Shown: positions 1 through 64,000 of the stretch, one piece after another
Layout: each line of letters begins with the position of its first letter
Position numbering within the stretch: the first letter of the stretch is position 1
NCBI GenBank assembly: GCA_029067085.1
Contig: JAIEFE010000021.1
Coordinates: 1-64,000 of the forward strand
DNA: 64,000 nt
Origin: Lachnospiraceae bacterium
Lineage (GTDB): Bacteria > Bacillota > Clostridia > Lachnospirales > Lachnospiraceae
Direction of reading: 5' to 3'
The notes under the pieces: model-generated
The model's input: the letters and a program-made list of their open reading frames with translations, nothing else
Database searches by the model: none
Told to the model about the DNA's origin: nothing
Program-made: the position numbers and the translations under genes

Positions 1-77
1 AGGCAGCCATGGTTTTATTTCTACAAAAGAAGGAGCGCCGCTCCATAACTAGAAATTAGTTATTTTGCGACACTCCC
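1..77 (+). mobile_element. Right end of an IS1182-like insertion sequence (partial)
   Basis: From about position 20 to 77 this matches, almost base for base, the right end of the element at 50538-52383 (compare 52325-52383). Both end in the same terminal motif GCGACACTCCC and share the inner palindromic stretch TAACTAGAAATTAGTTA. The rest of the element lies left of the window. It is in the same orientation as the internal copy. The end sits 52 bp from the stop codon of the last Mrp gene, so it bounds that operon. Confidence 0.85.
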
Positions 78-129
78 AATGTTGGCGAGAAACGATTTTT
101 CTTTTTGCAGATATTTCATATGACTACGA

Positions 130-2196
130 TCAGAGCCCAAACACATCCTTGTCAAACAGATAAGCCACCGTCAGGATCAATCCTACACAGAAGAGCAGCA
201 GCCCGAAGGACATGCTCCTTGCAATCAGAATGGAGTTTTCACTGAGCTCTTTCTGCATTAGCGCCAGTTTATGCTCGTAATCTACGTGCTTTGGATGTTT
301 TCTTCGGATGGTATGATTCAAAAGCTCCTGAAAAGCGTTTGCCGTGCAGGCGCACAGGTGGCTTAAGGCCGTACCCTCAAAGCGCTCGTGGGGGAGTTTC
401 TCATCCCGGTAGACGGTCTTTCTGAGAGCTACCACCACTGTATCAACAAGGCTGTCCAGAAAGCGGCAGATCACACCGAAGGAAAAGGGCAGGATCCGTA
501 AGAGCACAGGACGATAGAGGAGATTTTCCAGATCGAGCCATGCGGGCCATCGGTTTACATAATATATTATTGTACCGTCAGCAGAAGGTTTCCGTAACAG
601 AGGGCGCACAATACACCCGTAGAGCAATCCGCCGATGATAAGTGAGATCAGAGCGCCCCGCAGGTTTGTGGCGGAGAAGTAGGAGATTCGTTCCGCTTCT
701 GCTGCATGCAAAAATTCCTGTCCCATATCCGCAATGCCCTCCATCACAATGTTCGGGAGAAAACCGCCGATCGGCAGCAGGGTGGCGCTTACAGTGAGGG
801 CAAATGCGCTTGTCTTGTTCATATAGCTTCCCTGCAGATCATCATAGCGTTTCTGCACCGCAGGGTCCGCATTTTTTTCCCAGAAGAGACAAATATACAG
901 CTTCAGCATATAGGCCACGGTGAGGCCGCCGCTAATCAGAAAGATCCATTCCACGACACGCATCAAGGAGAGTCTGAAACATGCCGGCAGCACGGCTGCG
1001 ATCACCAGATGGGTGTATTCCACAATGCTCTCGTGGATCAGCGTCTTGCTCACATAGCCGTTCCAGAGCGGCATGCCGCCGATACCCAAAACCCCCATCA
1101 GGAAAATATAGTGGAGGAGGGGTTTCTTTCGTCCGAAGCCCCGAATGTCATTTAAATCCAGCTTATGCACATTCATAAAGACCACGCCAGCCGCCATAAA
1201 AAGGACGAGCTTTAGGAGGGAGTGATTCACCATGTGGAGCAGGCTCCCTCGCAGCGCTATGGCATTTTTATGTGCCAATAGCCCGGACATACCCACGCCG
1301 ACCAGAATAAAGCCGATCTGCGAAACCGAGGAGCAGGCGAGCGTGCGCTTTAAGTCGATGGAGAAGAGCGCCAGCACCGCGCCCGTCACCATGGTCAGGA
1401 CGCCGAGCATCAGGATCATGGTGCCCCAGAGAGCGTTCCCCAGAAAGAGATAGGAGCTCAGGATCAGAATACCGTACATTCCCGCCTTGGTCAAAATGCC
1501 GGAGAGCAGCGCAGAGGCGGGAGCAGGAGCCACGGGATGGGCCTTCGGAAGCCAGATGTGCAGCGGAAATGCACCGGCTTTCGCGCCGAAGCCGAACAGC
1601 AGGCAGAGACCTGCAATCATGATTTTTTTCTCCGGGAATCCGCTGGAAGACAAGCGGACGTAAGTTTCATAACAGCTGATCAGTTCATCAAAGCGTAACG
1701 TTCCTGTCGTCTGGTACAAAAGAAAGATTCCCATTAACATGACCAGACCGCCAATCACGGCCACAGCCAGATAGGTTGCGCCTGCCCGCAGGGAGTCGGG
1801 TTTCTCGTCCTGCGCTACCCACACATAGGAGGTGAAGGACATGATCTCAAAAAAGACAAAGGTGGTGAAAAAGTCCGCGGAGAAAAAGACGCCTTCCGTG
1901 GCAGTCAGCGTAATGAGCAGGAAGATATAGTATCTGCCGGTATGATGGTCGTGGCCGGCAAAGTATTCCCCGGAGAAGAGCGTACTCATAAACCACATGA
2001 AGGCCGCGATCGTCCCGTACAGTGCGCGGAAGCCGTCTGTCTGAAAATGTAGCCCCAGACCGCATACATAAGGGATCTCGAGGGCGGAAGCGTCTGTGCC
2101 TCCGATCAATATCTGCACTGCGAGCAGAGAGCAGAGAACGAAAACAGCTCCGGTTATGACAGCGGCAAAAATATGGTGTCTATTCTTATGATACAT
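130..2196 (-). CDS. Mrp/complex I antiporter-like subunit, NuoL/MrpA-type (688 aa)
   Basis: Polytopic membrane protein of the NuoL/M/N-MrpA/D family, expected to translocate H+ or Na+ within a multisubunit antiporter. The two hallmark charged residues are visible: Glu117 in the segment FVFFEIMSF and Lys206 in FGFGAKAGAFPLH, followed by the family signature LPKAHPVAPAPASALLSG. At 688 residues it is longer than its three neighbours and carries a C-terminal extension of about 190 residues with further hydrophobic segments, ending in a membrane anchor. This resembles the NuoL-like part of MrpA. The start has an AGGAGG site. It is the last gene of the operon; downstream there is only 52 bp before an IS end. 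The exact subunit name (MrpA versus HyfB-like) is uncertain. Confidence 0.85.
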   Translation of the reverse strand: MYHKNRHHIFAAVITGAVFVLCSLLAVQILIGGTDASALEIPYVCGLGLHFQTDGFRALYGTIAAFMWFMSTLFSGEYFAGHDHHTGRYYIFLLITLTATEGVFFSADFFTTFVFFEIMSFTSYVWVAQDEKPDSLRAGATYLAVAVIGGLVMLMGIFLLYQTTGTLRFDELISCYETYVRLSSSGFPEKKIMIAGLCLLFGFGAKAGAFPLHIWLPKAHPVAPAPASALLSGILTKAGMYGILILSSYLFLGNALWGTMILMLGVLTMVTGAVLALFSIDLKRTLACSSVSQIGFILVGVGMSGLLAHKNAIALRGSLLHMVNHSLLKLVLFMAAGVVFMNVHKLDLNDIRGFGRKKPLLHYIFLMGVLGIGGMPLWNGYVSKTLIHESIVEYTHLVIAAVLPACFRLSLMRVVEWIFLISGGLTVAYMLKLYICLFWEKNADPAVQKRYDDLQGSYMNKTSAFALTVSATLLPIGGFLPNIVMEGIADMGQEFLHAAEAERISYFSATNLRGALISLIIGGLLYGCIVRPLLRKPSADGTIIYYVNRWPAWLDLENLLYRPVLLRILPFSFGVICRFLDSLVDTVVVALRKTVYRDEKLPHERFEGTALSHLCACTANAFQELLNHTIRRKHPKHVDYEHKLALMQKELSENSILIARSMSFGLLLFCVGLILTVAYLFDKDVFGL

Positions 2197-2222
2197 GCGA
2201 ACCTCCTATTTCTGTAGCTATA

Positions 2223-3686
2223 TTATATATTTCCCATGGCAACACCGTAGAAAAATTCCACGATCGGCTGCGAGTACACGCCGAACAATACAATAAACAG
2301 GGTAAATGCAAACAGAGGAACCAGCATTTTCCAGTTTGGATCCTTGGCCCCGGCCAGCGTGGTATAATCAAAGTCTTTTCCGGGGAAGAAGGCACGCACC
2401 ACGATCGTAAGCATGTAGATGGCAGTCAGGAGCGCTGATATCAAGAGGCAGCCAACACCGCCCCAGGCCAGAGGATTTTCGCTCGCTACTGCGGCCTGTG
2501 CCAGATTCCACTTGCTGATGAAGCCTGCGAGCCCCGGAACGCCCATGAGCGCCAGAGCGGAAACTGTAAAGATGCCGAACACACAGGGCAGTTTATAACC
2601 GAGTCCGTCAAGCTCGTGCACATAGTGGCGGTCGGTCTGGTGCATGACTGCGCCCGCGCAGAAGAAGGAGCTGATCTTCATAACAGCATGGAATACCAGA
2701 TGGGTCAGCGCACCCACCAGCCCCAGAGGCGTCATAATGACCGCGCCGAAGAGGATGTAGGAGAGGTTGCTGATCGTGGAGTAAGCCAGCCGTCTCTTGA
2801 TGTGGGTCTCCTTCACAGCCCGGCTGCAGCCATAGACGATGGTAAACATGACGATTGCCATAACCACGTCCTGCGCCCATGTACCTTTCAGGAAATCTGT
2901 ACCAAAGCTGTAGTATGTCAGTCTGATAATGGCGAATGCACCGGATTTTACCACGGCCACCGCATGGAGCAGGGCAGTGACGGGCGTGGGCGCAACGCCG
3001 GCCTGGGGGAGCCAGGAGTTGAAGGGGCAGATCGCCGCCTTCACACCGAAGCCCATAAAGGCCATCACATAGATCAACAGCAGAACATTGGTTTTGCCGG
3101 CGATTTTTGCAGGGTCCAGCACACCGCCTAGAATAAAGTCTGTCGTGCTTCCGTAGACGATCACCATGATCAGGCCGAGAAAAGCGAAAGCCGCTCCGCC
3201 CAGCGAATAGTAGAGATACTTGCGGCTTGCCAGAACCGCTTCGCGAGTCAGCGTGTGCATGACAAGCGGCACAGTCACCAGCGTCAAAAGTTCGTAAAAG
3301 AAATACATGGTGAGCAGATTTGCTGCCAGCGCGATACCAAGCGTCACGCCGTAGGTCAGGGTGTAAAAGAGGAAAAACACATTCTCGTGCTCCTCTTTCG
3401 TCATATATTCAAAAGCGTAAAGGGTGGCAAACGGCCAGAGCGCAGAGACCAGTCCCGCAAACACCATGCTCATGCCGTCCACGCGAAAGCTGATATTCAA
3501 ATCACCCGTAAAGTGTGCCAGAAGAAAGGTACTGTCCGAGTGGTGCAAAAGCAGATACCACACAAGGATGCTGTTCAAAATGACTGCCGCCTCCAGAAAA
3601 AGCTCTTTTTGCCAGCGCTTCCCGAACGGAATCACAGGGACAAGGATCCCCGCTATAAAAGGAATTAAGATAACTGAAATGATCAT
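2223..3686 (-). CDS. Mrp/complex I antiporter-like subunit, MrpD-type (487 aa)
   Basis: Third of four consecutive NuoN/MrpD-family membrane proteins. The family's key residues are present: Glu132 in FFYELLTLV and Lys216 in MGFGVKAAICPFNSWLPQA, followed by a helix containing VTALLHAVAVVKSGAFAI. Length is normal for MrpD (about 490). Start chosen at ATG 3686 because GGGGGAT lies just upstream, overlapping the stop of the preceding gene (3691). Predicted to form one proton or sodium path in the complex. It is more like its neighbour at 3691-5172 than like the 497-aa subunit, which suggests local tandem duplication (inference from shared motifs, not an alignment). Confidence 0.87.
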   Translation of the reverse strand: MIISVILIPFIAGILVPVIPFGKRWQKELFLEAAVILNSILVWYLLLHHSDSTFLLAHFTGDLNISFRVDGMSMVFAGLVSALWPFATLYAFEYMTKEEHENVFFLFYTLTYGVTLGIALAANLLTMYFFYELLTLVTVPLVMHTLTREAVLASRKYLYYSLGGAAFAFLGLIMVIVYGSTTDFILGGVLDPAKIAGKTNVLLLIYVMAFMGFGVKAAICPFNSWLPQAGVAPTPVTALLHAVAVVKSGAFAIIRLTYYSFGTDFLKGTWAQDVVMAIVMFTIVYGCSRAVKETHIKRRLAYSTISNLSYILFGAVIMTPLGLVGALTHLVFHAVMKISSFFCAGAVMHQTDRHYVHELDGLGYKLPCVFGIFTVSALALMGVPGLAGFISKWNLAQAAVASENPLAWGGVGCLLISALLTAIYMLTIVVRAFFPGKDFDYTTLAGAKDPNWKMLVPLFAFTLFIVLFGVYSQPIVEFFYGVAMGNI

Positions 3687-3690
3687 TGGA

Positions 3691-5172
3691 TTATCCCCCT
3701 ATCACTGTCATGTAAAGGACGACGGCATTCGGAAACAGGCCGACAATAACTGACAGGATTGTCATAATTATCATTGGTATCGTCATTATTTTTGAGGGCT
3801 CCTGCTTCTGCAGATTCTCCCCTGCATAGTCCGCCCCGGGAAAAAAGCCGTGCAGTGTGACCGGAAGAAGATAGCCTGCGGTGAGCAGTGCGCTCACCAG
3901 AAGAACGACAGGTCCCAGTACATCCAGAACGGGGATACCGCTCTTTAGGGAACCCAGCGCCAGATACCACTTGCTGACAAAACCGCCCGTCGGGGGAATG
4001 CCGATCAGCCCGAGAGAAGCGATCGTAAAACACCAGAGGGTGAGGGGCATTCTTCTGCCGATTCCGCGAAGCTCGTCCGCCCGCGTCTTGCCTGTGCAGT
4101 AGATGAAGGCACCAGCGCAGAGGAAGAGCACAGCCTTGACAAAACCATGGGTCAGCACATGCAGAAGGCTGCCTGTAAAAGCGTCCTCGTTCATCACTGC
4201 CAGACCGAAAAGGATGTAGGAGAGCTGACTTACCGTGGAGTAGGCCAGCCTTTTTTTCAAAACGGGTTCGCGAAAAGCAAGGAGCGATCCCATAAATATC
4301 GTGACCAGGGTCAGGCAGATCCATGCCGTCTGCATCCACGTTCCGCGCAGAAAGTCCGCACCAAACAGATTGGTTACCCGAATGAGCGCGAGTACGCCCG
4401 CCTTGACGATCATTGCAGACAAGACAGCGGAGGCAGGTGCGGGCGCTACGGGGTGAGCTGTCGGCAGCCATGCGTGCATAGGAAACATACCGGCCTTTAC
4501 GCCGAAGCCGAGAATCATGATGAAGGCCACAACCAAAAGGAAGCTGCCATGTTCCGCGATCGAGGAGGCTTTCAATACGCCGCCTGCGGTGAAGGTGAGT
4601 GTCTCGCTGTTTTTGTAGAGAAAGTACACGCCAAACAGCGCCGCATATGCACCGCAGAGCGAGTAAAACAGATATTTTAAGCCCGCCATCACAGCCTCTT
4701 TCGTACCGTTATGCAGTACCAGAGGCATGGAGGAGAGTGTCAGCAGTTCAAAAAAGAGATAGAAGGTGATCAGGTTGCCTGCAAAACACAGGGCATTTAT
4801 TACACCAAAAACCATCATATAATATCCATAATAACGTCCTTCCCGCTCCTCGTGTTTCATGTACTCGAAAGAAAAGAACCCAGCGCACACGATAACGACA
4901 ACCGCAAGCAGGGAAAACAGGGCTCCCACAGCGTCAATCTTAAAATAAATCGTAAGCGTCTCTGTCAGATAAAAGAGCGTAAACCCTTCTTTTGCCGTAA
5001 GGAGAGCAGAAAGAGTAAGCAGGGCCGTAACGATCAGAAAAAGTCCCGTGAGCGTCACCAGCGTTTTTCGCACGGAACCTTCGGTTTTTCCGGAAAGGGG
5101 TGTGCGATAACGGATCAACAGAAACAGCCCCGAAAGGATTGGGAAGAATACAGATAGTAAAATACAGTACAT
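3691..5172 (-). CDS. Mrp/complex I antiporter-like subunit, MrpD-type (493 aa)
   Basis: Membrane protein of the NuoM/N-MrpD family. Glu142 (YLFFELLTL) and Lys226 (LGFGVKAGMFPMHAWLP) are both conserved, and the TAHPVAPAPASAVLSAMIVKAG helix region is intact, so it should be a functional ion-translocating unit. Start ATG 5172 is preceded by AAGGAG. A 72-bp spacer with two hairpins separates it from the upstream antiporter gene, the longest gap within this part of the operon. Ion specificity (H+, Na+, K+) cannot be read from the sequence. Confidence 0.87.
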   Translation of the reverse strand: MYCILLSVFFPILSGLFLLIRYRTPLSGKTEGSVRKTLVTLTGLFLIVTALLTLSALLTAKEGFTLFYLTETLTIYFKIDAVGALFSLLAVVVIVCAGFFSFEYMKHEEREGRYYGYYMMVFGVINALCFAGNLITFYLFFELLTLSSMPLVLHNGTKEAVMAGLKYLFYSLCGAYAALFGVYFLYKNSETLTFTAGGVLKASSIAEHGSFLLVVAFIMILGFGVKAGMFPMHAWLPTAHPVAPAPASAVLSAMIVKAGVLALIRVTNLFGADFLRGTWMQTAWICLTLVTIFMGSLLAFREPVLKKRLAYSTVSQLSYILFGLAVMNEDAFTGSLLHVLTHGFVKAVLFLCAGAFIYCTGKTRADELRGIGRRMPLTLWCFTIASLGLIGIPPTGGFVSKWYLALGSLKSGIPVLDVLGPVVLLVSALLTAGYLLPVTLHGFFPGADYAGENLQKQEPSKIMTIPMIIMTILSVIVGLFPNAVVLYMTVIGG

Positions 5173-5200
5173 ATTGTTATCTCCTTGTAAATCATTTGAC

Positions 5201-5245
5201 CGAGCTGCGAAGCAGGCTCGTAATTGTCGCTGCCGGGCGACAATT
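5201..5245 (-). other. Two tandem hairpins between antiporter genes
   Basis: Between the stop of the 497-aa subunit and the start of the 493-aa subunit lie two inverted repeats: CGAGC-TGC-GAA-GCA-GGCTCG (5201-5220; TTC loop on the coding strand) and AATTGTCG/CGACAATT (5222-5229 with 5238-5245). There is no T-run typical of a terminator, so an RNA processing or stability element that sets subunit stoichiometry is one possibility (inference). Confidence 0.5.
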
Positions 5246-6738
5246 TAGGCAAACATCGCGAGTCCCTTTTCGATCATATCTACGATCGGCTGGGAGTTGA
5301 CGCCCAAAATGACATTCAACAAAATAAAGAACAAAAGGGTAACGGCGTAAATCTTCATGCTTTTAAAGGTCATGCCGCTGTAAGTATTTTCTTCTGTGGT
5401 AGCATAAATGCGGAGCACGGTCTTCATAAAGTAAATCGCGTTTAGCACCGTACTGATGCCCAAAACGATCAGCGAGGCCAGCATCTTGCCTTCCACCTGA
5501 ACGGCGGCCTGAGCAAAGAGCAGCTTGCTGATAAAGCCTGAGAAGAGGGGGATGCCCACCATGGAAAGCGCCCCGGCGGTGAAGGCCACGCCCGCCCACT
5601 TATTGCGGTAGCCGGCTCCCGTCAGATCAGAGAACCTGCGGCTGCCGCCTGAGACCTCCGTGAGGCCGATCGCTGCGATAAACAACAGGGACTTGGTAGC
5701 TGCATGGGACAGGATGTGGTAGACGCTCGCCACCATACCGGTCTGCGTGCCCATGCCGAAGCCCATGTAGATGTAGCCGATCTGAGCCACCGACGAGAAG
5801 GCGATCATTCTGCGAATATCGTTCTCCCTGATAGCGGAGAGAGAGCCGAAGATCATACCCATCAGGCCGAAGACAAAAAGCACGTCAATGATCCTGGTGT
5901 TGTTAAAGATATCGAAGCCGATAACACGGTAAATGATCTTGATCAGCAAAAAAATGTAGCCTTTGGACACCAGACTGGACAGGATCGCCGCGGAGGATAC
6001 CGTAGAGTATCCGTAGGCATCCGGCAGCCAGGCGTGAAAGGGAAAGAGCGCGCTTTTAATGCACAGACCCACGCACATCAGAGCGACTGAGACGATCAGG
6101 GGAATCTGATATGCGCCGTTTGCCACGAGCAGTCCCACAGATTCCTTGATGTTGCTCATCAGGAGATGGCCTGTCAGGTCGTACATGATGCAGATGCCGA
6201 AGAGCAGGAGGCCTGAGCCCAGAAGGCTCATGATCATATAGCGGACGGCCGCCTCAATGGTGCGTCCAACCTGCCTGATCATGATCAGACCGCAGGCGGA
6301 GATGGTGTTGATCTCCACGAAGACGTAGGCCGTGAACATATCATTGGTGTAGACCAGCGCAAGCAGGGAGGAGAGCAGGAGATTCACCAGAATATAGTAG
6401 AGATTGTGCTTGCTCTCATCCACCTCGTCGTAGAGTTTGTGTGCGCCGCCCGCCATGGATAAATACATGATGACGCAGAAAAACAGCGCCATGCCGGCTT
6501 CCAGTACGCCCGCGCGGATCTCGTTGCCCCAGGGGGCGGGGAAATGTCCCATCCAGTAGACAAAGGGCTCGCCCACGGATAGGAGATAAACCAGCAGGGC
6601 CGCCGACAGCAGGCCGATCACAGTGATCACTACGCGGTTTACAACCTTTGCGGCTTTTGCGGGCAGCACGGAACAGATCGTTCCCGAAAAAAGGCTCAAA
6701 AGGATCGAAAAGAAGGGGAAATTGCATATAAAATCCAT
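5245..6738 (-). CDS. Mrp antiporter subunit D-type (497 aa)
   Basis: First of the four antiporter-like subunits and the one directly following the MrpC-like gene, the position of mrpD (mbhH) in Mrp/Mbh operons. Glu142 (YVFVEINTISACGL) and Lys228 (VGLCIKSALFPFHAWLPDAY) match the conserved Glu of TM5 and Lys of TM7, and the VNTISACG-type helix is typical of true MrpD/NuoN proteins. Start ATG 6738 follows GAAGGAGGG and directly abuts the stop codon of mrpC, suggesting translational coupling. High confidence for the family; the D assignment rests on gene order and length. Confidence 0.9.
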   Translation of the reverse strand: MDFICNFPFFSILLSLFSGTICSVLPAKAAKVVNRVVITVIGLLSAALLVYLLSVGEPFVYWMGHFPAPWGNEIRAGVLEAGMALFFCVIMYLSMAGGAHKLYDEVDESKHNLYYILVNLLLSSLLALVYTNDMFTAYVFVEINTISACGLIMIRQVGRTIEAAVRYMIMSLLGSGLLLFGICIMYDLTGHLLMSNIKESVGLLVANGAYQIPLIVSVALMCVGLCIKSALFPFHAWLPDAYGYSTVSSAAILSSLVSKGYIFLLIKIIYRVIGFDIFNNTRIIDVLFVFGLMGMIFGSLSAIRENDIRRMIAFSSVAQIGYIYMGFGMGTQTGMVASVYHILSHAATKSLLFIAAIGLTEVSGGSRRFSDLTGAGYRNKWAGVAFTAGALSMVGIPLFSGFISKLLFAQAAVQVEGKMLASLIVLGISTVLNAIYFMKTVLRIYATTEENTYSGMTFKSMKIYAVTLLFFILLNVILGVNSQPIVDMIEKGLAMFA

Positions 6739-7113
6739 CTAACGGCCCTCCTTCTTCAACTGCGTAGTGATCTTGTCCAGATCCAGTGTCTGATATCTGG
6801 TATACAGGCGGATCGTCAGGGACAGCATCAACGCAGTCACGGACACGGACACTACGATGCCCGTCAGCACCAGACCGCTGGGAATCGGGTTAATGTAGGC
6901 TTCCGTGCTCGTCACACCGTTCACCACGATGGGCGCAACCCGTCCTGCAATATAGCCTTTTTCTGCGAGAAACAGGTAGATTGCACTGTCCATTATATTC
7001 AGACCTATGATTTTTTTGATCAGATTTTTCTGCAGCAGCAGATTGGTGAAGCCGATACAGAACAGGATAGCCGACACGGCTTCTCCATAGTTGATAAAAA
7101 GATTCGGGCCCAT
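6739..7113 (-). CDS. mrpC: Mrp antiporter subunit C (NuoK-like)
   Basis: Small three-helix membrane protein of the NuoK/MrpC family (124 aa; family about 110-120). The motif GLNIMDSAIYLFL corresponds to the conserved helix 2, and the SGLVLTGIVVSVSVTALMLSLTIRLY helix is typical of MnhC. The start at 7113 (MGPNLF) is preferred over the upstream in-frame codon because AAAGGAGGG lies immediately before it. It abuts mrpD downstream and sits one base after the preceding gene, so it is firmly within the operon. Confidence 0.9.
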   Translation of the reverse strand: MGPNLFINYGEAVSAILFCIGFTNLLLQKNLIKKIIGLNIMDSAIYLFLAEKGYIAGRVAPIVVNGVTSTEAYINPIPSGLVLTGIVVSVSVTALMLSLTIRLYTRYQTLDLDKITTQLKKEGR

Positions 7114-7114
7114 C

Positions 7115-8065
7115 TTAAAACCCTCCTTTTCGGAACATAGCGTAAAAGGCATAAATCGTGCAGGCAACCACCAGACCCACGGCGATGTTTAAGGGCAGGA
7201 TCAGGCCGCTTGAGAGGATTGCGCCGGGTGTTCCTTTGGGAATCACGCTGTGGAGGTGATTTGCTCCCGTGTAGAAGGAGTAGCTTTTTGCCAGACAGTA
7301 GAAGGAAAGGGAGAAAAAGCACACCCACTTGTAGGTCTTTTCCGTGAAAAAGCGCTCCGTTTTAGCGAAACCGAATGCGTTTAGATAGAGCACCAGACCC
7401 GCACCGATCACTGCGCCGCCGGAAAAGCCGCCGCCCGGACCCAGATGGCCGTTCAAAATAATGTAAATACCGAAGATGATAATGATCGGAACCAGAAAAG
7501 TGGCTACGAGCTGCAGGATCACATCATTTTTCGGCTCAAAGATGCGGTCATTCTTATCCTCCTGGCCCTTATTCAGGCGAAGCAGGATGAGCACCGTGAT
7601 CGTGGCCACGAACAGGACGTGGGATTCCCCCAAGGTATCGAAAGCTCTGTAGTCCAGAATCATGCCTGCCACAATATTAATCGCGCCGGTTTCCTCCAGT
7701 CCGTCTTCAATATAGCGCTGCGCCACCTCGTTATTGACCGGACGAGTCACTGTTCCGACAGCGGGCAGATAGGAAACCGTTATCAGAAGCAGGGCAATCA
7801 GGAACAGGCAGAACAAAATGCTGGTAATCTCATAGAGACTTTGAAAAAGCCGAATTCCCTTATTGTTCTTCGTATCGTAAACCTTGTCCAGAATGGCGTC
7901 GTGCTCCATTTCACGGCGGATGAGGGTCTCTTCGTCCACATGATATTCCTCCTGCGGGCGCATCTCCACCTCGCCAAGGTAGGGATCTTTCTCTCCGCTG
8001 ATCCACCTGAAAAAGCGGAAGGCAAAGGTTTTCTGGTATGCTTCAGATGATCTTTTTTTACTCAT
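7115..8065 (-). CDS. mrpB: Mrp antiporter subunit B fused to an MbhE-like domain
   Basis: 316 residues, twice the length of a classical MrpB (about 140). The N-terminal 70 residues are charged and cytosolic. The middle (about 75-165) has two helices and the PVNNEVAQRYIEDGLEETG to DYRAFDTLGE region seen in MbhE and in the C-terminal part of MrpA. The C-terminal half has the MnhB/MrpB signature LNGHLGPGGGFSGGAVIGAG. I therefore read it as an MbhE-MbhF fusion. ATG 8065 was chosen for its GGAGGAG site; it overlaps the previous gene by 8 bp. The fusion and long cytosolic head are the unusual points. Confidence 0.85.
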   Translation of the reverse strand: MSKKRSSEAYQKTFAFRFFRWISGEKDPYLGEVEMRPQEEYHVDEETLIRREMEHDAILDKVYDTKNNKGIRLFQSLYEITSILFCLFLIALLLITVSYLPAVGTVTRPVNNEVAQRYIEDGLEETGAINIVAGMILDYRAFDTLGESHVLFVATITVLILLRLNKGQEDKNDRIFEPKNDVILQLVATFLVPIIIIFGIYIILNGHLGPGGGFSGGAVIGAGLVLYLNAFGFAKTERFFTEKTYKWVCFFSLSFYCLAKSYSFYTGANHLHSVIPKGTPGAILSSGLILPLNIAVGLVVACTIYAFYAMFRKGGF

Positions 8066-8348
8066 TTTGCATCTCCTCCGTCTCCGTAGCCGGTTTCTCA
8101 TCTTCTTTCACGGCCTCGATGGCGCGTATTTTTTTTAAGGTCACAAAAAAGAGTACGCTCGTGATCCCGGCGCCCACGGCCGCTTCTGTGATGGCGAGGT
8201 CGGGGGATTCCAGACAGATCCAGAGCATGGACATGACCAGACTGAAGGACATATAGATCAGAATAGCGTTCAGCAGGTTTCTGGAAAAACTGACAGAGAC
8301 CGCGCAGATAATTAAAAGGCCCATCAAAAGAATCTGAAAAACAGTCAT
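8058..8348 (-). CDS. DUF4040/MbhD-like antiporter subunit
   Basis: 96-residue protein with two to three helices and the motif SPDLAITEAAVGAGITSVLFFVTL, characteristic of the MbhD family and of the C-terminal section of long MrpA proteins. It ends in a highly acidic tail. In Bacillus-type Mrp this domain is fused to MrpA; here it is a separate gene, as in archaeal Mbh/Mbs operons. It overlaps mrpG upstream (4 bp) and mrpB downstream (8 bp). Confidence 0.88.
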   Translation of the reverse strand: MTVFQILLMGLLIICAVSVSFSRNLLNAILIYMSFSLVMSMLWICLESPDLAITEAAVGAGITSVLFFVTLKKIRAIEAVKEDEKPATETEEMQNE

Positions 8349-8767
8349 GACACAGACCCCTCCCTTTTCTTTGTATCTTCAACGACTTCGACCGTTTCGT
8401 CGGCGCTTTTTTCGGCAAGCTCCCGCTCCAGATCGTTTACATCTTGATAGATTTCGCAGTATTCAGTCAGCTTTTCATTTGTGGCAACCTCCAGTCTCGC
8501 CAGCACGTGGGAAGAGACCGGGGAGGCAAACCACAAAAAGACGACGATCAAAAACAGCTTCAGGGTGGTGAAGTTGAACCCTGAAAAGATCATCAATCCG
8601 ATCAGGCAGGCACTGATTCCCAGTGTGTCTCCCATGGCAGCAGCGTGCATCCGGTTCAGGACATATTTAAAATGAAAGACGCCGAACAGCTCTGTAAAGA
8701 AAATGACTATACCGGTCAATATAAACAGGCTTCCGATCAGGAAGCGGATCCACTCAATGGCTGTCAT
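8345..8767 (-). CDS. mrpG: Mrp antiporter subunit G
   Basis: 140-residue protein of the MnhG/MrpG family: three helices with the core FHFKYVLNRMHAAAMGDTLGISACLIGL, matching the family motif (R.HA..k.DTLG). A C-terminal acidic, coiled extension of about 45 residues (ERELAEKSADETVEVVED) is longer than usual. Start at 8767 follows GGGAGG, and 14 bp overlap mrpF. Membrane-embedded accessory subunit of the antiporter. Confidence 0.92.
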   Translation of the reverse strand: MTAIEWIRFLIGSLFILTGIVIFFTELFGVFHFKYVLNRMHAAAMGDTLGISACLIGLMIFSGFNFTTLKLFLIVVFLWFASPVSSHVLARLEVATNEKLTEYCEIYQDVNDLERELAEKSADETVEVVEDTKKREGSVS

Positions 8768-9074
8768 CGGAAGTACCTCCCTCTTTGTTCTTTTGCCGTG
8801 CACGCTCCTCGTAGATGCCGATGTAGACCTTGGAGAGCACGACTACCGCAAGGAAACTGATCATGGCGTAGATCAGACAGATATCCACCAGATAGCCCTC
8901 GTTTAAAAGGAGGGCCAGCACCGAGATCATGACCATGACCATGGTACCCATCATATTGACGGCCATCAGACGATCAGCCACCTGCGGACCCTTTACGGCG
9001 CGGATCAGACAGATGAGCAGCAGGAAGGAAAAGAGCGCCAGCAGCGCAATATAGAGTGTGTGATAAAGTTCCAT
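8754..9074 (-). CDS. mrpF: Mrp antiporter subunit F
   Basis: 106 residues with three helices; the motif RAVKGPQVADRLMAVNMMGT matches the MrpF/MnhF signature (GP...DR..A.n..gt). Start ATG 9074 is preceded by GGAGG. It overlaps the start of mrpG. Part of the small-subunit cluster E-F-G that opens the operon. Confidence 0.93.
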   Translation of the reverse strand: MELYHTLYIALLALFSFLLLICLIRAVKGPQVADRLMAVNMMGTMVMVMISVLALLLNEGYLVDICLIYAMISFLAVVVLSKVYIGIYEERARQKNKEGGTSDDSH

Positions 9075-9145
9075 CGTTACCTCCGTTTTGAAGTATTTAT
9101 GCGATTGAAAAATCAGCACATCAGTGTGTTTTTACAATCAGTCGA

Positions 9146-9607
9146 TCAGTCTGCCTCGATTTTTCTCAATAATTCCACAAACACGGAGGAGGCAATGCCC
9201 TCCGCAAGCTCCTTGTCGAGACAGTGTACCTTATATTCGTTATCCTGTAGGGAGACGGTAATGGTGCCGGGTGTCAGTGTAATAGAGTTAGCCAGAAGCA
9301 CCCGAGCAAAAGTGGAACGCAAATCCGTTTGAAAGTGTACGATGGCGGGTTCTAACTCGTACTCCGCCGTGTAGATCAGTCGAAAGACAGCCAGATTCGC
9401 CTTGATGATCTCTGCGACCAGGGTAAAAATATATCGGATCAAAAGAGGGGATTTTTTCAAAAGAAAAAGGTCGTAACGCGGACTATAGTTCAAAAATTTA
9501 CACAAAAAAAGATACATGACGCCTGCGATGACCACGCCGAAGGCCGCAATCTCTGCGGTCAATTGGCCGTTAAAGATAACCCAGATCAAAAAAAACAGTA
9601 CAAACAT
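9146..9607 (-). CDS. mrpE: Mrp antiporter subunit E
   Basis: 153 residues, normal length for MnhE/MrpE. Two N-terminal helices are followed by a cytosolic domain with TFARVLLANSITLTPGTITVSL, the conserved MrpE core. First gene of the operon, with a promoter-like sequence about 75-100 bp upstream (9680-9708). The order E-F-G-D'-B-C-D is that of archaeal mbhA-H. Confidence 0.93.
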   Translation of the reverse strand: MFVLFFLIWVIFNGQLTAEIAAFGVVIAGVMYLFLCKFLNYSPRYDLFLLKKSPLLIRYIFTLVAEIIKANLAVFRLIYTAEYELEPAIVHFQTDLRSTFARVLLANSITLTPGTITVSLQDNEYKVHCLDKELAEGIASSVFVELLRKIEAD

Positions 9608-9679
9608 TCTTTTACCCCGCTCATCTGTAATTTGCCGAAGAGTTTCTTCCTATTATAAAGTAGTTTATACAACGATGCT

Positions 9680-9708
9680 ATTATGGACCTAAAATTAGAA
9701 TGTGTCAA
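9680..9708 (-). promoter_or_regulatory. Promoter of the mrp operon
   Basis: On the minus strand, TTGACA (9703-9708) is separated by 17 bp from CATAAT (9680-9685). Transcription would begin about 65 bp before mrpE. Confidence 0.7.
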
Positions 9709-9719
9709 GAGGGGTTTTT

Positions 9720-9737
9720 GCAGAGAAAAATCTCTGC
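9720..9737. promoter_or_regulatory. Palindrome between divergent promoters
   Basis: GCAGAGA-AAAA-TCTCTGC, a perfect 7-bp inverted repeat located between the mrp promoter and the -35 of the divergent reductase gene. It could be an operator controlling both directions; no regulator is identified. Confidence 0.4.
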
Positions 9738-9766
9738 TTGTGATTGCAAAGAAATTTTTGTAAAAT
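9738..9766 (+). promoter_or_regulatory. Candidate promoter of the PanE-like reductase gene
   Basis: TTGTGA (9738-9743), 17-bp spacer, TAAAAT (9761-9766). The -35 is imperfect. Confidence 0.45.
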
Positions 9767-9869
9767 AGGCTTATAGCTATGGAAACATTGATTAATCGGC
9801 ACTTCCAAAGCTATGCGGAAGAAATGTGCGATCTGGAAACGGATGAACGGATATAGGAGGGTGAAGATT

Positions 9870-10784
9870 ATGAAATATCTTGTGATCGGCGCGGGCGGTA
9901 CGGGCGGCAGCATCGGTGCTTTTATGACGGAGGCGGGTAAGGATGTGACCCTGATCGCGAGGGGCGAGCACCTGAAAAAGATGCAGGAAGAAGGCCTTAA
10001 GATGGAGACTACAAAGAAGGGGAATTACACCGTGCGTCCCATCAAGGCAGCGGATATGGAGCATTACGACGAAAAGCCGGACGTTATCTTTGTGTGTGTG
10101 AAGGGTTATTCTCTGGAGGAGACAATTCCTTTCATCCGGCGCGTGGCAAAAAGTGACACGATCGTCATTCCCATACTCAACATATACGGAACGGGAGGCA
10201 GGATGCAGGAGAAGCTCCCGGAGCTTCTGGTGACGGACGGCTGTATCTACATTGCCGGAGAGATCAAGGATCCGGGGACGATCCTGCTTCGCGGCGATAT
10301 CTTCCGCATTGTGTACGGTGTGCGCAAGGAAGAGGAGATGCGGCCTGCCCTGTTCGAGGTGGCGAAGGACTTAAAGGAGAGCGGTATTGACGGGGTACTG
10401 TCAGAGAATATCAAACGGGACGCATTGCAAAAGTTCGCCTACGTGTCGCCCATGGCGGCCTGCGGCCTTTATTACCATGTCTCTGCGGGGGCCGTGCAGG
10501 AGACCGGGGAGCCCAGGGATACTTTTGTAAAGCTGATGCGAGAGATCGATGCGCTGGCAGTGGCCATGGGTGTGCCTTTTCTGGTGGATATTGTCACCAC
10601 CAACTTACAGATTTTAGACAGCCTGAATCCCGAGGCCAGCACCTCCATGCAGCGGGATATCTATGCGGGCAAGCCCTCCGAGATTGACGGGCTTATCTAT
10701 GAAGTGGTGCGGATGGGGGCGCGGTACGGTGTACCCACGCCCACGTACGAGATGGTGGCGCGGAAGGCGCAGAAAGAACTGTAG
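9870..10784 (+). CDS. Ketopantoate reductase (PanE/ApbA) family protein
   Basis: 304-residue NADPH-dependent 2-dehydropantoate 2-reductase-type protein. An N-terminal Rossmann fold has GAGGTGGSIGAFM (residues 7-19) and the Arg of LIARGEHL that reads the NADPH phosphate. The mid-region VCVKGYSLEET contains the family's conserved Lys. The C-terminal helical domain has AFMTS-equivalent and GVPTPTYE motifs; the latter matches the family signature GxxxPxx. Start at 9870 was chosen over an upstream ATG because GGAGGGTGAAG lies before it. No pan genes are nearby and many ApbA homologues act on other 2-oxoacids, so the substrate is open. Confidence 0.8.
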   Translation: MKYLVIGAGGTGGSIGAFMTEAGKDVTLIARGEHLKKMQEEGLKMETTKKGNYTVRPIKAADMEHYDEKPDVIFVCVKGYSLEETIPFIRRVAKSDTIVIPILNIYGTGGRMQEKLPELLVTDGCIYIAGEIKDPGTILLRGDIFRIVYGVRKEEEMRPALFEVAKDLKESGIDGVLSENIKRDALQKFAYVSPMAACGLYYHVSAGAVQETGEPRDTFVKLMREIDALAVAMGVPFLVDIVTTNLQILDSLNPEASTSMQRDIYAGKPSEIDGLIYEVVRMGARYGVPTPTYEMVARKAQKEL

Positions 10785-10808
10785 TAAATACCTGCGGTAT
10801 TAACTACG

Positions 10809-10830
10809 CGAGATTTGCTTCGCAAACTCG
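10809..10830 (+). other. TTC-loop hairpin after the reductase gene
   Basis: CGAG-a-TTTGC-TTC-GCAAA-CTCG, 25 bp after the stop codon. It has no clear T-run. It resembles the hairpin at 5201-5220 (shared CGAG, TGCTTCGCA and CTCG), so both may belong to one family of short extragenic hairpins. Confidence 0.45.
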
Positions 10831-10847
10831 GATAAAGGGTTATACGC

Positions 10848-11576
10848 TTATGATTCACCCTGCTTCAGCTTCCATACGGAGATGATGCAGCACAACAGGA
10901 TGTAGACGACGCACCCCGACAGGAACTGTCCGACGGCGAGTTCCATCTGCGGGTTGTTGGCGCGCATTCCCATGGCGTAGAGTGAGTAGGGATAGAAGAG
11001 TCCGAGCCCCTTATTGGTGATGAGCAGTCCGCCGATGCTGCCCATCAGAGCGATGCCGATGGGAATGGCGAAGGAGCGGATTGTCATAGAGATCGTAAGC
11101 TGAATGCAGCATACCACGACGCCTCCGAGCGTCCCGCAAAGGAACCATGAGAGGACGGCTTTCGGAACGGGGGTGTTCAATCCGCAGAGCTTTCCGCAGA
11201 CGATATACAGGAAAAAAACCCAGGCATTTCCCAGAATTGTCATGAGGGCGCCCTGAAAAAGCTTGCCGAAATACAGGGCAAAGTGCGATACAGGCGCAGT
11301 CAGAAAGCTGTTCCAGTTGCTGCGTTGATGCTCCAGCCGCCACAGGTAGGAGCAGTAGGTTCCGATCAATGCAGGCATGAAGAGGTAGCAGAGAAACAGA
11401 GAGTGCTGTGACCAGAGACTGAACCATTCACTCTTCAAGAGACCCAGATTCATCCGATAATTGTTTGTGCCAAAGAAGGCGGAGATCAGAGGCAGGCCAA
11501 AGAAGGCCAGCCAGACGGGACTCCGTCTTAATTTGATTCGTTCTGCTTTTACGGTTTTTTGAAGTGCAGACATCAT
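10848..11576 (-). CDS. ABC transporter permease, lantibiotic-immunity (LanG/MutG) type
   Basis: 242-residue integral membrane protein with six hydrophobic segments, organised like the ABC-2 permeases of BcrB/LanE/LanG exporters. The N-terminus AERIKLRRSPVWLAFFGLPLISAFFGTNNY and the cytosolic SYLWRLEHQRSNWNSFLTAPV match the family's layout. It follows a second, related permease and an ATPase on the same strand, giving a LanFEG-like set. Such sets protect against, or export, antimicrobial peptides. No lantibiotic precursor or modification enzyme is in the window, so this is more likely sensing/resistance than self-immunity. The substrate is unknown. Confidence 0.75.
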   Translation of the reverse strand: MMSALQKTVKAERIKLRRSPVWLAFFGLPLISAFFGTNNYRMNLGLLKSEWFSLWSQHSLFLCYLFMPALIGTYCSYLWRLEHQRSNWNSFLTAPVSHFALYFGKLFQGALMTILGNAWVFFLYIVCGKLCGLNTPVPKAVLSWFLCGTLGGVVVCCIQLTISMTIRSFAIPIGIALMGSIGGLLITNKGLGLFYPYSLYAMGMRANNPQMELAVGQFLSGCVVYILLCCIISVWKLKQGES

Positions 11577-11692
11577 ATGAGATTCTCCTTTTTTGTGATT
11601 ATTGAAATTGTAAAAATAATATAACCATAAGTAGACGCTTGAAATGGAGCGAAAGCGAGTCTGCGTTGGTTATGCTATTTGCACAATTATTT

Positions 11693-12445
11693 CTACTCTT
11701 CTCTGTGCGTGAACAGAACCCGCCCCGCAGCATAAAACACTGCGATCCAGACAAAGATGCTGAGCACGGAAGCGATTTCCACAGGCGAGTAGCAGCGGTA
11801 GTAGTAAGTGCTGATCCTGCTTGCTTCATCCCACTCCATCCCGACTATACTGGCATTCAGATTGCCGCCCCAGGGCAGGAAGGAATAGTGTGAGACAAAC
11901 ATGAGAAGCAGCGCGACCATGGAGCCGCCAAGCCCTGCGACCAGCGCGATCATTTGGTTGGCAAAGAGCATGGAGAGCAAAAGCTGCAGCAAAAACAGAC
12001 ACAGATCACAGGCAAGCTTTAGCCCATAGGAGAGGAGATAATAGCGCGGGTCAGGATTGCCCTCATAGCCATGATAGTAGCCGAGCAGAATAAAGAAGGC
12101 GGCCTGGGAGGCCAGCAGAACGGTAATGATGACCAGCCCGCAAAGCGCTTTTGCGTGGTAGAGACTGCCTGCCGGGCGCAGTGTCCTCAGCTGCTTGTAG
12201 GTATTGCCCTTATGCTCAATGTCGGCCAGACGTGAGGCCAGAACCGACAGGATGGTGGGCATCATAAGACCGTCTAAAACCGTCAGGAAGTAGAGCAGAG
12301 ACATCCATCCGCTTGCAAGTTCCCAGTCCTTGGGACTTCGCATACTCCACATCCCCCACAACAGCTGCACGGCGAGCATGGCGAACATACTGAACCAGAC
12401 TTTTCTTCTTTTGATCTTGTAAAATTCCAGTTGTAAGGTCTTCAT
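11693..12445 (-). CDS. ABC transporter permease, lantibiotic-immunity (LanE/MutE) type
   Basis: 250 residues, six hydrophobic segments, N-terminus LQLEFYKIKRRKVWFSMFAMLAV as in BcrB/LanE permeases, with HKGNTYKQLRTLRPA as the cytosolic loop that likely contacts the ATPase. Start codon overlaps the stop of the ATPase gene by 4 bp (ATGA), so the two are translationally coupled. A 116-bp gap separates it from the next permease gene. Confidence 0.78.
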   Translation of the reverse strand: MKTLQLEFYKIKRRKVWFSMFAMLAVQLLWGMWSMRSPKDWELASGWMSLLYFLTVLDGLMMPTILSVLASRLADIEHKGNTYKQLRTLRPAGSLYHAKALCGLVIITVLLASQAAFFILLGYYHGYEGNPDPRYYLLSYGLKLACDLCLFLLQLLLSMLFANQMIALVAGLGGSMVALLLMFVSHYSFLPWGGNLNASIVGMEWDEASRISTYYYRCYSPVEIASVLSIFVWIAVFYAAGRVLFTHREE

Positions 12446-13356
12446 AAGCTGCTCTCCTTTCCCGTCAGAGTTAAGAAGATATCCTCTAAGCTGGTTTCTC
12501 TCTTCTCCATGCGGTAAAGAGAGATATTCTCCTCCAGCAAATGTCTGACAAGCTTTGCGGCCAGAGCGTCCTCCACCATGGGCAGCAGCAGATAGTCTTC
12601 CTCCTGCGTCGTTTCAATACCTTCCTTCCGCAGCAGATCTGCAGCGAGGGATGTGTGGCTGACCCGAAGCGCGAGCTGTTCTTTCGCGTGGGCATGCAGC
12701 GATGCCAGCGTGTCCTGATAAACCAGTTCTCCCTTGCGGATGATGCCAACGTGGTCGGCCATCTGGTCAATCTCGCTCAGCAGATGGGAGGAGACCACCA
12801 CCGTAATGCCGTACTCCGCGGGCAGGCTGCAGATCAATTCCCGCATTTCCTGAATGCCTGCCGGATCAAGGCCGTTTGTGGGTTCATCCAGGATGAGGAG
12901 CTTCGGAAAGCCAAGGAGCGCTGCGGCAAGCCCCAGTCTCTGTTTCATGCCCAGAGAATAGTGGCCGGCAAGCTTATTCTTTGCATCTGTCAGACGTACG
13001 ATCTTTAACACTTCATCCACATCCGACTTCGCGCAGCCCTTTAAGGTCTGGATGATGTGCAGGTTTTCCTGGCCGCTCAAATGCCCGTAGTAGCTGGGAG
13101 ATTCGATCAGGGAGCCCGTGTCCGCGAGAAGGCGAATGCGGTTTTTTTCGTCCATCGGCGAGCCGAAGAGCGTGATCGCGCCCGCAGAGGGCTTTACCAG
13201 TCCCAGAACCATCTTTAATGTGGTAGACTTACCCGCACCGTTTGGACCAAGAAAGCCGTAAACCGCGCCGGAAGGAACCTTCATATTGAGGGTGTTGACG
13301 CTTAAGGCTTTGCCGTAGCGTTTGGTGAGATTGTGGGTTTCGATGAGATTTTGCAT
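12442..13356 (-). CDS. ABC transporter ATP-binding protein (BcrA/LanF type)
   Basis: 304 residues. Walker A is GPNGAGKSTT (about residues 37-46), the signature is YSLGMKQRLGLAAALLG, Walker B is LLILDEPTNGLDPAG, and the H-loop is SSHLLSEI. The C-terminal 85-residue extension is typical of BcrA-like ATPases. The start has an AAGGAGG site. It drives the two permeases that follow; the divergently encoded regulator/kinase pair 270 bp away probably controls it. Confidence 0.87.
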   Translation of the reverse strand: MQNLIETHNLTKRYGKALSVNTLNMKVPSGAVYGFLGPNGAGKSTTLKMVLGLVKPSAGAITLFGSPMDEKNRIRLLADTGSLIESPSYYGHLSGQENLHIIQTLKGCAKSDVDEVLKIVRLTDAKNKLAGHYSLGMKQRLGLAAALLGFPKLLILDEPTNGLDPAGIQEMRELICSLPAEYGITVVVSSHLLSEIDQMADHVGIIRKGELVYQDTLASLHAHAKEQLALRVSHTSLAADLLRKEGIETTQEEDYLLLPMVEDALAAKLVRHLLEENISLYRMEKRETSLEDIFLTLTGKESSL

Positions 13357-13398
13357 GTGAACCTCCTTTTTTGATTGAGTTATTATTTCATATTTCTG

Positions 13399-13491
13399 TG
13401 ATGCAGAAGAATGTAATTTTGCATCAGAAGATACTATGAAGATAATGAATGCGCCTTACAGAAGGATGAAGTCTACCTTACGGTTACCTTA
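13399..13491. promoter_or_regulatory. Candidate regulator-binding sites between ABC operon and response regulator
   Basis: The 272-bp divergent intergenic region holds an inverted repeat TGATGCA/TGCATCA (13399-13405, 13420-13426) and a direct repeat of TACCTTA at 13474-13480 and 13485-13491. The 11-bp spacing of the direct repeat is one helical turn, the usual arrangement of OmpR-family operators. Assigning it to the neighbouring regulator is inference. Confidence 0.45.
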
Positions 13492-13628
13492 AGAATGTGG
13501 CGGGAAGCTTTTCTTGTCAGAGCAGAAAGGATATACTGGTATATAGAATTACTATAAAAAAGGCTGAGGCCTAAGGACGCGGTGATATGAACAGCGCTTC
13601 CTCAGAGAGAAAATAGGAGAAAGACAGC

Positions 13629-14345
13629 ATGAATCTGTATGAGCACAAAATCTTACTGGTGGATGACGAACCTGCCCTGCGCAGGATGGTCGGCGGTTTT
13701 CTGACGAAGGCCGGATTTCGGGAAGTGGTCTTTGCGGGGAGCTGCCTTGAGGCGGAGGATGCCTGCCGAAGGGAAAATCCCAACCTGATTCTTTTGGATG
13801 TGATGCTGCCGGATGGGGATGGATTTGCCCTGTTTGAGAGACTGCATCGGGAGACGGCGGCGTCGGTGATCTTTCTCTCGGCGCGGGATGAGGACGAAAA
13901 TCGTCTGCGTGGATTGGGGCTTGGAGCGGACGATTATATCACAAAGCCCTTTCTGCCCGAGGAGTTGATCCTGCGGGTGACGGCGGTGCTGAGGCGGGTC
14001 TATCGGATCGGACAGGAGACTGAAAAATCCCGAGTGGTTGATCTTGGAGACAGACTGATCGATCTGGGGAGCGGTGTGGTGTGCTGCAACGGTGATAAAG
14101 ATGAGAATGCTGCAGAGGTCACACTTACTGCGAAGGAATATGCCATCATTGAAAAGTTGTCGGAGAACAGAGGGCGGATCGTAACGATAGATGCGCTCTG
14201 CGACGCCGTCTGGCGAGAGGGGAACTATGGCTATGAAAATACTCTGATCGTTCATATCCGCAGACTGCGGGAAAAAATAGAGGAGGACCCCTCGCATCCC
14301 AAACATCTTCTGACGGTGCGGGGACTGGGGTATAAGCTGGTATGA
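13629..14345 (+). CDS. OmpR-family response regulator
   Basis: 238 residues: receiver domain (about 1-120) with acidic pocket D12-D13, phospho-acceptor D57 in LILLDVMLPDGDG and conserved Lys in ITKPF, then a winged-helix DNA-binding domain (about 150-238) ending TVRGLGYKLV. AGGAG precedes the start. It overlaps the kinase gene by 4 bp. Its position opposite the ABC transporter operon suggests that operon is its target. Confidence 0.92.
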   Translation: MNLYEHKILLVDDEPALRRMVGGFLTKAGFREVVFAGSCLEAEDACRRENPNLILLDVMLPDGDGFALFERLHRETAASVIFLSARDEDENRLRGLGLGADDYITKPFLPEELILRVTAVLRRVYRIGQETEKSRVVDLGDRLIDLGSGVVCCNGDKDENAAEVTLTAKEYAIIEKLSENRGRIVTIDALCDAVWREGNYGYENTLIVHIRRLREKIEEDPSHPKHLLTVRGLGYKLV

Positions 14346-15592
14346 AAAAGGAAAAAGTCTTTTATTATCGTTCCGGAAAATTGGCAAGAACATTTCGGTA
14401 CGGCATTTTCATGACGTTGGGGATCACTCTGCTGGTGGGCGTATTGAATCTGGCGATCCTCCTCGTAAGTCTGTCTGTTTATAAGAATAAGAATATCATT
14501 TATATTGGCGGGGGAGAGATCCGAGCGGCGCTTTCCATGACAGAGGAGGGCTATGTACTTGGGGATGAGATGGCACAGAGGCTTGCGGAGGAAAAACAGT
14601 GGGCAATGCTCCTTGACGGCGAAGGAAGCGAACTCTGGAGCTATCGAAAGCCGGCGGAACTTGCGGATTCCTACAGCCGCGCGGATATCGCTCGTATGAC
14701 GCGTTGGTATCTGGATGGCTATCCGGTGTGGCTGCGGGTGTGGGAAGATGAGATCATGGTGGTGGGAATGGAGAAGGACACAGTCTGGAAGTATCCTATA
14801 GAATTTTCTATTCCATGGATCGAGTTTATCAAGCAGGTCGGATTGTATTTTCTCATGCTGAATCTTGTCTGGATCGTGCTGTTGTCGGCATTCTTTACCA
14901 GACGGTTTATGAGGACCAGGGAGCGGGCCAGGATCGAGTGGATCGCGGGAATCTCCCACGATATCCGAACACCTCTGTCCATGGTGATGGGGTATGCCGA
15001 TACTCTGGAGCGGAATGGAGAGCTTTCGGAGGAGGCGAGACAGCAGGCGGCAGTAATCCGAAACCAGAGCGTGGTGATGAAAGAGCTGGTTGAGGACTTA
15101 AATCTTACTTCACAGCTGGAATACTCCATGCAGCCTCTGCGGATGGAGAGGCTGCGCCCTGCGCAGGCGATCAGAAGCGTGGCGGCGGCTTTTTTGAATG
15201 ACGATGCAGAAGGAGGCTTACAGATTGAGGTGGAGATTGGCGGGAAGGCGGAACAGCTCACGATGCGGGCGGACGAGCAGCTTTTGCTGCGCGCTTTTCG
15301 AAACCTGATCTTAAACAGTATCAAACATGGCGGACAGAGCGAGAACGTGGAGATCCAGATCAGGATGTGGGAGGCGCGGCGCCGCTTTTTGATTCGTTTT
15401 GAAGATAACGGTATAGGCTATTCCGAAGAGATCCTGCATCGTCTGCGAAACAGGAAGAAAATGGAAGCCAATCCGAATATCCGCGGGTTGGAAATCGTGA
15501 AGAAGATCGTGCTGGCTCATGGAGGCAGGGTGCGTTTCGGGAACCGCAAGGAAGGCGGAAGCTTTTGCGAAATGTGGTTTTTACGCAGTTAA
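14342..15592 (+). CDS. Sensor histidine kinase
   Basis: 416 residues. TM1 at about 22-45, an extracytoplasmic loop of about 120 residues, TM2 at about 165-188, then the dimerisation domain with phospho-acceptor His206 (GISHDIRTPLSMVMGYADTL) and an ATPase domain with N box (LILNSIKHG) and G1 (FEDNGIGY). The moderate external domain differs from the intramembrane-sensing BceS kinases. Partner of the regulator at 13629. Confidence 0.9.
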   Translation: MKKEKVFYYRSGKLARTFRYGIFMTLGITLLVGVLNLAILLVSLSVYKNKNIIYIGGGEIRAALSMTEEGYVLGDEMAQRLAEEKQWAMLLDGEGSELWSYRKPAELADSYSRADIARMTRWYLDGYPVWLRVWEDEIMVVGMEKDTVWKYPIEFSIPWIEFIKQVGLYFLMLNLVWIVLLSAFFTRRFMRTRERARIEWIAGISHDIRTPLSMVMGYADTLERNGELSEEARQQAAVIRNQSVVMKELVEDLNLTSQLEYSMQPLRMERLRPAQAIRSVAAAFLNDDAEGGLQIEVEIGGKAEQLTMRADEQLLLRAFRNLILNSIKHGGQSENVEIQIRMWEARRRFLIRFEDNGIGYSEEILHRLRNRKKMEANPNIRGLEIVKKIVLAHGGRVRFGNRKEGGSFCEMWFLRS

Positions 15593-15647
15593 GGATTATT
15601 TCATAATTTCTCCTTTATGCTATAAAAAAGCGACAGCGTAAAACCAT

Positions 15648-15673
15648 AAATCGAGAGCGCGGGCACTCGATTT
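15648..15673 (+). other. Hairpin in the leader of the FtsX-type permease gene
   Basis: AAATCGAG (15648-15655) and CTCGATTT (15666-15673) form a perfect 8-bp stem just upstream of the AAAGGAG ribosome site. It may be an operator or a translational control element; it is not followed by a T-run. Confidence 0.4.
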
Positions 15674-15690
15674 GCGAAAGGAGAAACGAA

Positions 15691-18039
15691 ATGTACTTAC
15701 GAATCCTGAAAAAAGATCTGAAACGTAAGAAGACGATGAACGCGATCCTGCTGATCTTTGTGATCCTGGCGGCAACGTTCATCGCAAGCAGCGCGAACAA
15801 TCTGATCACCGTCAACAGCGCGCTGGACAATTTTATTGATAAGTCGGACGGGCCCGATCACTGGTTCTGTTCCACAGACGCCGACGATGTAAAGCGATTT
15901 GAGGCATTTGCAGAGGAGAACGGATACGACTATACGATTTCGCGTCTTATTCAGATTGAACCGAAAAACGTTCTGATCGAGGGCGAAAAATTTGAATACT
16001 CCAACACCGTGTGCCTGTCAACCCTCGGCGGAGCCCGTATTTTTGACAAAAATAACGAGGAGATCACCCGCGTAAACGACGGGGAAGTGTGGGTTGCCAA
16101 CTTTATTTTTACATCAACGGAAAACAACTTTCACGAGGGTGGGAAAATACGGATCAGCCAAAACGGCGTCGAAAAAGAATTCACGGTAAAGGGGTATACA
16201 AAGGATGTTCTCTGCGGATCGGCAATGGTGGGTATGACGCGGTTCCTCGTGAGTGAAAATGATGCGAAACTGTTTGATACCGGGGAAAGCCCTGTTGCCA
16301 GCTCGGTCGAGGTTCACACAGACGATCCGGATTACTTCGACAAATATAACAAGATGGAAATAAGTAACATCATTTCAGTCGATCGCTCGCTGTTTAAAAT
16401 GATGTATCTCATGGATATTTTGATTGCCGCGATTTTGCTGGTGGTGAGCGTTTGTCTGATTCTGATCTCAATGGTCATTCTGCGGTTTATCATACAATTT
16501 ACGATTACGGAAGAGTTTCGCGAGATCGGCGTTATGAAGGCAATCGGTATCCAAAACTATGCCATACGTGGGCTATATATTGTGAAATATTTTGTGATCG
16601 CATTGATCGGCACGATGATCGGCCTTGGGTTAAGCTTCCCGTTCGGTCGAATGATGCTGGAAAATATTTCTCAAAAAATCATTATTTCCGGTGAAGATAA
16701 TTTCCTTGTAAATATCGGCGCAGCGATATTGGCGGGTGTGACGGTCGTATTCTTCAGTTACTTCTGTACGCGTAAAATAAAGAAGTTTTCCCCGATTGAC
16801 GCGATCCGCAGCGGAGAGACAGGCGAGCGGTTTCAGAAAAAGGGGATTCTCCGCCTCGGAAGATCGCATCTGCCGGCCGTGCCGTTTATGGCTTTGAATG
16901 ACATATTCAGCGGAATCAAAAGCTATGTTTCGATGATACTGATTTTTGTCCTCGGGACGCTGCTTGTCATTATCCCGGTAAATACGATCAATACGCTGCG
17001 CTCCGATGGTCTGATCACATTGTTCAATATGACACAAAGCGATCACATTATTTCACAGGAGCTGTTGTTCAATCCAAACGAGGATAATAAAGCAAAGGTG
17101 GAGCGGAAGTTTTACGAGGTGCGTGAGATGTTTTCCGAAAACGGGATAGACGTTGATGTTTTTCAGGAGATCATGTTTCTGGTAAATATCAAAAAGGGCG
17201 ATAAGCGCACAAATTCGCTGGCGTTTCAGGGTATGGGCGGTGTGACGACGGATATGTATACCTATTTGGAAGGGACGCCGCCGCAGAACACGCATGAAGT
17301 TGCGCTGAGTTATCTGACCGCAGGGCAGATTGGCGCTGAGATCGGTGATGATGTGGAGATCAAAGTCGGTGAGGATACAAAAATCTATACGGTCTCAGCA
17401 ATCAATCAAAGTATGAACAACATGGGCGAGAGCGTGCGCTTTCATCAGGACGCAGAGCTTGATTACGATTACGCGGCGGGCAGCTTCGGATTGCAGGTGA
17501 ACTACAAGGACAGTCCGGATAAATCTACCCTTGTCGAGCGAAAGGAGCTGTTAGAAAAGCTCTATTCTGATGCAAATATCTACACGCCCGGCGGCTATAT
17601 CAGCTATATGATAGGCAATATTGCTGACCAGCTCGACAGTCTCAAGGCGCTGATCCTAGGTATCGTTCTCGGAATCAATGCGCTTGTGGCAGTGCTTATG
17701 GTAAAGAGCTTTATCACAAAAGAAAAAAGTGAGATCGCCCTGTTAAAAGCGATCGGTTTCAAGAACAATTCGTTGACGTTGTGGCAGACCATGCGGATCG
17801 GAATCGTGCTGATCGTCTCGGTTCTTGCGGGAGCGATGAGCTCCTTACCCCTCTCCCATCTGATCATCACGCCGATCTTCAGAATGATGGGCGCTTACAG
17901 CATAGAGTACGAAATTCGCGGGGTGGAGGTCTACCTTCTTTATCCGATGTTCGTGCTTGCGGTGACGGCAGCGGCAGCGTTTCTCTCGGCGCAGGGATTG
18001 CGCAGGATCGCGTCGTCGGATATTTCCAACAATGAATAA
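15691..18039 (+). CDS. FtsX-family ABC transporter permease (782 aa)
   Basis: Two FtsX-type repeats are present. The first has an N-terminal helix (about 18-36), an extracellular domain of about 210 residues and three helices (about 235-370, FREIGVMKAIGIQNYAIRGLYIVKYFVIALI). The second repeats the plan from about 400 to the C-terminus (EIALLKAIGFKNNSLTLWQTMRIG). The large extracellular loops recall peptide-sensing/detoxifying permeases. The ATPase gene follows 60 bp downstream, then a regulator/kinase pair, so this is an ABC transporter-two-component module. An AAAGGAG site precedes ATG 15691. Confidence 0.87.
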   Translation: MYLRILKKDLKRKKTMNAILLIFVILAATFIASSANNLITVNSALDNFIDKSDGPDHWFCSTDADDVKRFEAFAEENGYDYTISRLIQIEPKNVLIEGEKFEYSNTVCLSTLGGARIFDKNNEEITRVNDGEVWVANFIFTSTENNFHEGGKIRISQNGVEKEFTVKGYTKDVLCGSAMVGMTRFLVSENDAKLFDTGESPVASSVEVHTDDPDYFDKYNKMEISNIISVDRSLFKMMYLMDILIAAILLVVSVCLILISMVILRFIIQFTITEEFREIGVMKAIGIQNYAIRGLYIVKYFVIALIGTMIGLGLSFPFGRMMLENISQKIIISGEDNFLVNIGAAILAGVTVVFFSYFCTRKIKKFSPIDAIRSGETGERFQKKGILRLGRSHLPAVPFMALNDIFSGIKSYVSMILIFVLGTLLVIIPVNTINTLRSDGLITLFNMTQSDHIISQELLFNPNEDNKAKVERKFYEVREMFSENGIDVDVFQEIMFLVNIKKGDKRTNSLAFQGMGGVTTDMYTYLEGTPPQNTHEVALSYLTAGQIGAEIGDDVEIKVGEDTKIYTVSAINQSMNNMGESVRFHQDAELDYDYAAGSFGLQVNYKDSPDKSTLVERKELLEKLYSDANIYTPGGYISYMIGNIADQLDSLKALILGIVLGINALVAVLMVKSFITKEKSEIALLKAIGFKNNSLTLWQTMRIGIVLIVSVLAGAMSSLPLSHLIITPIFRMMGAYSIEYEIRGVEVYLLYPMFVLAVTAAAAFLSAQGLRRIASSDISNNE

Positions 18040-18099
18040 GGCGCTGAGATGAGTTTCGCAATGATAAAAAATAGATTAAAATGAAAAGGGAGAAAAATC

Positions 18100-18864
18100 A
18101 TGACAAATATATTACAGGTTCAGGACCTTTGTAAGACATATGTGGTAAACAAGCGGCAGAATAATGTGTTGAAGAATGTAAATTTCTGTATCAATAAGGG
18201 CGAGATGGTAGCAGTCATGGGGCCGTCGGGTTCAGGAAAGTCCACACTGCTATATTCTGTTTCGGGAATGGACGGCATCACTGCAGGCGAGGTAAAATTC
18301 TGCGGGAAAAGCGTGTCAAAAATGACGCAGAACGAACTGGCGAAACTGCGACTTGATGAAATGGGATTTATCTTTCAGCAGATGTATATGTTGAAAAACC
18401 TCTCTGTTCTGGACAATATCCTTCTTCCCGCGTGTCAGTCGGATAAGATCAGGGAGACGCGCCGTGAAACAGCGGAGCGCGGACACGCCCTGATGCGTAA
18501 GCTGGGGATCATCGACATTGCAGACAACGACATCAACGAGGTCTCCGGCGGGCAGCTGCAGCGCGCGTGTATCTGTCGAAGCATGATAAACAGGCCGAAA
18601 ATGATCTTTGCCGACGAGCCGACGGGCGCGCTCAACCGCTCCTCATCGGATGAGGTGATGGAGGAACTTGCAAAATTAAATACAGAGGGAACGACCATCA
18701 TGTTGGTTACGCACGATGTGAAGGTCGCGGCGAAGTGCACGAGGATCCTGTACATTGTCGATGGGAATATTCAGGGCGAGTACAGGCTTGAAAAGTACGA
18801 TAAAGCTAAACTCCGCGACCGCGAAAGAGCGCTGAACGGATGGCTTATGGAGATGGGCTGGTGA
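18100..18864 (+). CDS. ABC transporter ATP-binding protein (MacB/LolD type)
   Basis: 254 residues. Walker A GPSGSGKSTLLYSVSG, Q-loop GFIFQQMYML, signature VSGGQLQRACICRSM, Walker B MIFADEPTGAL, H-loop VTHDVKVA. Energises the preceding FtsX-type permease. It overlaps the following regulator gene by one base. Confidence 0.9.
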   Translation: MTNILQVQDLCKTYVVNKRQNNVLKNVNFCINKGEMVAVMGPSGSGKSTLLYSVSGMDGITAGEVKFCGKSVSKMTQNELAKLRLDEMGFIFQQMYMLKNLSVLDNILLPACQSDKIRETRRETAERGHALMRKLGIIDIADNDINEVSGGQLQRACICRSMINRPKMIFADEPTGALNRSSSDEVMEELAKLNTEGTTIMLVTHDVKVAAKCTRILYIVDGNIQGEYRLEKYDKAKLRDRERALNGWLMEMGW

Positions 18865-19526
18865 TGATTGACATTCTAATTGTGGAAGATAACAAGGAGC
18901 TGGCGGATGTGCTGTGTGATTTTCTGCGTGCAGAAAATTACACGGTGTCCGCTGCACAAAACGCGGAAAAAGGACTCGCGCTGTATGAAAAATACGGCGC
19001 GAAGCTTATCGTGCTTGATATCATGCTGCCCGGCAAAGACGGGTTTTATGTTCTCGAAAAGATTCGCGCGAAAAGCAACACGCCCGTGCTCATTGTCAGT
19101 GCAAAAACGGAAAAGGACGATAAGCTTGCGGGGCTTGATCTCGGGGCGGACGATTATATGGAAAAGCCCTACGATATCGATATCATGCTGGCCAAAATAC
19201 GCGGAATCTTCAGAAGGCGGTATTCGCTTGACGAGCTGATCGACGGTGATCTGCGGATCAATAAGCTCAACCAAACGATCGTAAAAAGCGACACGGAAAT
19301 TGAGATGACGGGAAAAGAATTCGAACTGCTTACACTGTTGATCGAGAACAAGGGGCGGACACTCTCAAAAGAATATCTTTTTAATACGATCTGGGGCAGC
19401 GACAGCGAGTCTGAACAGCAGACGCTGACCGTCCACATAAAGCGGCTGCGCGAAAAAATTGAGAAAGACCCGAAAAAGCCGCAGAAGATTTTGACGGTCT
19501 GGGGAGTGGGGTACAAATATTTATGA
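18864..19526 (+). CDS. OmpR-family response regulator
   Basis: 220 residues from ATG 18864: receiver domain with D52 (LIVLDIMLPGKDGFYVL) and Lys in YMEKPYDID, and a winged-helix output domain ending LTVWGVGYKYL. The start is one base inside the ATPase stop codon, and its stop overlaps the kinase start by 4 bp, so all four genes of the module are coupled. Confidence 0.92.
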   Translation: MIDILIVEDNKELADVLCDFLRAENYTVSAAQNAEKGLALYEKYGAKLIVLDIMLPGKDGFYVLEKIRAKSNTPVLIVSAKTEKDDKLAGLDLGADDYMEKPYDIDIMLAKIRGIFRRRYSLDELIDGDLRINKLNQTIVKSDTEIEMTGKEFELLTLLIENKGRTLSKEYLFNTIWGSDSESEQQTLTVHIKRLREKIEKDPKKPQKILTVWGVGYKYL

Positions 19527-20755
19527 AGGCGTTTGGGAAAACTGTATGCGCTGTGAGCGTACTGTTTGCGATGATCTTTATTTTTGCCAACCTTATCATG
19601 CTTCACTGGAACATTTCGGAAAACGGCAGACCGCACCGCGTGGAAGTAAACAGAGTTGCGCTTGCAATTGAGCAAAACGGGTTCCAAAATGTCGATCTGT
19701 CGCAGTGCGAATATGTTTTTTGTGTTGAAAAGTGCGGCGATGATTTCCATGATTCCGACTCGGATTATTCGATGCGCGAAATAGGCGGCGAGCTTTACCG
19801 ATTCGATTACACTACGAAAACAGAAACATATTCCCGGCGGATCATTCTTGCGGTAAACATTATTTTAGCGGTGGTGACGACGGCGGTATTCGCGATCCTG
19901 TTTTATATCCGTGCGAAAATACTGCGCCCGTTCGAGAGACTTACAAACGTCCCTTATGAACTTTCGCGCGGAAATTTGACGATTCCCGTCAAAGAAAACA
20001 AAAGCCGGTTTTTCGGGAAATTTTTGTGGGGAATAGACCTGCTGCGCGAAAACATGGAGCAGCAGAGAATGCGTGAGATGGCGCTGCAAAAGGAAAAGAA
20101 AACACTGTTGCTGTCGCTTTCACATGATATCAAAACACCGCTCTCCGCAATTAAGTTATATGCAAAGGCGCTGTCGAAAAATTTGTATTCTGATGTGGAA
20201 AGACAGCTTGAGGTTGCTGAAAAGATAAATGAAAAGGCTGACGAGATTGAGAATTATGTCTCGCAGATCATTACCGCTTCGCGGGAGGATTTCTTAAGCC
20301 TTGAGGTGAATAACGGCGAATTTTATCTGGCTGATCTGATCGAAAATATCTCTGCGTTCTATTCTGAGAAGCTGTCGTTGCTAAAAACGGAATTTGTGGT
20401 CGGTGAATATCGGAATCGCCTGCTTTTCGGCGATTTGGACAGAGGCATAGAGGTTTTGCAGAACCTTATGGAAAATGCATTGAAGTATGGTGACGGCAGG
20501 AGCGTGGAGCTTTTATTCCCCGAAGACGATGAGGGTGTTTTGATCTCGGTAAGAAACAGTGGCTGCGTCCTCGAAAAATCTGATCTGCCGCATATCTTTG
20601 AGAGCTTTTGGCGCGGTGCAAATGCCGAAAATGTCCGCGGCAGCGGATTGGGGCTGTATATCTGCAGGCAGCTCATGCACAAAATGAACGGAGAGATCTT
20701 CGCGGAGATCGACGGGACGTTTATCACGGTCACGGCGGTTTTCGGCAGAGGGTGA
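19523..20755 (+). CDS. Sensor histidine kinase
   Basis: 410 residues. TM1 about 8-28, a short external domain of about 75 residues, TM2 about 107-129, a HAMP-like linker, phospho-acceptor His201 (LLSLSHDIKTPLSAIKLYAKAL), then the ATPase domain with N box (LMENALKYG) and G2 (GSGLGLYICRQLM). Likely senses a cell-envelope stress or peptide together with the FtsX-type transporter. Confidence 0.9.
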   Translation: MKAFGKTVCAVSVLFAMIFIFANLIMLHWNISENGRPHRVEVNRVALAIEQNGFQNVDLSQCEYVFCVEKCGDDFHDSDSDYSMREIGGELYRFDYTTKTETYSRRIILAVNIILAVVTTAVFAILFYIRAKILRPFERLTNVPYELSRGNLTIPVKENKSRFFGKFLWGIDLLRENMEQQRMREMALQKEKKTLLLSLSHDIKTPLSAIKLYAKALSKNLYSDVERQLEVAEKINEKADEIENYVSQIITASREDFLSLEVNNGEFYLADLIENISAFYSEKLSLLKTEFVVGEYRNRLLFGDLDRGIEVLQNLMENALKYGDGRSVELLFPEDDEGVLISVRNSGCVLEKSDLPHIFESFWRGANAENVRGSGLGLYICRQLMHKMNGEIFAEIDGTFITVTAVFGRG

Positions 20756-20783
20756 GAAACTGAAAAATATCTTGAAAAACCTA

Positions 20784-20811
20784 TTGACTCCGCCCTTTGT
20801 CGTGGTACACT
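20784..20811 (+). promoter_or_regulatory. Promoter of the GH3 glycosidase gene
   Basis: TTGACT (20784-20789), 16-bp spacer, TACACT (20806-20811), about 105 bp before the start codon. Confidence 0.65.
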
Positions 20812-20917
20812 AAGAACATAGCAGGGGGCGGTTGTTTTATGCGGTGATGAAGGTGCAAAAATCGCTCCGATCATGTGTGCAGACTGGGAAACAGGATGCA
20901 GAATGGGGGATTATGTG

Positions 20918-23197
20918 ATGACAGCAGAAAAAATCAGGGAGATCGTTTCGCAGATGACGCTGGAGGAGAAGGCTTCTTTGTGTTCCGGTGCGGATTTCTG
21001 GCATACGGAGGCTGTGGAGCGTCTGGAGATTCCGGCAAGCATGGTGTCGGACGGACCGCACGGACTGCGCAAGCAGGATGAGGAGAGCGATCATCTGGGA
21101 GTCAACGAAAGCATTAAGGCGGTGTGTTTCCCGGCGGGCTGCGGCACGGCGGCTTCCTTTAACAGGGACCTTTTGCGGCAGATGGGCGAGACGCTGGGCG
21201 AGGAATGTCAGGCGGAAGGCGTGAGCGTGATTCTGGGGCCGGCCGTAAATATTAAGCGTTCTCCTCTTTGCGGGCGAAATTTTGAGTATTACTCCGAGGA
21301 TCCGTTTGTGGCGAGCGAGGCTGCAGGCGCTTTGATCCATGGCATACAGAGCAAAAACGTGGGAACGAGTATCAAGCATTTTCTGGCGAACAATCAGGAG
21401 ACCAGAAGAATGTCCTCCGATTCCAAAGTGGATGAGAGAACGCTTCGGGAGATTTATCTGGCGGCCTTTGAGGGGGCGGTAAAGAAGGAGAAACCGTGGA
21501 CGGTAATGTGTTCCTACAACAAGATCAACGGCACATACGCCGCGGAAAATCATAAGTTTCTGACGGAGATCTTGCGCGATGAGTGGGGATTCGACGGCTA
21601 TGTGATGAGCGATTGGGGCGCGGTCAACAGTCGTGTGAAGGATCTGCAGGCGGGACTGGATCTGGAGATGCCTTCTTCAAATGGCTCCAACGATAAGCTG
21701 ATCGTGGGCGCAGTGCAGAGCGGAGAATTGCCTGAGAAGGTGCTGGATACCGCGGTGGCACGCATTTTAAACATCGTTTTCCGCTATGAAGAAAATAGGG
21801 ATAAGAGCGCGGTCTTTGACCGGGATAAGGATCACGAGATGGCGCGCAGGGTGGCGCATGAGACGATTGTCCTTCTGAAAAATGACGGGATTCTTCCGCT
21901 CTCTGAAAAGGATGAGATTGCCTTTATCGGAAAATATGCAAAGACACCCCGTTATCAGGGCGGCGGCAGTTCTCATATCAACAGCCATAAAATCACCTCG
22001 GCGCTGGATGAGGTGAAGGGCATGAGCAACATCACCTTTGCGCAGGGCTTTGATGATAAGGAAGACAAGACGGATGAAAAACTGCTTGCAGAAGCGATAG
22101 AAGCTGCGAAGAAGGCAAAGGTGGCGGTAATCTTTGCGGGACTGCCGGATGCTTTTGAGTCGGAGGGCTTTGACAGAGAGCATATGCGCATGCCGGACTG
22201 CCAGAACGAGCTGATCTCCAGGGTGGCGGCTGTACAGCCGAACACGGTGGTGGTACTGCACAACGGTTCCCCTGTGGAGATGCCTTGGGTGAACGAGGTA
22301 AAAGGCATCGTAGAGGCATATCTCGGCGGTCAGGCAGTGGGCGGCGCGGTCTGCGATATTTTGTTTGGCAGGGTAAACCCCAGTGCAAAGCTGCCGGAGA
22401 CTTTCCCTCTGAAACTGGAGGATAACCCTTCCTACCTGTCCTATATCGGAGAGGGCGATATGGTGGAGTACCGCGAAGGTATTTTTGTGGGGTACCGTTA
22501 TTATGATAAGAAAAAAATGGAGGTGCTTTTCCCGTTCGGGCACGGGCTTTCTTATACGACCTTTGCTTACTCCAATCTGCGAACGGATAAAGATTCCATG
22601 AAGGATACAGATACTATGGAGGTGTCTGTGGATGTCAAAAATACCGGAAATATGGCAGGAAAAGAAGTGGTACAGCTCTATGTAGCGGATAAAGAGAGCA
22701 CGGTGATCCGTCCTAACAAAGAGCTGAAAGGCTTTGAAAAGGTGGAGCTTGCGCCCGGTGAAACGAAGACAGTGACCTTTCGTCTGGATAAGAGAGCCTT
22801 CGCTTATTACAGCGTAAAGATTCACGATTGGCATGTGGAGACGGGAGCGTTTGAGATCATGATCGGCGCATCCTCTGCGGATATAAGGTTGACTAAAGAA
22901 GTCAATGTAGAATCCACGGTGAAGATTCCTTTTGTTTACACGACGGATACCACGATGGGTGATGTACTTAAGAACCCGCATGCGCGTGAGATTGTGAAAG
23001 ATCTCTTTAAGATTCCGATTTTTGTGGGAGACAATTCCAAGGAGGAGGGTTCCACTGACGAGTCGGTCTCTGATGAGATGAGCGCAGCTATGGCAAAGTT
23101 CATACCTCTGCGCGGGGCGCTCAGTTTTGGCGGCGATATGAATATGGCTGACATACAGGAAATGGTGGATCAGCTGAACGCGCTGGAGGAAGGATAA
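20918..23197 (+). CDS. Glycoside hydrolase family 3 (beta-glucosidase-like)
   Basis: 759 residues, no signal peptide, so likely cytoplasmic. The N-terminal GH3 barrel contains the nucleophile Asp in GFDGYVMSDWGAVNSR and the substrate motif GTSIKHFLANNQE. The C-terminal alpha/beta sandwich (PLSEKDEIAFIGKYAKTPRYQGGGSSHIN) and a fibronectin III-like domain (VDVKNTGNMAGKEVVQLYV) follow. Start 20918 was chosen for GGGGGAT just upstream; two earlier in-frame ATGs exist. It cleaves terminal beta-linked sugars from oligosaccharides or glycosides; GH3 enzymes vary in substrate (glucose, xylose, N-acetylglucosamine) and this cannot be resolved here. The stop overlaps the next start by one base. Confidence 0.88.
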   Translation: MTAEKIREIVSQMTLEEKASLCSGADFWHTEAVERLEIPASMVSDGPHGLRKQDEESDHLGVNESIKAVCFPAGCGTAASFNRDLLRQMGETLGEECQAEGVSVILGPAVNIKRSPLCGRNFEYYSEDPFVASEAAGALIHGIQSKNVGTSIKHFLANNQETRRMSSDSKVDERTLREIYLAAFEGAVKKEKPWTVMCSYNKINGTYAAENHKFLTEILRDEWGFDGYVMSDWGAVNSRVKDLQAGLDLEMPSSNGSNDKLIVGAVQSGELPEKVLDTAVARILNIVFRYEENRDKSAVFDRDKDHEMARRVAHETIVLLKNDGILPLSEKDEIAFIGKYAKTPRYQGGGSSHINSHKITSALDEVKGMSNITFAQGFDDKEDKTDEKLLAEAIEAAKKAKVAVIFAGLPDAFESEGFDREHMRMPDCQNELISRVAAVQPNTVVVLHNGSPVEMPWVNEVKGIVEAYLGGQAVGGAVCDILFGRVNPSAKLPETFPLKLEDNPSYLSYIGEGDMVEYREGIFVGYRYYDKKKMEVLFPFGHGLSYTTFAYSNLRTDKDSMKDTDTMEVSVDVKNTGNMAGKEVVQLYVADKESTVIRPNKELKGFEKVELAPGETKTVTFRLDKRAFAYYSVKIHDWHVETGAFEIMIGASSADIRLTKEVNVESTVKIPFVYTTDTTMGDVLKNPHAREIVKDLFKIPIFVGDNSKEEGSTDESVSDEMSAAMAKFIPLRGALSFGGDMNMADIQEMVDQLNALEEG

Positions 23198-24069
23198 TGC
23201 ATTTGCATCATGTGCCTGCGCGGGGGAGCAGGAGGCGGCAGCTGTGTGCTGCCGTGATGCTTTTGTGCGGCATACTTGCGGTATGCGGATTTTTTCCCGG
23301 CGGGAGGATCTCCTGCGAGGCGAAGGAGAATAACGCCGAACAGGAGGTGATCGATTTTGTCACGTCCTATTATAAAGCGCATACACCGGAGAAGATAGAA
23401 ACGCTGGCAGATTATGTGGATAATCCGGAGAGTAAGGACTTTCAGGTAGACTTTTTACGGCAGCAGGTGACACTCAAGGAATGTGGTGTTAAGGATTGGG
23501 AAAACATTGAGGTTCTTGTGCTGCCGATGTCCGACGGGAAACATTGGCTTGCCGCAGTGAGCTGCGAGCTGATCATTGAGGGGATTGACGTCGGAATACC
23601 GGGAATGAAAGTAGAGCTGGTCTGCAGAAATGAAAAAGGGGAGTTGAAGATCGCGTCATATGATGACTCGGAATATTCAGATGCTTTTATACAAGAGCTG
23701 CGGGAGCTGTCACTTTCGGATGAAATAGTAGAACGTAACAATCAGATTGCCATGTTATATAATGATCTGATTGCGGAACGTTCGGATATCATGGAATGGG
23801 CTTTGGAGGCGTCCCAGGCGATTGACAGAGAGGTAGGGGAGGCGCTGGCAGAGAAAGAGGCGCTCACTGCAAAGGCGGATTCCGAAGAAGAAAAACCCAC
23901 TGCGAAGAAAGGCAGCTATACCGTAAAGAAAGGCGACTGCCTCTGGGACATCGCCGAGGAGCAGCTCGGAGACGGAATGCTCTGGAGCGGCCTTTACGAG
24001 CAGAATAAGGATGTGGTCGGGGATGATCCGGATCTCCTTTATGTGGGAATCACGCTGCAGCTTAACTAA
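23197..24069 (+). CDS. Secreted LysM-domain protein
   Basis: 290 residues. An N-terminal hydrophobic segment (about 16-34) looks like a signal peptide or anchor. A central domain (about 45-200) of unknown type is followed by a charged linker and one C-terminal LysM domain (about 240-290: GSYTVKKGDCLWDIAEEQLGDGMLW to LLYVGITLQL). LysM binds peptidoglycan or chitin-like glycans, so the protein is probably attached to the wall. It is directly coupled to the GH3 gene, though a joint function is not obvious. Confidence 0.75.
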   Translation: MHLHHVPARGSRRRQLCAAVMLLCGILAVCGFFPGGRISCEAKENNAEQEVIDFVTSYYKAHTPEKIETLADYVDNPESKDFQVDFLRQQVTLKECGVKDWENIEVLVLPMSDGKHWLAAVSCELIIEGIDVGIPGMKVELVCRNEKGELKIASYDDSEYSDAFIQELRELSLSDEIVERNNQIAMLYNDLIAERSDIMEWALEASQAIDREVGEALAEKEALTAKADSEEEKPTAKKGSYTVKKGDCLWDIAEEQLGDGMLWSGLYEQNKDVVGDDPDLLYVGITLQLN

Positions 24070-24110
24070 AAAGGACAGAGGCAGTCAAAATGATGGGCCT
24101 CTGTCCTTTT
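24069..24110. terminator. Bidirectional terminator between LysM gene and pyrG
   Basis: AAAAGGACAGAGGC (24069-24082) pairs perfectly with GCCTCTGTCCTTTT (24097-24110): a 14-bp stem with A- and T-runs on both sides, between convergent genes. Confidence 0.9.
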
Positions 24111-24116
24111 ATCATG

Positions 24117-25721
24117 CTATTTTTTATATTCCAGCGCCGCTTCTACAAACCCCTTAAACAGCGGATGCGGCCTGTTGGGTCTGGATTTTAATTCCGGGTG
24201 CGCCTGCGTCGCCACAAAGAAGGGGTGATCCGGCAGCTCGCACATCTCCACAATGCGCCCGTCAGGGGAAAGACCTGAGAGCTGCATTCCTTTTTCGGTG
24301 AGTACGGCGCGGTAATCGTTATTGACCTCGTAGCGGTGTCTGTGTCTCTCATGAATGGTTTCTTCGCCGTAGAGGGCGTAAGCCTTTGAAGTCTTGTCCA
24401 GCACGCAGGGGTAGGAGCCGAGACGCAGGGTACCGCCGATATCCTCCACGCCGTTCTGATCGGGCATCAGCGCGATCACGGGATGGGTGGTGGAAGGGGC
24501 AAGTTCAATGCTGTGTGCGTCGTTATAGCCGATCACATTTCTTGCGAATTCTACGATGGCAAGCTGCATACCGAGGCAGAGCCCCAGGAAAGGTATTTTG
24601 TGCTCCCTCGCGTAGGTGATGGCTTCGATCTTACCCTCAATGCCGCGGTCGCCGAAGCCGCCGGGTACGAGGATGCCGTTCACATCATGAAGAAGAGAAT
24701 CTACGTTGTCTTTGGTGACAGTTTCGGAGTCCACCCATTTGATATCCACCACGCAGCGGTGAGAGATACCGCCGTGTTTTAGAGCTTCCACCACGCTGAT
24801 ATAGGCGTCGTGGAGCTGTGTATATTTTCCGACAAGGGCAACTGTGACGGAATCGGTGGGAGTTCGCAGGGATTCCACCATAGCTTTCCAGTCGGTCAGA
24901 TCTGGTTCGGGACTGTCCAGTTTCAGGCATTCACAGGCTACCTGAGCCAGATGCTCCTTCTCCATGGCAAGAGGCGCTTCATATAAATGTTCTACATCCA
25001 GATTCTGCAGGACACGGTTGTTCGGTACGTTACAAAACAGTGCGATCTTGTCCTTGATGCCCTGATCCAGAGGACGCTCGCTGCGGCACACGATGATGTC
25101 GGGCTGAAGTCCCATGCCCTGAAGTTCCTTGACGCTGGCCTGCGTGGGCTTGGTCTTTAACTCTTGTGATGCGCTCAGATATGGAATCAGCGTAACATGG
25201 ATCAGGATGGCGTTCTCTCTGCCTACCTCGTGCTGGAACTGACGGATGGACTCTAAGAAGGGCTGGCTTTCGATGTCGCCCACCGTGCCGCCCACCTCGA
25301 TGATGGCGATGCGGGTTTCCTGATCTGTAAAATTCCGATAAAATCTACTTTTTATCTCGTTTGTTATATGGGGAATGACCTGAACGGTGCCGCCGCCGTA
25401 GTCGCCCCGTCTTTCCTTCTGGAGTACGGACCAGTAGACTTTTCCGGTGGTCACGTTTGAGTTCTTGTCCAGATTTTCGTCGATGAAGCGCTCGTAGTGT
25501 CCCAGATCCAGGTCAGTCTCCGTGCCGTCCTCGGTGACGAACACCTCGCCGTGCTGGATCGGATTCATGGTGCCGGGGTCGATATTGATGTAAGGATCAA
25601 ATTTCTGCATGGTCACCTTGAAACCGCGCGCTTTTAAGAGCCGGCCGAGTGACGCCGCCGTAATGCCCTTGCCGAGTCCCGAAACTACACCGCCTGTGAC
25701 AAATACATATTTTACTGCCAT
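24117..25721 (-). CDS. pyrG: CTP synthase
   Basis: 534 residues, normal family length. The N-terminal synthetase domain begins [26 protein letters not shown] and includes [27 protein letters not shown]. The C-terminal glutamine amidotransferase domain has its nucleophile in [11 protein letters not shown] and the His/Glu pair in [11 protein letters not shown]. It converts UTP to CTP using glutamine. The start has GGAGG. Monocistronic, with a divergent ftsH. Confidence 0.97.
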
Positions 25722-26045
25722 TTGTTGACCTCCTTCGTGTCAGCCTGGTAAATATATAGCTAAAATAAAAAAGAATCCGACCCTACGGCCGAATTATAGG
25801 GGATAAAGCCATATCACATCTCTATTATAAAAAAAAATTCCGGGAAAATCTACACAAAAAAAGAAAAATGGGGAAAAACTTTATAATAGTTTTAGAGATG
25901 TGTCCATAAATTCATAATTTTCTCATTGATTTATGGTTTTGCCTACCATATACTTAAAGAATGGGCAACGTATATCCTGAGAATATATAAGGAAGAATGA
26001 AAACCGTTGCGAAATATGTGAAACATGAGAAAGCGAGGATGCCTT
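25722..26045. promoter_or_regulatory. Divergent pyrG-ftsH control region with mirrored promoter elements
   Basis: 324 bp without a gene. Two -10-like TATAAT boxes face outward: minus strand at 25824-25829 and plus strand at 25882-25887. Each is followed by the same initially transcribed segment AGAGATGTG (minus strand 25815-25823, plus strand 25894-25902), so CACATCTCT and AGAGATGTG form a 9-bp inverted repeat flanking an A-rich core. No good -35 boxes are visible. Confidence 0.5.
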
Positions 26046-28421
26046 ATGGCAGATAATACAAATAATGTAAATCCATACGATAACGGCGGTCCGGCCGGTC
26101 CGGGCGGTCCCGGAAATAACGGCGGAGGCTCAAACGGCCCGGGTGGTCCGAATGGTCATGGCGGTTCGAGCGGCCCGGGAAAACAGAGTCTCATCATGCT
26201 TGTGGTGGCGGCGCTCATCACCCTGCTGTGCATCAGCATTTTTATGAAGATGATGACGGGAGCCACCAATCAGGAGGTTTCTTATAACGAATTTATTCAG
26301 ATGGTGGAGCAGGGCAAAGTAAAGAGTGTCACCGTGGGTTCCGACCGTATCACGATCTATCCGACGGCCGAGAAGAAAGATGTCCCCTTTTTCTACTCCT
26401 ACAACATGGGCGTGATCACCTACTACACAGGCAAGATGGAGGAGGACGATAAGCTGACGGAGCGCCTTCTTGCGCATAAGGTTGAGATGAAAAAGGAGGT
26501 CTCCGACAGCTCCAGCCTGATCATGACGGTGCTACTCTACTACATTCTCCCGGTGCTTTTGATGTGGGGATTGTTGAGTCTGCTCTTTCGGCGCATGGGC
26601 GGTAAGGGCGGCCCTATGGGTGTGGGCAAAAGCACGGCCAAGGCTTATGTGCAGAAGGAGACGGGTATCACATTCAAGGATGTGGCCGGCGAGGATGAGG
26701 CGAAGGAGTCGCTGGTGGAAGTGGTGGACTTTCTCCACAATCCCGGCAAGTACTCCAAGATCGGTGCAAGACTCCCCAAGGGTGCGCTTTTAGTGGGCCC
26801 TCCCGGAACAGGTAAGACCCTTCTGGCAAAGGCGGTAGCCGGTGAGGCGCATGTGCCCTTCTTTTCCCTTTCCGGTTCCGATTTTATTGAATTGTATGTG
26901 GGTGTGGGAGCGTCCCGTGTCCGCGACCTCTTTAAAGAGGCGGAGAAAAATGCACCCTGTATCGTATTTATAGACGAGATCGATGCCATTGGCAGGAGCC
27001 GTGATTCCAAGTACGGCGGCGGAAATGAGGAGCGTGAGCAGACCTTGAATCAGCTTCTCTCCGAAATGGATGGTTTTGACGGAAAGAAGGGCATCATCAT
27101 TCTGGCGGCCACCAACAGGCCGGAGATCCTGGATAAGGCACTTCTGCGGCCGGGCCGGTTTGACAGACGTATTATCGTGGATAAACCTGACTTAAAAGGC
27201 CGGGTGGAGATCCTAAAGGTGCACTCCAAGGATGTGCTGATGGACGATACGGTGGACTTGAACGAGATCGCGCTTGCCACTTCAGGGGCGGTGGGATCCG
27301 ATCTTGCAAATATGATCAACGAAGCGGCCATCAATGCCGTGAAGCTGGGCAGAGAGTATGTGAGTCAGAAGGATCTCTTTGACGCGGTGGAACAGGTGCT
27401 CGTGGGCAAGGAGAAGAAGGACCGCGTGATGAGTAAGGAGGAGCGCAAGATCGTCTCCTATCACGAGGTAGGGCATGCTCTGTTGAGCGCTCTGCAGAAG
27501 AATGCGGAACCTGTGCAGAAGATCACCATTGTGCCCCGCACCATGGGAGCACTGGGCTATGTCATGCATGTGCCGGAGGAGGAAAAGTATCTGGACACCG
27601 AGGCGGAGCTTCGCGACAGGCTGGTGAGTCTGCTCGGCGGGCGCGCTGCGGAGGAGATCGTCTTTGACACCGTGACTACGGGAGCGGCCAACGATATCGA
27701 GCAGGCGACAAGCATCGCAAGGAATATGATCACGCGCTTCGGCATGAGCAAAAAGTTCGGTCTCATGGGCCTCGCGACGGTGGAAAGTCAGTATCTCGAG
27801 GGAAGGGCCTCCCTGACCTGTTCTGACGTGACGGCAGCGGACATTGATACAGAAGTGATGAAACTGCTTCATGAGAGTTATAAGAAGGCGAAGAAGCTAT
27901 TAAAAGAGAACCGTGAGATCATGGATAAGCTGGCGGCTCACCTGATTGAGAAGGAGACCATCACCGGCAAAGAATTTATGAAGATCTATCGCAAGGAGAA
28001 GGGAATACCGGAACCTGCGGAGAATGAGGAAGAAAAAGCCGATGGCGGTAAGTCGGCGGATGTCCGGACGGATGCAGTGCAGGAGAAGCCCGTGGGTGCG
28101 CAGTCGGGTGCAGTGCAGGAGAAACCTGCAGATACGCAGATGGGCAATGCGCAGGAAAGACCCGCGGACGCTCAGACAGGCAATGCGCAGGAAAGACCTG
28201 CGGACGCTCAGGCAGGCAATGCGCAGGAGAGACCTTTGGACGCTCAGACGGGCAACGTGCAGGAGAGACCTGCGGACGCTCAGGCGGGCGGTCCGCAGAA
28301 TGAACCTCCCCGGGGCTGGCAGCCTGCGCCTCAGAATATGACGGCAGAACCTTCTTCCGCACCCGCAAGAGGTCTTTTCTCTCAGGCGCCGGATCCGGAT
28401 GGGGAGAACCGAGATGTTTGA
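26046..28421 (+). CDS. ftsH: ATP-dependent zinc metalloprotease FtsH
   Basis: 791 residues, longer than the usual 610-660. An N-terminal Gly/Pro/Asn-rich head (about 5-50) precedes TM1 (about 55-75). A periplasm-side domain, TM2 (about 160-185) and the AAA+ domain follow, with Walker A GPPGTGKT (about residue 250) and Walker [12 protein letters not shown]. The zinc protease motif is H473-E-V-G-H. The C-terminal 120 residues are an unstructured, Pro/Gln/Ala-rich tail with six 12-residue repeats (676-747). It degrades misfolded or regulatory membrane proteins. Start 26046 was chosen over the upstream ATG by its GAGGATG site. It overlaps uvrC by 8 bp. Confidence 0.95.
28071..28286 (+). repeat. 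Six 36-bp tandem repeats in the ftsH tail
   Basis: Each unit encodes 12 residues of the form [12 protein letters not shown]. The first two units read QEKP and the last four QERP. Units 3 and 4 are nearly identical at DNA level, so copy number may vary between strains. Confidence 0.9.
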
Positions 28422-30279
28422 CTTTGACGAGGAATTAAAGAAGCTTCCTAATGCGCCCGGCGTGTATCTGATGCACGATGCCGGCGATGCCATTATCTAT
28501 GTGGGCAAAGCGGTAAACCTTCACAACCGCGTGCGCTCCTATTTTCGTAAGATCGTGGGGCGTGGGCCGCAGATCGACAGAATGGTGCAGCAGATCGCGC
28601 GGTTTGAGTATATCGTGACGGACTCTGAGCTGGAAGCCCTTGTTCTGGAGAATAATCTCATCAAGGAATACAGCCCGAAGTACAACACGTTGCTGAAGGA
28701 TGACAAGACTTACCCTTATATTAAAGTTACAATGGGTGAAGAGTATCCCCGCATTCTGTTTTCCCGTGAGATGAAGAAGGACAGGTCCCGTTATTTCGGG
28801 CCCTACACCAGCGCTGCTGCAGTGAAAGATACCATCGATCTGATGAATAAGCTTTATCAGCTGAAGACCTGTAACCGCAGACTGCCCCGTGATATCGGGT
28901 TGGAGAGACCCTGTCTCAATTATCACATCAAACAGTGCTCGGCACCCTGTCAAGGCTATATCGGCAGAGAGGAGTACCGTGGACGGGTCGAGCAGGCACT
29001 GGATTTTCTGAACGGTAATTATAAACCCATGCTCCGTGAGTTGGAGCAAAAAATGACAGAAGCGTCAGAAAATATGGAGTTTGAGGAGGCGGCGCGCTGC
29101 CGCGACCTTTTAAACAGTTTAAAGAGTGTGGCGCAGAAGCAGAAGATTACAGATTCCGACGGTGAGGATAAAGATGTCATCGCTCTGGCAGTTGACGAGA
29201 GGGATGCTGTGGTGCAGGTATTTTTTGTGCGCGGCGGAAAGCTGATCGGAAGGGATCATTTTTATATGACGCATGTGGAGGACTGTGCACCGGCGCAGAT
29301 CCTCCTTGATTTTGTCAAGCAGTTTTATGCAGGAACGCCCTACATTCCGAGAGAGCTGATGCTGCAGGAGGAGATTGAGGATATGCCCGTTCTGGAGCAG
29401 TGGCTTTCCGCCAGAAAGGGCAGCAGGGTTTATCTGCGTGTGCCGAAAAAGGGTGCAAAGGAGAAACTGGTGGAGCTGGCGGCCCAGAACGCCAAACTGA
29501 TCTTGAGTCAGGATAAGGAGCGCATCCGCAGGGAGGAAGGCAGGACGATCGGTGCGATGAAGGAGATCGCTGCCTTGCTTGAGCTGGAGGACGTGAGCCG
29601 AATGGAGGCCTTTGATATATCGAATATAAGCGGCTTCGCCAATGTCGGCTCGATGGTGGTTTTCGAGAAGGGCAAGGCCAAGCGCAGCGATTATCGAAAG
29701 TTTCGTATTCAATCTGTCTCAGGCCCGGACGATTACGCCTGCATGCGGGAAGTGCTCACGAGGCGTTTCCTGCACGGTATGGAGGAGCGGGAGGATTTCA
29801 GCCGCAGGGAGATGGATCAGGCCTTTGGAAGTTTCACGAAATTTCCGGACCTTCTTCTGATGGACGGAGGCAGGGGACAGGTGAATATCGCCCTGCAGGT
29901 GCTTTCCGAGCTGCATTTGGATATTCCTGTCTGCGGCATGGTGAAGGACGATAATCACCGCACCAGAGGCCTTTATTATCAGAATGTGGAGATTCCGATC
30001 GACACCCGCTCGGAGGGGTTTAAGCTGATCACCAGAATTCAGGACGAGGCCCATCGTTTTGCCATCGAGTATCATCGATCACTGCGGTCGAAAGCACAGG
30101 TGAAATCGGCGCTCGACGATATTCCCGGGGTGGGGCCTGCGAGAAGAAAGGCGCTGATGCGGCATTTCGGCTCTATCAATGAGATCAGAGAGGCATCGGT
30201 GGAGAAACTCTGCGAGGTGCCGGAGATCCCCCAACATATCGGCAGACAGATTTATGATTTTTTTCATGGGGAGAAGTAA
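28414..30279 (+). CDS. uvrC: Excinuclease ABC subunit C
   Basis: 621 residues. An N-terminal GIY-YIG nuclease domain ([21 protein letters not shown]) is followed by a Cys-containing segment ([31 protein letters not shown]), a UVR motif (about 205-240), an RNase H-like nuclease domain ([10 protein letters not shown] to [11 protein letters not shown]) and a C-terminal double helix-hairpin-helix ([21 protein letters not shown]). It makes both incisions in nucleotide excision repair with UvrAB. ATG 28414 lies inside the end of ftsH. Confidence 0.97.
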
Positions 30280-30300
30280 AGGCTGCAGGATAGTCGCTTA

Positions 30301-30329
30301 TTGCGCACCGCGGTAAAATAGATTACAAT
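30301..30329 (+). promoter_or_regulatory. Promoter of the hprK operon
   Basis: TTGCGC (30301-30306), 17-bp spacer, TACAAT (30324-30329), about 50 bp before the hprK start. Confidence 0.6.
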
Positions 30330-30381
30330 ATACATAATATGAAAGATGAATGCGCGAAGGCAGCGCGGAAATGAGGGGGAT

Positions 30382-31320
30382 ATGGCGAGCATCAATCTGA
30401 CAAAAGTAATTGAAAAATTCAAGTGGGAAAATCTGACGCCGGAGATCGACATCTCAAAGATCAAGGTTACGCAGCCGGATATCAACAGGCCAGCCCTGCA
30501 GCTTGCGGGATACTTTGAGCATTTTGAGACAACGCGCTTACAGATTGTAGGTTTCGTGGAGTATTCCTACATGAATAATCTGGACGAGAAGAGACAGCGG
30601 GAAATTTTTGAGATACTCTTAAACAATCCTTTGCCGGGTATCCTGTTCTGCCGGGAGCTGCAGCCGAATCCGATATTCAGGGAGGTTGCGGTGAAACATG
30701 GCGTACCGCTTTTGATGAGCCAAAAGGCCACGTCGGCCTGTATGGCTGAGGTGATCCGCTGGCTGAATGTGCAGCTTGCCCCCTGTATTTCCGTGCACGG
30801 TGTGCTGGTGGATGTCTATGGTGAGGGCGTCCTGATCACAGGCGAAAGCGGCATCGGAAAATCTGAGGCGGCATTGGAACTGATCAAGAGAGGTCACCGT
30901 CTGGTGACTGATGATGTGGTGGAGATCCGCCGCGTGAGCGAGGATACGCTGATCGGGTCTGCGCCTGACATTACAAAGCATTTTATTGAGTTGCGAGGTA
31001 TCGGCATAGTGGATGTGAAAGCACTCTTCGGTGCATCCAGCGTCAGGGATACCCAGAGTATTGATCTGGTCATCCGACTTGAAGATTGGGATAAGGATAA
31101 GGAGTACGACCGCCTGGGTTTAGAGGAAGAGTACACAGAGTATCTGGGCAACCGTGTGGTCTGTCATACGCTTCCGATCAGACCGGGCCGTAATCTGGCG
31201 ATCATCTGTGAATCCGCTGCGGTCAACCACCGTCAGAAGAAGATGGGTTACAATGCGGCACAGGAGCTCTACAAGAGGGTACAGAAATCTCTGACGCAGC
31301 GCAGAGATGAGGACGAATAG
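30382..31320 (+). CDS. hprK: HPr kinase/phosphorylase
   Basis: 312 residues. Walker A GESGIGKS (154-161), catalytic region around H140 and D177-D178, and the family signature ELRGIGIVDVKALFG are all intact. It phosphorylates and dephosphorylates Ser46 of HPr/Crh in response to glycolytic metabolites, the central switch of carbon catabolite repression in Firmicutes. Start 30382 follows AGGGGGAT. First gene of an operon whose last member encodes a Crh-like target of this enzyme. Confidence 0.96.
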   Translation: MASINLTKVIEKFKWENLTPEIDISKIKVTQPDINRPALQLAGYFEHFETTRLQIVGFVEYSYMNNLDEKRQREIFEILLNNPLPGILFCRELQPNPIFREVAVKHGVPLLMSQKATSACMAEVIRWLNVQLAPCISVHGVLVDVYGEGVLITGESGIGKSEAALELIKRGHRLVTDDVVEIRRVSEDTLIGSAPDITKHFIELRGIGIVDVKALFGASSVRDTQSIDLVIRLEDWDKDKEYDRLGLEEEYTEYLGNRVVCHTLPIRPGRNLAIICESAAVNHRQKKMGYNAAQELYKRVQKSLTQRRDEDE

Positions 31321-31335
31321 GAGGATAACAGCGGT

Positions 31336-32271
31336 ATGGCAAATTATTTATTCGGAGTTGACGTTGGCGGTACCACGGTTAAGATGGGATTATTTAATAA
31401 AGACGGCAACGTGATCGAGAAGTGGGAGATCCCCACCAGAACGGAAAACGGCGGCGAGAAGATTCTTCCCGATATTGCTGACAGCATTAGGGCGAAGCTC
31501 ACAGAGAAAGGGATTGCAAAGGAGGATGTGATCGGCGCGGGCGTGGGTGTGCCGGGGCCTGTGGACGGAAACGGCATCGTGCATCGTGCAGTCAACCTTG
31601 GCTGGGGCGAAATGAATTTGAAAAAGGAGCTTACCGCGCTGCTTGACGGTATGCGTGTGGAAGGCGGAAATGATGCAAATGTGGCGGCTCTCGGTGAAAT
31701 GTGGAAGGGCGGTGGTCAGGGACATCAGAATCTGGTGGCGGTGACGCTCGGGACAGGTGTCGGCGGCGGCATCATTATTAACGGCGAGATCATGACGGGC
31801 GCGACAGGCGCGGGCGGCGAGATCGGGCATATCCACGTGGAGGATGATGAGACGGAAGCCTGCGGCTGCGGTAATTTCGGCTGCCTTGAGGAATATGCTT
31901 CCGCTACGGGAATTACCAGACTGGCGAATCGCGAACTTGCAAAAAGCGATAAGGACAGCGTACTCAGGAAGGGTGAGGTATCCGCGAAAACCGTATTTGA
32001 TGCGGTGAAGGCGGGAGATGAACTTGCGATAGAGATCGCACGGAAATTCGGTGATTACCTGGGCAAGGGTCTGGGCGTGATCGCGGGTGTGATCAACCCT
32101 GAGATTTTTGTGATCGGCGGCGGCGTCTCCAAGGCAGGGGAAGTGCTTTTTGAGTATATAAAGCCTTCGTTTGAAAAGACAGCTTTCCACGGATGCAGGA
32201 ACGTGATCTTTGCCCTTGCGACGCTGGGCAATGATGCGGGAATCTATGGGGCGGCGAGACTGCTGTTGTAA
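31336..32271 (+). CDS. glcK: Glucokinase, ROK family
   Basis: 311 residues. ATP-binding motif DVGGTTVKMGLF at the N-terminus, VGVPGPVDGNG, catalytic Asp in EGGNDANVAALGE, and the ROK zinc motif CGCGNFGCLEEY. Phosphorylates glucose with ATP in the cytoplasm. An AGGAGG site overlaps the end of hprK, 15 bp before its start. Confidence 0.9.
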   Translation: MANYLFGVDVGGTTVKMGLFNKDGNVIEKWEIPTRTENGGEKILPDIADSIRAKLTEKGIAKEDVIGAGVGVPGPVDGNGIVHRAVNLGWGEMNLKKELTALLDGMRVEGGNDANVAALGEMWKGGGQGHQNLVAVTLGTGVGGGIIINGEIMTGATGAGGEIGHIHVEDDETEACGCGNFGCLEEYASATGITRLANRELAKSDKDSVLRKGEVSAKTVFDAVKAGDELAIEIARKFGDYLGKGLGVIAGVINPEIFVIGGGVSKAGEVLFEYIKPSFEKTAFHGCRNVIFALATLGNDAGIYGAARLLL

Positions 32272-32355
32272 TTGAGCATTGAGCCGTGCAGCGATTTTGC
32301 GAATGGGCAAAGCCTGCGCGGGATATATTATATAAAAAACTATGAGGGGCATAAG

Positions 32356-33267
32356 TTGAATAATTCAGTCTATGAACATATCGGCTCTATCGTGCCAAAA
32401 GAGCGCATTCTTTTCCATGAGCCCATGAGCAGATACACCACCTTCCGTGTTGGCGGAGAGGCGGAATGCATGGTGATCGTGGAGTCAAAGGAGGAACTTT
32501 CTCAGCTCGTCTTTTTTCTGGCGCAATCGGGGCAGGAATATTTTGTTCTGGGAAACGGCAGTAATCTTCTGGTGGGCGACAAAGGCTACAGGGGCATCAT
32601 CCTGAAGCTGGGAAAGCGGATGGCCGGAATCCATGTGGAGGGCAGTCATCTTGTGGCGGGCGCCGGTGCGCTGCTCTCTCAGGTAGCGGCAGTGGCCAGA
32701 GATGCGGGACTCAGCGGTTTTGAATTTGCGGCGGGAATCCCCGGCAGCATCGGCGGCGCTATTGTGATGAACGCCGGCGCCTATGACGGGGAGATGAAGC
32801 AGATTGTAAGGCTTGTCCGCGTGATGGATCAAAGAGGAGAAATTCTGACGCTTGACAATGACACTATGGAGTTTGGTTACCGCACCAGCATTATCAAGGA
32901 CAGACCGTTTATCGTACTGGCGGCGGTTTTTTCCCTGATACAGAGGGATAAAGAGACCGTCTCGGCGCGGATGGAGGAGCTGATGCAGATGAGAAAGAGC
33001 AAGCAGCCGCTTGAGTATCCCAGCGCAGGCAGCACTTTCAAAAGGCCGGAAGGATACTATGCGGGCAAGCTCATTATGGATGCAGGGCTTCGCGGTTACC
33101 GCATCGGCGGAGCGAGGGTGTCCGAGAAGCATTGCGGTTTCGTAGTGAACGATGGGGGCGCATCAGCGGCTGACATCCGCGAAGTGATCGAGGAGGTACA
33201 GGAGCGCGTGCGCGATATGTTCCATGTCAGATTGGAGCCGGAAGTAATCTTTCTGGGAGATTTTTGA
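32356..33267 (+). CDS. murB: UDP-N-acetylenolpyruvoylglucosamine reductase
   Basis: 303 residues from TTG 32356, preceded by GAGGGG with 6-bp spacing; this gives the usual type II MurB length. The frame stays open upstream to 32272, but without a ribosome site. FAD-binding motifs GNGSNLLVGDKGYRG and GIPGSIGGAIVMNAGAYDGEM and the catalytic Ser region SAGSTFKRPEGYYAGKLI are present. It reduces the enolpyruvyl group to form UDP-MurNAc for peptidoglycan. The TTG start may keep translation low. Confidence 0.92.
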   Translation: MNNSVYEHIGSIVPKERILFHEPMSRYTTFRVGGEAECMVIVESKEELSQLVFFLAQSGQEYFVLGNGSNLLVGDKGYRGIILKLGKRMAGIHVEGSHLVAGAGALLSQVAAVARDAGLSGFEFAAGIPGSIGGAIVMNAGAYDGEMKQIVRLVRVMDQRGEILTLDNDTMEFGYRTSIIKDRPFIVLAAVFSLIQRDKETVSARMEELMQMRKSKQPLEYPSAGSTFKRPEGYYAGKLIMDAGLRGYRIGGARVSEKHCGFVVNDGGASAADIREVIEEVQERVRDMFHVRLEPEVIFLGDF

Positions 33268-33329
33268 TTACAGTTCCGCCGGAGCAAAACAGGGTTACAC
33301 GTATAAGAGAAAGAGGTTAAGGACACTGC

Positions 33330-34187
33330 ATGAGATTTGTGATCGTGACGGGAATGAGCGGTTCCGGTAAGCGGACCGCTATGAAAATGCTGGAGGACGT
33401 GGGTTTTTACTGCGTGGATAATCTGCCGGTGGCGCTGATCGAGAAGTTTGTGGAGCTCATTACCACACCGACGAGCGAGGTCAGCAAGGTGGCGTTGGGG
33501 CTTGATGTGCGTGCGGATCAGTCCTTTGGCGGTGTACACAATATCCTGGAGCAGCTTAAGAGCAACGGTTATCTGTTTGAGATCCTGTTTTTGGAGGCGA
33601 GTGACGACGTTCTCCTAAAGCGTTACAAGGAGACAAGAAGATTGCATCCCCTCTCTCCGGAAGGCCGGGTACAGGAAGGCATTCAGCGGGAGCGGGAGAT
33701 CCTGAAGAAGATTCGGGAGAAAGCGGATTATATCATTGACACCTCTCTTCTGTTGACCAGGGAGCTTAAGGAGGAGATCGATGACATCTTTGTCAGGAAT
33801 AAAGAGTACAATTCCCTGATTGTCACCATCCTTTCCTTTGGCTTTAAGAAAGGAATACCGGCGGATGCCGATCTGGTTTTCGACGTGCGTTTTCTTCCAA
33901 ACCCTTTTTACGTAGACGAACTCAAACATAAGACAGGAAACGACAGGGAAGTGCAGGATTATGTGATGGCTTTTTCCGAAGCGGAAGTTTTTCTGCAGAA
34001 GCTGACTGATATGCTGGACTATCTGATACCAAATTACGTCAAGGAGGGTAAACACCAGCTCGTGATCGGCATCGGCTGTACAGGGGGTAAGCACAGGAGT
34101 GTGACCCTTGCCAACGCGCTCTACGCGGGGATGAAAGATCGCGGAACCTACGGTGTGAAGCTTTATCACAGAGATATTGAAAAATAG
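33330..34187 (+). CDS. rapZ: RapZ/YvcJ-family nucleotide-binding protein
   Basis: 285 residues. N-terminal Walker A GMSGSGKR (8-15), DNLPVALI, and a C-terminal domain with GIGCTGGKHRSVTLAN. In B. subtilis the homologue YvcJ lies beside yvcK, whiA and crh; in E. coli RapZ controls glmS mRNA and so amino-sugar supply. The role here is inferred from context (envelope precursor control). The yvcK homologue normally found between rapZ and whiA is absent. Confidence 0.92.
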   Translation: MRFVIVTGMSGSGKRTAMKMLEDVGFYCVDNLPVALIEKFVELITTPTSEVSKVALGLDVRADQSFGGVHNILEQLKSNGYLFEILFLEASDDVLLKRYKETRRLHPLSPEGRVQEGIQREREILKKIREKADYIIDTSLLLTRELKEEIDDIFVRNKEYNSLIVTILSFGFKKGIPADADLVFDVRFLPNPFYVDELKHKTGNDREVQDYVMAFSEAEVFLQKLTDMLDYLIPNYVKEGKHQLVIGIGCTGGKHRSVTLANALYAGMKDRGTYGVKLYHRDIEK

Positions 34188-34197
34188 GGGAAGAACT

Positions 34198-35100
34198 ATG
34201 TCTTTTTCGGGAACCGTAAAGGAGGAACTGGCGGCCCAGATCAGTCCGGCCAGACATTGTCAACTCGCAGAGCTGGCGGCGCTTCTTCTCTATAACGGAG
34301 GGGTATGTGATGACGGCAGACATCTGCTGTTAGACACTGAAAATGAGGCTGTCGCGAAAAAATGCTTTACATTACTAAAAAAAACATTTAATATAGAAGC
34401 AGTTGTGCAAGGCAGACAGAGACTGTTTCCCGATGATGAACACGAACGCAGGGTAGTGCAGGCGCTGCATCTCGCGGACGGCGAGATGGGTAGAATCGTG
34501 CTGACCAATCCGGTCAACACCCTTCTGATCAAAAGTTCCTGCTGTGCGCGGGCCTATCTGCGTGGCGCATTTTTGAGCGTGGGTTCTATGAGCGATCCGA
34601 GGAAGAGTTATCATCTGGAGTTTGTCTGTGGTGAGAGGGCGCAGGCGCTGCAGCTTCGGGAGACTCTTCTGGAATTTCAGATTGAGGCCAGAATCATCAA
34701 GCGTAAGAAATATCAGGTGGTCTATCTGAAAGAGGGAGCAGGTATTGTGGATCTCTTAAATGTCATGGGCGCGCATGTGTCCCTGATGGAGCTTGAGAAC
34801 ATGAGGATCCTGAAGGAAATGCGCAACTCTGTCAACAGGAGGGTGAACTGTGAGACGGCTAACATCTCAAAGACGGTGACGGCCGCAGGCAGACAGATTG
34901 AAGACATTCTTCTGATCAGAGACAGATACGGCTTTGAAAATCTGCCGGGTAATCTGCGGCAGATGGCGGAGGTTCGGCTGGAGTATCCCGATGCGGCCTT
35001 GAAGGAGCTGGGCGGGTATCTTGAGCCAAATGTGGGGAAATCCGGGGTGAATCACAGGTTACGCAGACTGAGTGAGATTGCAGAAAAACTTCGGTCTTAA
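34198..35100 (+). CDS. whiA: WhiA sporulation/division regulator
   Basis: 300 residues. N-terminal degenerate LAGLIDADG homing-endonuclease-like domain (CCARAYLRGAFLSVGSMSDPRKSYHLEF) and a C-terminal helix-turn-helix domain (LRQMAEVRLEYPDAALKELGGYLEPNVGKSGVNHRLRRL). A nucleoid-associated factor influencing division and cell-envelope growth in Gram-positives. ATG 34198 sits 10 bp after the rapZ stop. Confidence 0.95.
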   Translation: MSFSGTVKEELAAQISPARHCQLAELAALLLYNGGVCDDGRHLLLDTENEAVAKKCFTLLKKTFNIEAVVQGRQRLFPDDEHERRVVQALHLADGEMGRIVLTNPVNTLLIKSSCCARAYLRGAFLSVGSMSDPRKSYHLEFVCGERAQALQLRETLLEFQIEARIIKRKKYQVVYLKEGAGIVDLLNVMGAHVSLMELENMRILKEMRNSVNRRVNCETANISKTVTAAGRQIEDILLIRDRYGFENLPGNLRQMAEVRLEYPDAALKELGGYLEPNVGKSGVNHRLRRLSEIAEKLRS

Positions 35101-35139
35101 AAGTGAGAAGCGGGACGCTTCGGAAAAGAGGAGAATAGT

Positions 35140-35394
35140 ATGATTCAGAAGTCAATCCAGATCAAGCTGGAGACGGGCCTTGAGGCGAGGCCGGTGGCTA
35201 TGCTGGTACAGGTAGCGAGCCAGTTTGAGAGCACCGTATACCTGGGTGCGGACAACAAAAAGGTTAATGCCAAAAGCATCATGGGCATGATGAGTATGGG
35301 CCTTGAGAGTGGTGCGGAGGTAATGGTGACAGCGGATGGCGTGGATGAGGAGAGCGCCATTGCGGAAATCGAAAAATTCCTGACCACCAGATAG
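35140..35394 (+). CDS. crh: Crh-like HPr paralogue lacking His15
   Basis: 84 residues with the HPr fold. The phosphotransfer site, normally GLHARPA, reads GLEARPV: residue 15 is Glu, so it cannot carry phosphate from PTS enzyme I. Ser46, the HprK target, is kept in NAKSIMGMMSM. B. subtilis Crh has Gln at position 15 and the same gene neighbourhood (yvcJ-whiA-crh). It should act as a purely regulatory partner of CcpA rather than as a sugar-transport protein. The Glu might mimic a phosphorylated or constitutively charged state (inference). Confidence 0.88.
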   Translation: MIQKSIQIKLETGLEARPVAMLVQVASQFESTVYLGADNKKVNAKSIMGMMSMGLESGAEVMVTADGVDEESAIAEIEKFLTTR

Positions 35395-35436
35395 GGGAGT
35401 GTGACAGGATTGACATTTGATAAGGCATAAGAATAG

Positions 35437-35487
35437 CTGCTTGGAGTCTCAGACGCGCCTTGGCGAGTGGGGCGCCGAGCAGTTTTT
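35437..35487 (+). terminator. Terminator after crh
   Basis: CTGCTTGG (35437-35444) pairs with CCGAGCAG (35475-35482) with one G-U pair, followed by TTTTT. A smaller inner hairpin (GGCGCC region) lies within the loop. It sits between crh and the lipid kinase and probably ends the hprK-crh operon. Confidence 0.65.
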
Positions 35488-35508
35488 GTTATCATGAAAG
35501 GGGAAAAT

Positions 35509-36399
35509 ATGGCGAAACAGATGCTTTTCGTTTATAATCCGAGATCAGGAAAGGCGAGGATCAGAAGCAATCTTCTCGACATTATTGATATTTTTGTGAA
35601 AGCAGGCTATGAGGTGACGGCTTATCCGACTCAGGCGCCGGGGGATGCTGTGAAAGCGGTGCAGGAGAGGCGTACAGGCTATGATATCGTAGCGTGCAGC
35701 GGTGGCGACGGTACGCTGGACGAGGTGGTCACGGGGATGATGAAGTCGGAGGAGCGCCTCCCGATAGGATATGTTCCGGCAGGCAGCACCAACGATTTTG
35801 CAAACAGTCTTAGAATTCCCAAGAATATGCTGCAGGCGGCGGATGTGGTGGTGAGCGGAAAAAACTTTTCGTGCGATGTCGGAAAATTTAACGGTGGTAT
35901 TTTTATTTATGTGGCGGCTTTCGGTATCTTTACAGACGTGTCCTATGGGACGCCCCAGGATACTAAGAACGTGCTGGGACACGCTGCTTATCTGCTTGAG
36001 GGGGTGAAGCGACTGCCCTCGGTGCGTTCCTATCCTTTAAAGATTACCTGCAGCGGAGAAGTGATCGAGGGGGAATTTCTTTATGGTATGATCACAAACT
36101 CCCATTCTGTGGGCGGTTTTCGGGGCATTACGGGACAGAACGTGGCGTTGGACGACGGGCTTTTTGAAGTTACGCTGATCCGCAAGCCGACGAATCCTCT
36201 TGATCTCAATAACATTATTGTAGCGCTGGTGGATAAACGCGTGAAATCGGAGTACATCTACACCTTCACGACCGACAGCGTGAAAGTGGAGTCGGAGGAG
36301 CCGGTGGCTTGGACATTGGACGGGGAGTACGGCGGGGATCACCTGATAGTGCAGATTGAAAACTGGCATCAGGCGCTTGCAATTCGGGTTCCCGGGTAG
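35509..36399 (+). CDS. Diacylglycerol kinase-family lipid kinase (DgkB/YegS-like)
   Basis: 296 residues. N-terminal LFVYNPRSGKARI, nucleotide-binding GGDGTLDEVVTGM and IPAGSTNDFANSL-type motif are those of the DAGK catalytic domain. The C-terminal beta-sandwich includes DDGLFEVTLIRKP and the final WTLDGE. It phosphorylates a membrane diacylglycerol-like lipid, recycling it into phospholipid. Start 35509 follows AAAGGGGA. It lies after the crh terminator and probably has its own promoter. Confidence 0.88.
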   Translation: MAKQMLFVYNPRSGKARIRSNLLDIIDIFVKAGYEVTAYPTQAPGDAVKAVQERRTGYDIVACSGGDGTLDEVVTGMMKSEERLPIGYVPAGSTNDFANSLRIPKNMLQAADVVVSGKNFSCDVGKFNGGIFIYVAAFGIFTDVSYGTPQDTKNVLGHAAYLLEGVKRLPSVRSYPLKITCSGEVIEGEFLYGMITNSHSVGGFRGITGQNVALDDGLFEVTLIRKPTNPLDLNNIIVALVDKRVKSEYIYTFTTDSVKVESEEPVAWTLDGEYGGDHLIVQIENWHQALAIRVPG

Positions 36400-36408
36400 T
36401 TCGCCTTG

Positions 36409-36437
36409 TTGACTTTCTAAGGACTGGCTGGTAAAAT
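36409..36437 (+). promoter_or_regulatory. Promoter of the class II aldolase gene
   Basis: TTGACT (36409-36414), 17-bp spacer, TAAAAT (36432-36437), about 62 bp before the start. A strong promoter, as expected for a glycolytic gene. Confidence 0.75.
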
Positions 36438-36499
36438 AAAAGTTGGATTCCAGATCATGGAAAGAATTAAAAAATTTTAATAGAAAGGAAGAAAACAGT

Positions 36500-37468
36500 A
36501 TGGCATTAGTAACAACAAAGGACATGTTTAAGAAGGCTTACGATGGCGGCTATGCAGTCGGTGCTTTCAACGTGAACAACATGGAGATCGTTCAGGGTAT
36601 CACCGAGGCGGCAGGCGAGCTGAACAGCCCTGTTATCCTGCAGGTTTCCAAGGGTGCGCGTGCATACGCTAACCACACCTATCTGGTGAAGCTGGTTGAG
36701 GCGGCAGTAGCAGAGAATCCGCAGATTCCGATCGCGCTCCACTTGGATCACGGCGACACCTTCGAGCTGTGTAAGTCTTGTATCGACGGTGGTTTTACCT
36801 CCGTCATGATTGATGCTTCTTCGAAGTCTTTCGAGGACAACATTGCGCTGACCAAGCAGGTTGTTGAGTACGCTCATGATAAGGGCGTAGTGGTAGAGGC
36901 TGAGCTGGGTACGCTGGCAGGCGTGGAGGATGAGGTAGTGGTAGAAGCCGGTAAAGAGTCTTATACCCATCCTGAGGAAGTTGAGGAGTTTGTAGATAAG
37001 ACAGGCTGCGACTCCCTCGCGATCGCAATCGGTACCTCTCACGGCGCATACAAGTTTACGGCTGCACAGTGCACGAGAAACGCTGACGGCATTCTGGTTC
37101 CCCCTCCGCTTCGCTTTGACGTTTTGGAGGAGTGCATCAAGAGACTGCCCGGCTTCCCCATCGTGCTTCACGGTTCTTCCTCTGTGCCGCAGGAGTTTGT
37201 CAAGATGGTGAACCAGTACGGCGGCAATATGCCTGATGCGGTTGGTATTCCTGAGGAGCAGCTTCGCAAGGCGGCAGAGCTTGCTGTATGTAAGATCAAC
37301 ATTGACTCCGATATCCGTCTGGCGATGACCGGTAACATTCGTCAGTACTTTGCAGAGCATCCGGATCACTTTGATCCCCGCCAGTACTTAAAGCCCGCAA
37401 GACAGGCTGTGAAGGATATGGTGGCACACAAGATTAAGAATGTGCTCGGCTCCGACGGTAAGGCGTAA
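36500..37468 (+). CDS. fba: Fructose-1,6-bisphosphate aldolase, class II
   Basis: 322 residues. Zinc ligands lie in ALHLDHGDTFE and in the HGA-type TSHGAYKF and LHGSSSVPQEFV segments; the terminal phosphate-binding region is KINIDSDIRLAMTGNIRQ. Cleaves fructose 1,6-bisphosphate in glycolysis. ATG 36500 follows AGAAAGGAAG. Codons look strongly biased, consistent with high expression (impression, not computed). Confidence 0.95.
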   Translation: MALVTTKDMFKKAYDGGYAVGAFNVNNMEIVQGITEAAGELNSPVILQVSKGARAYANHTYLVKLVEAAVAENPQIPIALHLDHGDTFELCKSCIDGGFTSVMIDASSKSFEDNIALTKQVVEYAHDKGVVVEAELGTLAGVEDEVVVEAGKESYTHPEEVEEFVDKTGCDSLAIAIGTSHGAYKFTAAQCTRNADGILVPPPLRFDVLEECIKRLPGFPIVLHGSSSVPQEFVKMVNQYGGNMPDAVGIPEEQLRKAAELAVCKINIDSDIRLAMTGNIRQYFAEHPDHFDPRQYLKPARQAVKDMVAHKIKNVLGSDGKA

Positions 37469-37499
37469 GAAACCGTAAATTAATATTATGGTCCATACA

Positions 37500-37534
37500 A
37501 AAACCGACATGACTGTCAAAGCCATGTCGGTTTT
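37500..37534. terminator. Bidirectional terminator between fba and the AGCS symporter
   Basis: AAAACCGACATG (37500-37511) pairs perfectly with CATGTCGGTTTT (37523-37534), a 12-bp stem with A and T tracts, between convergent genes. Confidence 0.9.
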
Positions 37535-37559
37535 ATGATGTCTATCGTAATGTTTATCC

Positions 37560-39056
37560 TTATCCTTCTTTTGTAGCCGCCAAGTCTTTCTCCTGCATCC
37601 GCTGAATATTTTCGAAAGCTGAAAGCATCGGCTTCACATTCTCCTTCTTCAGCGTCCGCGCCACATAGTTTTTCGTGATATGCATAACGACTGGCGACAG
37701 GCTTAAGACACCGATCAGGTTCGGAATCGCCATCAGGCCATTAAAGGTGTCGGACAGATCCCACGCCAGACCCAGATTCATGGTCGCGCCGACATAGATC
37801 ATCAGCACGAACACGATCTTGTAGGCGATCATGGACTTGGTGCCGAAGAGATATTCCCATGCCTTAGAGCCGTAGTGACTCCAGCCGAGCACCGTTGAGA
37901 AGGCAAACAGCAGAATCGCAATGGCAATAAACATAGGTCCGATGCTGCCGAAGCGGGTAGCGAAGGCTTCTCCCACCAGAGCGGAGCCCTCGGAAGCGCT
38001 TAAGACTGCGCCGGTCTCCAGATCGATCAGGCCGGAAGAGAGGACTGCGAAAGCGGTCAGTGTGCAGACGATCATGGTGTCTGCGCACACCTCGAAGATA
38101 CCCCACATACCCTGACGAACAGGCTCCTTTACGTTGGAGCTGGAATGTACCATAACAGAAGAACCAAGACCCGCTTCATTGGAGAAGACGCCGCGCTTCA
38201 TACCCCAGGTGATAGCCAGCTTGACGCCGGAACCGACGATACCGCCGCCCACTGCGCGAAGCCCGAAAGCGCCTTTAAAGATGGCGGAAAATACTGCGCC
38301 GCACTGATTGATGTTCATAAAGAAAATCACCAGAGCGCCAACCACATAGATGATAGCCATGAAAGGAACCAGTTTCTCCGTTACTGAGGCAATACGTTTC
38401 AAGCCGCCTACGATAACCAGCGCTGCGACGATCAAAAGTGCGATACCCGTCACATAACTGGGAATGCCGAAGGCCGACTTCATATTGCCGGAGATGGAAT
38501 TGATCTGGCTCATATTGCCGATACCGAAGGAGGCCAGTACGCAGAAGATAGAAAAGAGCACTGCGAGCACTGCGCCCACCTGCTTAAAGCCTTTGTAGGA
38601 ACCGAGACCATCTTTTAAGTAGTACATGGCGCCGCCGCACCATTCGTCCCTTTCGTTTTTACGGCGATAGTAGATACCCAGCACATTCTCGGAATAGTTG
38701 GTCATCATGCCGAAGAAGGCCACGATCCACATCCAGAAGATAGCACCCGGGCCGCCGGAGATCAGCGCACTTGCCACACCTACGATGTTACCCGTACCGA
38801 TGGTGGCTGCAAGCGCTGTACACAGGGACTGGAACTGGGAGATGGATTGATCCTCCTCGTCCGTGTGTTTTGTGATATGTTTGTCTTTAAAAATACTGCC
38901 GATGGTATTGCTCCACCAGTGCCCGATGTGGGACAGCTGGAAGAATTTGGTGAGGGATGTCATCAGAATACCCGTGCCGACGAGCAGCACCAGCATGGGA
39001 AGACCCCAGACGAAGCCGTTGATGGCGCCGTTCACATTTGTAATGATCTCAACCAT
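37560..39056 (-). CDS. Alanine/glycine:cation symporter (AGCS family)
   Basis: 498 residues, about 11 helices. Family signatures include FQSLCTALAATIGTGNIVGVASAL and RGVFSNEAGLGSSVMVHSSS. Imports D/L-alanine or glycine with Na+ (or H+). The C-terminus is a charged cytoplasmic tail. AAGGAGG precedes the start. Possible Na+ dependence would couple it to the sodium gradient set by the Mrp complex (inference). Confidence 0.93.
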   Translation of the reverse strand: MVEIITNVNGAINGFVWGLPMLVLLVGTGILMTSLTKFFQLSHIGHWWSNTIGSIFKDKHITKHTDEEDQSISQFQSLCTALAATIGTGNIVGVASALISGGPGAIFWMWIVAFFGMMTNYSENVLGIYYRRKNERDEWCGGAMYYLKDGLGSYKGFKQVGAVLAVLFSIFCVLASFGIGNMSQINSISGNMKSAFGIPSYVTGIALLIVAALVIVGGLKRIASVTEKLVPFMAIIYVVGALVIFFMNINQCGAVFSAIFKGAFGLRAVGGGIVGSGVKLAITWGMKRGVFSNEAGLGSSVMVHSSSNVKEPVRQGMWGIFEVCADTMIVCTLTAFAVLSSGLIDLETGAVLSASEGSALVGEAFATRFGSIGPMFIAIAILLFAFSTVLGWSHYGSKAWEYLFGTKSMIAYKIVFVLMIYVGATMNLGLAWDLSDTFNGLMAIPNLIGVLSLSPVVMHITKNYVARTLKKENVKPMLSAFENIQRMQEKDLAATKEG

Positions 39057-39421
39057 GATATATTTCCTCCTTTTGTTTTACGGTATAGAATATACCATAA
39101 CGGAGGCAATCTGGCAAGGATAAATTGTATACATGGATATTTGAATAATCTAAAAAAGAAATCTGTAGAATGTCGGAAGAGAAAAAAATCCCCCAAAAAA
39201 GGGAGGATGCCAAGTAAGGTCTCCCTTACTTGGCATTTATTATGAAAAAGTTTTTAACTAATCGGCACACTTGCCAGCGGTCCTGATTTGTTGTATCTTA
39301 TGGTTTTAGTATATGTGGCAGAAATGTCTAAATCGTGATTCAGAAATGAAGTTTTTTAAAATTAAATATGAACAATTTATGAACGGGCTTGTTCTGAAGT
39401 GTCGGACAAGCCCGTTTGTTC
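39057..39421. promoter_or_regulatory. Intergenic region with symporter promoter and two strong hairpins
   Basis: 365 bp without a gene. The symporter promoter (minus strand) is TTGCCA (39112-39117), 17 bp, TATATT (39089-39094). A perfect 13-bp stem, ATGCCAAGTAAGG/CCTTACTTGGCAT (39207-39219, 39224-39236), lies between A- and T-rich stretches. Another 11-bp stem, AACGGGCTTGT/ACAAGCCCGTT (39382-39392, 39406-39416), lies 6 bp after the stop of the 1630-aa protein gene and is probably its terminator. Confidence 0.65.
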
Positions 39422-42400
39422 TTATTTTGAAAAGGATCTCTTTTGGATATCAAATTTTACTGTAACGTAGCCGCCGTAGTCCGGCACCGTACCGTGGATG
39501 GTCAGGCTCCCCTTGTTTTTGCCGGTCTGATCATTTGCACCATAGACGACAACATAATCCTTGTGGTTGCCTTCCTGAAGGAGAACCTTGCCGTTTTCTC
39601 CTTTGTAGTAAACCTCCACCTTAGGTTTCACCTGTCTTCCCGTGTAATAGGTATCACCGACGATCTTTATTTCCACATTATCCTTTGTCAGCTCAGTCAT
39701 GTAGACAGGCAGCAGTACCGTGTGAGAAGAGAGATACGGAGAGTCAGCTGTCGGTGTGATGACTACGCGCGGAATGGGGTGGACATTCTTGGGGGTTTCC
39801 TTCAGCGTCTTGACAAAGCTCTCATAATCAGCCTGTGTGTTCTCCAGATATGTGATCGTATAGTCCTTGTCGAGACGGAGTTTATTGTTTCCGTCCCACA
39901 CGTTGATGACTGGCGTATAGGCATAGTCAGCAGGTTTGCCGGGCAGATAGGGGATGGAAACCGCCGTGAAGAGGAGGCCGTCCTCTTCATTGTCAAAATC
40001 AGCCTTGCGGATGCTGAAGAAGACTTTCAGCTCACCGGTATAATTTCCTCTTCCCTTTACTATAACGGTGGGTGGTTTTGGATCTGTCTTTTCAGCCACA
40101 GCGTTGTTGTTCAGATATCTGAGGCTGTAGTCCGTATAGTTTTGGAGCACAAAGCCGCAAGGGTTCGTAAGAACGATCTCATCCACAGGTTTTACGCCGC
40201 TTTTGTTGTATCGGAAGGACAAGCTGCTCATTGCTTCCGCCTGCGTCGTATCCGTGATGGGAGCGGGCGCGATCTTAAAGGTCTTTTTAAAGCTGCCGGA
40301 AAAACCTGCCTGCTTAAGTCCCGTAAAAGTCATCGTGGCGGTTCCTTTGTCTGTATTTTTCGCATAAGTGATGGTGAAGTCCGTATCCGCGATCAACAGT
40401 TGTTCGTCCGCCGTGCCTGCGCAATAGGTCAGGGATATGCCCTCCTGCGTCAGAGGAAGCCCTGTATACACCTTGTTCTCAATGCCGTTCACGCGGACTT
40501 TTTTGGCGGTGAAGGCTTTTCCTTTGATCGTAAAGGTTGCGGTTTTTGTGCCTGCGTATGCGCCAATACCCGTGACAATGAGTTCCGCTTTGCCGACGCG
40601 GTCATTGTTTCGATAGCTTACCGTGTAATCCCTGCCATAGAGTAAAACGGTGTTCCCGTACTTGACGATGAAGGTGTCCGGTGTAAGGATCTCCGAGGGG
40701 GTCAGCTCGACCGGAGTATTTTGGAAAGGAATGTTTTTCAGGTTCTTCCCGAGTGTGATCGTCATATTTTTGAGCAAATGCGCTTTATCTGCTATGTAGA
40801 TGTGTTTGGCGATGCTGCCCGTGTAATTGCCAAGCCCGGTGATCGTCAGCAGAAATTCTCCGCTGTAACCCGCCGGTATGGAAGCGTCGGCAAGCTCTGT
40901 GCCGGCAGTCAGCGCTGCGCCGGAAGGATCAAGCGCGTTTATCGCTGTCAGCCGCAGGGAGAAATCTTTATTTGTCCGCATGGCGGTAACGGATCGAATG
41001 GACGAGAAGGGTTTTGCGGCCTTGTTTGTCATTGCAAATTGATCGGTTACCTTCAATTTCACGTCGGATGCGGGCGTTTCACTTCCGTCGCCGATGGAGC
41101 GGGGAAGGATGTTAAAGTTCAGCTTGCGTACTGCCGCGTAATTGCCTTTTCCGGTGACCTGCACATAAGGCAGAGAGGGATTAAAAGATGATCCATCCTT
41201 CTGTACGCCGCCTGCGTTTGCGTTAACATTATTATAGTATTTGAGCGTGTAATCGCGGCCGGCCCTGAGGAGAGTCTTGCCATAGGATACGCTCAGGGCA
41301 GGTTTCTGCGCTTTGCCTGTGTAGACTAGATCCGGAATTTCCGACAGGGTGAGGACTGGCTCCTCTTCCTTGTCGTCATCGCTGCTGCTTTTTTCTGTCC
41401 ACTTGGCATACAGCGTCATGTCCGCCTGTACGGTATCGGTATCAAAGAGCCACGCATTGATACAGGCGGCTTCTTTGTACCAGCCGTCAAAACGGTAGCC
41501 TGTTTCCCGGGGATTCTCCGGCTTTGTCACTTTGCTGCCTGGGGTAAGGTCTGTGAGGGGAGCAGGAGTTGCTCCGTGTCCCTGCACATCAAAGCGGACG
41601 GTACAGACGATAGCGTTTCCCGTCACTGTCAGTTTGCCGTTCACATAGGTTATGATATAGTTCGGCCCCGCATCTGCACCGCCCGGGACAATATCATATT
41701 CTCCCGGATTATAGGTGGTTGCAATGCTGCATGTATAGATGGGCAGCTTATTCAGGATATCCGTTCCAAACAGCATCCCCGTCATAGTGTATTCGTACGA
41801 TTCTGCGGCGGGAAGCGGATCCCCCGTTTTTATCGTTTTGTCTCTTGCGGTAATGGTGAGCGATGCCTGCGTGATCGTAAAGGTCTTTTCGATGCTGCCT
41901 TCGTAGGCGCCTTTGCCTGTTACGGTTACCTTTGCGTTTCCGGCATCCGTGTTATTCCCGTAAGCAAGGGTGTAATCCACATTCTTTATCAGATTGATTT
42001 CTTTGCCATCCTTGCCGGTATAGGTCACGGTGACTTTCGGCGTACGGCGGGTTCCGTCATACACATAGGAATCTTTCTCCAACGATACGGAGGTATTGGA
42101 TTCCGTCAGTTGCTCCAGCGCAATTTTTTCTACAGTTACCGTGATCTCCAATTCTATTTTCCGGAAACGGGACAGATCGGTCGGCGTGAATATGGCGGTA
42201 CACATCTGTTCTCCCTCGGTTTCGAGAACTGTCATCCCGTCCTTCCAGGCGTAAGTTCCGGTGCCTTTATTGTTATATGCCGAAAGTGAAACATCGTTCA
42301 GTTTTTGTCCGTAGATTGCAGACTGCGGCGCGGGCACCTCGACGATCAGGACATCAAAGGTCAGAGTCTTGTCTGTGTCATAGGTGACGGTCAATGTCTT

Positions 42401-44314
42401 GATTCCTGCCTTGGAGGAATCAAATCCGCTGACCATAGCCGCGGTGAGGTCTTCGGTTTTCCTGCCGTCGTCTGACGGGTAATTCACTTTTCCGCCGGTG
42501 AGGTCGAGCGTCTCACCAATCAGGTAGGTGGTCTTTTCCGGGCGCGTGAGGAGGGCCGGAATGGGGTCGTCAGGCTGCGGCAGGGCGGCATCGACAACCA
42601 GTACGGTTTCTTTCTCAGTCAAGATCGGATCATCGTGCAGCGAGTAGTGTATTTTGTACGGATTGCCCGGATCATCCGGCGGTTCCGGATAGAAAGCGCA
42701 GCCGAAGATGTAGCCGTTTACCCAGCCGGGTGTTAACGAATCGGGTTTGAATATAGAAACGTCGTCGGTGCCGTCCATAGCGATGCTGCGGATCTCGTCG
42801 TAGTCGTTATAATACAGGCGGCCTCCTACCTGGAACAGGCCGGAATAGGAAGACCCATAATATCCGGATAGATCATCGGGGTAGGCTGCGGGCCATCTGC
42901 CTATGGTATGGAAATTTGTGCCGTGGATTGTATCGGCAAGCGCGGATTCCTTTTTCCTGATCACTGCGCTGACCTGCAAAAAATCAAAGGCAGTATAGTA
43001 GCAGGCATCTCCATAAAATACCAGAGGTGCGGTCGAATCTATCCAGAAGGCATCGTCGTAGGTGGTGTCGGTGGCGGTGTGATCCGTTATGTAATAGCTT
43101 TCCGTCACCTGCCAGTCTTTAGCGCCGTTTTTTAAATGGTTTGAAAAAGCAGCATCGCTTCGGAACATGTTGTCGTGGCATGCTCTGCCGACCAGATCCC
43201 AGGTAGGATCATCCCAGGTGACATCCACCTGGTAATATTTGCCGTTCAGTTCAATCATGTTCCAGGCGTGGTCGATGTTATCACTGGTGACCATGTAGCA
43301 GGTAATGCCGCATTGATTTAAGAGATATTTATAGGCAAGCGCATAGCCCTGACATACCGCGATGCGTTTCTTAAATACGCCGTTGATCGTGTAGGAAGAG
43401 CGCGGAATGGTATCGTTATTATAATTTTCAAAGTCGTACTCACAGTTGACGGCCAGATAGTCGTGCAGCTCAATGGCTGTCTGTAACTGGTTCGAACGGT
43501 CCGTAACAAATGCCAGTGCTGCCGAGACAGCATTCTCGACATCTTCGCGCTCAGCGTAAAGTTCTTCGTTCCAAAAATTAGTAAAATTGATTGTTCCAAA
43601 ATACGTTCCTGTAGAGTCAAGGGTATATGAGTAGCTTGCCCTCTGTTGAAACCAGAAAATATCGGGGTACTTGTTGAGCAATCCGGTCAGGAGATGATTC
43701 ACTGTCTGCAAATCCTGAGATTTATCAGGGTCAGAGGGATCATAATCATCGTGAAAAGGTACTTTACAAGATGTAATATTAACTACTTTATTACCATTCT
43801 TGAGTTGTTGATAAATTTCATCAATCGCGGCCTCCAAACCATCGGGATCTTCGACGGCACGGGCAGCATAAGTGACGGGTGAAACATCGTTTGTCGGCGA
43901 TCCGCCAAACTGATAGACACCGTCCAGTTCCAGGGCAATCTCCATCAACTCCCCGTCTGTCTTATCGATGGAGAGGGCATTCGCGGAAACCGTTTCAAGG
44001 AGTTCTTCTTCGAGAGCATCAGGCTCCTCTTCGGGTATATCCGTCTGTTCTTCTCCGGGCGTCTCAGGCGTATCGAGCTGCTCTTCGTCAGGTGTTTCCG
44101 CCTGTTCATCGTCGGGCGCATCGGTTTCCTCGTCGTCGTCAGGCGGGGTGGTCTGATCCGCAGGGGTCTCAGTTCCGATATTGTCTGCGGGCAGGTCCGG
44201 TAACGTCCGGGTCTGTTCCTGTGCGTAGGCCGGGAGGGTAGAAAACGGCACAGAAGTCAGGATGATCAATGCCGTCAGAAACCATACAGTCAGTTTTTTA
44301 GCTGTTCTCTTCAT
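39422..44314 (-). CDS. Large secreted transglutaminase-like/Ig-like surface protein (1630 aa)
   Basis: Signal peptide about 1-31 (cleavage after AYA). An acidic Thr/Pro/Glu-rich linker (about 38-108) is followed by a transglutaminase-like cysteine protease domain (about 260-375) with Cys321 (AVCQGYA), His349 (DHAWNMI) and Asp364 (VDVTWDDP). Ig-like repeats then fill most of the rest; many contain the motif VDYTLAYGNN or DYTVSYRNN. An InlB-type B repeat (GYRFDGWYKE to TLYAKWTEK) lies at about 905-975. No LPXTG or SLH anchor is seen, so attachment is unclear. Start 44314 follows AAGGAG. Probably a cell-surface matrix protein; transglutaminase-like domains may hydrolyse or cross-link peptides. 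Confidence 0.85.
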   Translation of the reverse strand: MKRTAKKLTVWFLTALIILTSVPFSTLPAYAQEQTRTLPDLPADNIGTETPADQTTPPDDDEETDAPDDEQAETPDEEQLDTPETPGEEQTDIPEEEPDALEEELLETVSANALSIDKTDGELMEIALELDGVYQFGGSPTNDVSPVTYAARAVEDPDGLEAAIDEIYQQLKNGNKVVNITSCKVPFHDDYDPSDPDKSQDLQTVNHLLTGLLNKYPDIFWFQQRASYSYTLDSTGTYFGTINFTNFWNEELYAEREDVENAVSAALAFVTDRSNQLQTAIELHDYLAVNCEYDFENYNNDTIPRSSYTINGVFKKRIAVCQGYALAYKYLLNQCGITCYMVTSDNIDHAWNMIELNGKYYQVDVTWDDPTWDLVGRACHDNMFRSDAAFSNHLKNGAKDWQVTESYYITDHTATDTTYDDAFWIDSTAPLVFYGDACYYTAFDFLQVSAVIRKKESALADTIHGTNFHTIGRWPAAYPDDLSGYYGSSYSGLFQVGGRLYYNDYDEIRSIAMDGTDDVSIFKPDSLTPGWVNGYIFGCAFYPEPPDDPGNPYKIHYSLHDDPILTEKETVLVVDAALPQPDDPIPALLTRPEKTTYLIGETLDLTGGKVNYPSDDGRKTEDLTAAMVSGFDSSKAGIKTLTVTYDTDKTLTFDVLIVEVPAPQSAIYGQKLNDVSLSAYNNKGTGTYAWKDGMTVLETEGEQMCTAIFTPTDLSRFRKIELEITVTVEKIALEQLTESNTSVSLEKDSYVYDGTRRTPKVTVTYTGKDGKEINLIKNVDYTLAYGNNTDAGNAKVTVTGKGAYEGSIEKTFTITQASLTITARDKTIKTGDPLPAAESYEYTMTGMLFGTDILNKLPIYTCSIATTYNPGEYDIVPGGADAGPNYIITYVNGKLTVTGNAIVCTVRFDVQGHGATPAPLTDLTPGSKVTKPENPRETGYRFDGWYKEAACINAWLFDTDTVQADMTLYAKWTEKSSSDDDKEEEPVLTLSEIPDLVYTGKAQKPALSVSYGKTLLRAGRDYTLKYYNNVNANAGGVQKDGSSFNPSLPYVQVTGKGNYAAVRKLNFNILPRSIGDGSETPASDVKLKVTDQFAMTNKAAKPFSSIRSVTAMRTNKDFSLRLTAINALDPSGAALTAGTELADASIPAGYSGEFLLTITGLGNYTGSIAKHIYIADKAHLLKNMTITLGKNLKNIPFQNTPVELTPSEILTPDTFIVKYGNTVLLYGRDYTVSYRNNDRVGKAELIVTGIGAYAGTKTATFTIKGKAFTAKKVRVNGIENKVYTGLPLTQEGISLTYCAGTADEQLLIADTDFTITYAKNTDKGTATMTFTGLKQAGFSGSFKKTFKIAPAPITDTTQAEAMSSLSFRYNKSGVKPVDEIVLTNPCGFVLQNYTDYSLRYLNNNAVAEKTDPKPPTVIVKGRGNYTGELKVFFSIRKADFDNEEDGLLFTAVSIPYLPGKPADYAYTPVINVWDGNNKLRLDKDYTITYLENTQADYESFVKTLKETPKNVHPIPRVVITPTADSPYLSSHTVLLPVYMTELTKDNVEIKIVGDTYYTGRQVKPKVEVYYKGENGKVLLQEGNHKDYVVVYGANDQTGKNKGSLTIHGTVPDYGGYVTVKFDIQKRSFSK

Positions 44315-44410
44315 AGATTGCTCCTTGCAAATGAAATTTATGATCAGGGCGCGGACTTTGCTTTGCATGACGAAGAAGTGTGGGGTTGAAAAGCCGCATA
44401 TTTACTGAAT

Positions 44411-44439
44411 ATTTTACCATATTTAGGGTCTGTTGACAA
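44411..44439 (-). promoter_or_regulatory. Promoter of the large surface protein gene
   Basis: Minus strand TTGTCA (44434-44439), 17 bp, TAAAAT (44411-44416). Confidence 0.65.
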
Positions 44440-44512
44440 TAAATCGGGTCAGAATTTTTCATTTGATCCGGTGAAGAAAATCGGGAAAATGCCGGTTTTT
44501 CAAGCGATCCAT

Positions 44513-44540
44513 TTGACTTCAAAAGGGAATCTGCTATAAT
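44513..44540 (+). promoter_or_regulatory. Promoter of the 704-aa membrane protein gene
   Basis: TTGACT (44513-44518), 16 bp, TATAAT (44535-44540), about 50 bp before the ATG. Confidence 0.7.
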
Positions 44541-44591
44541 AAATCAAGTCTGATGTGACGATAGTGATTTAAGGCGGACATATATTATTAT

Positions 44592-46706
44592 ATGAAAATG
44601 TTGAAGATCAAGAAGATAGCTCTTCCGAACGGGAAGAGTATAGGTAAATATCTGTATGAACATCGCGTGCCGCTGCTGCAATGCATTCCGGCGTTGGTGA
44701 TCTTCCTGCTGGCGGTTTATCGACTGCCGGAAACGGGGAAGCCCATCCTGTTTAATGATGAGATCGGGTACTGGTCTAACAGCGCCTTTTTTATAGGGAT
44801 GGACTGGACGTCGGTGACGGGGAGAATAGGCTATTATTCCTATGGGTATAGTCTGCTGCTGGCAGTTGTCAGACTGCTTGGCGGATGGCGCGGCTGGGAT
44901 TGGAGGTTATTGTACCATGCCGCCATAGTGTTGAATGCGGGATTCCTTGTCATGGGTTTTGTGATCGCCCTCAAGCTTGCCAGGAGATACCTGCCCGAAA
45001 TGAACCCGGCTGTCAGGACAATGGCATGTTTTGCTCTTTTTACCTACTCTTCTTATATTGTATATGCGCATATTACGTGGTCGGAATGTACACTCATGTT
45101 TTTTTTCTGGCTGTTTCTCTATGTGATGATGCGGATGACAGATCGGCCGACAGTCGGGAATCATATTGCGTATGCAGCCGTTTCTTTCTATTTATATACG
45201 GTGCACCAGCGCGCGCTGGGTATTGTTGTGACGGCAGTTCTGATCGTGCTGTGCATGCGGCTTTTTCGACTGAACCGGATGCGGGATACGGCGGCGTTTC
45301 TGGGCAGCATATATCTGTTCGGACTCCTTCATACCGCGATAAAGACCAATCTCCAGCAGGTGAATTATCTGGGCGGAGAATCCGTGGGGCTGCGGGGGCT
45401 TCTTGGCTATGCATTTACCGAAAAGGCGTTTGTTGTTCTGGCGGGAGGTCTGATCCTTCTTCTGGCGCTGTATCTTTTGGAAAGAAGGAAGTATAAGATT
45501 TTACTTGCCTTTTTGGCGGGAGGAGCAGTTCTATGCGCCGCTGCTTTTAAGAGCGGCAGTGGACAGGCTCTGCTGCATCTGGGGTCCGGAGAGGGAAACC
45601 GCCTTTCGGTGAACGATTTTTCCGGGCAATGGGGCGTGATCAGGAGTCTTTTTTCCGCGAAAGGTCTTGCACGCCTGGGGATCAGTATGACGGGTAAATG
45701 GTTTTATATGGCGGCTGTCTCCGGCCTGACGGTTTGTTGGGGGATCTGGGGGCTGTTTAAGAACAACTGGTATTTTTTGCGGGACGGTATCCGACAGATG
45801 AAGCTGTCTTACGCAAAAGAGACGGAAAATGGCGAAAATATGCCGAAAATTGCGGGCATGGAAGAGCGTATCTGGCTGTTTGGGATGTTTTTGGCGTGGT
45901 TCGGCACTTTTTTGATCAGCGCGCTTTATAAAGAAGGTTTCTATAAGAATGACGACCTGTTTAACGGCAGGTATGTGGAATTTACGGTAGGATTTGTCCT
46001 GCTTTATGGTTTTTACCGCCTTTTAATTGACAAAAAATGGGTGCGCACGGCGGTCCTATACGTGATATTATATATAGCAGCGGGAAAGCTTTGCCAGCAT
46101 CTGGTGGATGGATTGCAGAGGAAGGAATTCGAGCTTGCCCACTGTGTGATGTTCGGACGGGTGATCTGGAATTATGAGGTGCCCTATGGCAAGGTGGCGG
46201 CTTTGACGAGATATGTGATGCCGTTGAGCCTGTCCTTTTTGATTTTGCTGAAGGCGGCGAGGGAGAAGCTGCCCCGCGCAGCCGTTGCGAGAACCATACT
46301 TGCCCTTATAATTCCGATTGCTGCATGGTCTCATCTGGGAAAGGCGATCGTAGATGCCTATGTGGTTGTCAGGAATGAGAAGCAGGAAAGACCCTTTGTG
46401 CAGTTTTCCGACTGGATCCGCATTCTGGGGAATGAGGAAAAGGTATATTATATAACCGATTCGCCCAATGACAGGAATCCGGGACTGATGCAGTTTATGC
46501 TGCAGGGGCAGCCGGTTACGGTGTCGGCTGTGACTGATCTGTCCTATCAGGAGGATGCCTTCTATATTATGAAGGAATATTTCTGGGAGACGGAGGGCGT
46601 GGCTCTGGCCGATGAGTGCGAAGCGATCATGCACACGGCAGGATATATCCTTGCAGTCAATAAGAACGGCAGTCTGGCAAGACGGTGGGATCCTTTCAGG
46701 GAATAA
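44592..46706 (+). CDS. Polytopic membrane protein, probable GT-C-type glycosyltransferase
   Basis: 704 residues with about 11-13 hydrophobic helices. The segment after TM1, LFNDEIGYWSNSAFFIGMDW, carries an Asp-Glu pair in the first external loop, the place of the catalytic acid in GT-C enzymes (ArnT/PMT-like). The C-terminal about 100 residues form a soluble domain (VYYITDSPNDRNPGLMQFML). Such enzymes transfer sugars from a polyprenyl phosphate carrier on the outer face of the membrane. The next gene encodes a matching polyprenyl-phosphate-type GT2, supporting this. The family is assigned by architecture only. Confidence 0.55.
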   Translation: MKMLKIKKIALPNGKSIGKYLYEHRVPLLQCIPALVIFLLAVYRLPETGKPILFNDEIGYWSNSAFFIGMDWTSVTGRIGYYSYGYSLLLAVVRLLGGWRGWDWRLLYHAAIVLNAGFLVMGFVIALKLARRYLPEMNPAVRTMACFALFTYSSYIVYAHITWSECTLMFFFWLFLYVMMRMTDRPTVGNHIAYAAVSFYLYTVHQRALGIVVTAVLIVLCMRLFRLNRMRDTAAFLGSIYLFGLLHTAIKTNLQQVNYLGGESVGLRGLLGYAFTEKAFVVLAGGLILLLALYLLERRKYKILLAFLAGGAVLCAAAFKSGSGQALLHLGSGEGNRLSVNDFSGQWGVIRSLFSAKGLARLGISMTGKWFYMAAVSGLTVCWGIWGLFKNNWYFLRDGIRQMKLSYAKETENGENMPKIAGMEERIWLFGMFLAWFGTFLISALYKEGFYKNDDLFNGRYVEFTVGFVLLYGFYRLLIDKKWVRTAVLYVILYIAAGKLCQHLVDGLQRKEFELAHCVMFGRVIWNYEVPYGKVAALTRYVMPLSLSFLILLKAAREKLPRAAVARTILALIIPIAAWSHLGKAIVDAYVVVRNEKQERPFVQFSDWIRILGNEEKVYYITDSPNDRNPGLMQFMLQGQPVTVSAVTDLSYQEDAFYIMKEYFWETEGVALADECEAIMHTAGYILAVNKNGSLARRWDPFRE

Positions 46707-46733
46707 GTATAGCCGAAAGGCGGGAGGCATCGG

Positions 46734-47747
46734 ATGAAGCTGATTATTCAGATACCATGCTATAATGAAGCGGAAACGCTGGAGATCGCGCTCAATGAGC
46801 TTCCGAAACACATTGAGGGTGTGGACGAGATCGAATATCTGGTCATCAATGACGGCAGCAGCGACGATACGGAGCGGGTTGCTCTGGACTGGGGCGTCCA
46901 TTACATCGTGCATTTTAAGCGCAATCTGGGACTGGCCAAGGGTTTTCTGGCGGGGATCGATCTGGCGCTGCGCCATGGCGCGGATATCATCGTGAACACC
47001 GATGCGGATAACCAGTACTGCGGCGCGGATATTGAGAAACTGATCCGTCCGATCCTCGAGCGGAAGGCGGATATCGTGATCGGAGAAAGGCCCATCGACG
47101 ATAATGCGGAATTTTCGTTTGTAAAGAAAAAGCTGCAGCGGTTCGGCAGCTATGTGGTGAGACTGGCATCGAAGACAGACATACCGGATGCTCCGAGCGG
47201 TTTCCGTGCTTACAGCCGGAAGGCGGCCATGCGGGTAAACGTACATAATGAATACACCTACACGTTGGAGACGATCGTTCAGGCGGGCAGAAATAAGATG
47301 GCGATCACCTCGGTGCCGGTCAATACGAATCCCGAGCTGCGTAAGTCCAGGCTGATGACTTCCATCTTCGATTACGTGAAAAAGTCCATGCTGACGATTT
47401 TGAGGGCAGTTCTGATGTACAGGCCCCTCCGGATATTCACCCTTTTGGGGATGACGTCCATGGCGGGCGGCGTTGCCATCGGCATACGGTTCATGATCTT
47501 CTTCTTTCGAGGAAACGGCGGCGGGCATACCCAGTCCCTGATCCTGGCGGCCATGCTGATCATTATCGGCAGCCAGACTTTTGTGACCGGCCTGCAGGCG
47601 GATATCATATCGGCGAACCGGAAGATCCTGGAGGACATACAATATCGGATCAAAAAACTGGAATTTGCTCTGCTTGATCCGGAAGGCAGACCGGTCTCAG
47701 GGACTGAAAGAGAAGCGGAAAGCCATGATTTGAGGTCTGATGACTAG
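46734..47747 (+). CDS. GT2 glycosyltransferase with C-terminal membrane helices (DPM1/GtrB-like)
   Basis: 337 residues. A GT-A fold opens IIQIPCYNEAETLEIAL, with VINDGSSDDT and the metal-binding TDADNQY; RRFGSYVVRL-like and DAPSGFRAYSRKA segments follow. Two helices near the C-terminus (about 228-255, 263-285) anchor it. Proteins of this layout charge undecaprenyl or dolichyl phosphate with a sugar. Together with the GT-C-like neighbour it could supply glycans for the surface proteins encoded next door (inference). Confidence 0.85.
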   Translation: MKLIIQIPCYNEAETLEIALNELPKHIEGVDEIEYLVINDGSSDDTERVALDWGVHYIVHFKRNLGLAKGFLAGIDLALRHGADIIVNTDADNQYCGADIEKLIRPILERKADIVIGERPIDDNAEFSFVKKKLQRFGSYVVRLASKTDIPDAPSGFRAYSRKAAMRVNVHNEYTYTLETIVQAGRNKMAITSVPVNTNPELRKSRLMTSIFDYVKKSMLTILRAVLMYRPLRIFTLLGMTSMAGGVAIGIRFMIFFFRGNGGGHTQSLILAAMLIIIGSQTFVTGLQADIISANRKILEDIQYRIKKLEFALLDPEGRPVSGTEREAESHDLRSDD

Positions 47748-47837
47748 CTTTTGGAGTCAAAATTTTGGTAATTTGTTGTATTTATCAAGGAAAATTCAAC
47801 ATATTACACAAAAAATATATTTATTCGTGAGGAGGGA

Positions 47838-47866
47838 TTGCAAAATAAAAAAACTGGATGTATACT
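47838..47866 (+). promoter_or_regulatory. Fixed promoter of the surface-protein switch
   Basis: TTGCAA (47838-47843), 17-bp spacer, TATACT (47861-47866), then GGAGGA at 47893-47898 and ATG at 47908. It lies outside the 51-bp inverted repeat, so it would drive whichever allele is turned towards it. Confidence 0.8.
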
Positions 47867-47907
47867 AGGTACTAGTCGTAAAAACTAATAATGGAGGAGA
47901 GAGTACG

Positions 47908-50496
47908 ATGAAAAACATGAAAAAGTTGCTTCAGAAAGCAATGGTGTTTACTCTGACGGCAGCTATGCTCGTCGGAACACCGTTGACTGCATCGGCAGCC
48001 GGTCTTGTTGATTTGTATCAGGTCGAAGATGGCGAGGGAAATGTGATTCCTGATCAGGGAAATCCAGATAATACTCGTACCGGTACCGTGACGGTTACCC
48101 AGACATATACAACAACTCTGGAGGCTGAAAACCACCCGATAGGTATTTATCTGGATAACTCGAGCGTTGAGCTGGAGTATCCTACGCCGGGTTCTTTGAC
48201 GGCCAAGATTGAGTGGGATGTCGAAGATAGTAAACTGACTGATAAGGACAAGGCTTTGGAAGCTGACATGTTAAAAAACCTTGTGTGGCAGTCGGACGAT
48301 ACAGCGGTTGTTGCTTTGGAAGTTCCCAACGGTAAATATAACGGCGATTCTCGTGCAACGATTAAGCTGAATCCCAAGGCTATGGGCACAGCTAACGTTA
48401 CAGTAAGCTTGAACAGTAAGAATGGAAGATACAACTTTTCCGCTTCGGCTGCTGTTAATGTAAAGCAGTATGCGACTGATCTTGCGTTTGATAATGAGAT
48501 AGATAAGGTTGCATATATTGGCGATTCTATTGATCTGAATAAGTATGTAGAGAGATATGTAGATGGAAAAGTGGCAGCAAAAGATAACGGAACAGTAAAA
48601 AGCTTAGGCACTGCCGCAAGAAAAGTTCCTGCTACCTCCGATACGCTTACCTTTTCCTTAAAGGCCAATCCTGCTAAGGCTGCGACTCTTAAGAACGGCA
48701 TCCTTACAATAAACAAGTCTGCTAAGGAAGGAGATACGATCAGAATCCTTGCAATCGGTCAGAACTCGAAAGAGAAAGTGGGAACCGAATGGCATAATCT
48801 TACTATCCAAAAGGGTGTCAATGCTACGAAGATAGCATTTGTCGATACGGAAGATAAGATAATCAAAAAAGATAATATCAGGGTTAATGCTGGGTTGACA
48901 ATCGATGTAACAGCTAAAGTTACGAAGACAGATGTGGAGGGTGATTGTACCAACAAAATCAGCTGGTCATCCAAAAAGCCTGAGATTGTAGCCGTTCAGA
49001 CATCACCGGCTGAGAATTTACCGCTGAACAAGAATAAATCTACGGTGACAATAGTGGCAAAGCCTGGATCCGCAGGTAAAACAGCGCAGATTATTGCGAA
49101 AACGTCAAACGGAAAGACTGCAACGCTTTCTGTTAAGGTCAGCGCGGATTTGACGAGTATTAAGATTGAAAATGATGAAATGAAGTTATATTCCGGACAG
49201 ACAATTGATCTGTATGATTTTGCTGATCAGTACTTCGGAAAAAATAAAGAGGATCAATCTAAAGAAACCGGTAATAAGAACTTTACGGATGCTGGTCTGA
49301 AGTGGAGTTTTGATGCAACCGGTCAGGATTTAAAAGATATGAAATCGGCTGCTTCGATTAGTACGAAGGGTGTACTGACTGTCAAGCCGGATCTTTCTAA
49401 AGCTAAAGTAAAGACTGTTAAGGTAACAGCAAAGAGTGCTAAAAAGGTTAACGGTGACTATGTTGTAGCTACTAAGCCAATAACCATTACAGTAGAGCAG
49501 GTAAATATTACCGCTATTATCGTAAATGATGACAAAGGAAATGAGTTAATAAAGACTACTGTAAGCAACGGAAAAGTAGGCACATACAATAAAAAAATTA
49601 CCGAAACAGTTGAAGTTGGTCAGACAAGAGCCTATACATTGTCTGCAAAAGCGGAAGACAAGGACGGTAACGCTATAACCGATCCGACCGTACTGAAGAG
49701 TGTTTTGGGTTGGTCAGCATCCGGTAACGGAAAGATTGTGTCAGCTTTAAGGACTGCTGACGCAGGTACGGTAACGGGTATTGGCAAGGGAAAAACCGCG
49801 ACGATCAGTGTAACTGCTGCGTCAAAGAAAACCAACAACACTTATAAAGCTGTTAAAGTAACCTTTAAAGATAAGGTAACTGCGACCACAAGTACTTTGG
49901 CATTGAACGTTAAAAACAAAGGTATTGCAGCAACTACCAAGAATCAGGCTATTACTATCACGCCGGTTTTGGAAAAAGGTTCGACAACCAATAAGAAGAA
50001 CGATCTTATTTGGACGGCAGTAAAATATGATAAGGATGGAAATACAGCAAAAACTTACACTGCTAATGAGATTAAGAATGGTAAGCTGAAGGATAAATTC
50101 GCGAATGACGCTGGCGGAAGAGTCGTAGTAACAGCAAGAGTTAAAAACGGCGGTCCAAGTGCATCCATAACGCTTCCGATTGTAGTTCAAAGTACAAAGA
50201 TTACAATCAACGATAAAAAGCCTGTTCCAACACTTACTAATGATGCAGTGACAGTTCAAACGAAGATTAATGACAAAGTACCGGGAGAAGCGGGTGTATC
50301 TGAAGTTACCTATACGGTGAATAAAGCCGGTGTTGTCAGAATTAAGGATTTGGGTAAAGGCAATTTAGAAATTACTCCGGTAACCAATGGCAAGGTGAAG
50401 ATTACGGCTACTACACTCGATGGCAAGAAAGCAAGCATAAACATAACTGTAAAAAATGTAGATATTAATAGTAGCACCTGGTCATTAGAGCAGTAA
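47908..50496 (+). CDS. Secreted Ig-like surface protein, expressed allele (862 aa)
   Basis: Signal peptide about 1-31 (MKNMKKLLQKAMVF to ASA-A), then several bacterial Ig-like (BIg2-type) domains rich in Lys, Thr and Val, such as ITIKISWSSKKPEIVAVQ and AGKTAQIIAKTSNGKTATLSVKVSA. There is no LPXTG, SLH or C-terminal membrane anchor; it may assemble into a surface layer or bind wall polymers non-covalently. The first four codons plus promoter and ribosome site lie left of the inverted repeat; everything else lies inside the invertible segment. It is clearly paralogous to the silent allele at 52425-54977 in length, signal peptide and domain order, but strongly diverged after the signal peptide. 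Base composition is more AT-rich than the core genes. Confidence 0.85.
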   Translation: MKNMKKLLQKAMVFTLTAAMLVGTPLTASAAGLVDLYQVEDGEGNVIPDQGNPDNTRTGTVTVTQTYTTTLEAENHPIGIYLDNSSVELEYPTPGSLTAKIEWDVEDSKLTDKDKALEADMLKNLVWQSDDTAVVALEVPNGKYNGDSRATIKLNPKAMGTANVTVSLNSKNGRYNFSASAAVNVKQYATDLAFDNEIDKVAYIGDSIDLNKYVERYVDGKVAAKDNGTVKSLGTAARKVPATSDTLTFSLKANPAKAATLKNGILTINKSAKEGDTIRILAIGQNSKEKVGTEWHNLTIQKGVNATKIAFVDTEDKIIKKDNIRVNAGLTIDVTAKVTKTDVEGDCTNKISWSSKKPEIVAVQTSPAENLPLNKNKSTVTIVAKPGSAGKTAQIIAKTSNGKTATLSVKVSADLTSIKIENDEMKLYSGQTIDLYDFADQYFGKNKEDQSKETGNKNFTDAGLKWSFDATGQDLKDMKSAASISTKGVLTVKPDLSKAKVKTVKVTAKSAKKVNGDYVVATKPITITVEQVNITAIIVNDDKGNELIKTTVSNGKVGTYNKKITETVEVGQTRAYTLSAKAEDKDGNAITDPTVLKSVLGWSASGNGKIVSALRTADAGTVTGIGKGKTATISVTAASKKTNNTYKAVKVTFKDKVTATTSTLALNVKNKGIAATTKNQAITITPVLEKGSTTNKKNDLIWTAVKYDKDGNTAKTYTANEIKNGKLKDKFANDAGGRVVVTARVKNGGPSASITLPIVVQSTKITINDKKPVPTLTNDAVTVQTKINDKVPGEAGVSEVTYTVNKAGVVRIKDLGKGNLEITPVTNGKVKITATTLDGKKASINITVKNVDINSSTWSLEQ
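47919..47969 (+). repeat. Left 51-bp inverted repeat (candidate recombination site)
   Basis: Identical, in reverse orientation, to 54934-54984. It starts GAAAAAGTTGCTTCAG and ends GGCAGCTATGCT, covering codons 4-21 of the surface protein. Inside is the palindrome TTGCTT-CAGA-AAGCAA (47925-47940). Read as two 11-bp arms around a 6-bp spacer (AAAAAGTTGCT, TCAGAA, AGCAATGGTGT), it resembles a tyrosine-recombinase core site with 7 of 11 matching arm positions. Confidence 0.85.
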
Positions 50497-50537
50497 GGTT
50501 CGTACGGACAAACAATTAACGCCAAAAATAAGAAAAA

Positions 50538-52383
50538 GGGGCTGTTGCAAAAGTAGATGAATAATCTACAGGAGCAATGGCTCCCTTTTTGTGTCCGGAA
50601 ACACAAAAGCAGACTCCGGAGAGCCTGCCATTCATGGTATAATAAGTCATGACGAACAACTTAAAATACACTAAAGATTATACCGGACTTTGTGGGTCTT
50701 ATCAACTGGTTTTACCATTAAGTCTGGAAGGTCTGATCCCGGAAGATGAATCTGTCAGACTGCTGAGCCACGAACTGGAGGAACTGGATTATACTTTGTT
50801 ATATCAGGCTTACTCTGCCAAAGGCAGAAATCCGGCAGTTGACCCGAAGGCCATGCTCAAGATCCTGACCTATGCTTATTCCCAGAAGCTTTATTCATTC
50901 AGAAAGATCGAAACAGCCTGCCGCAGGATATCAACTTTATGTGCCTGCTTGCAGGACACAAAGCACCTGACCACAGCACGATCGCCCGTTTCAAGACAGG
51001 CTTTCTTGCAGATGCATGTGAGGATCTGTTTTACCTGATGGTTCGGCGTCTTGCGGCAATGGATGAACTGTCAAACGAAACGCTATTTATAGATGGCACA
51101 AAGCTGGAAGCCTGTGCCAATAGGTACACTTTTGTCTGGAAGAAATCGATAGGGAAAAAATGTTCCTAAAAATGGAGGAAGCAGTACAGATGGTGAACCG
51201 GGAGTATCTGCAGTCTTTCTGTATTTCAAGAGAAGACAGGGTATCTGACCTGCAGGGGATCGTGGCTTATCTGAAGGAATACTGCCATGATAATGAAGTT
51301 GTGTTCGTATATGGGCGTGGAAAAAGAAAAAGCGTGCATCAGCGGTATCTTGAACTGTTTGAAAGATTTCTCGACTGACAGCTTAACTATGATCTGCATA
51401 ACTCACGTTTCGGAAGCCGTAACAGCTATTCCAAAACGGATGTGGATGCCACATTTATGCACATGAAGGATGACCATATGCGAAATGTCCAGCTGAAACC
51501 GGGATATAACATCCAGATCGGAGTTGACAGCGAATACATCGTTGCAACAGATATCTTTCAGGACAGAAATGACGTATGGACGTTTATCCCATTCCTGCAA
51601 CGTATGGAAAAGCATCTGGGTTTCCGGTATCCAAGTGTGAGCGCTGATTCCGGCTATGAAAGCGAAGAAGCCTATGACTATCTGGAAAGCCGGGACCAGA
51701 AACATACATCAAACCCCAGACCTATGAGAAATGGTAGAAGCGTAGTTTTAAGAAGGACATCAGCGGACGGGAAAACATGGAGTATGATACGCAAAAGGAT
51801 ACCTATACCTGTCATGCCGGTAAAAACTGATTTCCCTCTACATCAAGAAACAGAAAAGCAGAAATGGCTATAAATCAGATGTGACCGTATATGAATGTAC
51901 AAACTGCAGCGGATGCTCCTGCAAGATAAATGCACAAGGGAAAAGGGGAACAAACGGCTGTATGTATCCAAAAACTTTATAACCCACCGCCAGAAATCTT
52001 ACGAAAATATCATGAGCGAAACAGGCATCATATATCGTATGAACCGCTCCATTCAGGTAGAAGGCGCTTTTGGGGTTCTGAAAAACGATTATGAGTTCCA
52101 AAGATTTCTACTAAGAGGGAAAAGCAAAGTAAAACTGGAGATTCTGCTTTTGTGTTTTGAATACAACATCAACAAACTGCATGCCAAGATCCAGAACGAC
52201 AGACTTGGAAGTCATATGTTTCCACTAAAAACAGCCTAGAAGTAATATGGAAACCCAGGACCTTTATTAAAGTACGGGAAAATCCGGGAAGAACTTTAAA
52301 AACCGAAGTTTTCCCGGATTTTCATTTCTAGAAAAGAAGGAGCGCCGCTCCCTAACTAGAAATTAGTTATTTTGCGACACTCC
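50538..52383 (+). mobile_element. IS1182-family insertion sequence, decayed
   Basis: About 1846 bp with imperfect terminal inverted repeats: left GGGGCTGTTGCAAAA, right (reversed) GGGAGTGTCGCAAAA. It encodes one broken transposase. It lies in the 82-bp (excluding the element) gap between the two convergent surface-protein genes, 41 bp from each stop. No clear target duplication is visible; the flanks are A-rich on the left and T-rich on the right. A second copy's right end is at 1-77. Confidence 0.88.
50649..52239 (+). pseudogene. IS1182-family transposase, inactivated by frameshifts and a stop
   Basis: Pieces of one transposase are found in order. They are the N-terminal domain MTNNLKYTKDYTGLCGSYQL to AYSQKLYSFRKIETACR (50649 on), then APDHSTIARFKTGFLADACEDLF after a frameshift near 50935, and ETLFIDGTKLEACANRYTFVWKKS. 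A further shift comes near 51160, a TGA at 51376-51378 in otherwise continuous frame, then FGSRNSYSKTDVDATFMHMKDDHM. More shifts between about 51690 and 51890 precede the C-terminal GAFGVLKNDYEFQRFLLRGK. The catalytic DDE regions are present but split, so the copy is not autonomous. Confidence 0.9.
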
Positions 52384-52424
52384 CTTTTAAATCTCAATTA
52401 CTTAAATCATTTTGTTACGATTTA

Positions 52425-54977
52425 TTATTCGGCTCTAACCTCGACCTTAAGAGTGGTTTTCTTATTGTTCGGTGTCTTAGCCGTGATGGTTACTTTACCT
52501 TCCTTCACGCCATATACTTTATTGCCGATGATATTAACTTTACCGGCACCACTCTGTGTATAGGTAACGCCCTCTGTGTAACCCGTTCCTGCAACAACCC
52601 AGTCAGCTGCTCTTGCCGTACCAAGATTAATTTCCGGTTTCATCTCAAAAGATTTGCCAATTTCTACATACTTGGTATTTGCGATCGTTCCATTACCAGT
52701 AGCCTTCGGCTCGCTAAACTTAACATTACCATCCTTTTCAGGATCATGGATTTCAACGCTAGTAGGTTTCTTTAATACTTTGATCTTTGCAGTTGCAGAT
52801 ACACCAGTTGCAGAAATAGCTTTTACCGTATATACATCGCCAAGAGCCGGAGCTGCAAGTTCCACTTTTCCGTTCACGCCGTTTTTACCGCTCACTTTAG
52901 GGTCTGAAACAGTAATCTCTTTACCATCTTTATCCTTACCGGTAACCGTCCATTTTACCGCATCTGCAGCGCCCTTAGGATTCATAGTTGCCTTTAATGA
53001 TACGGTCTGCTTAGCATTATTTGCCTTCGGATAAAGTACGATATCCGTTTTGTTCAACTTAAGAGAAGTTGTAGGCTGAATAACATTTACCGTGAACTGA
53101 GCTTTAATAACCTTTGTCGTCTTAGCAGACTTCTTTTCCTCATCATTCCACTTTGTGACTTTAATGCCACTTGCCGTAATCTTAGTCGTGCCCTTTTTCA
53201 TGGGCTTAATTGTTACCTTGCCGTCCTCACCAACAGTCATCTCTGCGACTTTACTGTTGGAATTCGTCCAGCTCAAGGTTTCATTGTTAGCCTTGCCGGC
53301 AGCAGCCAAATCATCCTCTACGGTTGCCTGATATACACCGTTTATCGGTATTCTAATTTCAGTCTTTGCTGTACCTTCCTTCTTTTGTCTGGTTCCATCA
53401 AGCCAAACCTTGGTAACAAGCTTCGGCTCTTCTTTCTTGTTTGTAATATCCGTAACAGTGATACCATTAATGCTGCTTTGCTGAAGCTTGATTTCTGCTT
53501 TCTGAGTTCCTAACGTATTACCGGTCTTATCGGTATTAGCTATTTTTTTATCTTTCTTAGACTGAACCTTTACATATACCTTATCAGCCTTCAATGTGTT
53601 CTTAACTTTCAGCACACCCTTAGCATTGATGGTAACATCTTTACTCTTCGTAGTATAATATTCATCTTCCCACACCGACCATGATAAAGCATCTTTGTTC
53701 ATTGCCGGATCCCTTACCACATCTAAGGTAATTGACTGTCCAGTATATGCCGTCTCCGGAACTGCAGCGATCTTAAGTCCGTTTAATGTTGCGGAAACCT
53801 TCACACTGAAGCTTGATTTCTTACCGCTTGTTGCTGTAGCTGTGATCTTAGCAGTACCGATTGCTTTCGGTACCAGCGTTGCAAGAGTGCTATCGGAAGC
53901 ATCCTCTGTAACTTCAACGATTGCAGGCCTGTTACTGTTCCACTTGATCTTGTCGGTGACTATCTTGCCCGCCTCTTTAGGCTCCATTTTAGCATGTACT
54001 TGCATGCCTGGCCAATTTTCCTCACCGCCAGCATCCTTTTTCACTGTGCCTTTGAGCTCTTCTTTTTCGTCTTTTCCATCTTTACGCTCAAAGATTTTGA
54101 CACTATTTGCCGCTACACCTTCGCCAACCGTCAGCTCAGCCGTTGCTTTTGCACCTTTTTCAGACACAGCTGTAACTTTGAATGTATTATTCTCCGGCTT
54201 TTTGGTGTCAAACTTCTTAAGAGTAACAACACCATCATTGGAAATGGTTGCCGCGCTTGTCTTGCTGATCGACCATGTAATGCTGTCATTAGCTGTTATA
54301 GGCTTCCTGTTTAGCCACTTGTTCATATCCAAGGTATGTTTTACAAGAACACCATCCTGGTCATTATACTTCTCTTTTGTGAATGATAAAGTTGTTGTGT
54401 ATTCCTTAACAAAGACCTTAGCCGTTGCTGTACGTAGAACCTCAGAACCTTCGATAGTCTTCTTCTCGCCAGTCGTCGGATCTGTATACTCGAAAGGATA
54501 TTTCCCACCAATCGAAGCAGTAATCACAACTTCATCTCCAACATTAGCAGCTTTCTTAGGATTTAAGGTGACCACCGTTCTGTCAGAGGCGTCTGCCTTG
54601 ATGCTTACTTTGCTGTTGTCACTGGTCTCCCATCTGATCAGTCCGTTGATTCGACTTACCATCTCCTCATCTGTGGTGCCATCCAAAATAACTGTAGCTG
54701 TTAAGGTCGGCTGCGGATTCGCTCCTACCTCTGTGCTTACATAGTCCTGATCCAGAACGAAACCGACAATCTTTGTCTCATTGTCACTCAATACACCAGT
54801 CTTTGTGTTTGTATTCGTAACGGTACCGGTAGGGTTCATGTTTTCATCATAATCATCAGCCGGACCCGAACCATCCGAAACACTGTACAAATCCACAAGG
54901 CCTGCTGCAGACGCTGTCATTGGTGTCCCGACCAGCATAGCTGCCGTCAGAGTAAACACCATTGCTTTCTGAAGCAA
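52425..54977 (-). CDS. Secreted Ig-like surface protein, silent allele without start codon (about 850 aa)
   Basis: The open frame begins inside the signal peptide (LLQKAMVFTLTAAMLVGTP). There is no ATG, no ribosome site, and in the same frame TAG and TGA stops occur 3 and 5 codons before the first Leu; the nominal start is TTG. Domains match the expressed allele in order: Ig-like modules such as IKWNSNRPAIVEVTEDASDS and KITATATSGKKSSFSVKVSA, ending KVTITAKTPNNKKTTLKVEV. The frame is otherwise fully open, so it is kept under selection and is not a decaying pseudogene. The recombinase gene lies immediately upstream on the same strand. After inversion it would gain ATG and four codons from the left flank. 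A weak start at the internal Met (shortened signal peptide) cannot be excluded. Confidence 0.85.
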   Translation of the reverse strand: MLQKAMVFTLTAAMLVGTPMTASAAGLVDLYSVSDGSGPADDYDENMNPTGTVTNTNTKTGVLSDNETKIVGFVLDQDYVSTEVGANPQPTLTATVILDGTTDEEMVSRINGLIRWETSDNSKVSIKADASDRTVVTLNPKKAANVGDEVVITASIGGKYPFEYTDPTTGEKKTIEGSEVLRTATAKVFVKEYTTTLSFTKEKYNDQDGVLVKHTLDMNKWLNRKPITANDSITWSISKTSAATISNDGVVTLKKFDTKKPENNTFKVTAVSEKGAKATAELTVGEGVAANSVKIFERKDGKDEKEELKGTVKKDAGGEENWPGMQVHAKMEPKEAGKIVTDKIKWNSNRPAIVEVTEDASDSTLATLVPKAIGTAKITATATSGKKSSFSVKVSATLNGLKIAAVPETAYTGQSITLDVVRDPAMNKDALSWSVWEDEYYTTKSKDVTINAKGVLKVKNTLKADKVYVKVQSKKDKKIANTDKTGNTLGTQKAEIKLQQSSINGITVTDITNKKEEPKLVTKVWLDGTRQKKEGTAKTEIRIPINGVYQATVEDDLAAAGKANNETLSWTNSNSKVAEMTVGEDGKVTIKPMKKGTTKITASGIKVTKWNDEEKKSAKTTKVIKAQFTVNVIQPTTSLKLNKTDIVLYPKANNAKQTVSLKATMNPKGAADAVKWTVTGKDKDGKEITVSDPKVSGKNGVNGKVELAAPALGDVYTVKAISATGVSATAKIKVLKKPTSVEIHDPEKDGNVKFSEPKATGNGTIANTKYVEIGKSFEMKPEINLGTARAADWVVAGTGYTEGVTYTQSGAGKVNIIGNKVYGVKEGKVTITAKTPNNKKTTLKVEVRAE

Positions 54978-54984
54978 CTTTTTC
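54934..54984 (-). repeat. Right 51-bp inverted repeat (candidate recombination site)
   Basis: Perfect reverse complement of 47919-47969. It ends 5 bp before the recombinase stop codon. Beyond the repeat the two alleles still encode the same 13 residues apart from one Leu/Met change, but at most codons the third base differs, so identity is confined to the 51 bp. Confidence 0.88.
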
Positions 54985-54989
54985 TAACT

Positions 54990-55955
54990 TCAGATAATTT
55001 TAAGCTTTTTTTCGATATTTTGAACTTCTTTGATTTTTTCATCATCCGTCACATGGACATATAGGTTCATGGTTACGCCTATGTTTGAGTGTCCCAGGAT
55101 CATCTGCAGAGTTTTCGGACGCATTCCGCTCTCGATGCAGCGTGTCGCAAAGGTATGTCTTAAAACATGCATGGAAAATCGCTCAATTCCGGCCTTGTCG
55201 CAATAATAAAACAATTTTGAGTCGTAGGCGCTGTTTTTGATCGGAATACCATCTTTGCCAAGGAAAACACTGTCCGGAAATTCTTTTGACTTGATCTTCA
55301 TTGCTGTCATCTTTTCTTTTTGATTCTTTAAAATGTTTATCGCTTCCTGTGTTAGCGGTATATCTCTCACACTGTTTTTGGTTTTGGGTTCTCCGATTTT
55401 CCATTCGTTCGTGGTGTAGCGATATTCCATTGTTCTTCGAATATGCAGTACTCTCTTTTCGAAATTAATATCCTGCCATCGTAAGCCGATCATTTCTCCG
55501 GTCCGCAGTCCTGTTTGCAAAAGCAGGGCAAATTGATTGTAATTGCTTGTTCCGTTGACGGTTTTAAGAAATAATCTTTGTTCTTCAATAGTTAAAGCTC
55601 GCATCTGTTTCGCTTTTCTGCCGCTTGTGCATTTGACACTCTTTGTTACCGGATTTTTGGCAAGCAGTTCATTCTCGACGGCACAGTCAAACAGCATCCG
55701 CATAACAAGCCTGGTATGTTCTATGACGGAATTTGCATATCTGGTTGACATTTGATTAAGTACATTCTGGCAATGTAAAGGCTTGACTTCTTTTAACGGC
55801 ATACTTCCGATCAGCGGTTTTATATTCTTTTCGTACCGTTCGTTGTAATTTCTTCTCGTGTTAAATCGAATGTTAGCACCCTTTATATGATCAATCCAAT
55901 AATAATACCAGGCATCTACAGTAGGGGCTTTGTTTTGAAATAAATCTGTTTTCAT
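54990..55955 (-). CDS. Tyrosine recombinase, candidate invertase of the surface-protein switch
   Basis: 321 residues. An N-terminal SAM-like core-binding domain (about 10-100) precedes the catalytic domain, with Arg151 (LQTGLRTGEMIGLRW), the beta-hairpin Lys at about 191-193, His263 and Arg266 (HVLRHTFA), His289 (LGHSNIG) and nucleophile Tyr299 (MNLYVHV). All six positions are intact. It resembles integrases of Gram-positive mobile elements in size, but no excisionase, phage or conjugation genes accompany it. Its stop codon is 5 bp from the right inverted repeat, and it shares a reading frame with the silent allele across two stops. AAGGAG precedes the start. Confidence 0.9.
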   Translation of the reverse strand: MKTDLFQNKAPTVDAWYYYWIDHIKGANIRFNTRRNYNERYEKNIKPLIGSMPLKEVKPLHCQNVLNQMSTRYANSVIEHTRLVMRMLFDCAVENELLAKNPVTKSVKCTSGRKAKQMRALTIEEQRLFLKTVNGTSNYNQFALLLQTGLRTGEMIGLRWQDINFEKRVLHIRRTMEYRYTTNEWKIGEPKTKNSVRDIPLTQEAINILKNQKEKMTAMKIKSKEFPDSVFLGKDGIPIKNSAYDSKLFYYCDKAGIERFSMHVLRHTFATRCIESGMRPKTLQMILGHSNIGVTMNLYVHVTDDEKIKEVQNIEKKLKII

Positions 55956-55985
55956 TGCTAAAATCTCCTTGTTTTCTAGTTTTTT

Positions 55986-56021
55986 AACTAAGAATTTAGT
56001 TTAATTTATAATAAGAGTCAA
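55986..56021 (-). promoter_or_regulatory. Recombinase promoter with overlapping palindrome
   Basis: Minus strand TTGACT (56016-56021), 17 bp, TAAATT (55993-55998). The palindrome AACTAA-GAAT-TTAGTT (55986-56001) covers the -10 and is a plausible repressor or autoregulation site. Confidence 0.5.
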
Positions 56022-56180
56022 GTACAAAAGGAAGTATGTAAAAAAGAATAACGGTACACTGTGAAACCCGATTAGTCACACTTATCGGAATGAAGGCAGG
56101 AATGTAAGAGTAAAAAAGAGAGACCAATTCGATTTGAATTAGTCCCAATGTTATGATTTATACTGCATATCGTTAATAAA

Positions 56181-56868
56181 TCACAGATTATATAGTGCAT
56201 ATAGATCTTTCCTGTAATCTATATCAGTAACTACTCTGGACAGGTCATTCGTACGACCGGATTCCAGCAAACATTGAGTCAATTTAGCGAAACGCGATTC
56301 ACCCTCTGCGCGCTCCTCAGCGAAAACTTTTGCACGTGCCTCCGCTCGACATTCAGCGATGCACTCTTCACGCAGCTCAGCGATGCATTCTTCACGCAGC
56401 TCAGCAATGTACTCTTCACGCAACTCAGCCAGATACTTTTCTCTCGCAATCTTTAATTTAGGGATCAGCCCTATATCATCCACAAAATTTTCAAATAATT
56501 CTGCCATATTTCGCTCCTTTACTTGCTCTGTGAAATCCGAGATATCATCCTCCGGCAGATACAGATGTCTCAGCATGCTTGCTGATCCCCTTCTTTTTCT
56601 TCTCCATCTCTTTTTCATAGTCTTCCCATATGTAGACCATGTAGCGGAGAAGCTGCATACTCACATTATAATCTACTTTGGTCTTGTGTTCAATAAGCGT
56701 GACAAAAAATAATGTGTCTTTTTCTGATAATTTTATACGTTTTACCGTATCTGAATTGCGTTCCTCTGTGAACATGGGTATGTACCGTTCTGTGACATTT
56801 TTTTCTCTTTCGACATAAGGACTCCTTTCGACGCGGACAATAACAAAATAACTTGAATGATCCTGCAT
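56181..56868 (-). pseudogene. Rpn-family recombination-promoting nuclease, broken
   Basis: Two overlapping frames together resemble an Rpn/transposase_31-type PD-(D/E)XK protein. An N-terminal part (KDTLFFVTLIEHKTKVDYNVSMQLLRYMVYIWEDYEKEMEKKKKG) runs to about 56545 and then, in another frame, a C-terminal part (HLYLPEDDISDFTEQVKERNMAELFENF) runs to 56181. The middle of the family, normally over 100 residues, is missing, so this is an internal deletion with frameshift. The C-terminal coil holds tandem 24-bp units encoding EECIAELR (about 56345-56425). The first codons of the family are also absent; it is not functional. Confidence 0.65.
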
Positions 56869-57478
56869 TGCCGGAATAGATCAGCGGTTGTACCAGACTA
56901 CAACTGCCATTTGATGTGTTTGTAATACCTGCTTTAATGCCTGTCGGAAAATCTGACAGAAACTGTCTGAACGTGCGAAACGCACATGCCGCCTGATAGA
57001 AAATGTAATAGGCGGTAACATAGGGGAGGATCACTTTTCTCCCAATGTATTTATAATATAGCATGGAAGGATGATTGTCAATTATAAGAGTCTTGTAAGT
57101 CACCACGGGATAAACTTATAGATATTAAATAAAATATAACTGGCCGGAGAAACCTATATCTGCAATATAATCTATAGTTCATTATGATTTTGAAAAATAC
57201 GAAAAAACATTTATAAAATAATATATTGACATACACACAAACAGAGCGTATACTGAGTGTACAGAGTAAACAGGACGAAACCCTCTCATGGGTTTCTGCG
57301 TCACAAAAGGCGCATCCGTGCATTCGCACAACAGGCAGTTTCTGCCGCTTACTCACAATTAGTAACGTAACAACAGAAAATGCGGCGGGAAAGCCGAAAT
57401 GAGGCTCCATTGGCGTATGCTTTCCACCGCAGCACAACAAAAGCAGCCCGCATAGGGTCATGCGGAATGGAGGAGACT
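56869..57478. promoter_or_regulatory. Non-coding stretch with strong promoter and structured leader of the Uma2 gene
   Basis: About 610 bp. The left part (56869-57110) may be further remains of the Rpn-type gene. A consensus-like promoter TTGACA (57226-57231), 17 bp, TATACT (57249-57254) starts a leader of about 215 nt. The leader can fold: GAAACCC/GGGTTTC (57277-57283, 57290-57296), a long arm GCGGCGGGAAAGC (57382-57394) with GCTTTCCACCGC (57419-57430) enclosing AATG/CATT, and CCGCAT/ATGCGG near 57449-57466, just before the GGAGGAG ribosome site. It does not match a riboswitch class I know. Confidence 0.55.
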
Positions 57479-58087
57479 ATGGAAGTCAGATTACCTGAAC
57501 GAGAGGAAGGATTTACTATGCTCAAAGGTGGAAAGGGTTACACGATCGCGGATATCGAAACGCTCCCGGAGGGAGAGCGGGCAGAATTGATCGACGGAGA
57601 ACTGTTTCGAATGGATGCACCTGTAAGAATTCATCAGGATATTCTCTCACAGCTTATGGTTGAAATCAGTCTGTATATCAGGAAAAATAAGGGAAAATGC
57701 AAAATATATCCTGCGCCTTTCGCGGTATATATCAAGAAGGATAAGCACAACTATGTGGAGCCGGATATTTCCGTCGTCTGCGACAAAGGCAAGCTGGATG
57801 AAAAAGGCTGTCAGGGCGCGCCGGACTGGATGATTGAGATCGTGTCGCCCTCAAGTAAATCAATGGATTACGAACGAAAGGTCAAACTTTATTGTGAAGC
57901 AGGTGCACGCGAATACTGGATTGTGGATTCCGAGATGGAGACTGTCACGATATATGATTTTGAACGAAGTGCATTGTGCAGCAGCGGAGACGAGCCGGAA
58001 CCCGTGCGCTATTCCTTCTCTGAGCGAATCAAAGTGAGAATCTTCGAAGATCTGTGGCTGAATCTTTCAGAAATGGATTTCAGCTGA
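57479..58087 (+). CDS. Uma2-family (DUF820) putative nuclease
   Basis: 202 residues from ATG 57479, chosen for GGAGGAG upstream. The Uma2 fold is recognisable: YTIADIETLPEGERAELIDGELFRM, NYVEPDISVVCDKGKL and APDWMIEIVSPSSKSMDYERKVKLYCEAGAREYWIVD give a PD-(D/E)XK-like active site (Asp in EPD, Glu-Ile in MIEIVS, Lys in ERKVK). Biological role unknown for most members; they are common in multicopy in Clostridia and cyanobacteria. Here it follows a broken Rpn nuclease gene. Confidence 0.85.
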   Translation: MEVRLPEREEGFTMLKGGKGYTIADIETLPEGERAELIDGELFRMDAPVRIHQDILSQLMVEISLYIRKNKGKCKIYPAPFAVYIKKDKHNYVEPDISVVCDKGKLDEKGCQGAPDWMIEIVSPSSKSMDYERKVKLYCEAGAREYWIVDSEMETVTIYDFERSALCSSGDEPEPVRYSFSERIKVRIFEDLWLNLSEMDFS

Positions 58088-58152
58088 TTCATGTAAGCAG
58101 ACAGTTGGCTAGTTGACAGTGTATTTTGTATGCGGAAGGGGATGATAGATCT

Positions 58153-59280
58153 ATGCAAAAAAAAATCATTTTGATCGGCCCGGTCTATCCATATAAAGGC
58201 GGGATATCCCACTACACGGGACTCATGTACCGCGAGCTGGCTAAGCGGCATGATGTGGAGATGATCTCCTACAAGATGCAATACCCGAAAATTCTTTTTC
58301 ATAAAGAACAGCGGGATTACAGCAATGACAGCTTTAAGATAGAGAACACGGAATATATGCTCCATACGGCGAATCCTTTTAATATCATAAAAACAGCAAA
58401 CTATATCAGGCGACAGAGTCCGGATTTGGTGGTGATCCAGTGGTGGCATCCCTATTTTGCACCATGTTATTTTCTCCTGGCGCGTTTCATGGGAAAGCAG
58501 AACGTTGTCTTTGTCTGTCATAATGTATTTCCCCATGAGAGATTTCCGCTGGATAGATTTCTTACGAGACTGGCATTAAATAACGGCAGTCATTTTATAG
58601 TACACGCTGCAGAAGAGGCGAAAGAATTAGAAAAGATAAAACCCGATCCGGATTATGTGGTGACGCCCCATCCGACATACAATGCCTTTTGCTTTGAAAA
58701 GATGAGTAAGGGGCAGGCGCAGAAAAAGTTAGATATTGCATCGGATGAGAAAATCCTTCTGTTTTTTGGGTATGTGAGAGAATACAAAGGTCTGAAATAC
58801 CTGTTCCGCGCGATGCCGGCAATCTGTAAGGCGGATGATAAAGTGCGGCTGTGGGTCGTAGGCGAATTTGGTGCAGACAGAGAAGAGTATCGAGGGCTGA
58901 TCGAAGAGCTGGAAATAGCAGAGTATGTCAGAGTGGTGGACTCCTATACACCCGATCGGGAAGTGGAGCAGTATTTTGCGGCGGCGGATCTGGTGGTGGT
59001 GCCTTACGTGTCTGCAACCCAGAGCGGGATCGTACAGATCGCATACGGTTTTACAAAGCCCGTGATAGTCACAGAGGTGGGCGGACTGCCGGATGTGGTA
59101 GAGGACGGCAGGACCGGGTATGTGGTAAAGCCGGAAAGTCCAGAGGCCATTGCAGAGGCAGCGCTTAAGTTCTTTCGGGAGGAACAGGCGGAATGTATGA
59201 GGGGGAATATCGAGAAGGAAGCTTACCGGTTCTCGTGGGAGAGGATGGGGGAAGTGGTGGAGAAATTTATGCAGGATTAA
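58153..59280 (+). CDS. GT4-family glycosyltransferase
   Basis: 375 residues, GT-B fold. The N-terminal IGPVYPYKGGISHYTGLMYREL carries the acceptor-side Gly-rich loop, and HNVFPHERFPLDRFL lies mid-protein. The nucleotide-sugar side has FFGYVREYKGLKYLFRAMP and the EX7E-like segment VVPYVSATQSGIVQIAYGFTKPVIVTEVGGLPD, in which the first Glu is not obvious. Cytoplasmic, likely adding a sugar to a surface glycan. Start 58153 follows GGAAGGGGA. Confidence 0.88.
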   Translation: MQKKIILIGPVYPYKGGISHYTGLMYRELAKRHDVEMISYKMQYPKILFHKEQRDYSNDSFKIENTEYMLHTANPFNIIKTANYIRRQSPDLVVIQWWHPYFAPCYFLLARFMGKQNVVFVCHNVFPHERFPLDRFLTRLALNNGSHFIVHAAEEAKELEKIKPDPDYVVTPHPTYNAFCFEKMSKGQAQKKLDIASDEKILLFFGYVREYKGLKYLFRAMPAICKADDKVRLWVVGEFGADREEYRGLIEELEIAEYVRVVDSYTPDREVEQYFAAADLVVVPYVSATQSGIVQIAYGFTKPVIVTEVGGLPDVVEDGRTGYVVKPESPEAIAEAALKFFREEQAECMRGNIEKEAYRFSWERMGEVVEKFMQD

Positions 59281-59309
59281 TAGAATGAGTATTCATTAGA
59301 GTATTTATC

Positions 59310-59338
59310 TTGACACATATTATGTCGTATTCTATAAT
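59310..59338 (+). promoter_or_regulatory. Perfect consensus promoter of the nitrilase-like operon
   Basis: TTGACA (59310-59315), exactly 17 bp, TATAAT (59333-59338). The leader to the first start codon is about 150 nt and AT-rich. Confidence 0.85.
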
Positions 59339-59492
59339 GACTACAATGCGTATTATTTCAGCGATTGGATTTTTAGTTTCAATATTCATTAATTCCTATA
59401 AACTCCAATAGACATAGAACTAAATTAGGAGCTTGTTTTCTAGCTTGAGGTATGCATTAAAATAGAAAATTGAAATAGGAAGTACATAGCGG

Positions 59493-61040
59493 ATGAAATT
59501 GACTGATAAGGAATACAATAATTTGTTATGGCAAAAGAATAGATTAAAAAATATTTATGATGTTTTGGTACTATTATTTTCATATATAGATGGGAAAAGT
59601 AAGAAAAAGTATCGCGCTAAATATATTAAATTTTTACACATGCATCCTGGCTATTGGGAAAAATTAGAATTATTAAATAACGAATTCTTAGAGGAAATGA
59701 TTTCATTTCCTGTTTTTATAGATAAATTTTGGGAATTGCTGACTCAAGAGAATATTCGGTATTATGCATTTAAGATGCTTTTTTCCTATGAACATTATTT
59801 CAACGAGGACTATAAAGTTCTTAAACCAGAGATTCAAAAAAGTCTGCATTGCAAAATGTCTCTTTTTGGTCCAATGAATACAGTCCAAGACAAATATTTA
59901 TTATATAGGATGCCTTACGGGCATTTTTTTAAGGATTATAATCGCAGCAGACCTGAAAAATCACAGATCCGTTTTATGGATCAGAATGAGTTTGACCGAA
60001 TTGATGATCGTATTAAGTCATATAAGATAATTGATACAAATAAATTTAGTGATAGAGTAGAAGTCGTAGGCTATAGTGAGACCAGATACACTTTGCCACA
60101 AAAACTAAAAATAGCGCTTATTCCAGTGTCACCCTGTAAATGGTTTAAGGAAATACCTCTTTCTAATGAGGACGAAAAATATCTTGGTATTAATGAAGAT
60201 GAAAAGATTGGTAATGTAGTTGATATTGTTATAGCTGATGACGAAAAATATACAGACAGCATAAACAATGCCTATATTCATATTTTAGAAAGATGCATTG
60301 AAGAAAATATACAAATTGTTGTTTTTCCGGAACTGGCTGGTAATAGGAATACATTGGATGTTGTTAGCGGTTTTTTAGCCCAACATATGGCAAATGCTGA
60401 GAATTCTTTGGAATTAATATTTCTAGGATCTTGCTCAAATAATGTGAGAAATGAAGGTATATTACTGAATGGTTCGGGAACTGAATTATTGAAAGTTACA
60501 AAGAAACATGCTTATAAAAAAGTGAAAGAGGGCGTATTATATCGTGAAAAACTTATTGATTTTGACGCAGAGATTACATTGATAGATATACCTGGGTTAG
60601 GCAGAATGCAGTATTTAATATGTAAGGATGGATTGAACACAGCATCACAAAATGCTCTCTGGTCCATATTCGAAATATCGTTTTCTGTTATTTCTGCTTA
60701 TTCAGAATCCCTTAGTCATTTTAAGAATTTAGGCAGCTGTTTTAGTACACAATATGGGGGAATACAGATTGTGTCTAATGCATGCGAAAGCCGAATGGGT
60801 AAATACAAGATAGAGGATCATCCGAAATTGGAATTGGGAAATGTGATTATTCCCTGTGCATGCGCTAATGATATGAGTGTAGATAAAGCAATTCAAAAAT
60901 ACGAAACCGTTGATTATTGCTGGAATGAATGCAGAAAAAAAGCGAAGATTGGATCTTGTATACGGGTTGTAAGTATTTTTCCGAACGAAGAAAGTGAAAT
61001 CAAAGAATTAAGAATGTCTTTGGATAATATTATTTTATAG
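59493..61040 (+). CDS. Uncharacterised protein with nitrilase-like (carbon-nitrogen hydrolase) domain
   Basis: 515 residues. The N-terminal about 200 residues are helical, charged and unrecognised. From about 204 to 440 a nitrilase-like fold is suggested: QKLKIALIPV opening strand, Glu280 in IQIVVFPELAG, a Lys in the KKHAYKK segment (337-343), and Cys377 in YLICKDGLN, i.e. the Glu-Lys-Cys triad in correct order and context. Further strands QIVSNACESRMG and NVIIPCACAND follow. No signal peptide. AT-rich with codon use unlike the core genes, suggesting transfer. First of three co-directional genes. Nitrilase domains are known in some antiphage reverse-transcriptase proteins (DRT type 1), but there is no reverse transcriptase here, so a defence role is speculative. 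Confidence 0.6.
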   Translation: MKLTDKEYNNLLWQKNRLKNIYDVLVLLFSYIDGKSKKKYRAKYIKFLHMHPGYWEKLELLNNEFLEEMISFPVFIDKFWELLTQENIRYYAFKMLFSYEHYFNEDYKVLKPEIQKSLHCKMSLFGPMNTVQDKYLLYRMPYGHFFKDYNRSRPEKSQIRFMDQNEFDRIDDRIKSYKIIDTNKFSDRVEVVGYSETRYTLPQKLKIALIPVSPCKWFKEIPLSNEDEKYLGINEDEKIGNVVDIVIADDEKYTDSINNAYIHILERCIEENIQIVVFPELAGNRNTLDVVSGFLAQHMANAENSLELIFLGSCSNNVRNEGILLNGSGTELLKVTKKHAYKKVKEGVLYREKLIDFDAEITLIDIPGLGRMQYLICKDGLNTASQNALWSIFEISFSVISAYSESLSHFKNLGSCFSTQYGGIQIVSNACESRMGKYKIEDHPKLELGNVIIPCACANDMSVDKAIQKYETVDYCWNECRKKAKIGSCIRVVSIFPNEESEIKELRMSLDNIIL

Positions 61041-61103
61041 ACAAACCGATAAGAATATAGTAGAATAAACATGTTACCTGTTTGTTACATGACGGAGGAA
61101 GAT

Positions 61104-62006
61104 ATGGACAAAAACTATAATGTAGTAAAGACAAATCTTTTAGAGGATTTGAATAACGTAATGAACGGGGGCGATATTCAGTCAATACAGCAGATGGCAA
61201 ATCAATTTGTCCGGGTAGTGAAAGAGGGTGTCATTAGCCAGCAATATGAGCAGATGCATGAACTTCTGTGCAGTAATCAACGGCAGCTTGAAGCATGGGG
61301 AAATCTCTTGAAGCTTGATGCAAGCCTGATGAATTATAAGATATATGTATATGCAGTTTATTGGACAGTCGAGAGGTTGGCTGAAGAACTGTATCAGGCG
61401 CAGAAAAAGTTGCGGCAGATAGATGAAATCAATATAAAGATAGATCAGTTGAGAAAATCAACTCATTTTTATCCTCTTTTGCAGATATTAGCTGAAAAGG
61501 GAGAGGTCTCGCAGGGAGACATTGCAAGGTATTTGAACATTTCCAGCAATGCTCTATCTAATTTTCTTAGAAGAAATGAAAAGTATCATTTATGGCAGCA
61601 TGAAAAATATGGGAAGTACAATTACTATTATCTAACGAACACAGGAAAACAATATTATAAGGCATCATATAGCAATAACTTGATGTCAAAAGCACCTGAT
61701 ATGCACACTTTGACAGTTTTAACATTAGAAGCGGTATTAAAAGAATTAAATGTAAGCGATCCAAACGCAGAAAATGTTTTTCATTATATTAATGAAAAAC
61801 TAGGAAGCTCTCAAGCTGTACTAGGGAGTGAAATAGAAAAGGCAATGGTCAGAAAAATATTTCGCAGGGCAGAACAAAAAAGAAGAGAGCACGAAAATTA
61901 TTATACAGATATGTTAAAGTATGAAGAAGAGAGTCAAATATATGATTTAGATCGGGAAGACTATAAAATATATGATGATTTCATTAACCAATACGCATAT
62001 ATTTGA
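61104..62006 (+). CDS. Winged-helix protein with N-terminal helical/coiled region
   Basis: 300 residues from ATG 61104, preceded by GGAGGAAG. Residues about 1-130 are helical with a coiled-coil-like stretch ending QKKLRQIDEINIKIDQLRKS. About 135-200 is a MarR-like winged helix (LAEKGEVSQGDIARYLNISSNALSNFLRR to YNYYYLTNTGKQYY). The C-terminal 100 residues are helical and charged. A DNA-binding regulator or structural partner of the nitrilase-like protein. 63 bp after the first gene, 22 bp before the third. Confidence 0.6.
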   Translation: MDKNYNVVKTNLLEDLNNVMNGGDIQSIQQMANQFVRVVKEGVISQQYEQMHELLCSNQRQLEAWGNLLKLDASLMNYKIYVYAVYWTVERLAEELYQAQKKLRQIDEINIKIDQLRKSTHFYPLLQILAEKGEVSQGDIARYLNISSNALSNFLRRNEKYHLWQHEKYGKYNYYYLTNTGKQYYKASYSNNLMSKAPDMHTLTVLTLEAVLKELNVSDPNAENVFHYINEKLGSSQAVLGSEIEKAMVRKIFRRAEQKRREHENYYTDMLKYEEESQIYDLDREDYKIYDDFINQYAYI

Positions 62007-62028
62007 TGAATCAATTTAAGGAGATAAA

Positions 62029-62733
62029 ATGGACGGGAGAAATAGCTTAAATCTAAGTATAGACGAATGCATTCGAGGAATTACTGATTTGATTGGTAAA
62101 TCAGATAAGGTTTCAAATGTTATATTAGAATTTGATGACGACAGTTATAAAGCATATGAAAAGCAGAAAGAATTGCTGATCAAGAGTATATGCAATGTAA
62201 CAAGGATAGACTTGAAGACGCCTGATTTTGAGCAGTTTTATAAGATTCTCCCAGATATTGATTTTTGGGAATCTATTAAGCAAATTGTCGAAAGAAGGAC
62301 AAGAAATTATTTAAATGCTATCTCTTATAATAAACTGGAAACAGAAGAAAAAGTGCTTTTATTAAAAAAATGTTTTAATCTAGTATTCATAGAGAGAGAG
62401 AATCGTGATTTTATTGTACATCAATTTGACGATGAAAAAATAGCAAAAACACTATATGGAATCATAATGGAAAGTGAATTTGCTATTATTACGCTTTATG
62501 TATCCCGACGCCGTTTTATTATGGGAATGGAAGAATCCTATGGGTTAACGGAAAATGATGCAGCATATATTTGGGATCTTTTCGAAAATAATTTAGATGT
62601 AGTAGAGAAGCATGAATATCATAAGCGTATGTTTGTTCTTCATGAAAAGATAGATGAATTAACAAGCACTGTAGATGAAGTACAGGAGGAGTTTGATACG
62701 TTGTTATCTATACTCTCAGAGGGTGAAGATTGA
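62029..62733 (+). CDS. Hypothetical protein, third gene of the nitrilase-like operon
   Basis: 234 residues, mostly helical and acidic, no signal peptide or membrane helix, not recognised. It begins SLNLSIDECIRGITDLIG and ends in a heptad-like helix KIDELTSTVDEVQEEFDTLLSIL. It follows the winged-helix gene by 22 bp with AAGGAG before the start, so it is almost certainly co-transcribed. Its stop is 4 bp from that of the convergent glycosyltransferase gene, with no terminator in between. Confidence 0.6.
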   Translation: MDGRNSLNLSIDECIRGITDLIGKSDKVSNVILEFDDDSYKAYEKQKELLIKSICNVTRIDLKTPDFEQFYKILPDIDFWESIKQIVERRTRNYLNAISYNKLETEEKVLLLKKCFNLVFIERENRDFIVHQFDDEKIAKTLYGIIMESEFAIITLYVSRRRFIMGMEESYGLTENDAAYIWDLFENNLDVVEKHEYHKRMFVLHEKIDELTSTVDEVQEEFDTLLSILSEGED

Positions 62734-62737
62734 ATAT

Positions 62738-63874
62738 TTATGACAGGAAATTCGCTCTGTCACATTCTTTCATCCGCCGCTCCAGCTTTTCAGTCACATG
62801 ATATTTCTCTACAAAAAAACGTATTATATCGATCAATTGAATCAAAAAGTAGGCGGTAACAAGATGGTTTTTACGCAGCATTGGTATGATTACGGTATTG
62901 CGGACAAATCCCTTCCCGGGAGGTACGACATTGAATGCATTCTGTATATATAAGATGCTGTCACAGTTGCGGAGCTCTTTTATTCTGCGGATGGTTTTGT
63001 GCCTTTTAAGCGCTGCCAGGTTGTCCAATTGCAGTAGTGCATTTCGACATTGTTGTACATAAATATATTGACTTATAATTTCAGATGAGACATTGTTTTC
63101 GGCAAGAACTTTTGTGACATAGTTTATAAGGCTGCGCTGCCTTGATTCTAAATCGTTCAGATATCTCCCTACGCTTCGATGCATTTCTGAATCCATATTG
63201 GTAGTCCAATAGTATAAGATGTCCGATAAGGTAGAGATTCTGTCGGCTTGCAAAAAGAGCTGCAGCAACAGGATGAAATCATCTTCGTAATTGACAAAGC
63301 CGTAAAATCTCATTTTCTTTTCATCTATGAGTTGCTTGGATATAATGCATTTCCATATGGCGGTGTAAATGCTGATATCCTTATTGTCATATATCGTAAA
63401 GCCCTTGAAGAGCATTGGCAGAAGTAATTTTTCCCTTATTGTCTGTTGTTCGAATACGTCATCTGTAAATTTCTCAAAAGCTACCCGTCCGCCGTTCTTT
63501 TTCTGCCTGTAACAGCCGCAGATAGCTGCCTGACTGTGATCCGTTATAATGCGGTCTATCATTTTTCGGTACATTTCATGAGAAACTTCATCATCCTGAT
63601 CACAGAAGCCGATATATTCGCCGGTTGCATGATCGAGGCCGTAATTTCTCGCATCAGCAATACCGCCGTTTTCTTTGTGATATACTTTTATACGGGAATC
63701 TGACTCTTCCAGCTTTTTACATAAAGCAAAAGATCTGTCAGTGGAACCGTCGTCGATCAGAAGCAGTTCCAGATTTCGGTAGGAAGAACTTAAAAGATTC
63801 CGGACTGTTTTTTTAATGTGTTTTTCGCCGTTATAGATGGGAACGATAATACTTAGCTTCGGATTTACTGTCAT
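62738..63874 (-). CDS. GT2-family glycosyltransferase
   Basis: 378 residues. GT-A domain at the N-terminus: LSIIVPIYNGEKHIKKTVRNLL, LLIDDGSTDRS, NGGIADARNYGLDHATGEYIGFCDQDDEV, where DQDD is the metal-binding motif. The C-terminal about 150 residues are helical, with a hydrophobic segment near 340 (TAYFLIQLIDIIRFFV). Typical of enzymes building capsule, wall or teichoic polysaccharides. Monocistronic in this window; 126 bp upstream remain without another gene. Confidence 0.88.
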   Translation of the reverse strand: MTVNPKLSIIVPIYNGEKHIKKTVRNLLSSSYRNLELLLIDDGSTDRSFALCKKLEESDSRIKVYHKENGGIADARNYGLDHATGEYIGFCDQDDEVSHEMYRKMIDRIITDHSQAAICGCYRQKKNGGRVAFEKFTDDVFEQQTIREKLLLPMLFKGFTIYDNKDISIYTAIWKCIISKQLIDEKKMRFYGFVNYEDDFILLLQLFLQADRISTLSDILYYWTTNMDSEMHRSVGRYLNDLESRQRSLINYVTKVLAENNVSSEIISQYIYVQQCRNALLQLDNLAALKRHKTIRRIKELRNCDSILYIQNAFNVVPPGKGFVRNTVIIPMLRKNHLVTAYFLIQLIDIIRFFVEKYHVTEKLERRMKECDRANFLS

Positions 63875-64000
63875 AAGTGGATGCAGCCTCCAAAATAATG
63901 GAAATAAATATCTTGTGGAGCAGATTTATCATAGCATGAAATGCCGAGCTTTGCAATTTTGTGGAGATAAATTTGAAATCGAAATGTCTCAAAAACACAA

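Follow-up and report, generated by a model that had tools for sequence, protein, structure and literature searches.

Genes and repeats of the locus

The window, by which we mean the whole stretch of 64,000 nucleotides that was analysed, belongs to contig 14 of a 3.76-Mb, 26-contig Lachnospiraceae assembly (G000) with a completeness of 83.6%. Between two conserved neighbours on the forward strand, a family 2 glycosyltransferase gene on the left (GT2, 46734-47747) and a group 1 glycosyltransferase gene on the right (GT4, 58126-59280), lie two convergent genes for putative surface proteins. The left gene, in what we call the ON position (47908-50496, forward strand), encodes 862 amino acids comprising a signal peptide and then predicted tandem Ig-like domains; the right one (52425-54977, reverse strand) is silent, with 850 codons open from a TTG but lacking an ATG linked to promoter or ribosome site. 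The two proteins (pI 9.3-9.4) are 32% identical across residues 3-771 of the left one. The segment enclosed also holds a degenerate insertion sequence (50538-52384, forward strand; terminal repeats read by eye), whose transposase survives in three broken pieces (open reading frames at 50649-51038, 51442-51873 and 51895-52239).

At their starts the two genes share an inverted repeat pair of 99 nt that is 90% complementary (47919-48017 and 54886-54984). The first 51 nt are perfect, both in the left copy (47919-47969, forward strand), which falls within the signal-peptide codons of the left gene, and in the right copy (54934-54984, reverse strand), which confirms, in coordinates and in match, the claim of an earlier note that a perfect 51-bp inverted repeat stands at the start of two convergent, diverged genes. 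Of the 10 mismatches in the remaining 48 nt, 9 fall at third codon positions, and in the 60 nt upstream of the repeat the two copies match at 22 positions. Since the mismatches beyond the perfect stretch are mostly at third positions and the proteins are so diverged, the identity over the first 51 nt exceeds protein conservation. Neither the repeat nor the left gene was seen again elsewhere in the genome as assembled (83.6% complete). Inversion of the segment in silico yields an open frame of 856 codons that begins MKNMKKLLQKAMVF; as this frame and the alignment of the repeats both indicate, the inverted repeats join the silent frame in register with the fixed start.

A promoter, TTGCAA-17-TATACT, is predicted at 47838-47866 (forward strand) from a scan match and from its conservation in relatives: both hexamers are present in 6 of 8 aligned genomes, and TTGTGA or TTGTTA occurs with TATAAT in the other two. 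Conservation is the better support, because the scan as a whole finds no excess of sites over shuffled sequence (21 versus 17.6, sd 4.0). The ribosome-binding site (47892-47903, forward strand) carries TGGAGGAGAGAG, invariant in 8/8 genomes, and GGAGGAGAG precedes the ATG of the left gene. AGGAG stands ahead of the ATG at all eight ON sites compared and ahead of no candidate start at any of the eight OFF sites. The right frame of the window is interrupted upstream by an in-frame TAG that ends 15 nt short of the shared KA codons, and it shows no ribosome site. The arrangement by which inversion-type antigen switches are recognised, a single expression site with promoter and start beside silent copies that possess neither, is therefore present, and the earlier assignment of promoter, ribosome site and ATG to the left copy only holds.

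The description of both products as Ig-like secreted proteins stands in part. Against Pfam Ig models the two window proteins give no match at E ≤ 0.001, but Big_2 is matched at E ≤ 0.01 by 22 of the 29 members of an alignment of right-type proteins, PDB matches of the LigB type appear (weak, at E 0.002-0.06, and ranked behind spurious ubiquitin matches), and the AlphaFold model of the left protein (mean pLDDT 79.6) displays tandem strands along the whole chain. Fold matches of this model are to tandem-Ig proteins generally, at low TM-scores of 0.11-0.20, and the S-layer proteins Sap, EA1, SbsB and SbsC are found with other bacterial matches in the 50 listed. The Ig-like nature of the pair, which rests on the Big_2 relatives, the LigB-type matches and the model, is thus a prediction, and an S-layer role is a guess.

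The adjoining recombinase

An intact gene for a tyrosine recombinase of 321 amino acids (54990-55955, reverse strand; Pfam Phage_integrase, E 6.1e-33), the proposed inversion enzyme, ends 5 bp from the right repeat and reads toward the silent gene, in agreement with the earlier observation of a complete recombinase adjoining that repeat. The R, K, H-x-x-R, H and Y residues to which catalytic roles are assigned in tyrosine recombinases are all found (in GLRTGE, EPKTKNSVR, HVLRHTFATR, LGHSNIG and NLYVH, respectively, the tyrosine being residue 299) when the protein is aligned to its closest solved relative, 6emy, an 'Int protein' that we take to be Tn1549 Int. Named relatives come mostly from Lachnospiraceae. 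In a 37-row tree, which carried a long-branch warning among distant integrases, the six recombinases of this locus form one clade (99/96) together with 11 unlocated database proteins, and within it a subclade (99/99) unites the window and G071 enzymes with P0001-P0005, every one of them short-type. Outside the clade, the closest rows with a location are L077, which lies beside ychF, and an 80% identical integrase on viral contig L100. Integrases directly 5' of ychF recur among the relatives, accounting for 6/10 in one set (the other four being 35-42% identical to the query) and for 11/16 loci in a second (of the remaining five, two are the present surface locus, one is at a contig edge and two differ). 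No attachment core of these ychF-linked elements emerged from a search of 10 assemblies for direct repeats after the integrase, ychF start included, which returned one 13-bp match (G030).

The enzymes of the locus differ at their N-termini. The window recombinase gives no match to PF02920, the Tn916-type arm-binding (DNA-binding) domain, at E ≤ 1, and four others do match it (G015 3e-6, G086 2.9e-5, G087 0.0029 and G082 0.0025, of which only G015 is over the curated cut-off). The gap between recombinase and repeat differs as well, at 5 bp in the window versus 82-84 bp in these four genomes, where it opens with two TTGGTGTA-like copies 12 bp apart. Taken singly, the direct repeat of each gap is weakly better than chance (53 to 158 of 2000 shuffles were as good), so the argument for arm sites is carried by the same motif and spacing recurring in all four gaps. 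No mobile element was seen around the window recombinase, which has neither the N-terminal arm-binding domain nor the arm sites expected of a mobile-element integrase. According to the sections of a survey of tyrosine recombinases drawn on here (PMC8138268), mobile integrases arose by gain of an arm-binding domain that is essential for mobility. The sequence comparison suggests that the locus recombinase has a common origin with the integrases of phage-like elements and that the window's branch lost the arm-binding domain; this loss, the reverse of the step described in the survey, seems to accompany domestication, if we infer the order of events correctly.

Related loci, proposed crossover point and alleles

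A search with a pattern holding the core stretch described below located the site in 7 of 77 congeneric genomes, and a site-independent search by way of GT2 matched 57 of the 77 at E ≤ 1e-100, of which 18 loci were inspected (the 16 best-scoring plus G078 and G032). The layout GT2, ON gene, silent gene or genes, recombinase and GT4 is also found in G015, G086, G087 and G071, and over two contigs in G082; G087 has one ON and three silent surface genes, in both orientations. G062, G068, G023, G090, G031, G065 and G070 have one surface gene and no recombinase, the contig ends within the locus in G063, G003 and G089, and other genes occupy the place in G032 and G078. Among the 13 loci with both flanks seen, at least two surface genes accompany the recombinase in 6/6 cases and a single one is present in 7/7 loci without it, but common descent of the loci and the scattered occurrence of the recombinase mean that these counts are not independent events. 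The scatter (5 changes on the GT2 tree and 3 on the GT4 tree, not better than shuffles at the 5% level) points to repeated gains, losses or transfers. In a seventh recombinase locus, L075 (92% identical, beside GT4), the 3.3-kb contig extends 761 bp past the recombinase, and this stretch contains neither repeat nor surface gene; the locus is an exception or a remnant. In the wider family a site pattern, different from that of the genus search, matched 1 of 397 genomes, the window's own, in a sample with only 3 genomes of the genus, and the site pattern had no match on viral contigs. The ends of contigs in G082, G063 and G003 might have recorded inversions but were dropped from the argument, as they lie past the 3' ends of genes and not at the repeats.

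Alignment of the repeat arms narrows the place where the exchange would occur. In all eight OFF arms the match to the ON arm starts sharply at GAAAAAG, with 31-33 of 33 nt identical from there and 4-12 of 30 nt upstream. The arm table places the proposed crossover core, GCAATGGTGTTTAC, at 47938-47951 (forward strand) in the left copy and at 54952-54965 (reverse strand) in the right; the stretch is identical across 16 tabulated arms, three single-gene genomes excepted, an identity that is partly due to selection, since some of the genomes were found by a pattern holding the same stretch. In these three the stretch is either altered or kept by codon (...TTTGC in G065 and G090, GCGATGG in G070). 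Differences upstream of GCAATGGTGTTTAC in G015 and G071 fit markers that stay with the flanks. In the group of alleles that share VDIYKTEDGW, downstream markers remain linked to the allele in 37/39 ON rows and in every one of the 14 OFF rows. The exceptions, P0273 and P0285, have exchanged a T/A marker, as has P0171 (compared with G086), which does not fit one fixed crossover point, and one silent arm of G087 is unlike the other arms at 8 of 63 positions. A palindrome in the repeat, TTGCTT-CAGA-AAGCAA, was set aside as a core, its centre differing between the arms of G015 and of G071. We conclude that the core likely, though not tightly, maps at or near GCAATGGTGTTTAC.

Seven of the eight silent genes are open over 848-940 codons, and none of them has a start connected with a ribosome site; the G071 copy, the eighth, is in pieces, and there the recombinase also stops prematurely, after residue 265. 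pN/pS is 0.28-0.59 in four silent-silent pairs and 0.46-0.49 in three ON-ON pairs, with dS near saturation in several; between the window silent gene and 496 codons of the G071 silent copy it is 0.39.

Because the MKNM codons (MRSV or MKNV in some species) are confined to the fixed site, a predicted protein reveals by its N-terminus the state of its gene, and alleles in both states are present in public data, with the state read from proteins and the databases' gene-start calls and not from DNA of both states. The VDIYKTEDGW group has 38 ON clusters (321 contigs) and 14 OFF clusters (203 contigs), ON/OFF pairs being up to 843/843 identical. The G082 copy, OFF in DNA beside the recombinase, is at least 95% identical to 23 ON and 10 OFF clusters of this group, whose lengths are arithmetically consistent with starts at the GTG within the repeat (842 residues) and at the fixed ATG (854). 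P0212 and P0213 represent one allele (97.5%) in its ON-type and OFF-type forms; the left allele of the window, ON in this genome, has an OFF-type start in P0241 (100% over 851 amino acids; longest contig 42,141 bases); and the allele that is ON in the DNA of G003 is matched by the OFF-type P0249 (98.8%), making four alleles with both N-terminus types. Overall, OFF-type starts were assigned to 38 of 206 listed proteins (one listing giving the best 120 of 138), under a classification whose first scheme left 3 unclassified and 6 as 'ON?' and whose second left 21 unclassified.

When 133 alleles were placed on a quick tree, the OFF label changed 22 times for 26 OFF rows, against a shuffled mean of 24.0, a scatter which implies that OFF is not a dying lineage. 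This tree left out P0326, same-state near-copies (at least 88%), proteins of 700 amino acids or fewer and the DNA-derived silent copies of G000, G082 and G071, those of G000 and G082 being represented by P0121 and P0298. Some alleles were encountered in one state only: near relatives of the allele that G015 has in the ON position turned up exclusively as ON and the silent allele of G015 (P0231, 97%) exclusively as OFF, and the window's silent allele has P0121, of OFF type, as its only match at 90% or more among the best 120 of 138 listed. Relatives of an allele in other species tend toward the same position, in hand-chosen pairs that are OFF-OFF (G000/G071, G087/G082 and G015/G086) or ON-ON (G000/G003, G087/G003 and G015/G086).

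A proposed inversion switch, its precedents and its possible origin

Taken together, these sequence comparisons make it very probable that inversion of DNA operates this locus as an expression switch between two alleles. The promoter, ribosome site and first codons (MKNM) would stay fixed at the left, and the adjacent tyrosine recombinase, presumably the enzyme responsible, would cut and rejoin within the repeat, most likely at or near GCAATGGTGTTTAC, thereby inverting the 7.0-kb segment. Whichever allele came to lie beside the fixed site would yield a secreted, possibly S-layer-like, Ig-domain protein, and the other would remain silent beside the recombinase. The earlier proposal that inversion would join the silent frame to the fixed ATG is borne out to this extent by the conservation of the locus, the co-occurrence of recombinase and extra alleles and the two N-terminus types. 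The window strain itself probably flips, and its two proteins presumably act at the surface.

The inversion need not be the work of this enzyme. An identity of 51 bp is possibly enough for RecA-type homologous recombination at a low rate, in which case the recombinase would be a bystander left by a mobile element; the few proteins showing exchange downstream of the proposed core and L075, which carries the recombinase with surface genes absent in view, would both fit. We nonetheless hold this to be improbable, because extra alleles occur in 6/6 recombinase-positive and 0/7 recombinase-negative loci with both flanks seen, the locus recombinases form one clade, the single broken recombinase coincides with the broken silent gene (G071), and 8/8 OFF arms start matching at the same GAAAAAG.

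Two further explanations dispense with switching. With seven of eight silent copies open, the compared pairs apparently constrained and both N-terminus types present in four alleles, there is very little to recommend a static locus in which the right copy is a decaying duplicate from an old integration and never expressed, even though that copy is without promoter, ribosome site and upstream ATG, one related silent copy is broken and several alleles were seen in one state only. It is scarcely more probable that both proteins are made, the silent gene being translated in place from an internal start on read-through of the recombinase mRNA. The recombinase gene does point at the silent gene, its end lying 5 bases from the repeat, and in-frame TTG, ATG and GTG codons are available; against this, AGGAG is found in 0/8 OFF contexts, and a product begun at the ATG or GTG would not have the charged start of the signal peptide.

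The kind of switch that we propose is already known, its nearest precedents being slp of Lactobacillus acidophilus and vsa of Mycoplasma pulmonis as described in the parts of the literature drawn on here. The slp genes share their 5' regions. In that system, slpA and slpB, an expressed and a silent S-layer gene on a 6-kb chromosomal segment, are swapped by inversion, and the silent gene is promoterless, as is the silent gene of the window (PMC6015585, PMC6176008, PMC7858073); the Slp proteins, of 46 and 47 kDa, are about half the size of the window proteins, and, unlike in the window, no adjacent cognate recombinase is named in the relevant parts of these three papers. In vsa, inversion joins a promoter, ribosome site and 5' coding part to the remainder of a silent gene, with the tyrosine recombinase HvsR nearby (PMC2268961, PMC4534519, in the sections drawn on). 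Fixed promoter, ribosome site and 5' codons and a nearby tyrosine recombinase are thus common to both, but the fixed coding part is the first 714 nt in vsa, whereas in the window just 11 coding nt precede the repeat, so that nearly the whole protein would be swapped; the two recombinases are presumed to be of different lineages. The vpma locus of Mycoplasma agalactiae, in the account available to us, combines one promoter, several silent whole genes and the adjacent recombinase Xer1, and so resembles the four-gene locus of G087; its recombination sites lie upstream of the start codon (-1 to -72), and those proposed for the window within the signal-peptide codons.

The recombinase itself is akin to Tn916/Tn1549-type integrases of phages and ICEs, judging from 6emy as the closest solved structure and from the relatives on viral contig L100 and 5' of ychF, but the window copy is without the Tn916-type DNA-binding domain and has no element around it. 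The several inverted site copies served by one recombinase in G087 recall R64-type shufflons. Those shufflons vary the C-terminus, and at the window locus the start is shared and the rest would be swapped. We found no earlier report of such a switch in this bacterial group in the open-access literature searched, and a survey of gut invertons mentions neither Lachnospir- nor signal peptide in the main text as available (PMC11892184). The earlier judgement that the design is unusual and not known in this group therefore survives as regards the group, and as regards the design it is tempered by slp and vsa. What sets the present locus apart is the integrase-derived enzyme beside the site, the placing of the proposed crossover in signal-peptide codons, the series of arm-domain states and how broad the pool of alleles is.

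A domestication series within one genus may be read from these loci, a reading whose chances we put at about even. A phage-type integrase, with relatives at the 5' end of a protein-coding gene, would have settled at a single-copy surface gene; the arm-binding domain and arm sites would at first have been kept beside one of the two sites and then both been shed in the window's branch, leaving a simple inverter. Whole mature surface proteins would be swapped behind a shared signal peptide, drawn from a large pool of alleles common to gut Lachnospiraceae, and one species has a version with four alleles.

The locus suggests that little-studied Lachnospiraceae of the gut switch a surface protein in a programmed, antigen-type manner, a capacity that bears on how these commensals encounter antibodies and phages. 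With single-gene, arm-bearing-recombinase, armless and decaying loci side by side, it also offers natural stages on which the turning of a mobile-element integrase into a host gene switch may be tested.

Composition and assembly of the proposed invertible segment

Between the two convergent surface-protein genes of the window lies a degenerate transposon (50538-52384, DUF772/DDE_Tnp_1_6), which we take to be IS1182-like; the same intergenic place spans just 108-239 bp in G015, G086 and the first gene pair of G087, all of the same genus. In four further genomes of this genus (G082, G063, G003 and G089; loci L107, L108, L109, L110 and L114), the assembly breaks inside the invertible segment or at its edge. 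The breaks fall beyond the 3' ends of the genes or, in G089, directly after the GT2 glycosyltransferase gene, positions that inversion alone does not explain.

Genes surrounding the surface locus

Between the recombinase gene and the GT4 glycosyltransferase gene lie a small ORF in which AELREECI-like units recur (56181-56618) and a Uma2-family gene (57380-58087). In another genome, a recombinase that is 92% identical (L075, 1535-2500) adjoins GT4 and is followed by unrelated DNA in place of the repeat and surface gene. Across the glycosyltransferases from the surface locus, the window encodes a 1648-aa protein (39422-44368) that combines a transglutaminase-like domain with Flg_new, MBG_2 and Big_3 repeats.

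Recombinase-related integrases at ychF

In many Lachnospiraceae, integrases related to the recombinase directly precede the start codon of ychF, an arrangement found at L045, L046, L047, L049, L054 and L077, as well as at 11 loci of a 16-locus set (e.g., L081 and L085). At L084 the match to ychF stops after the gene's first 17 nt, a boundary that could reflect an attachment core within the first ychF codons.
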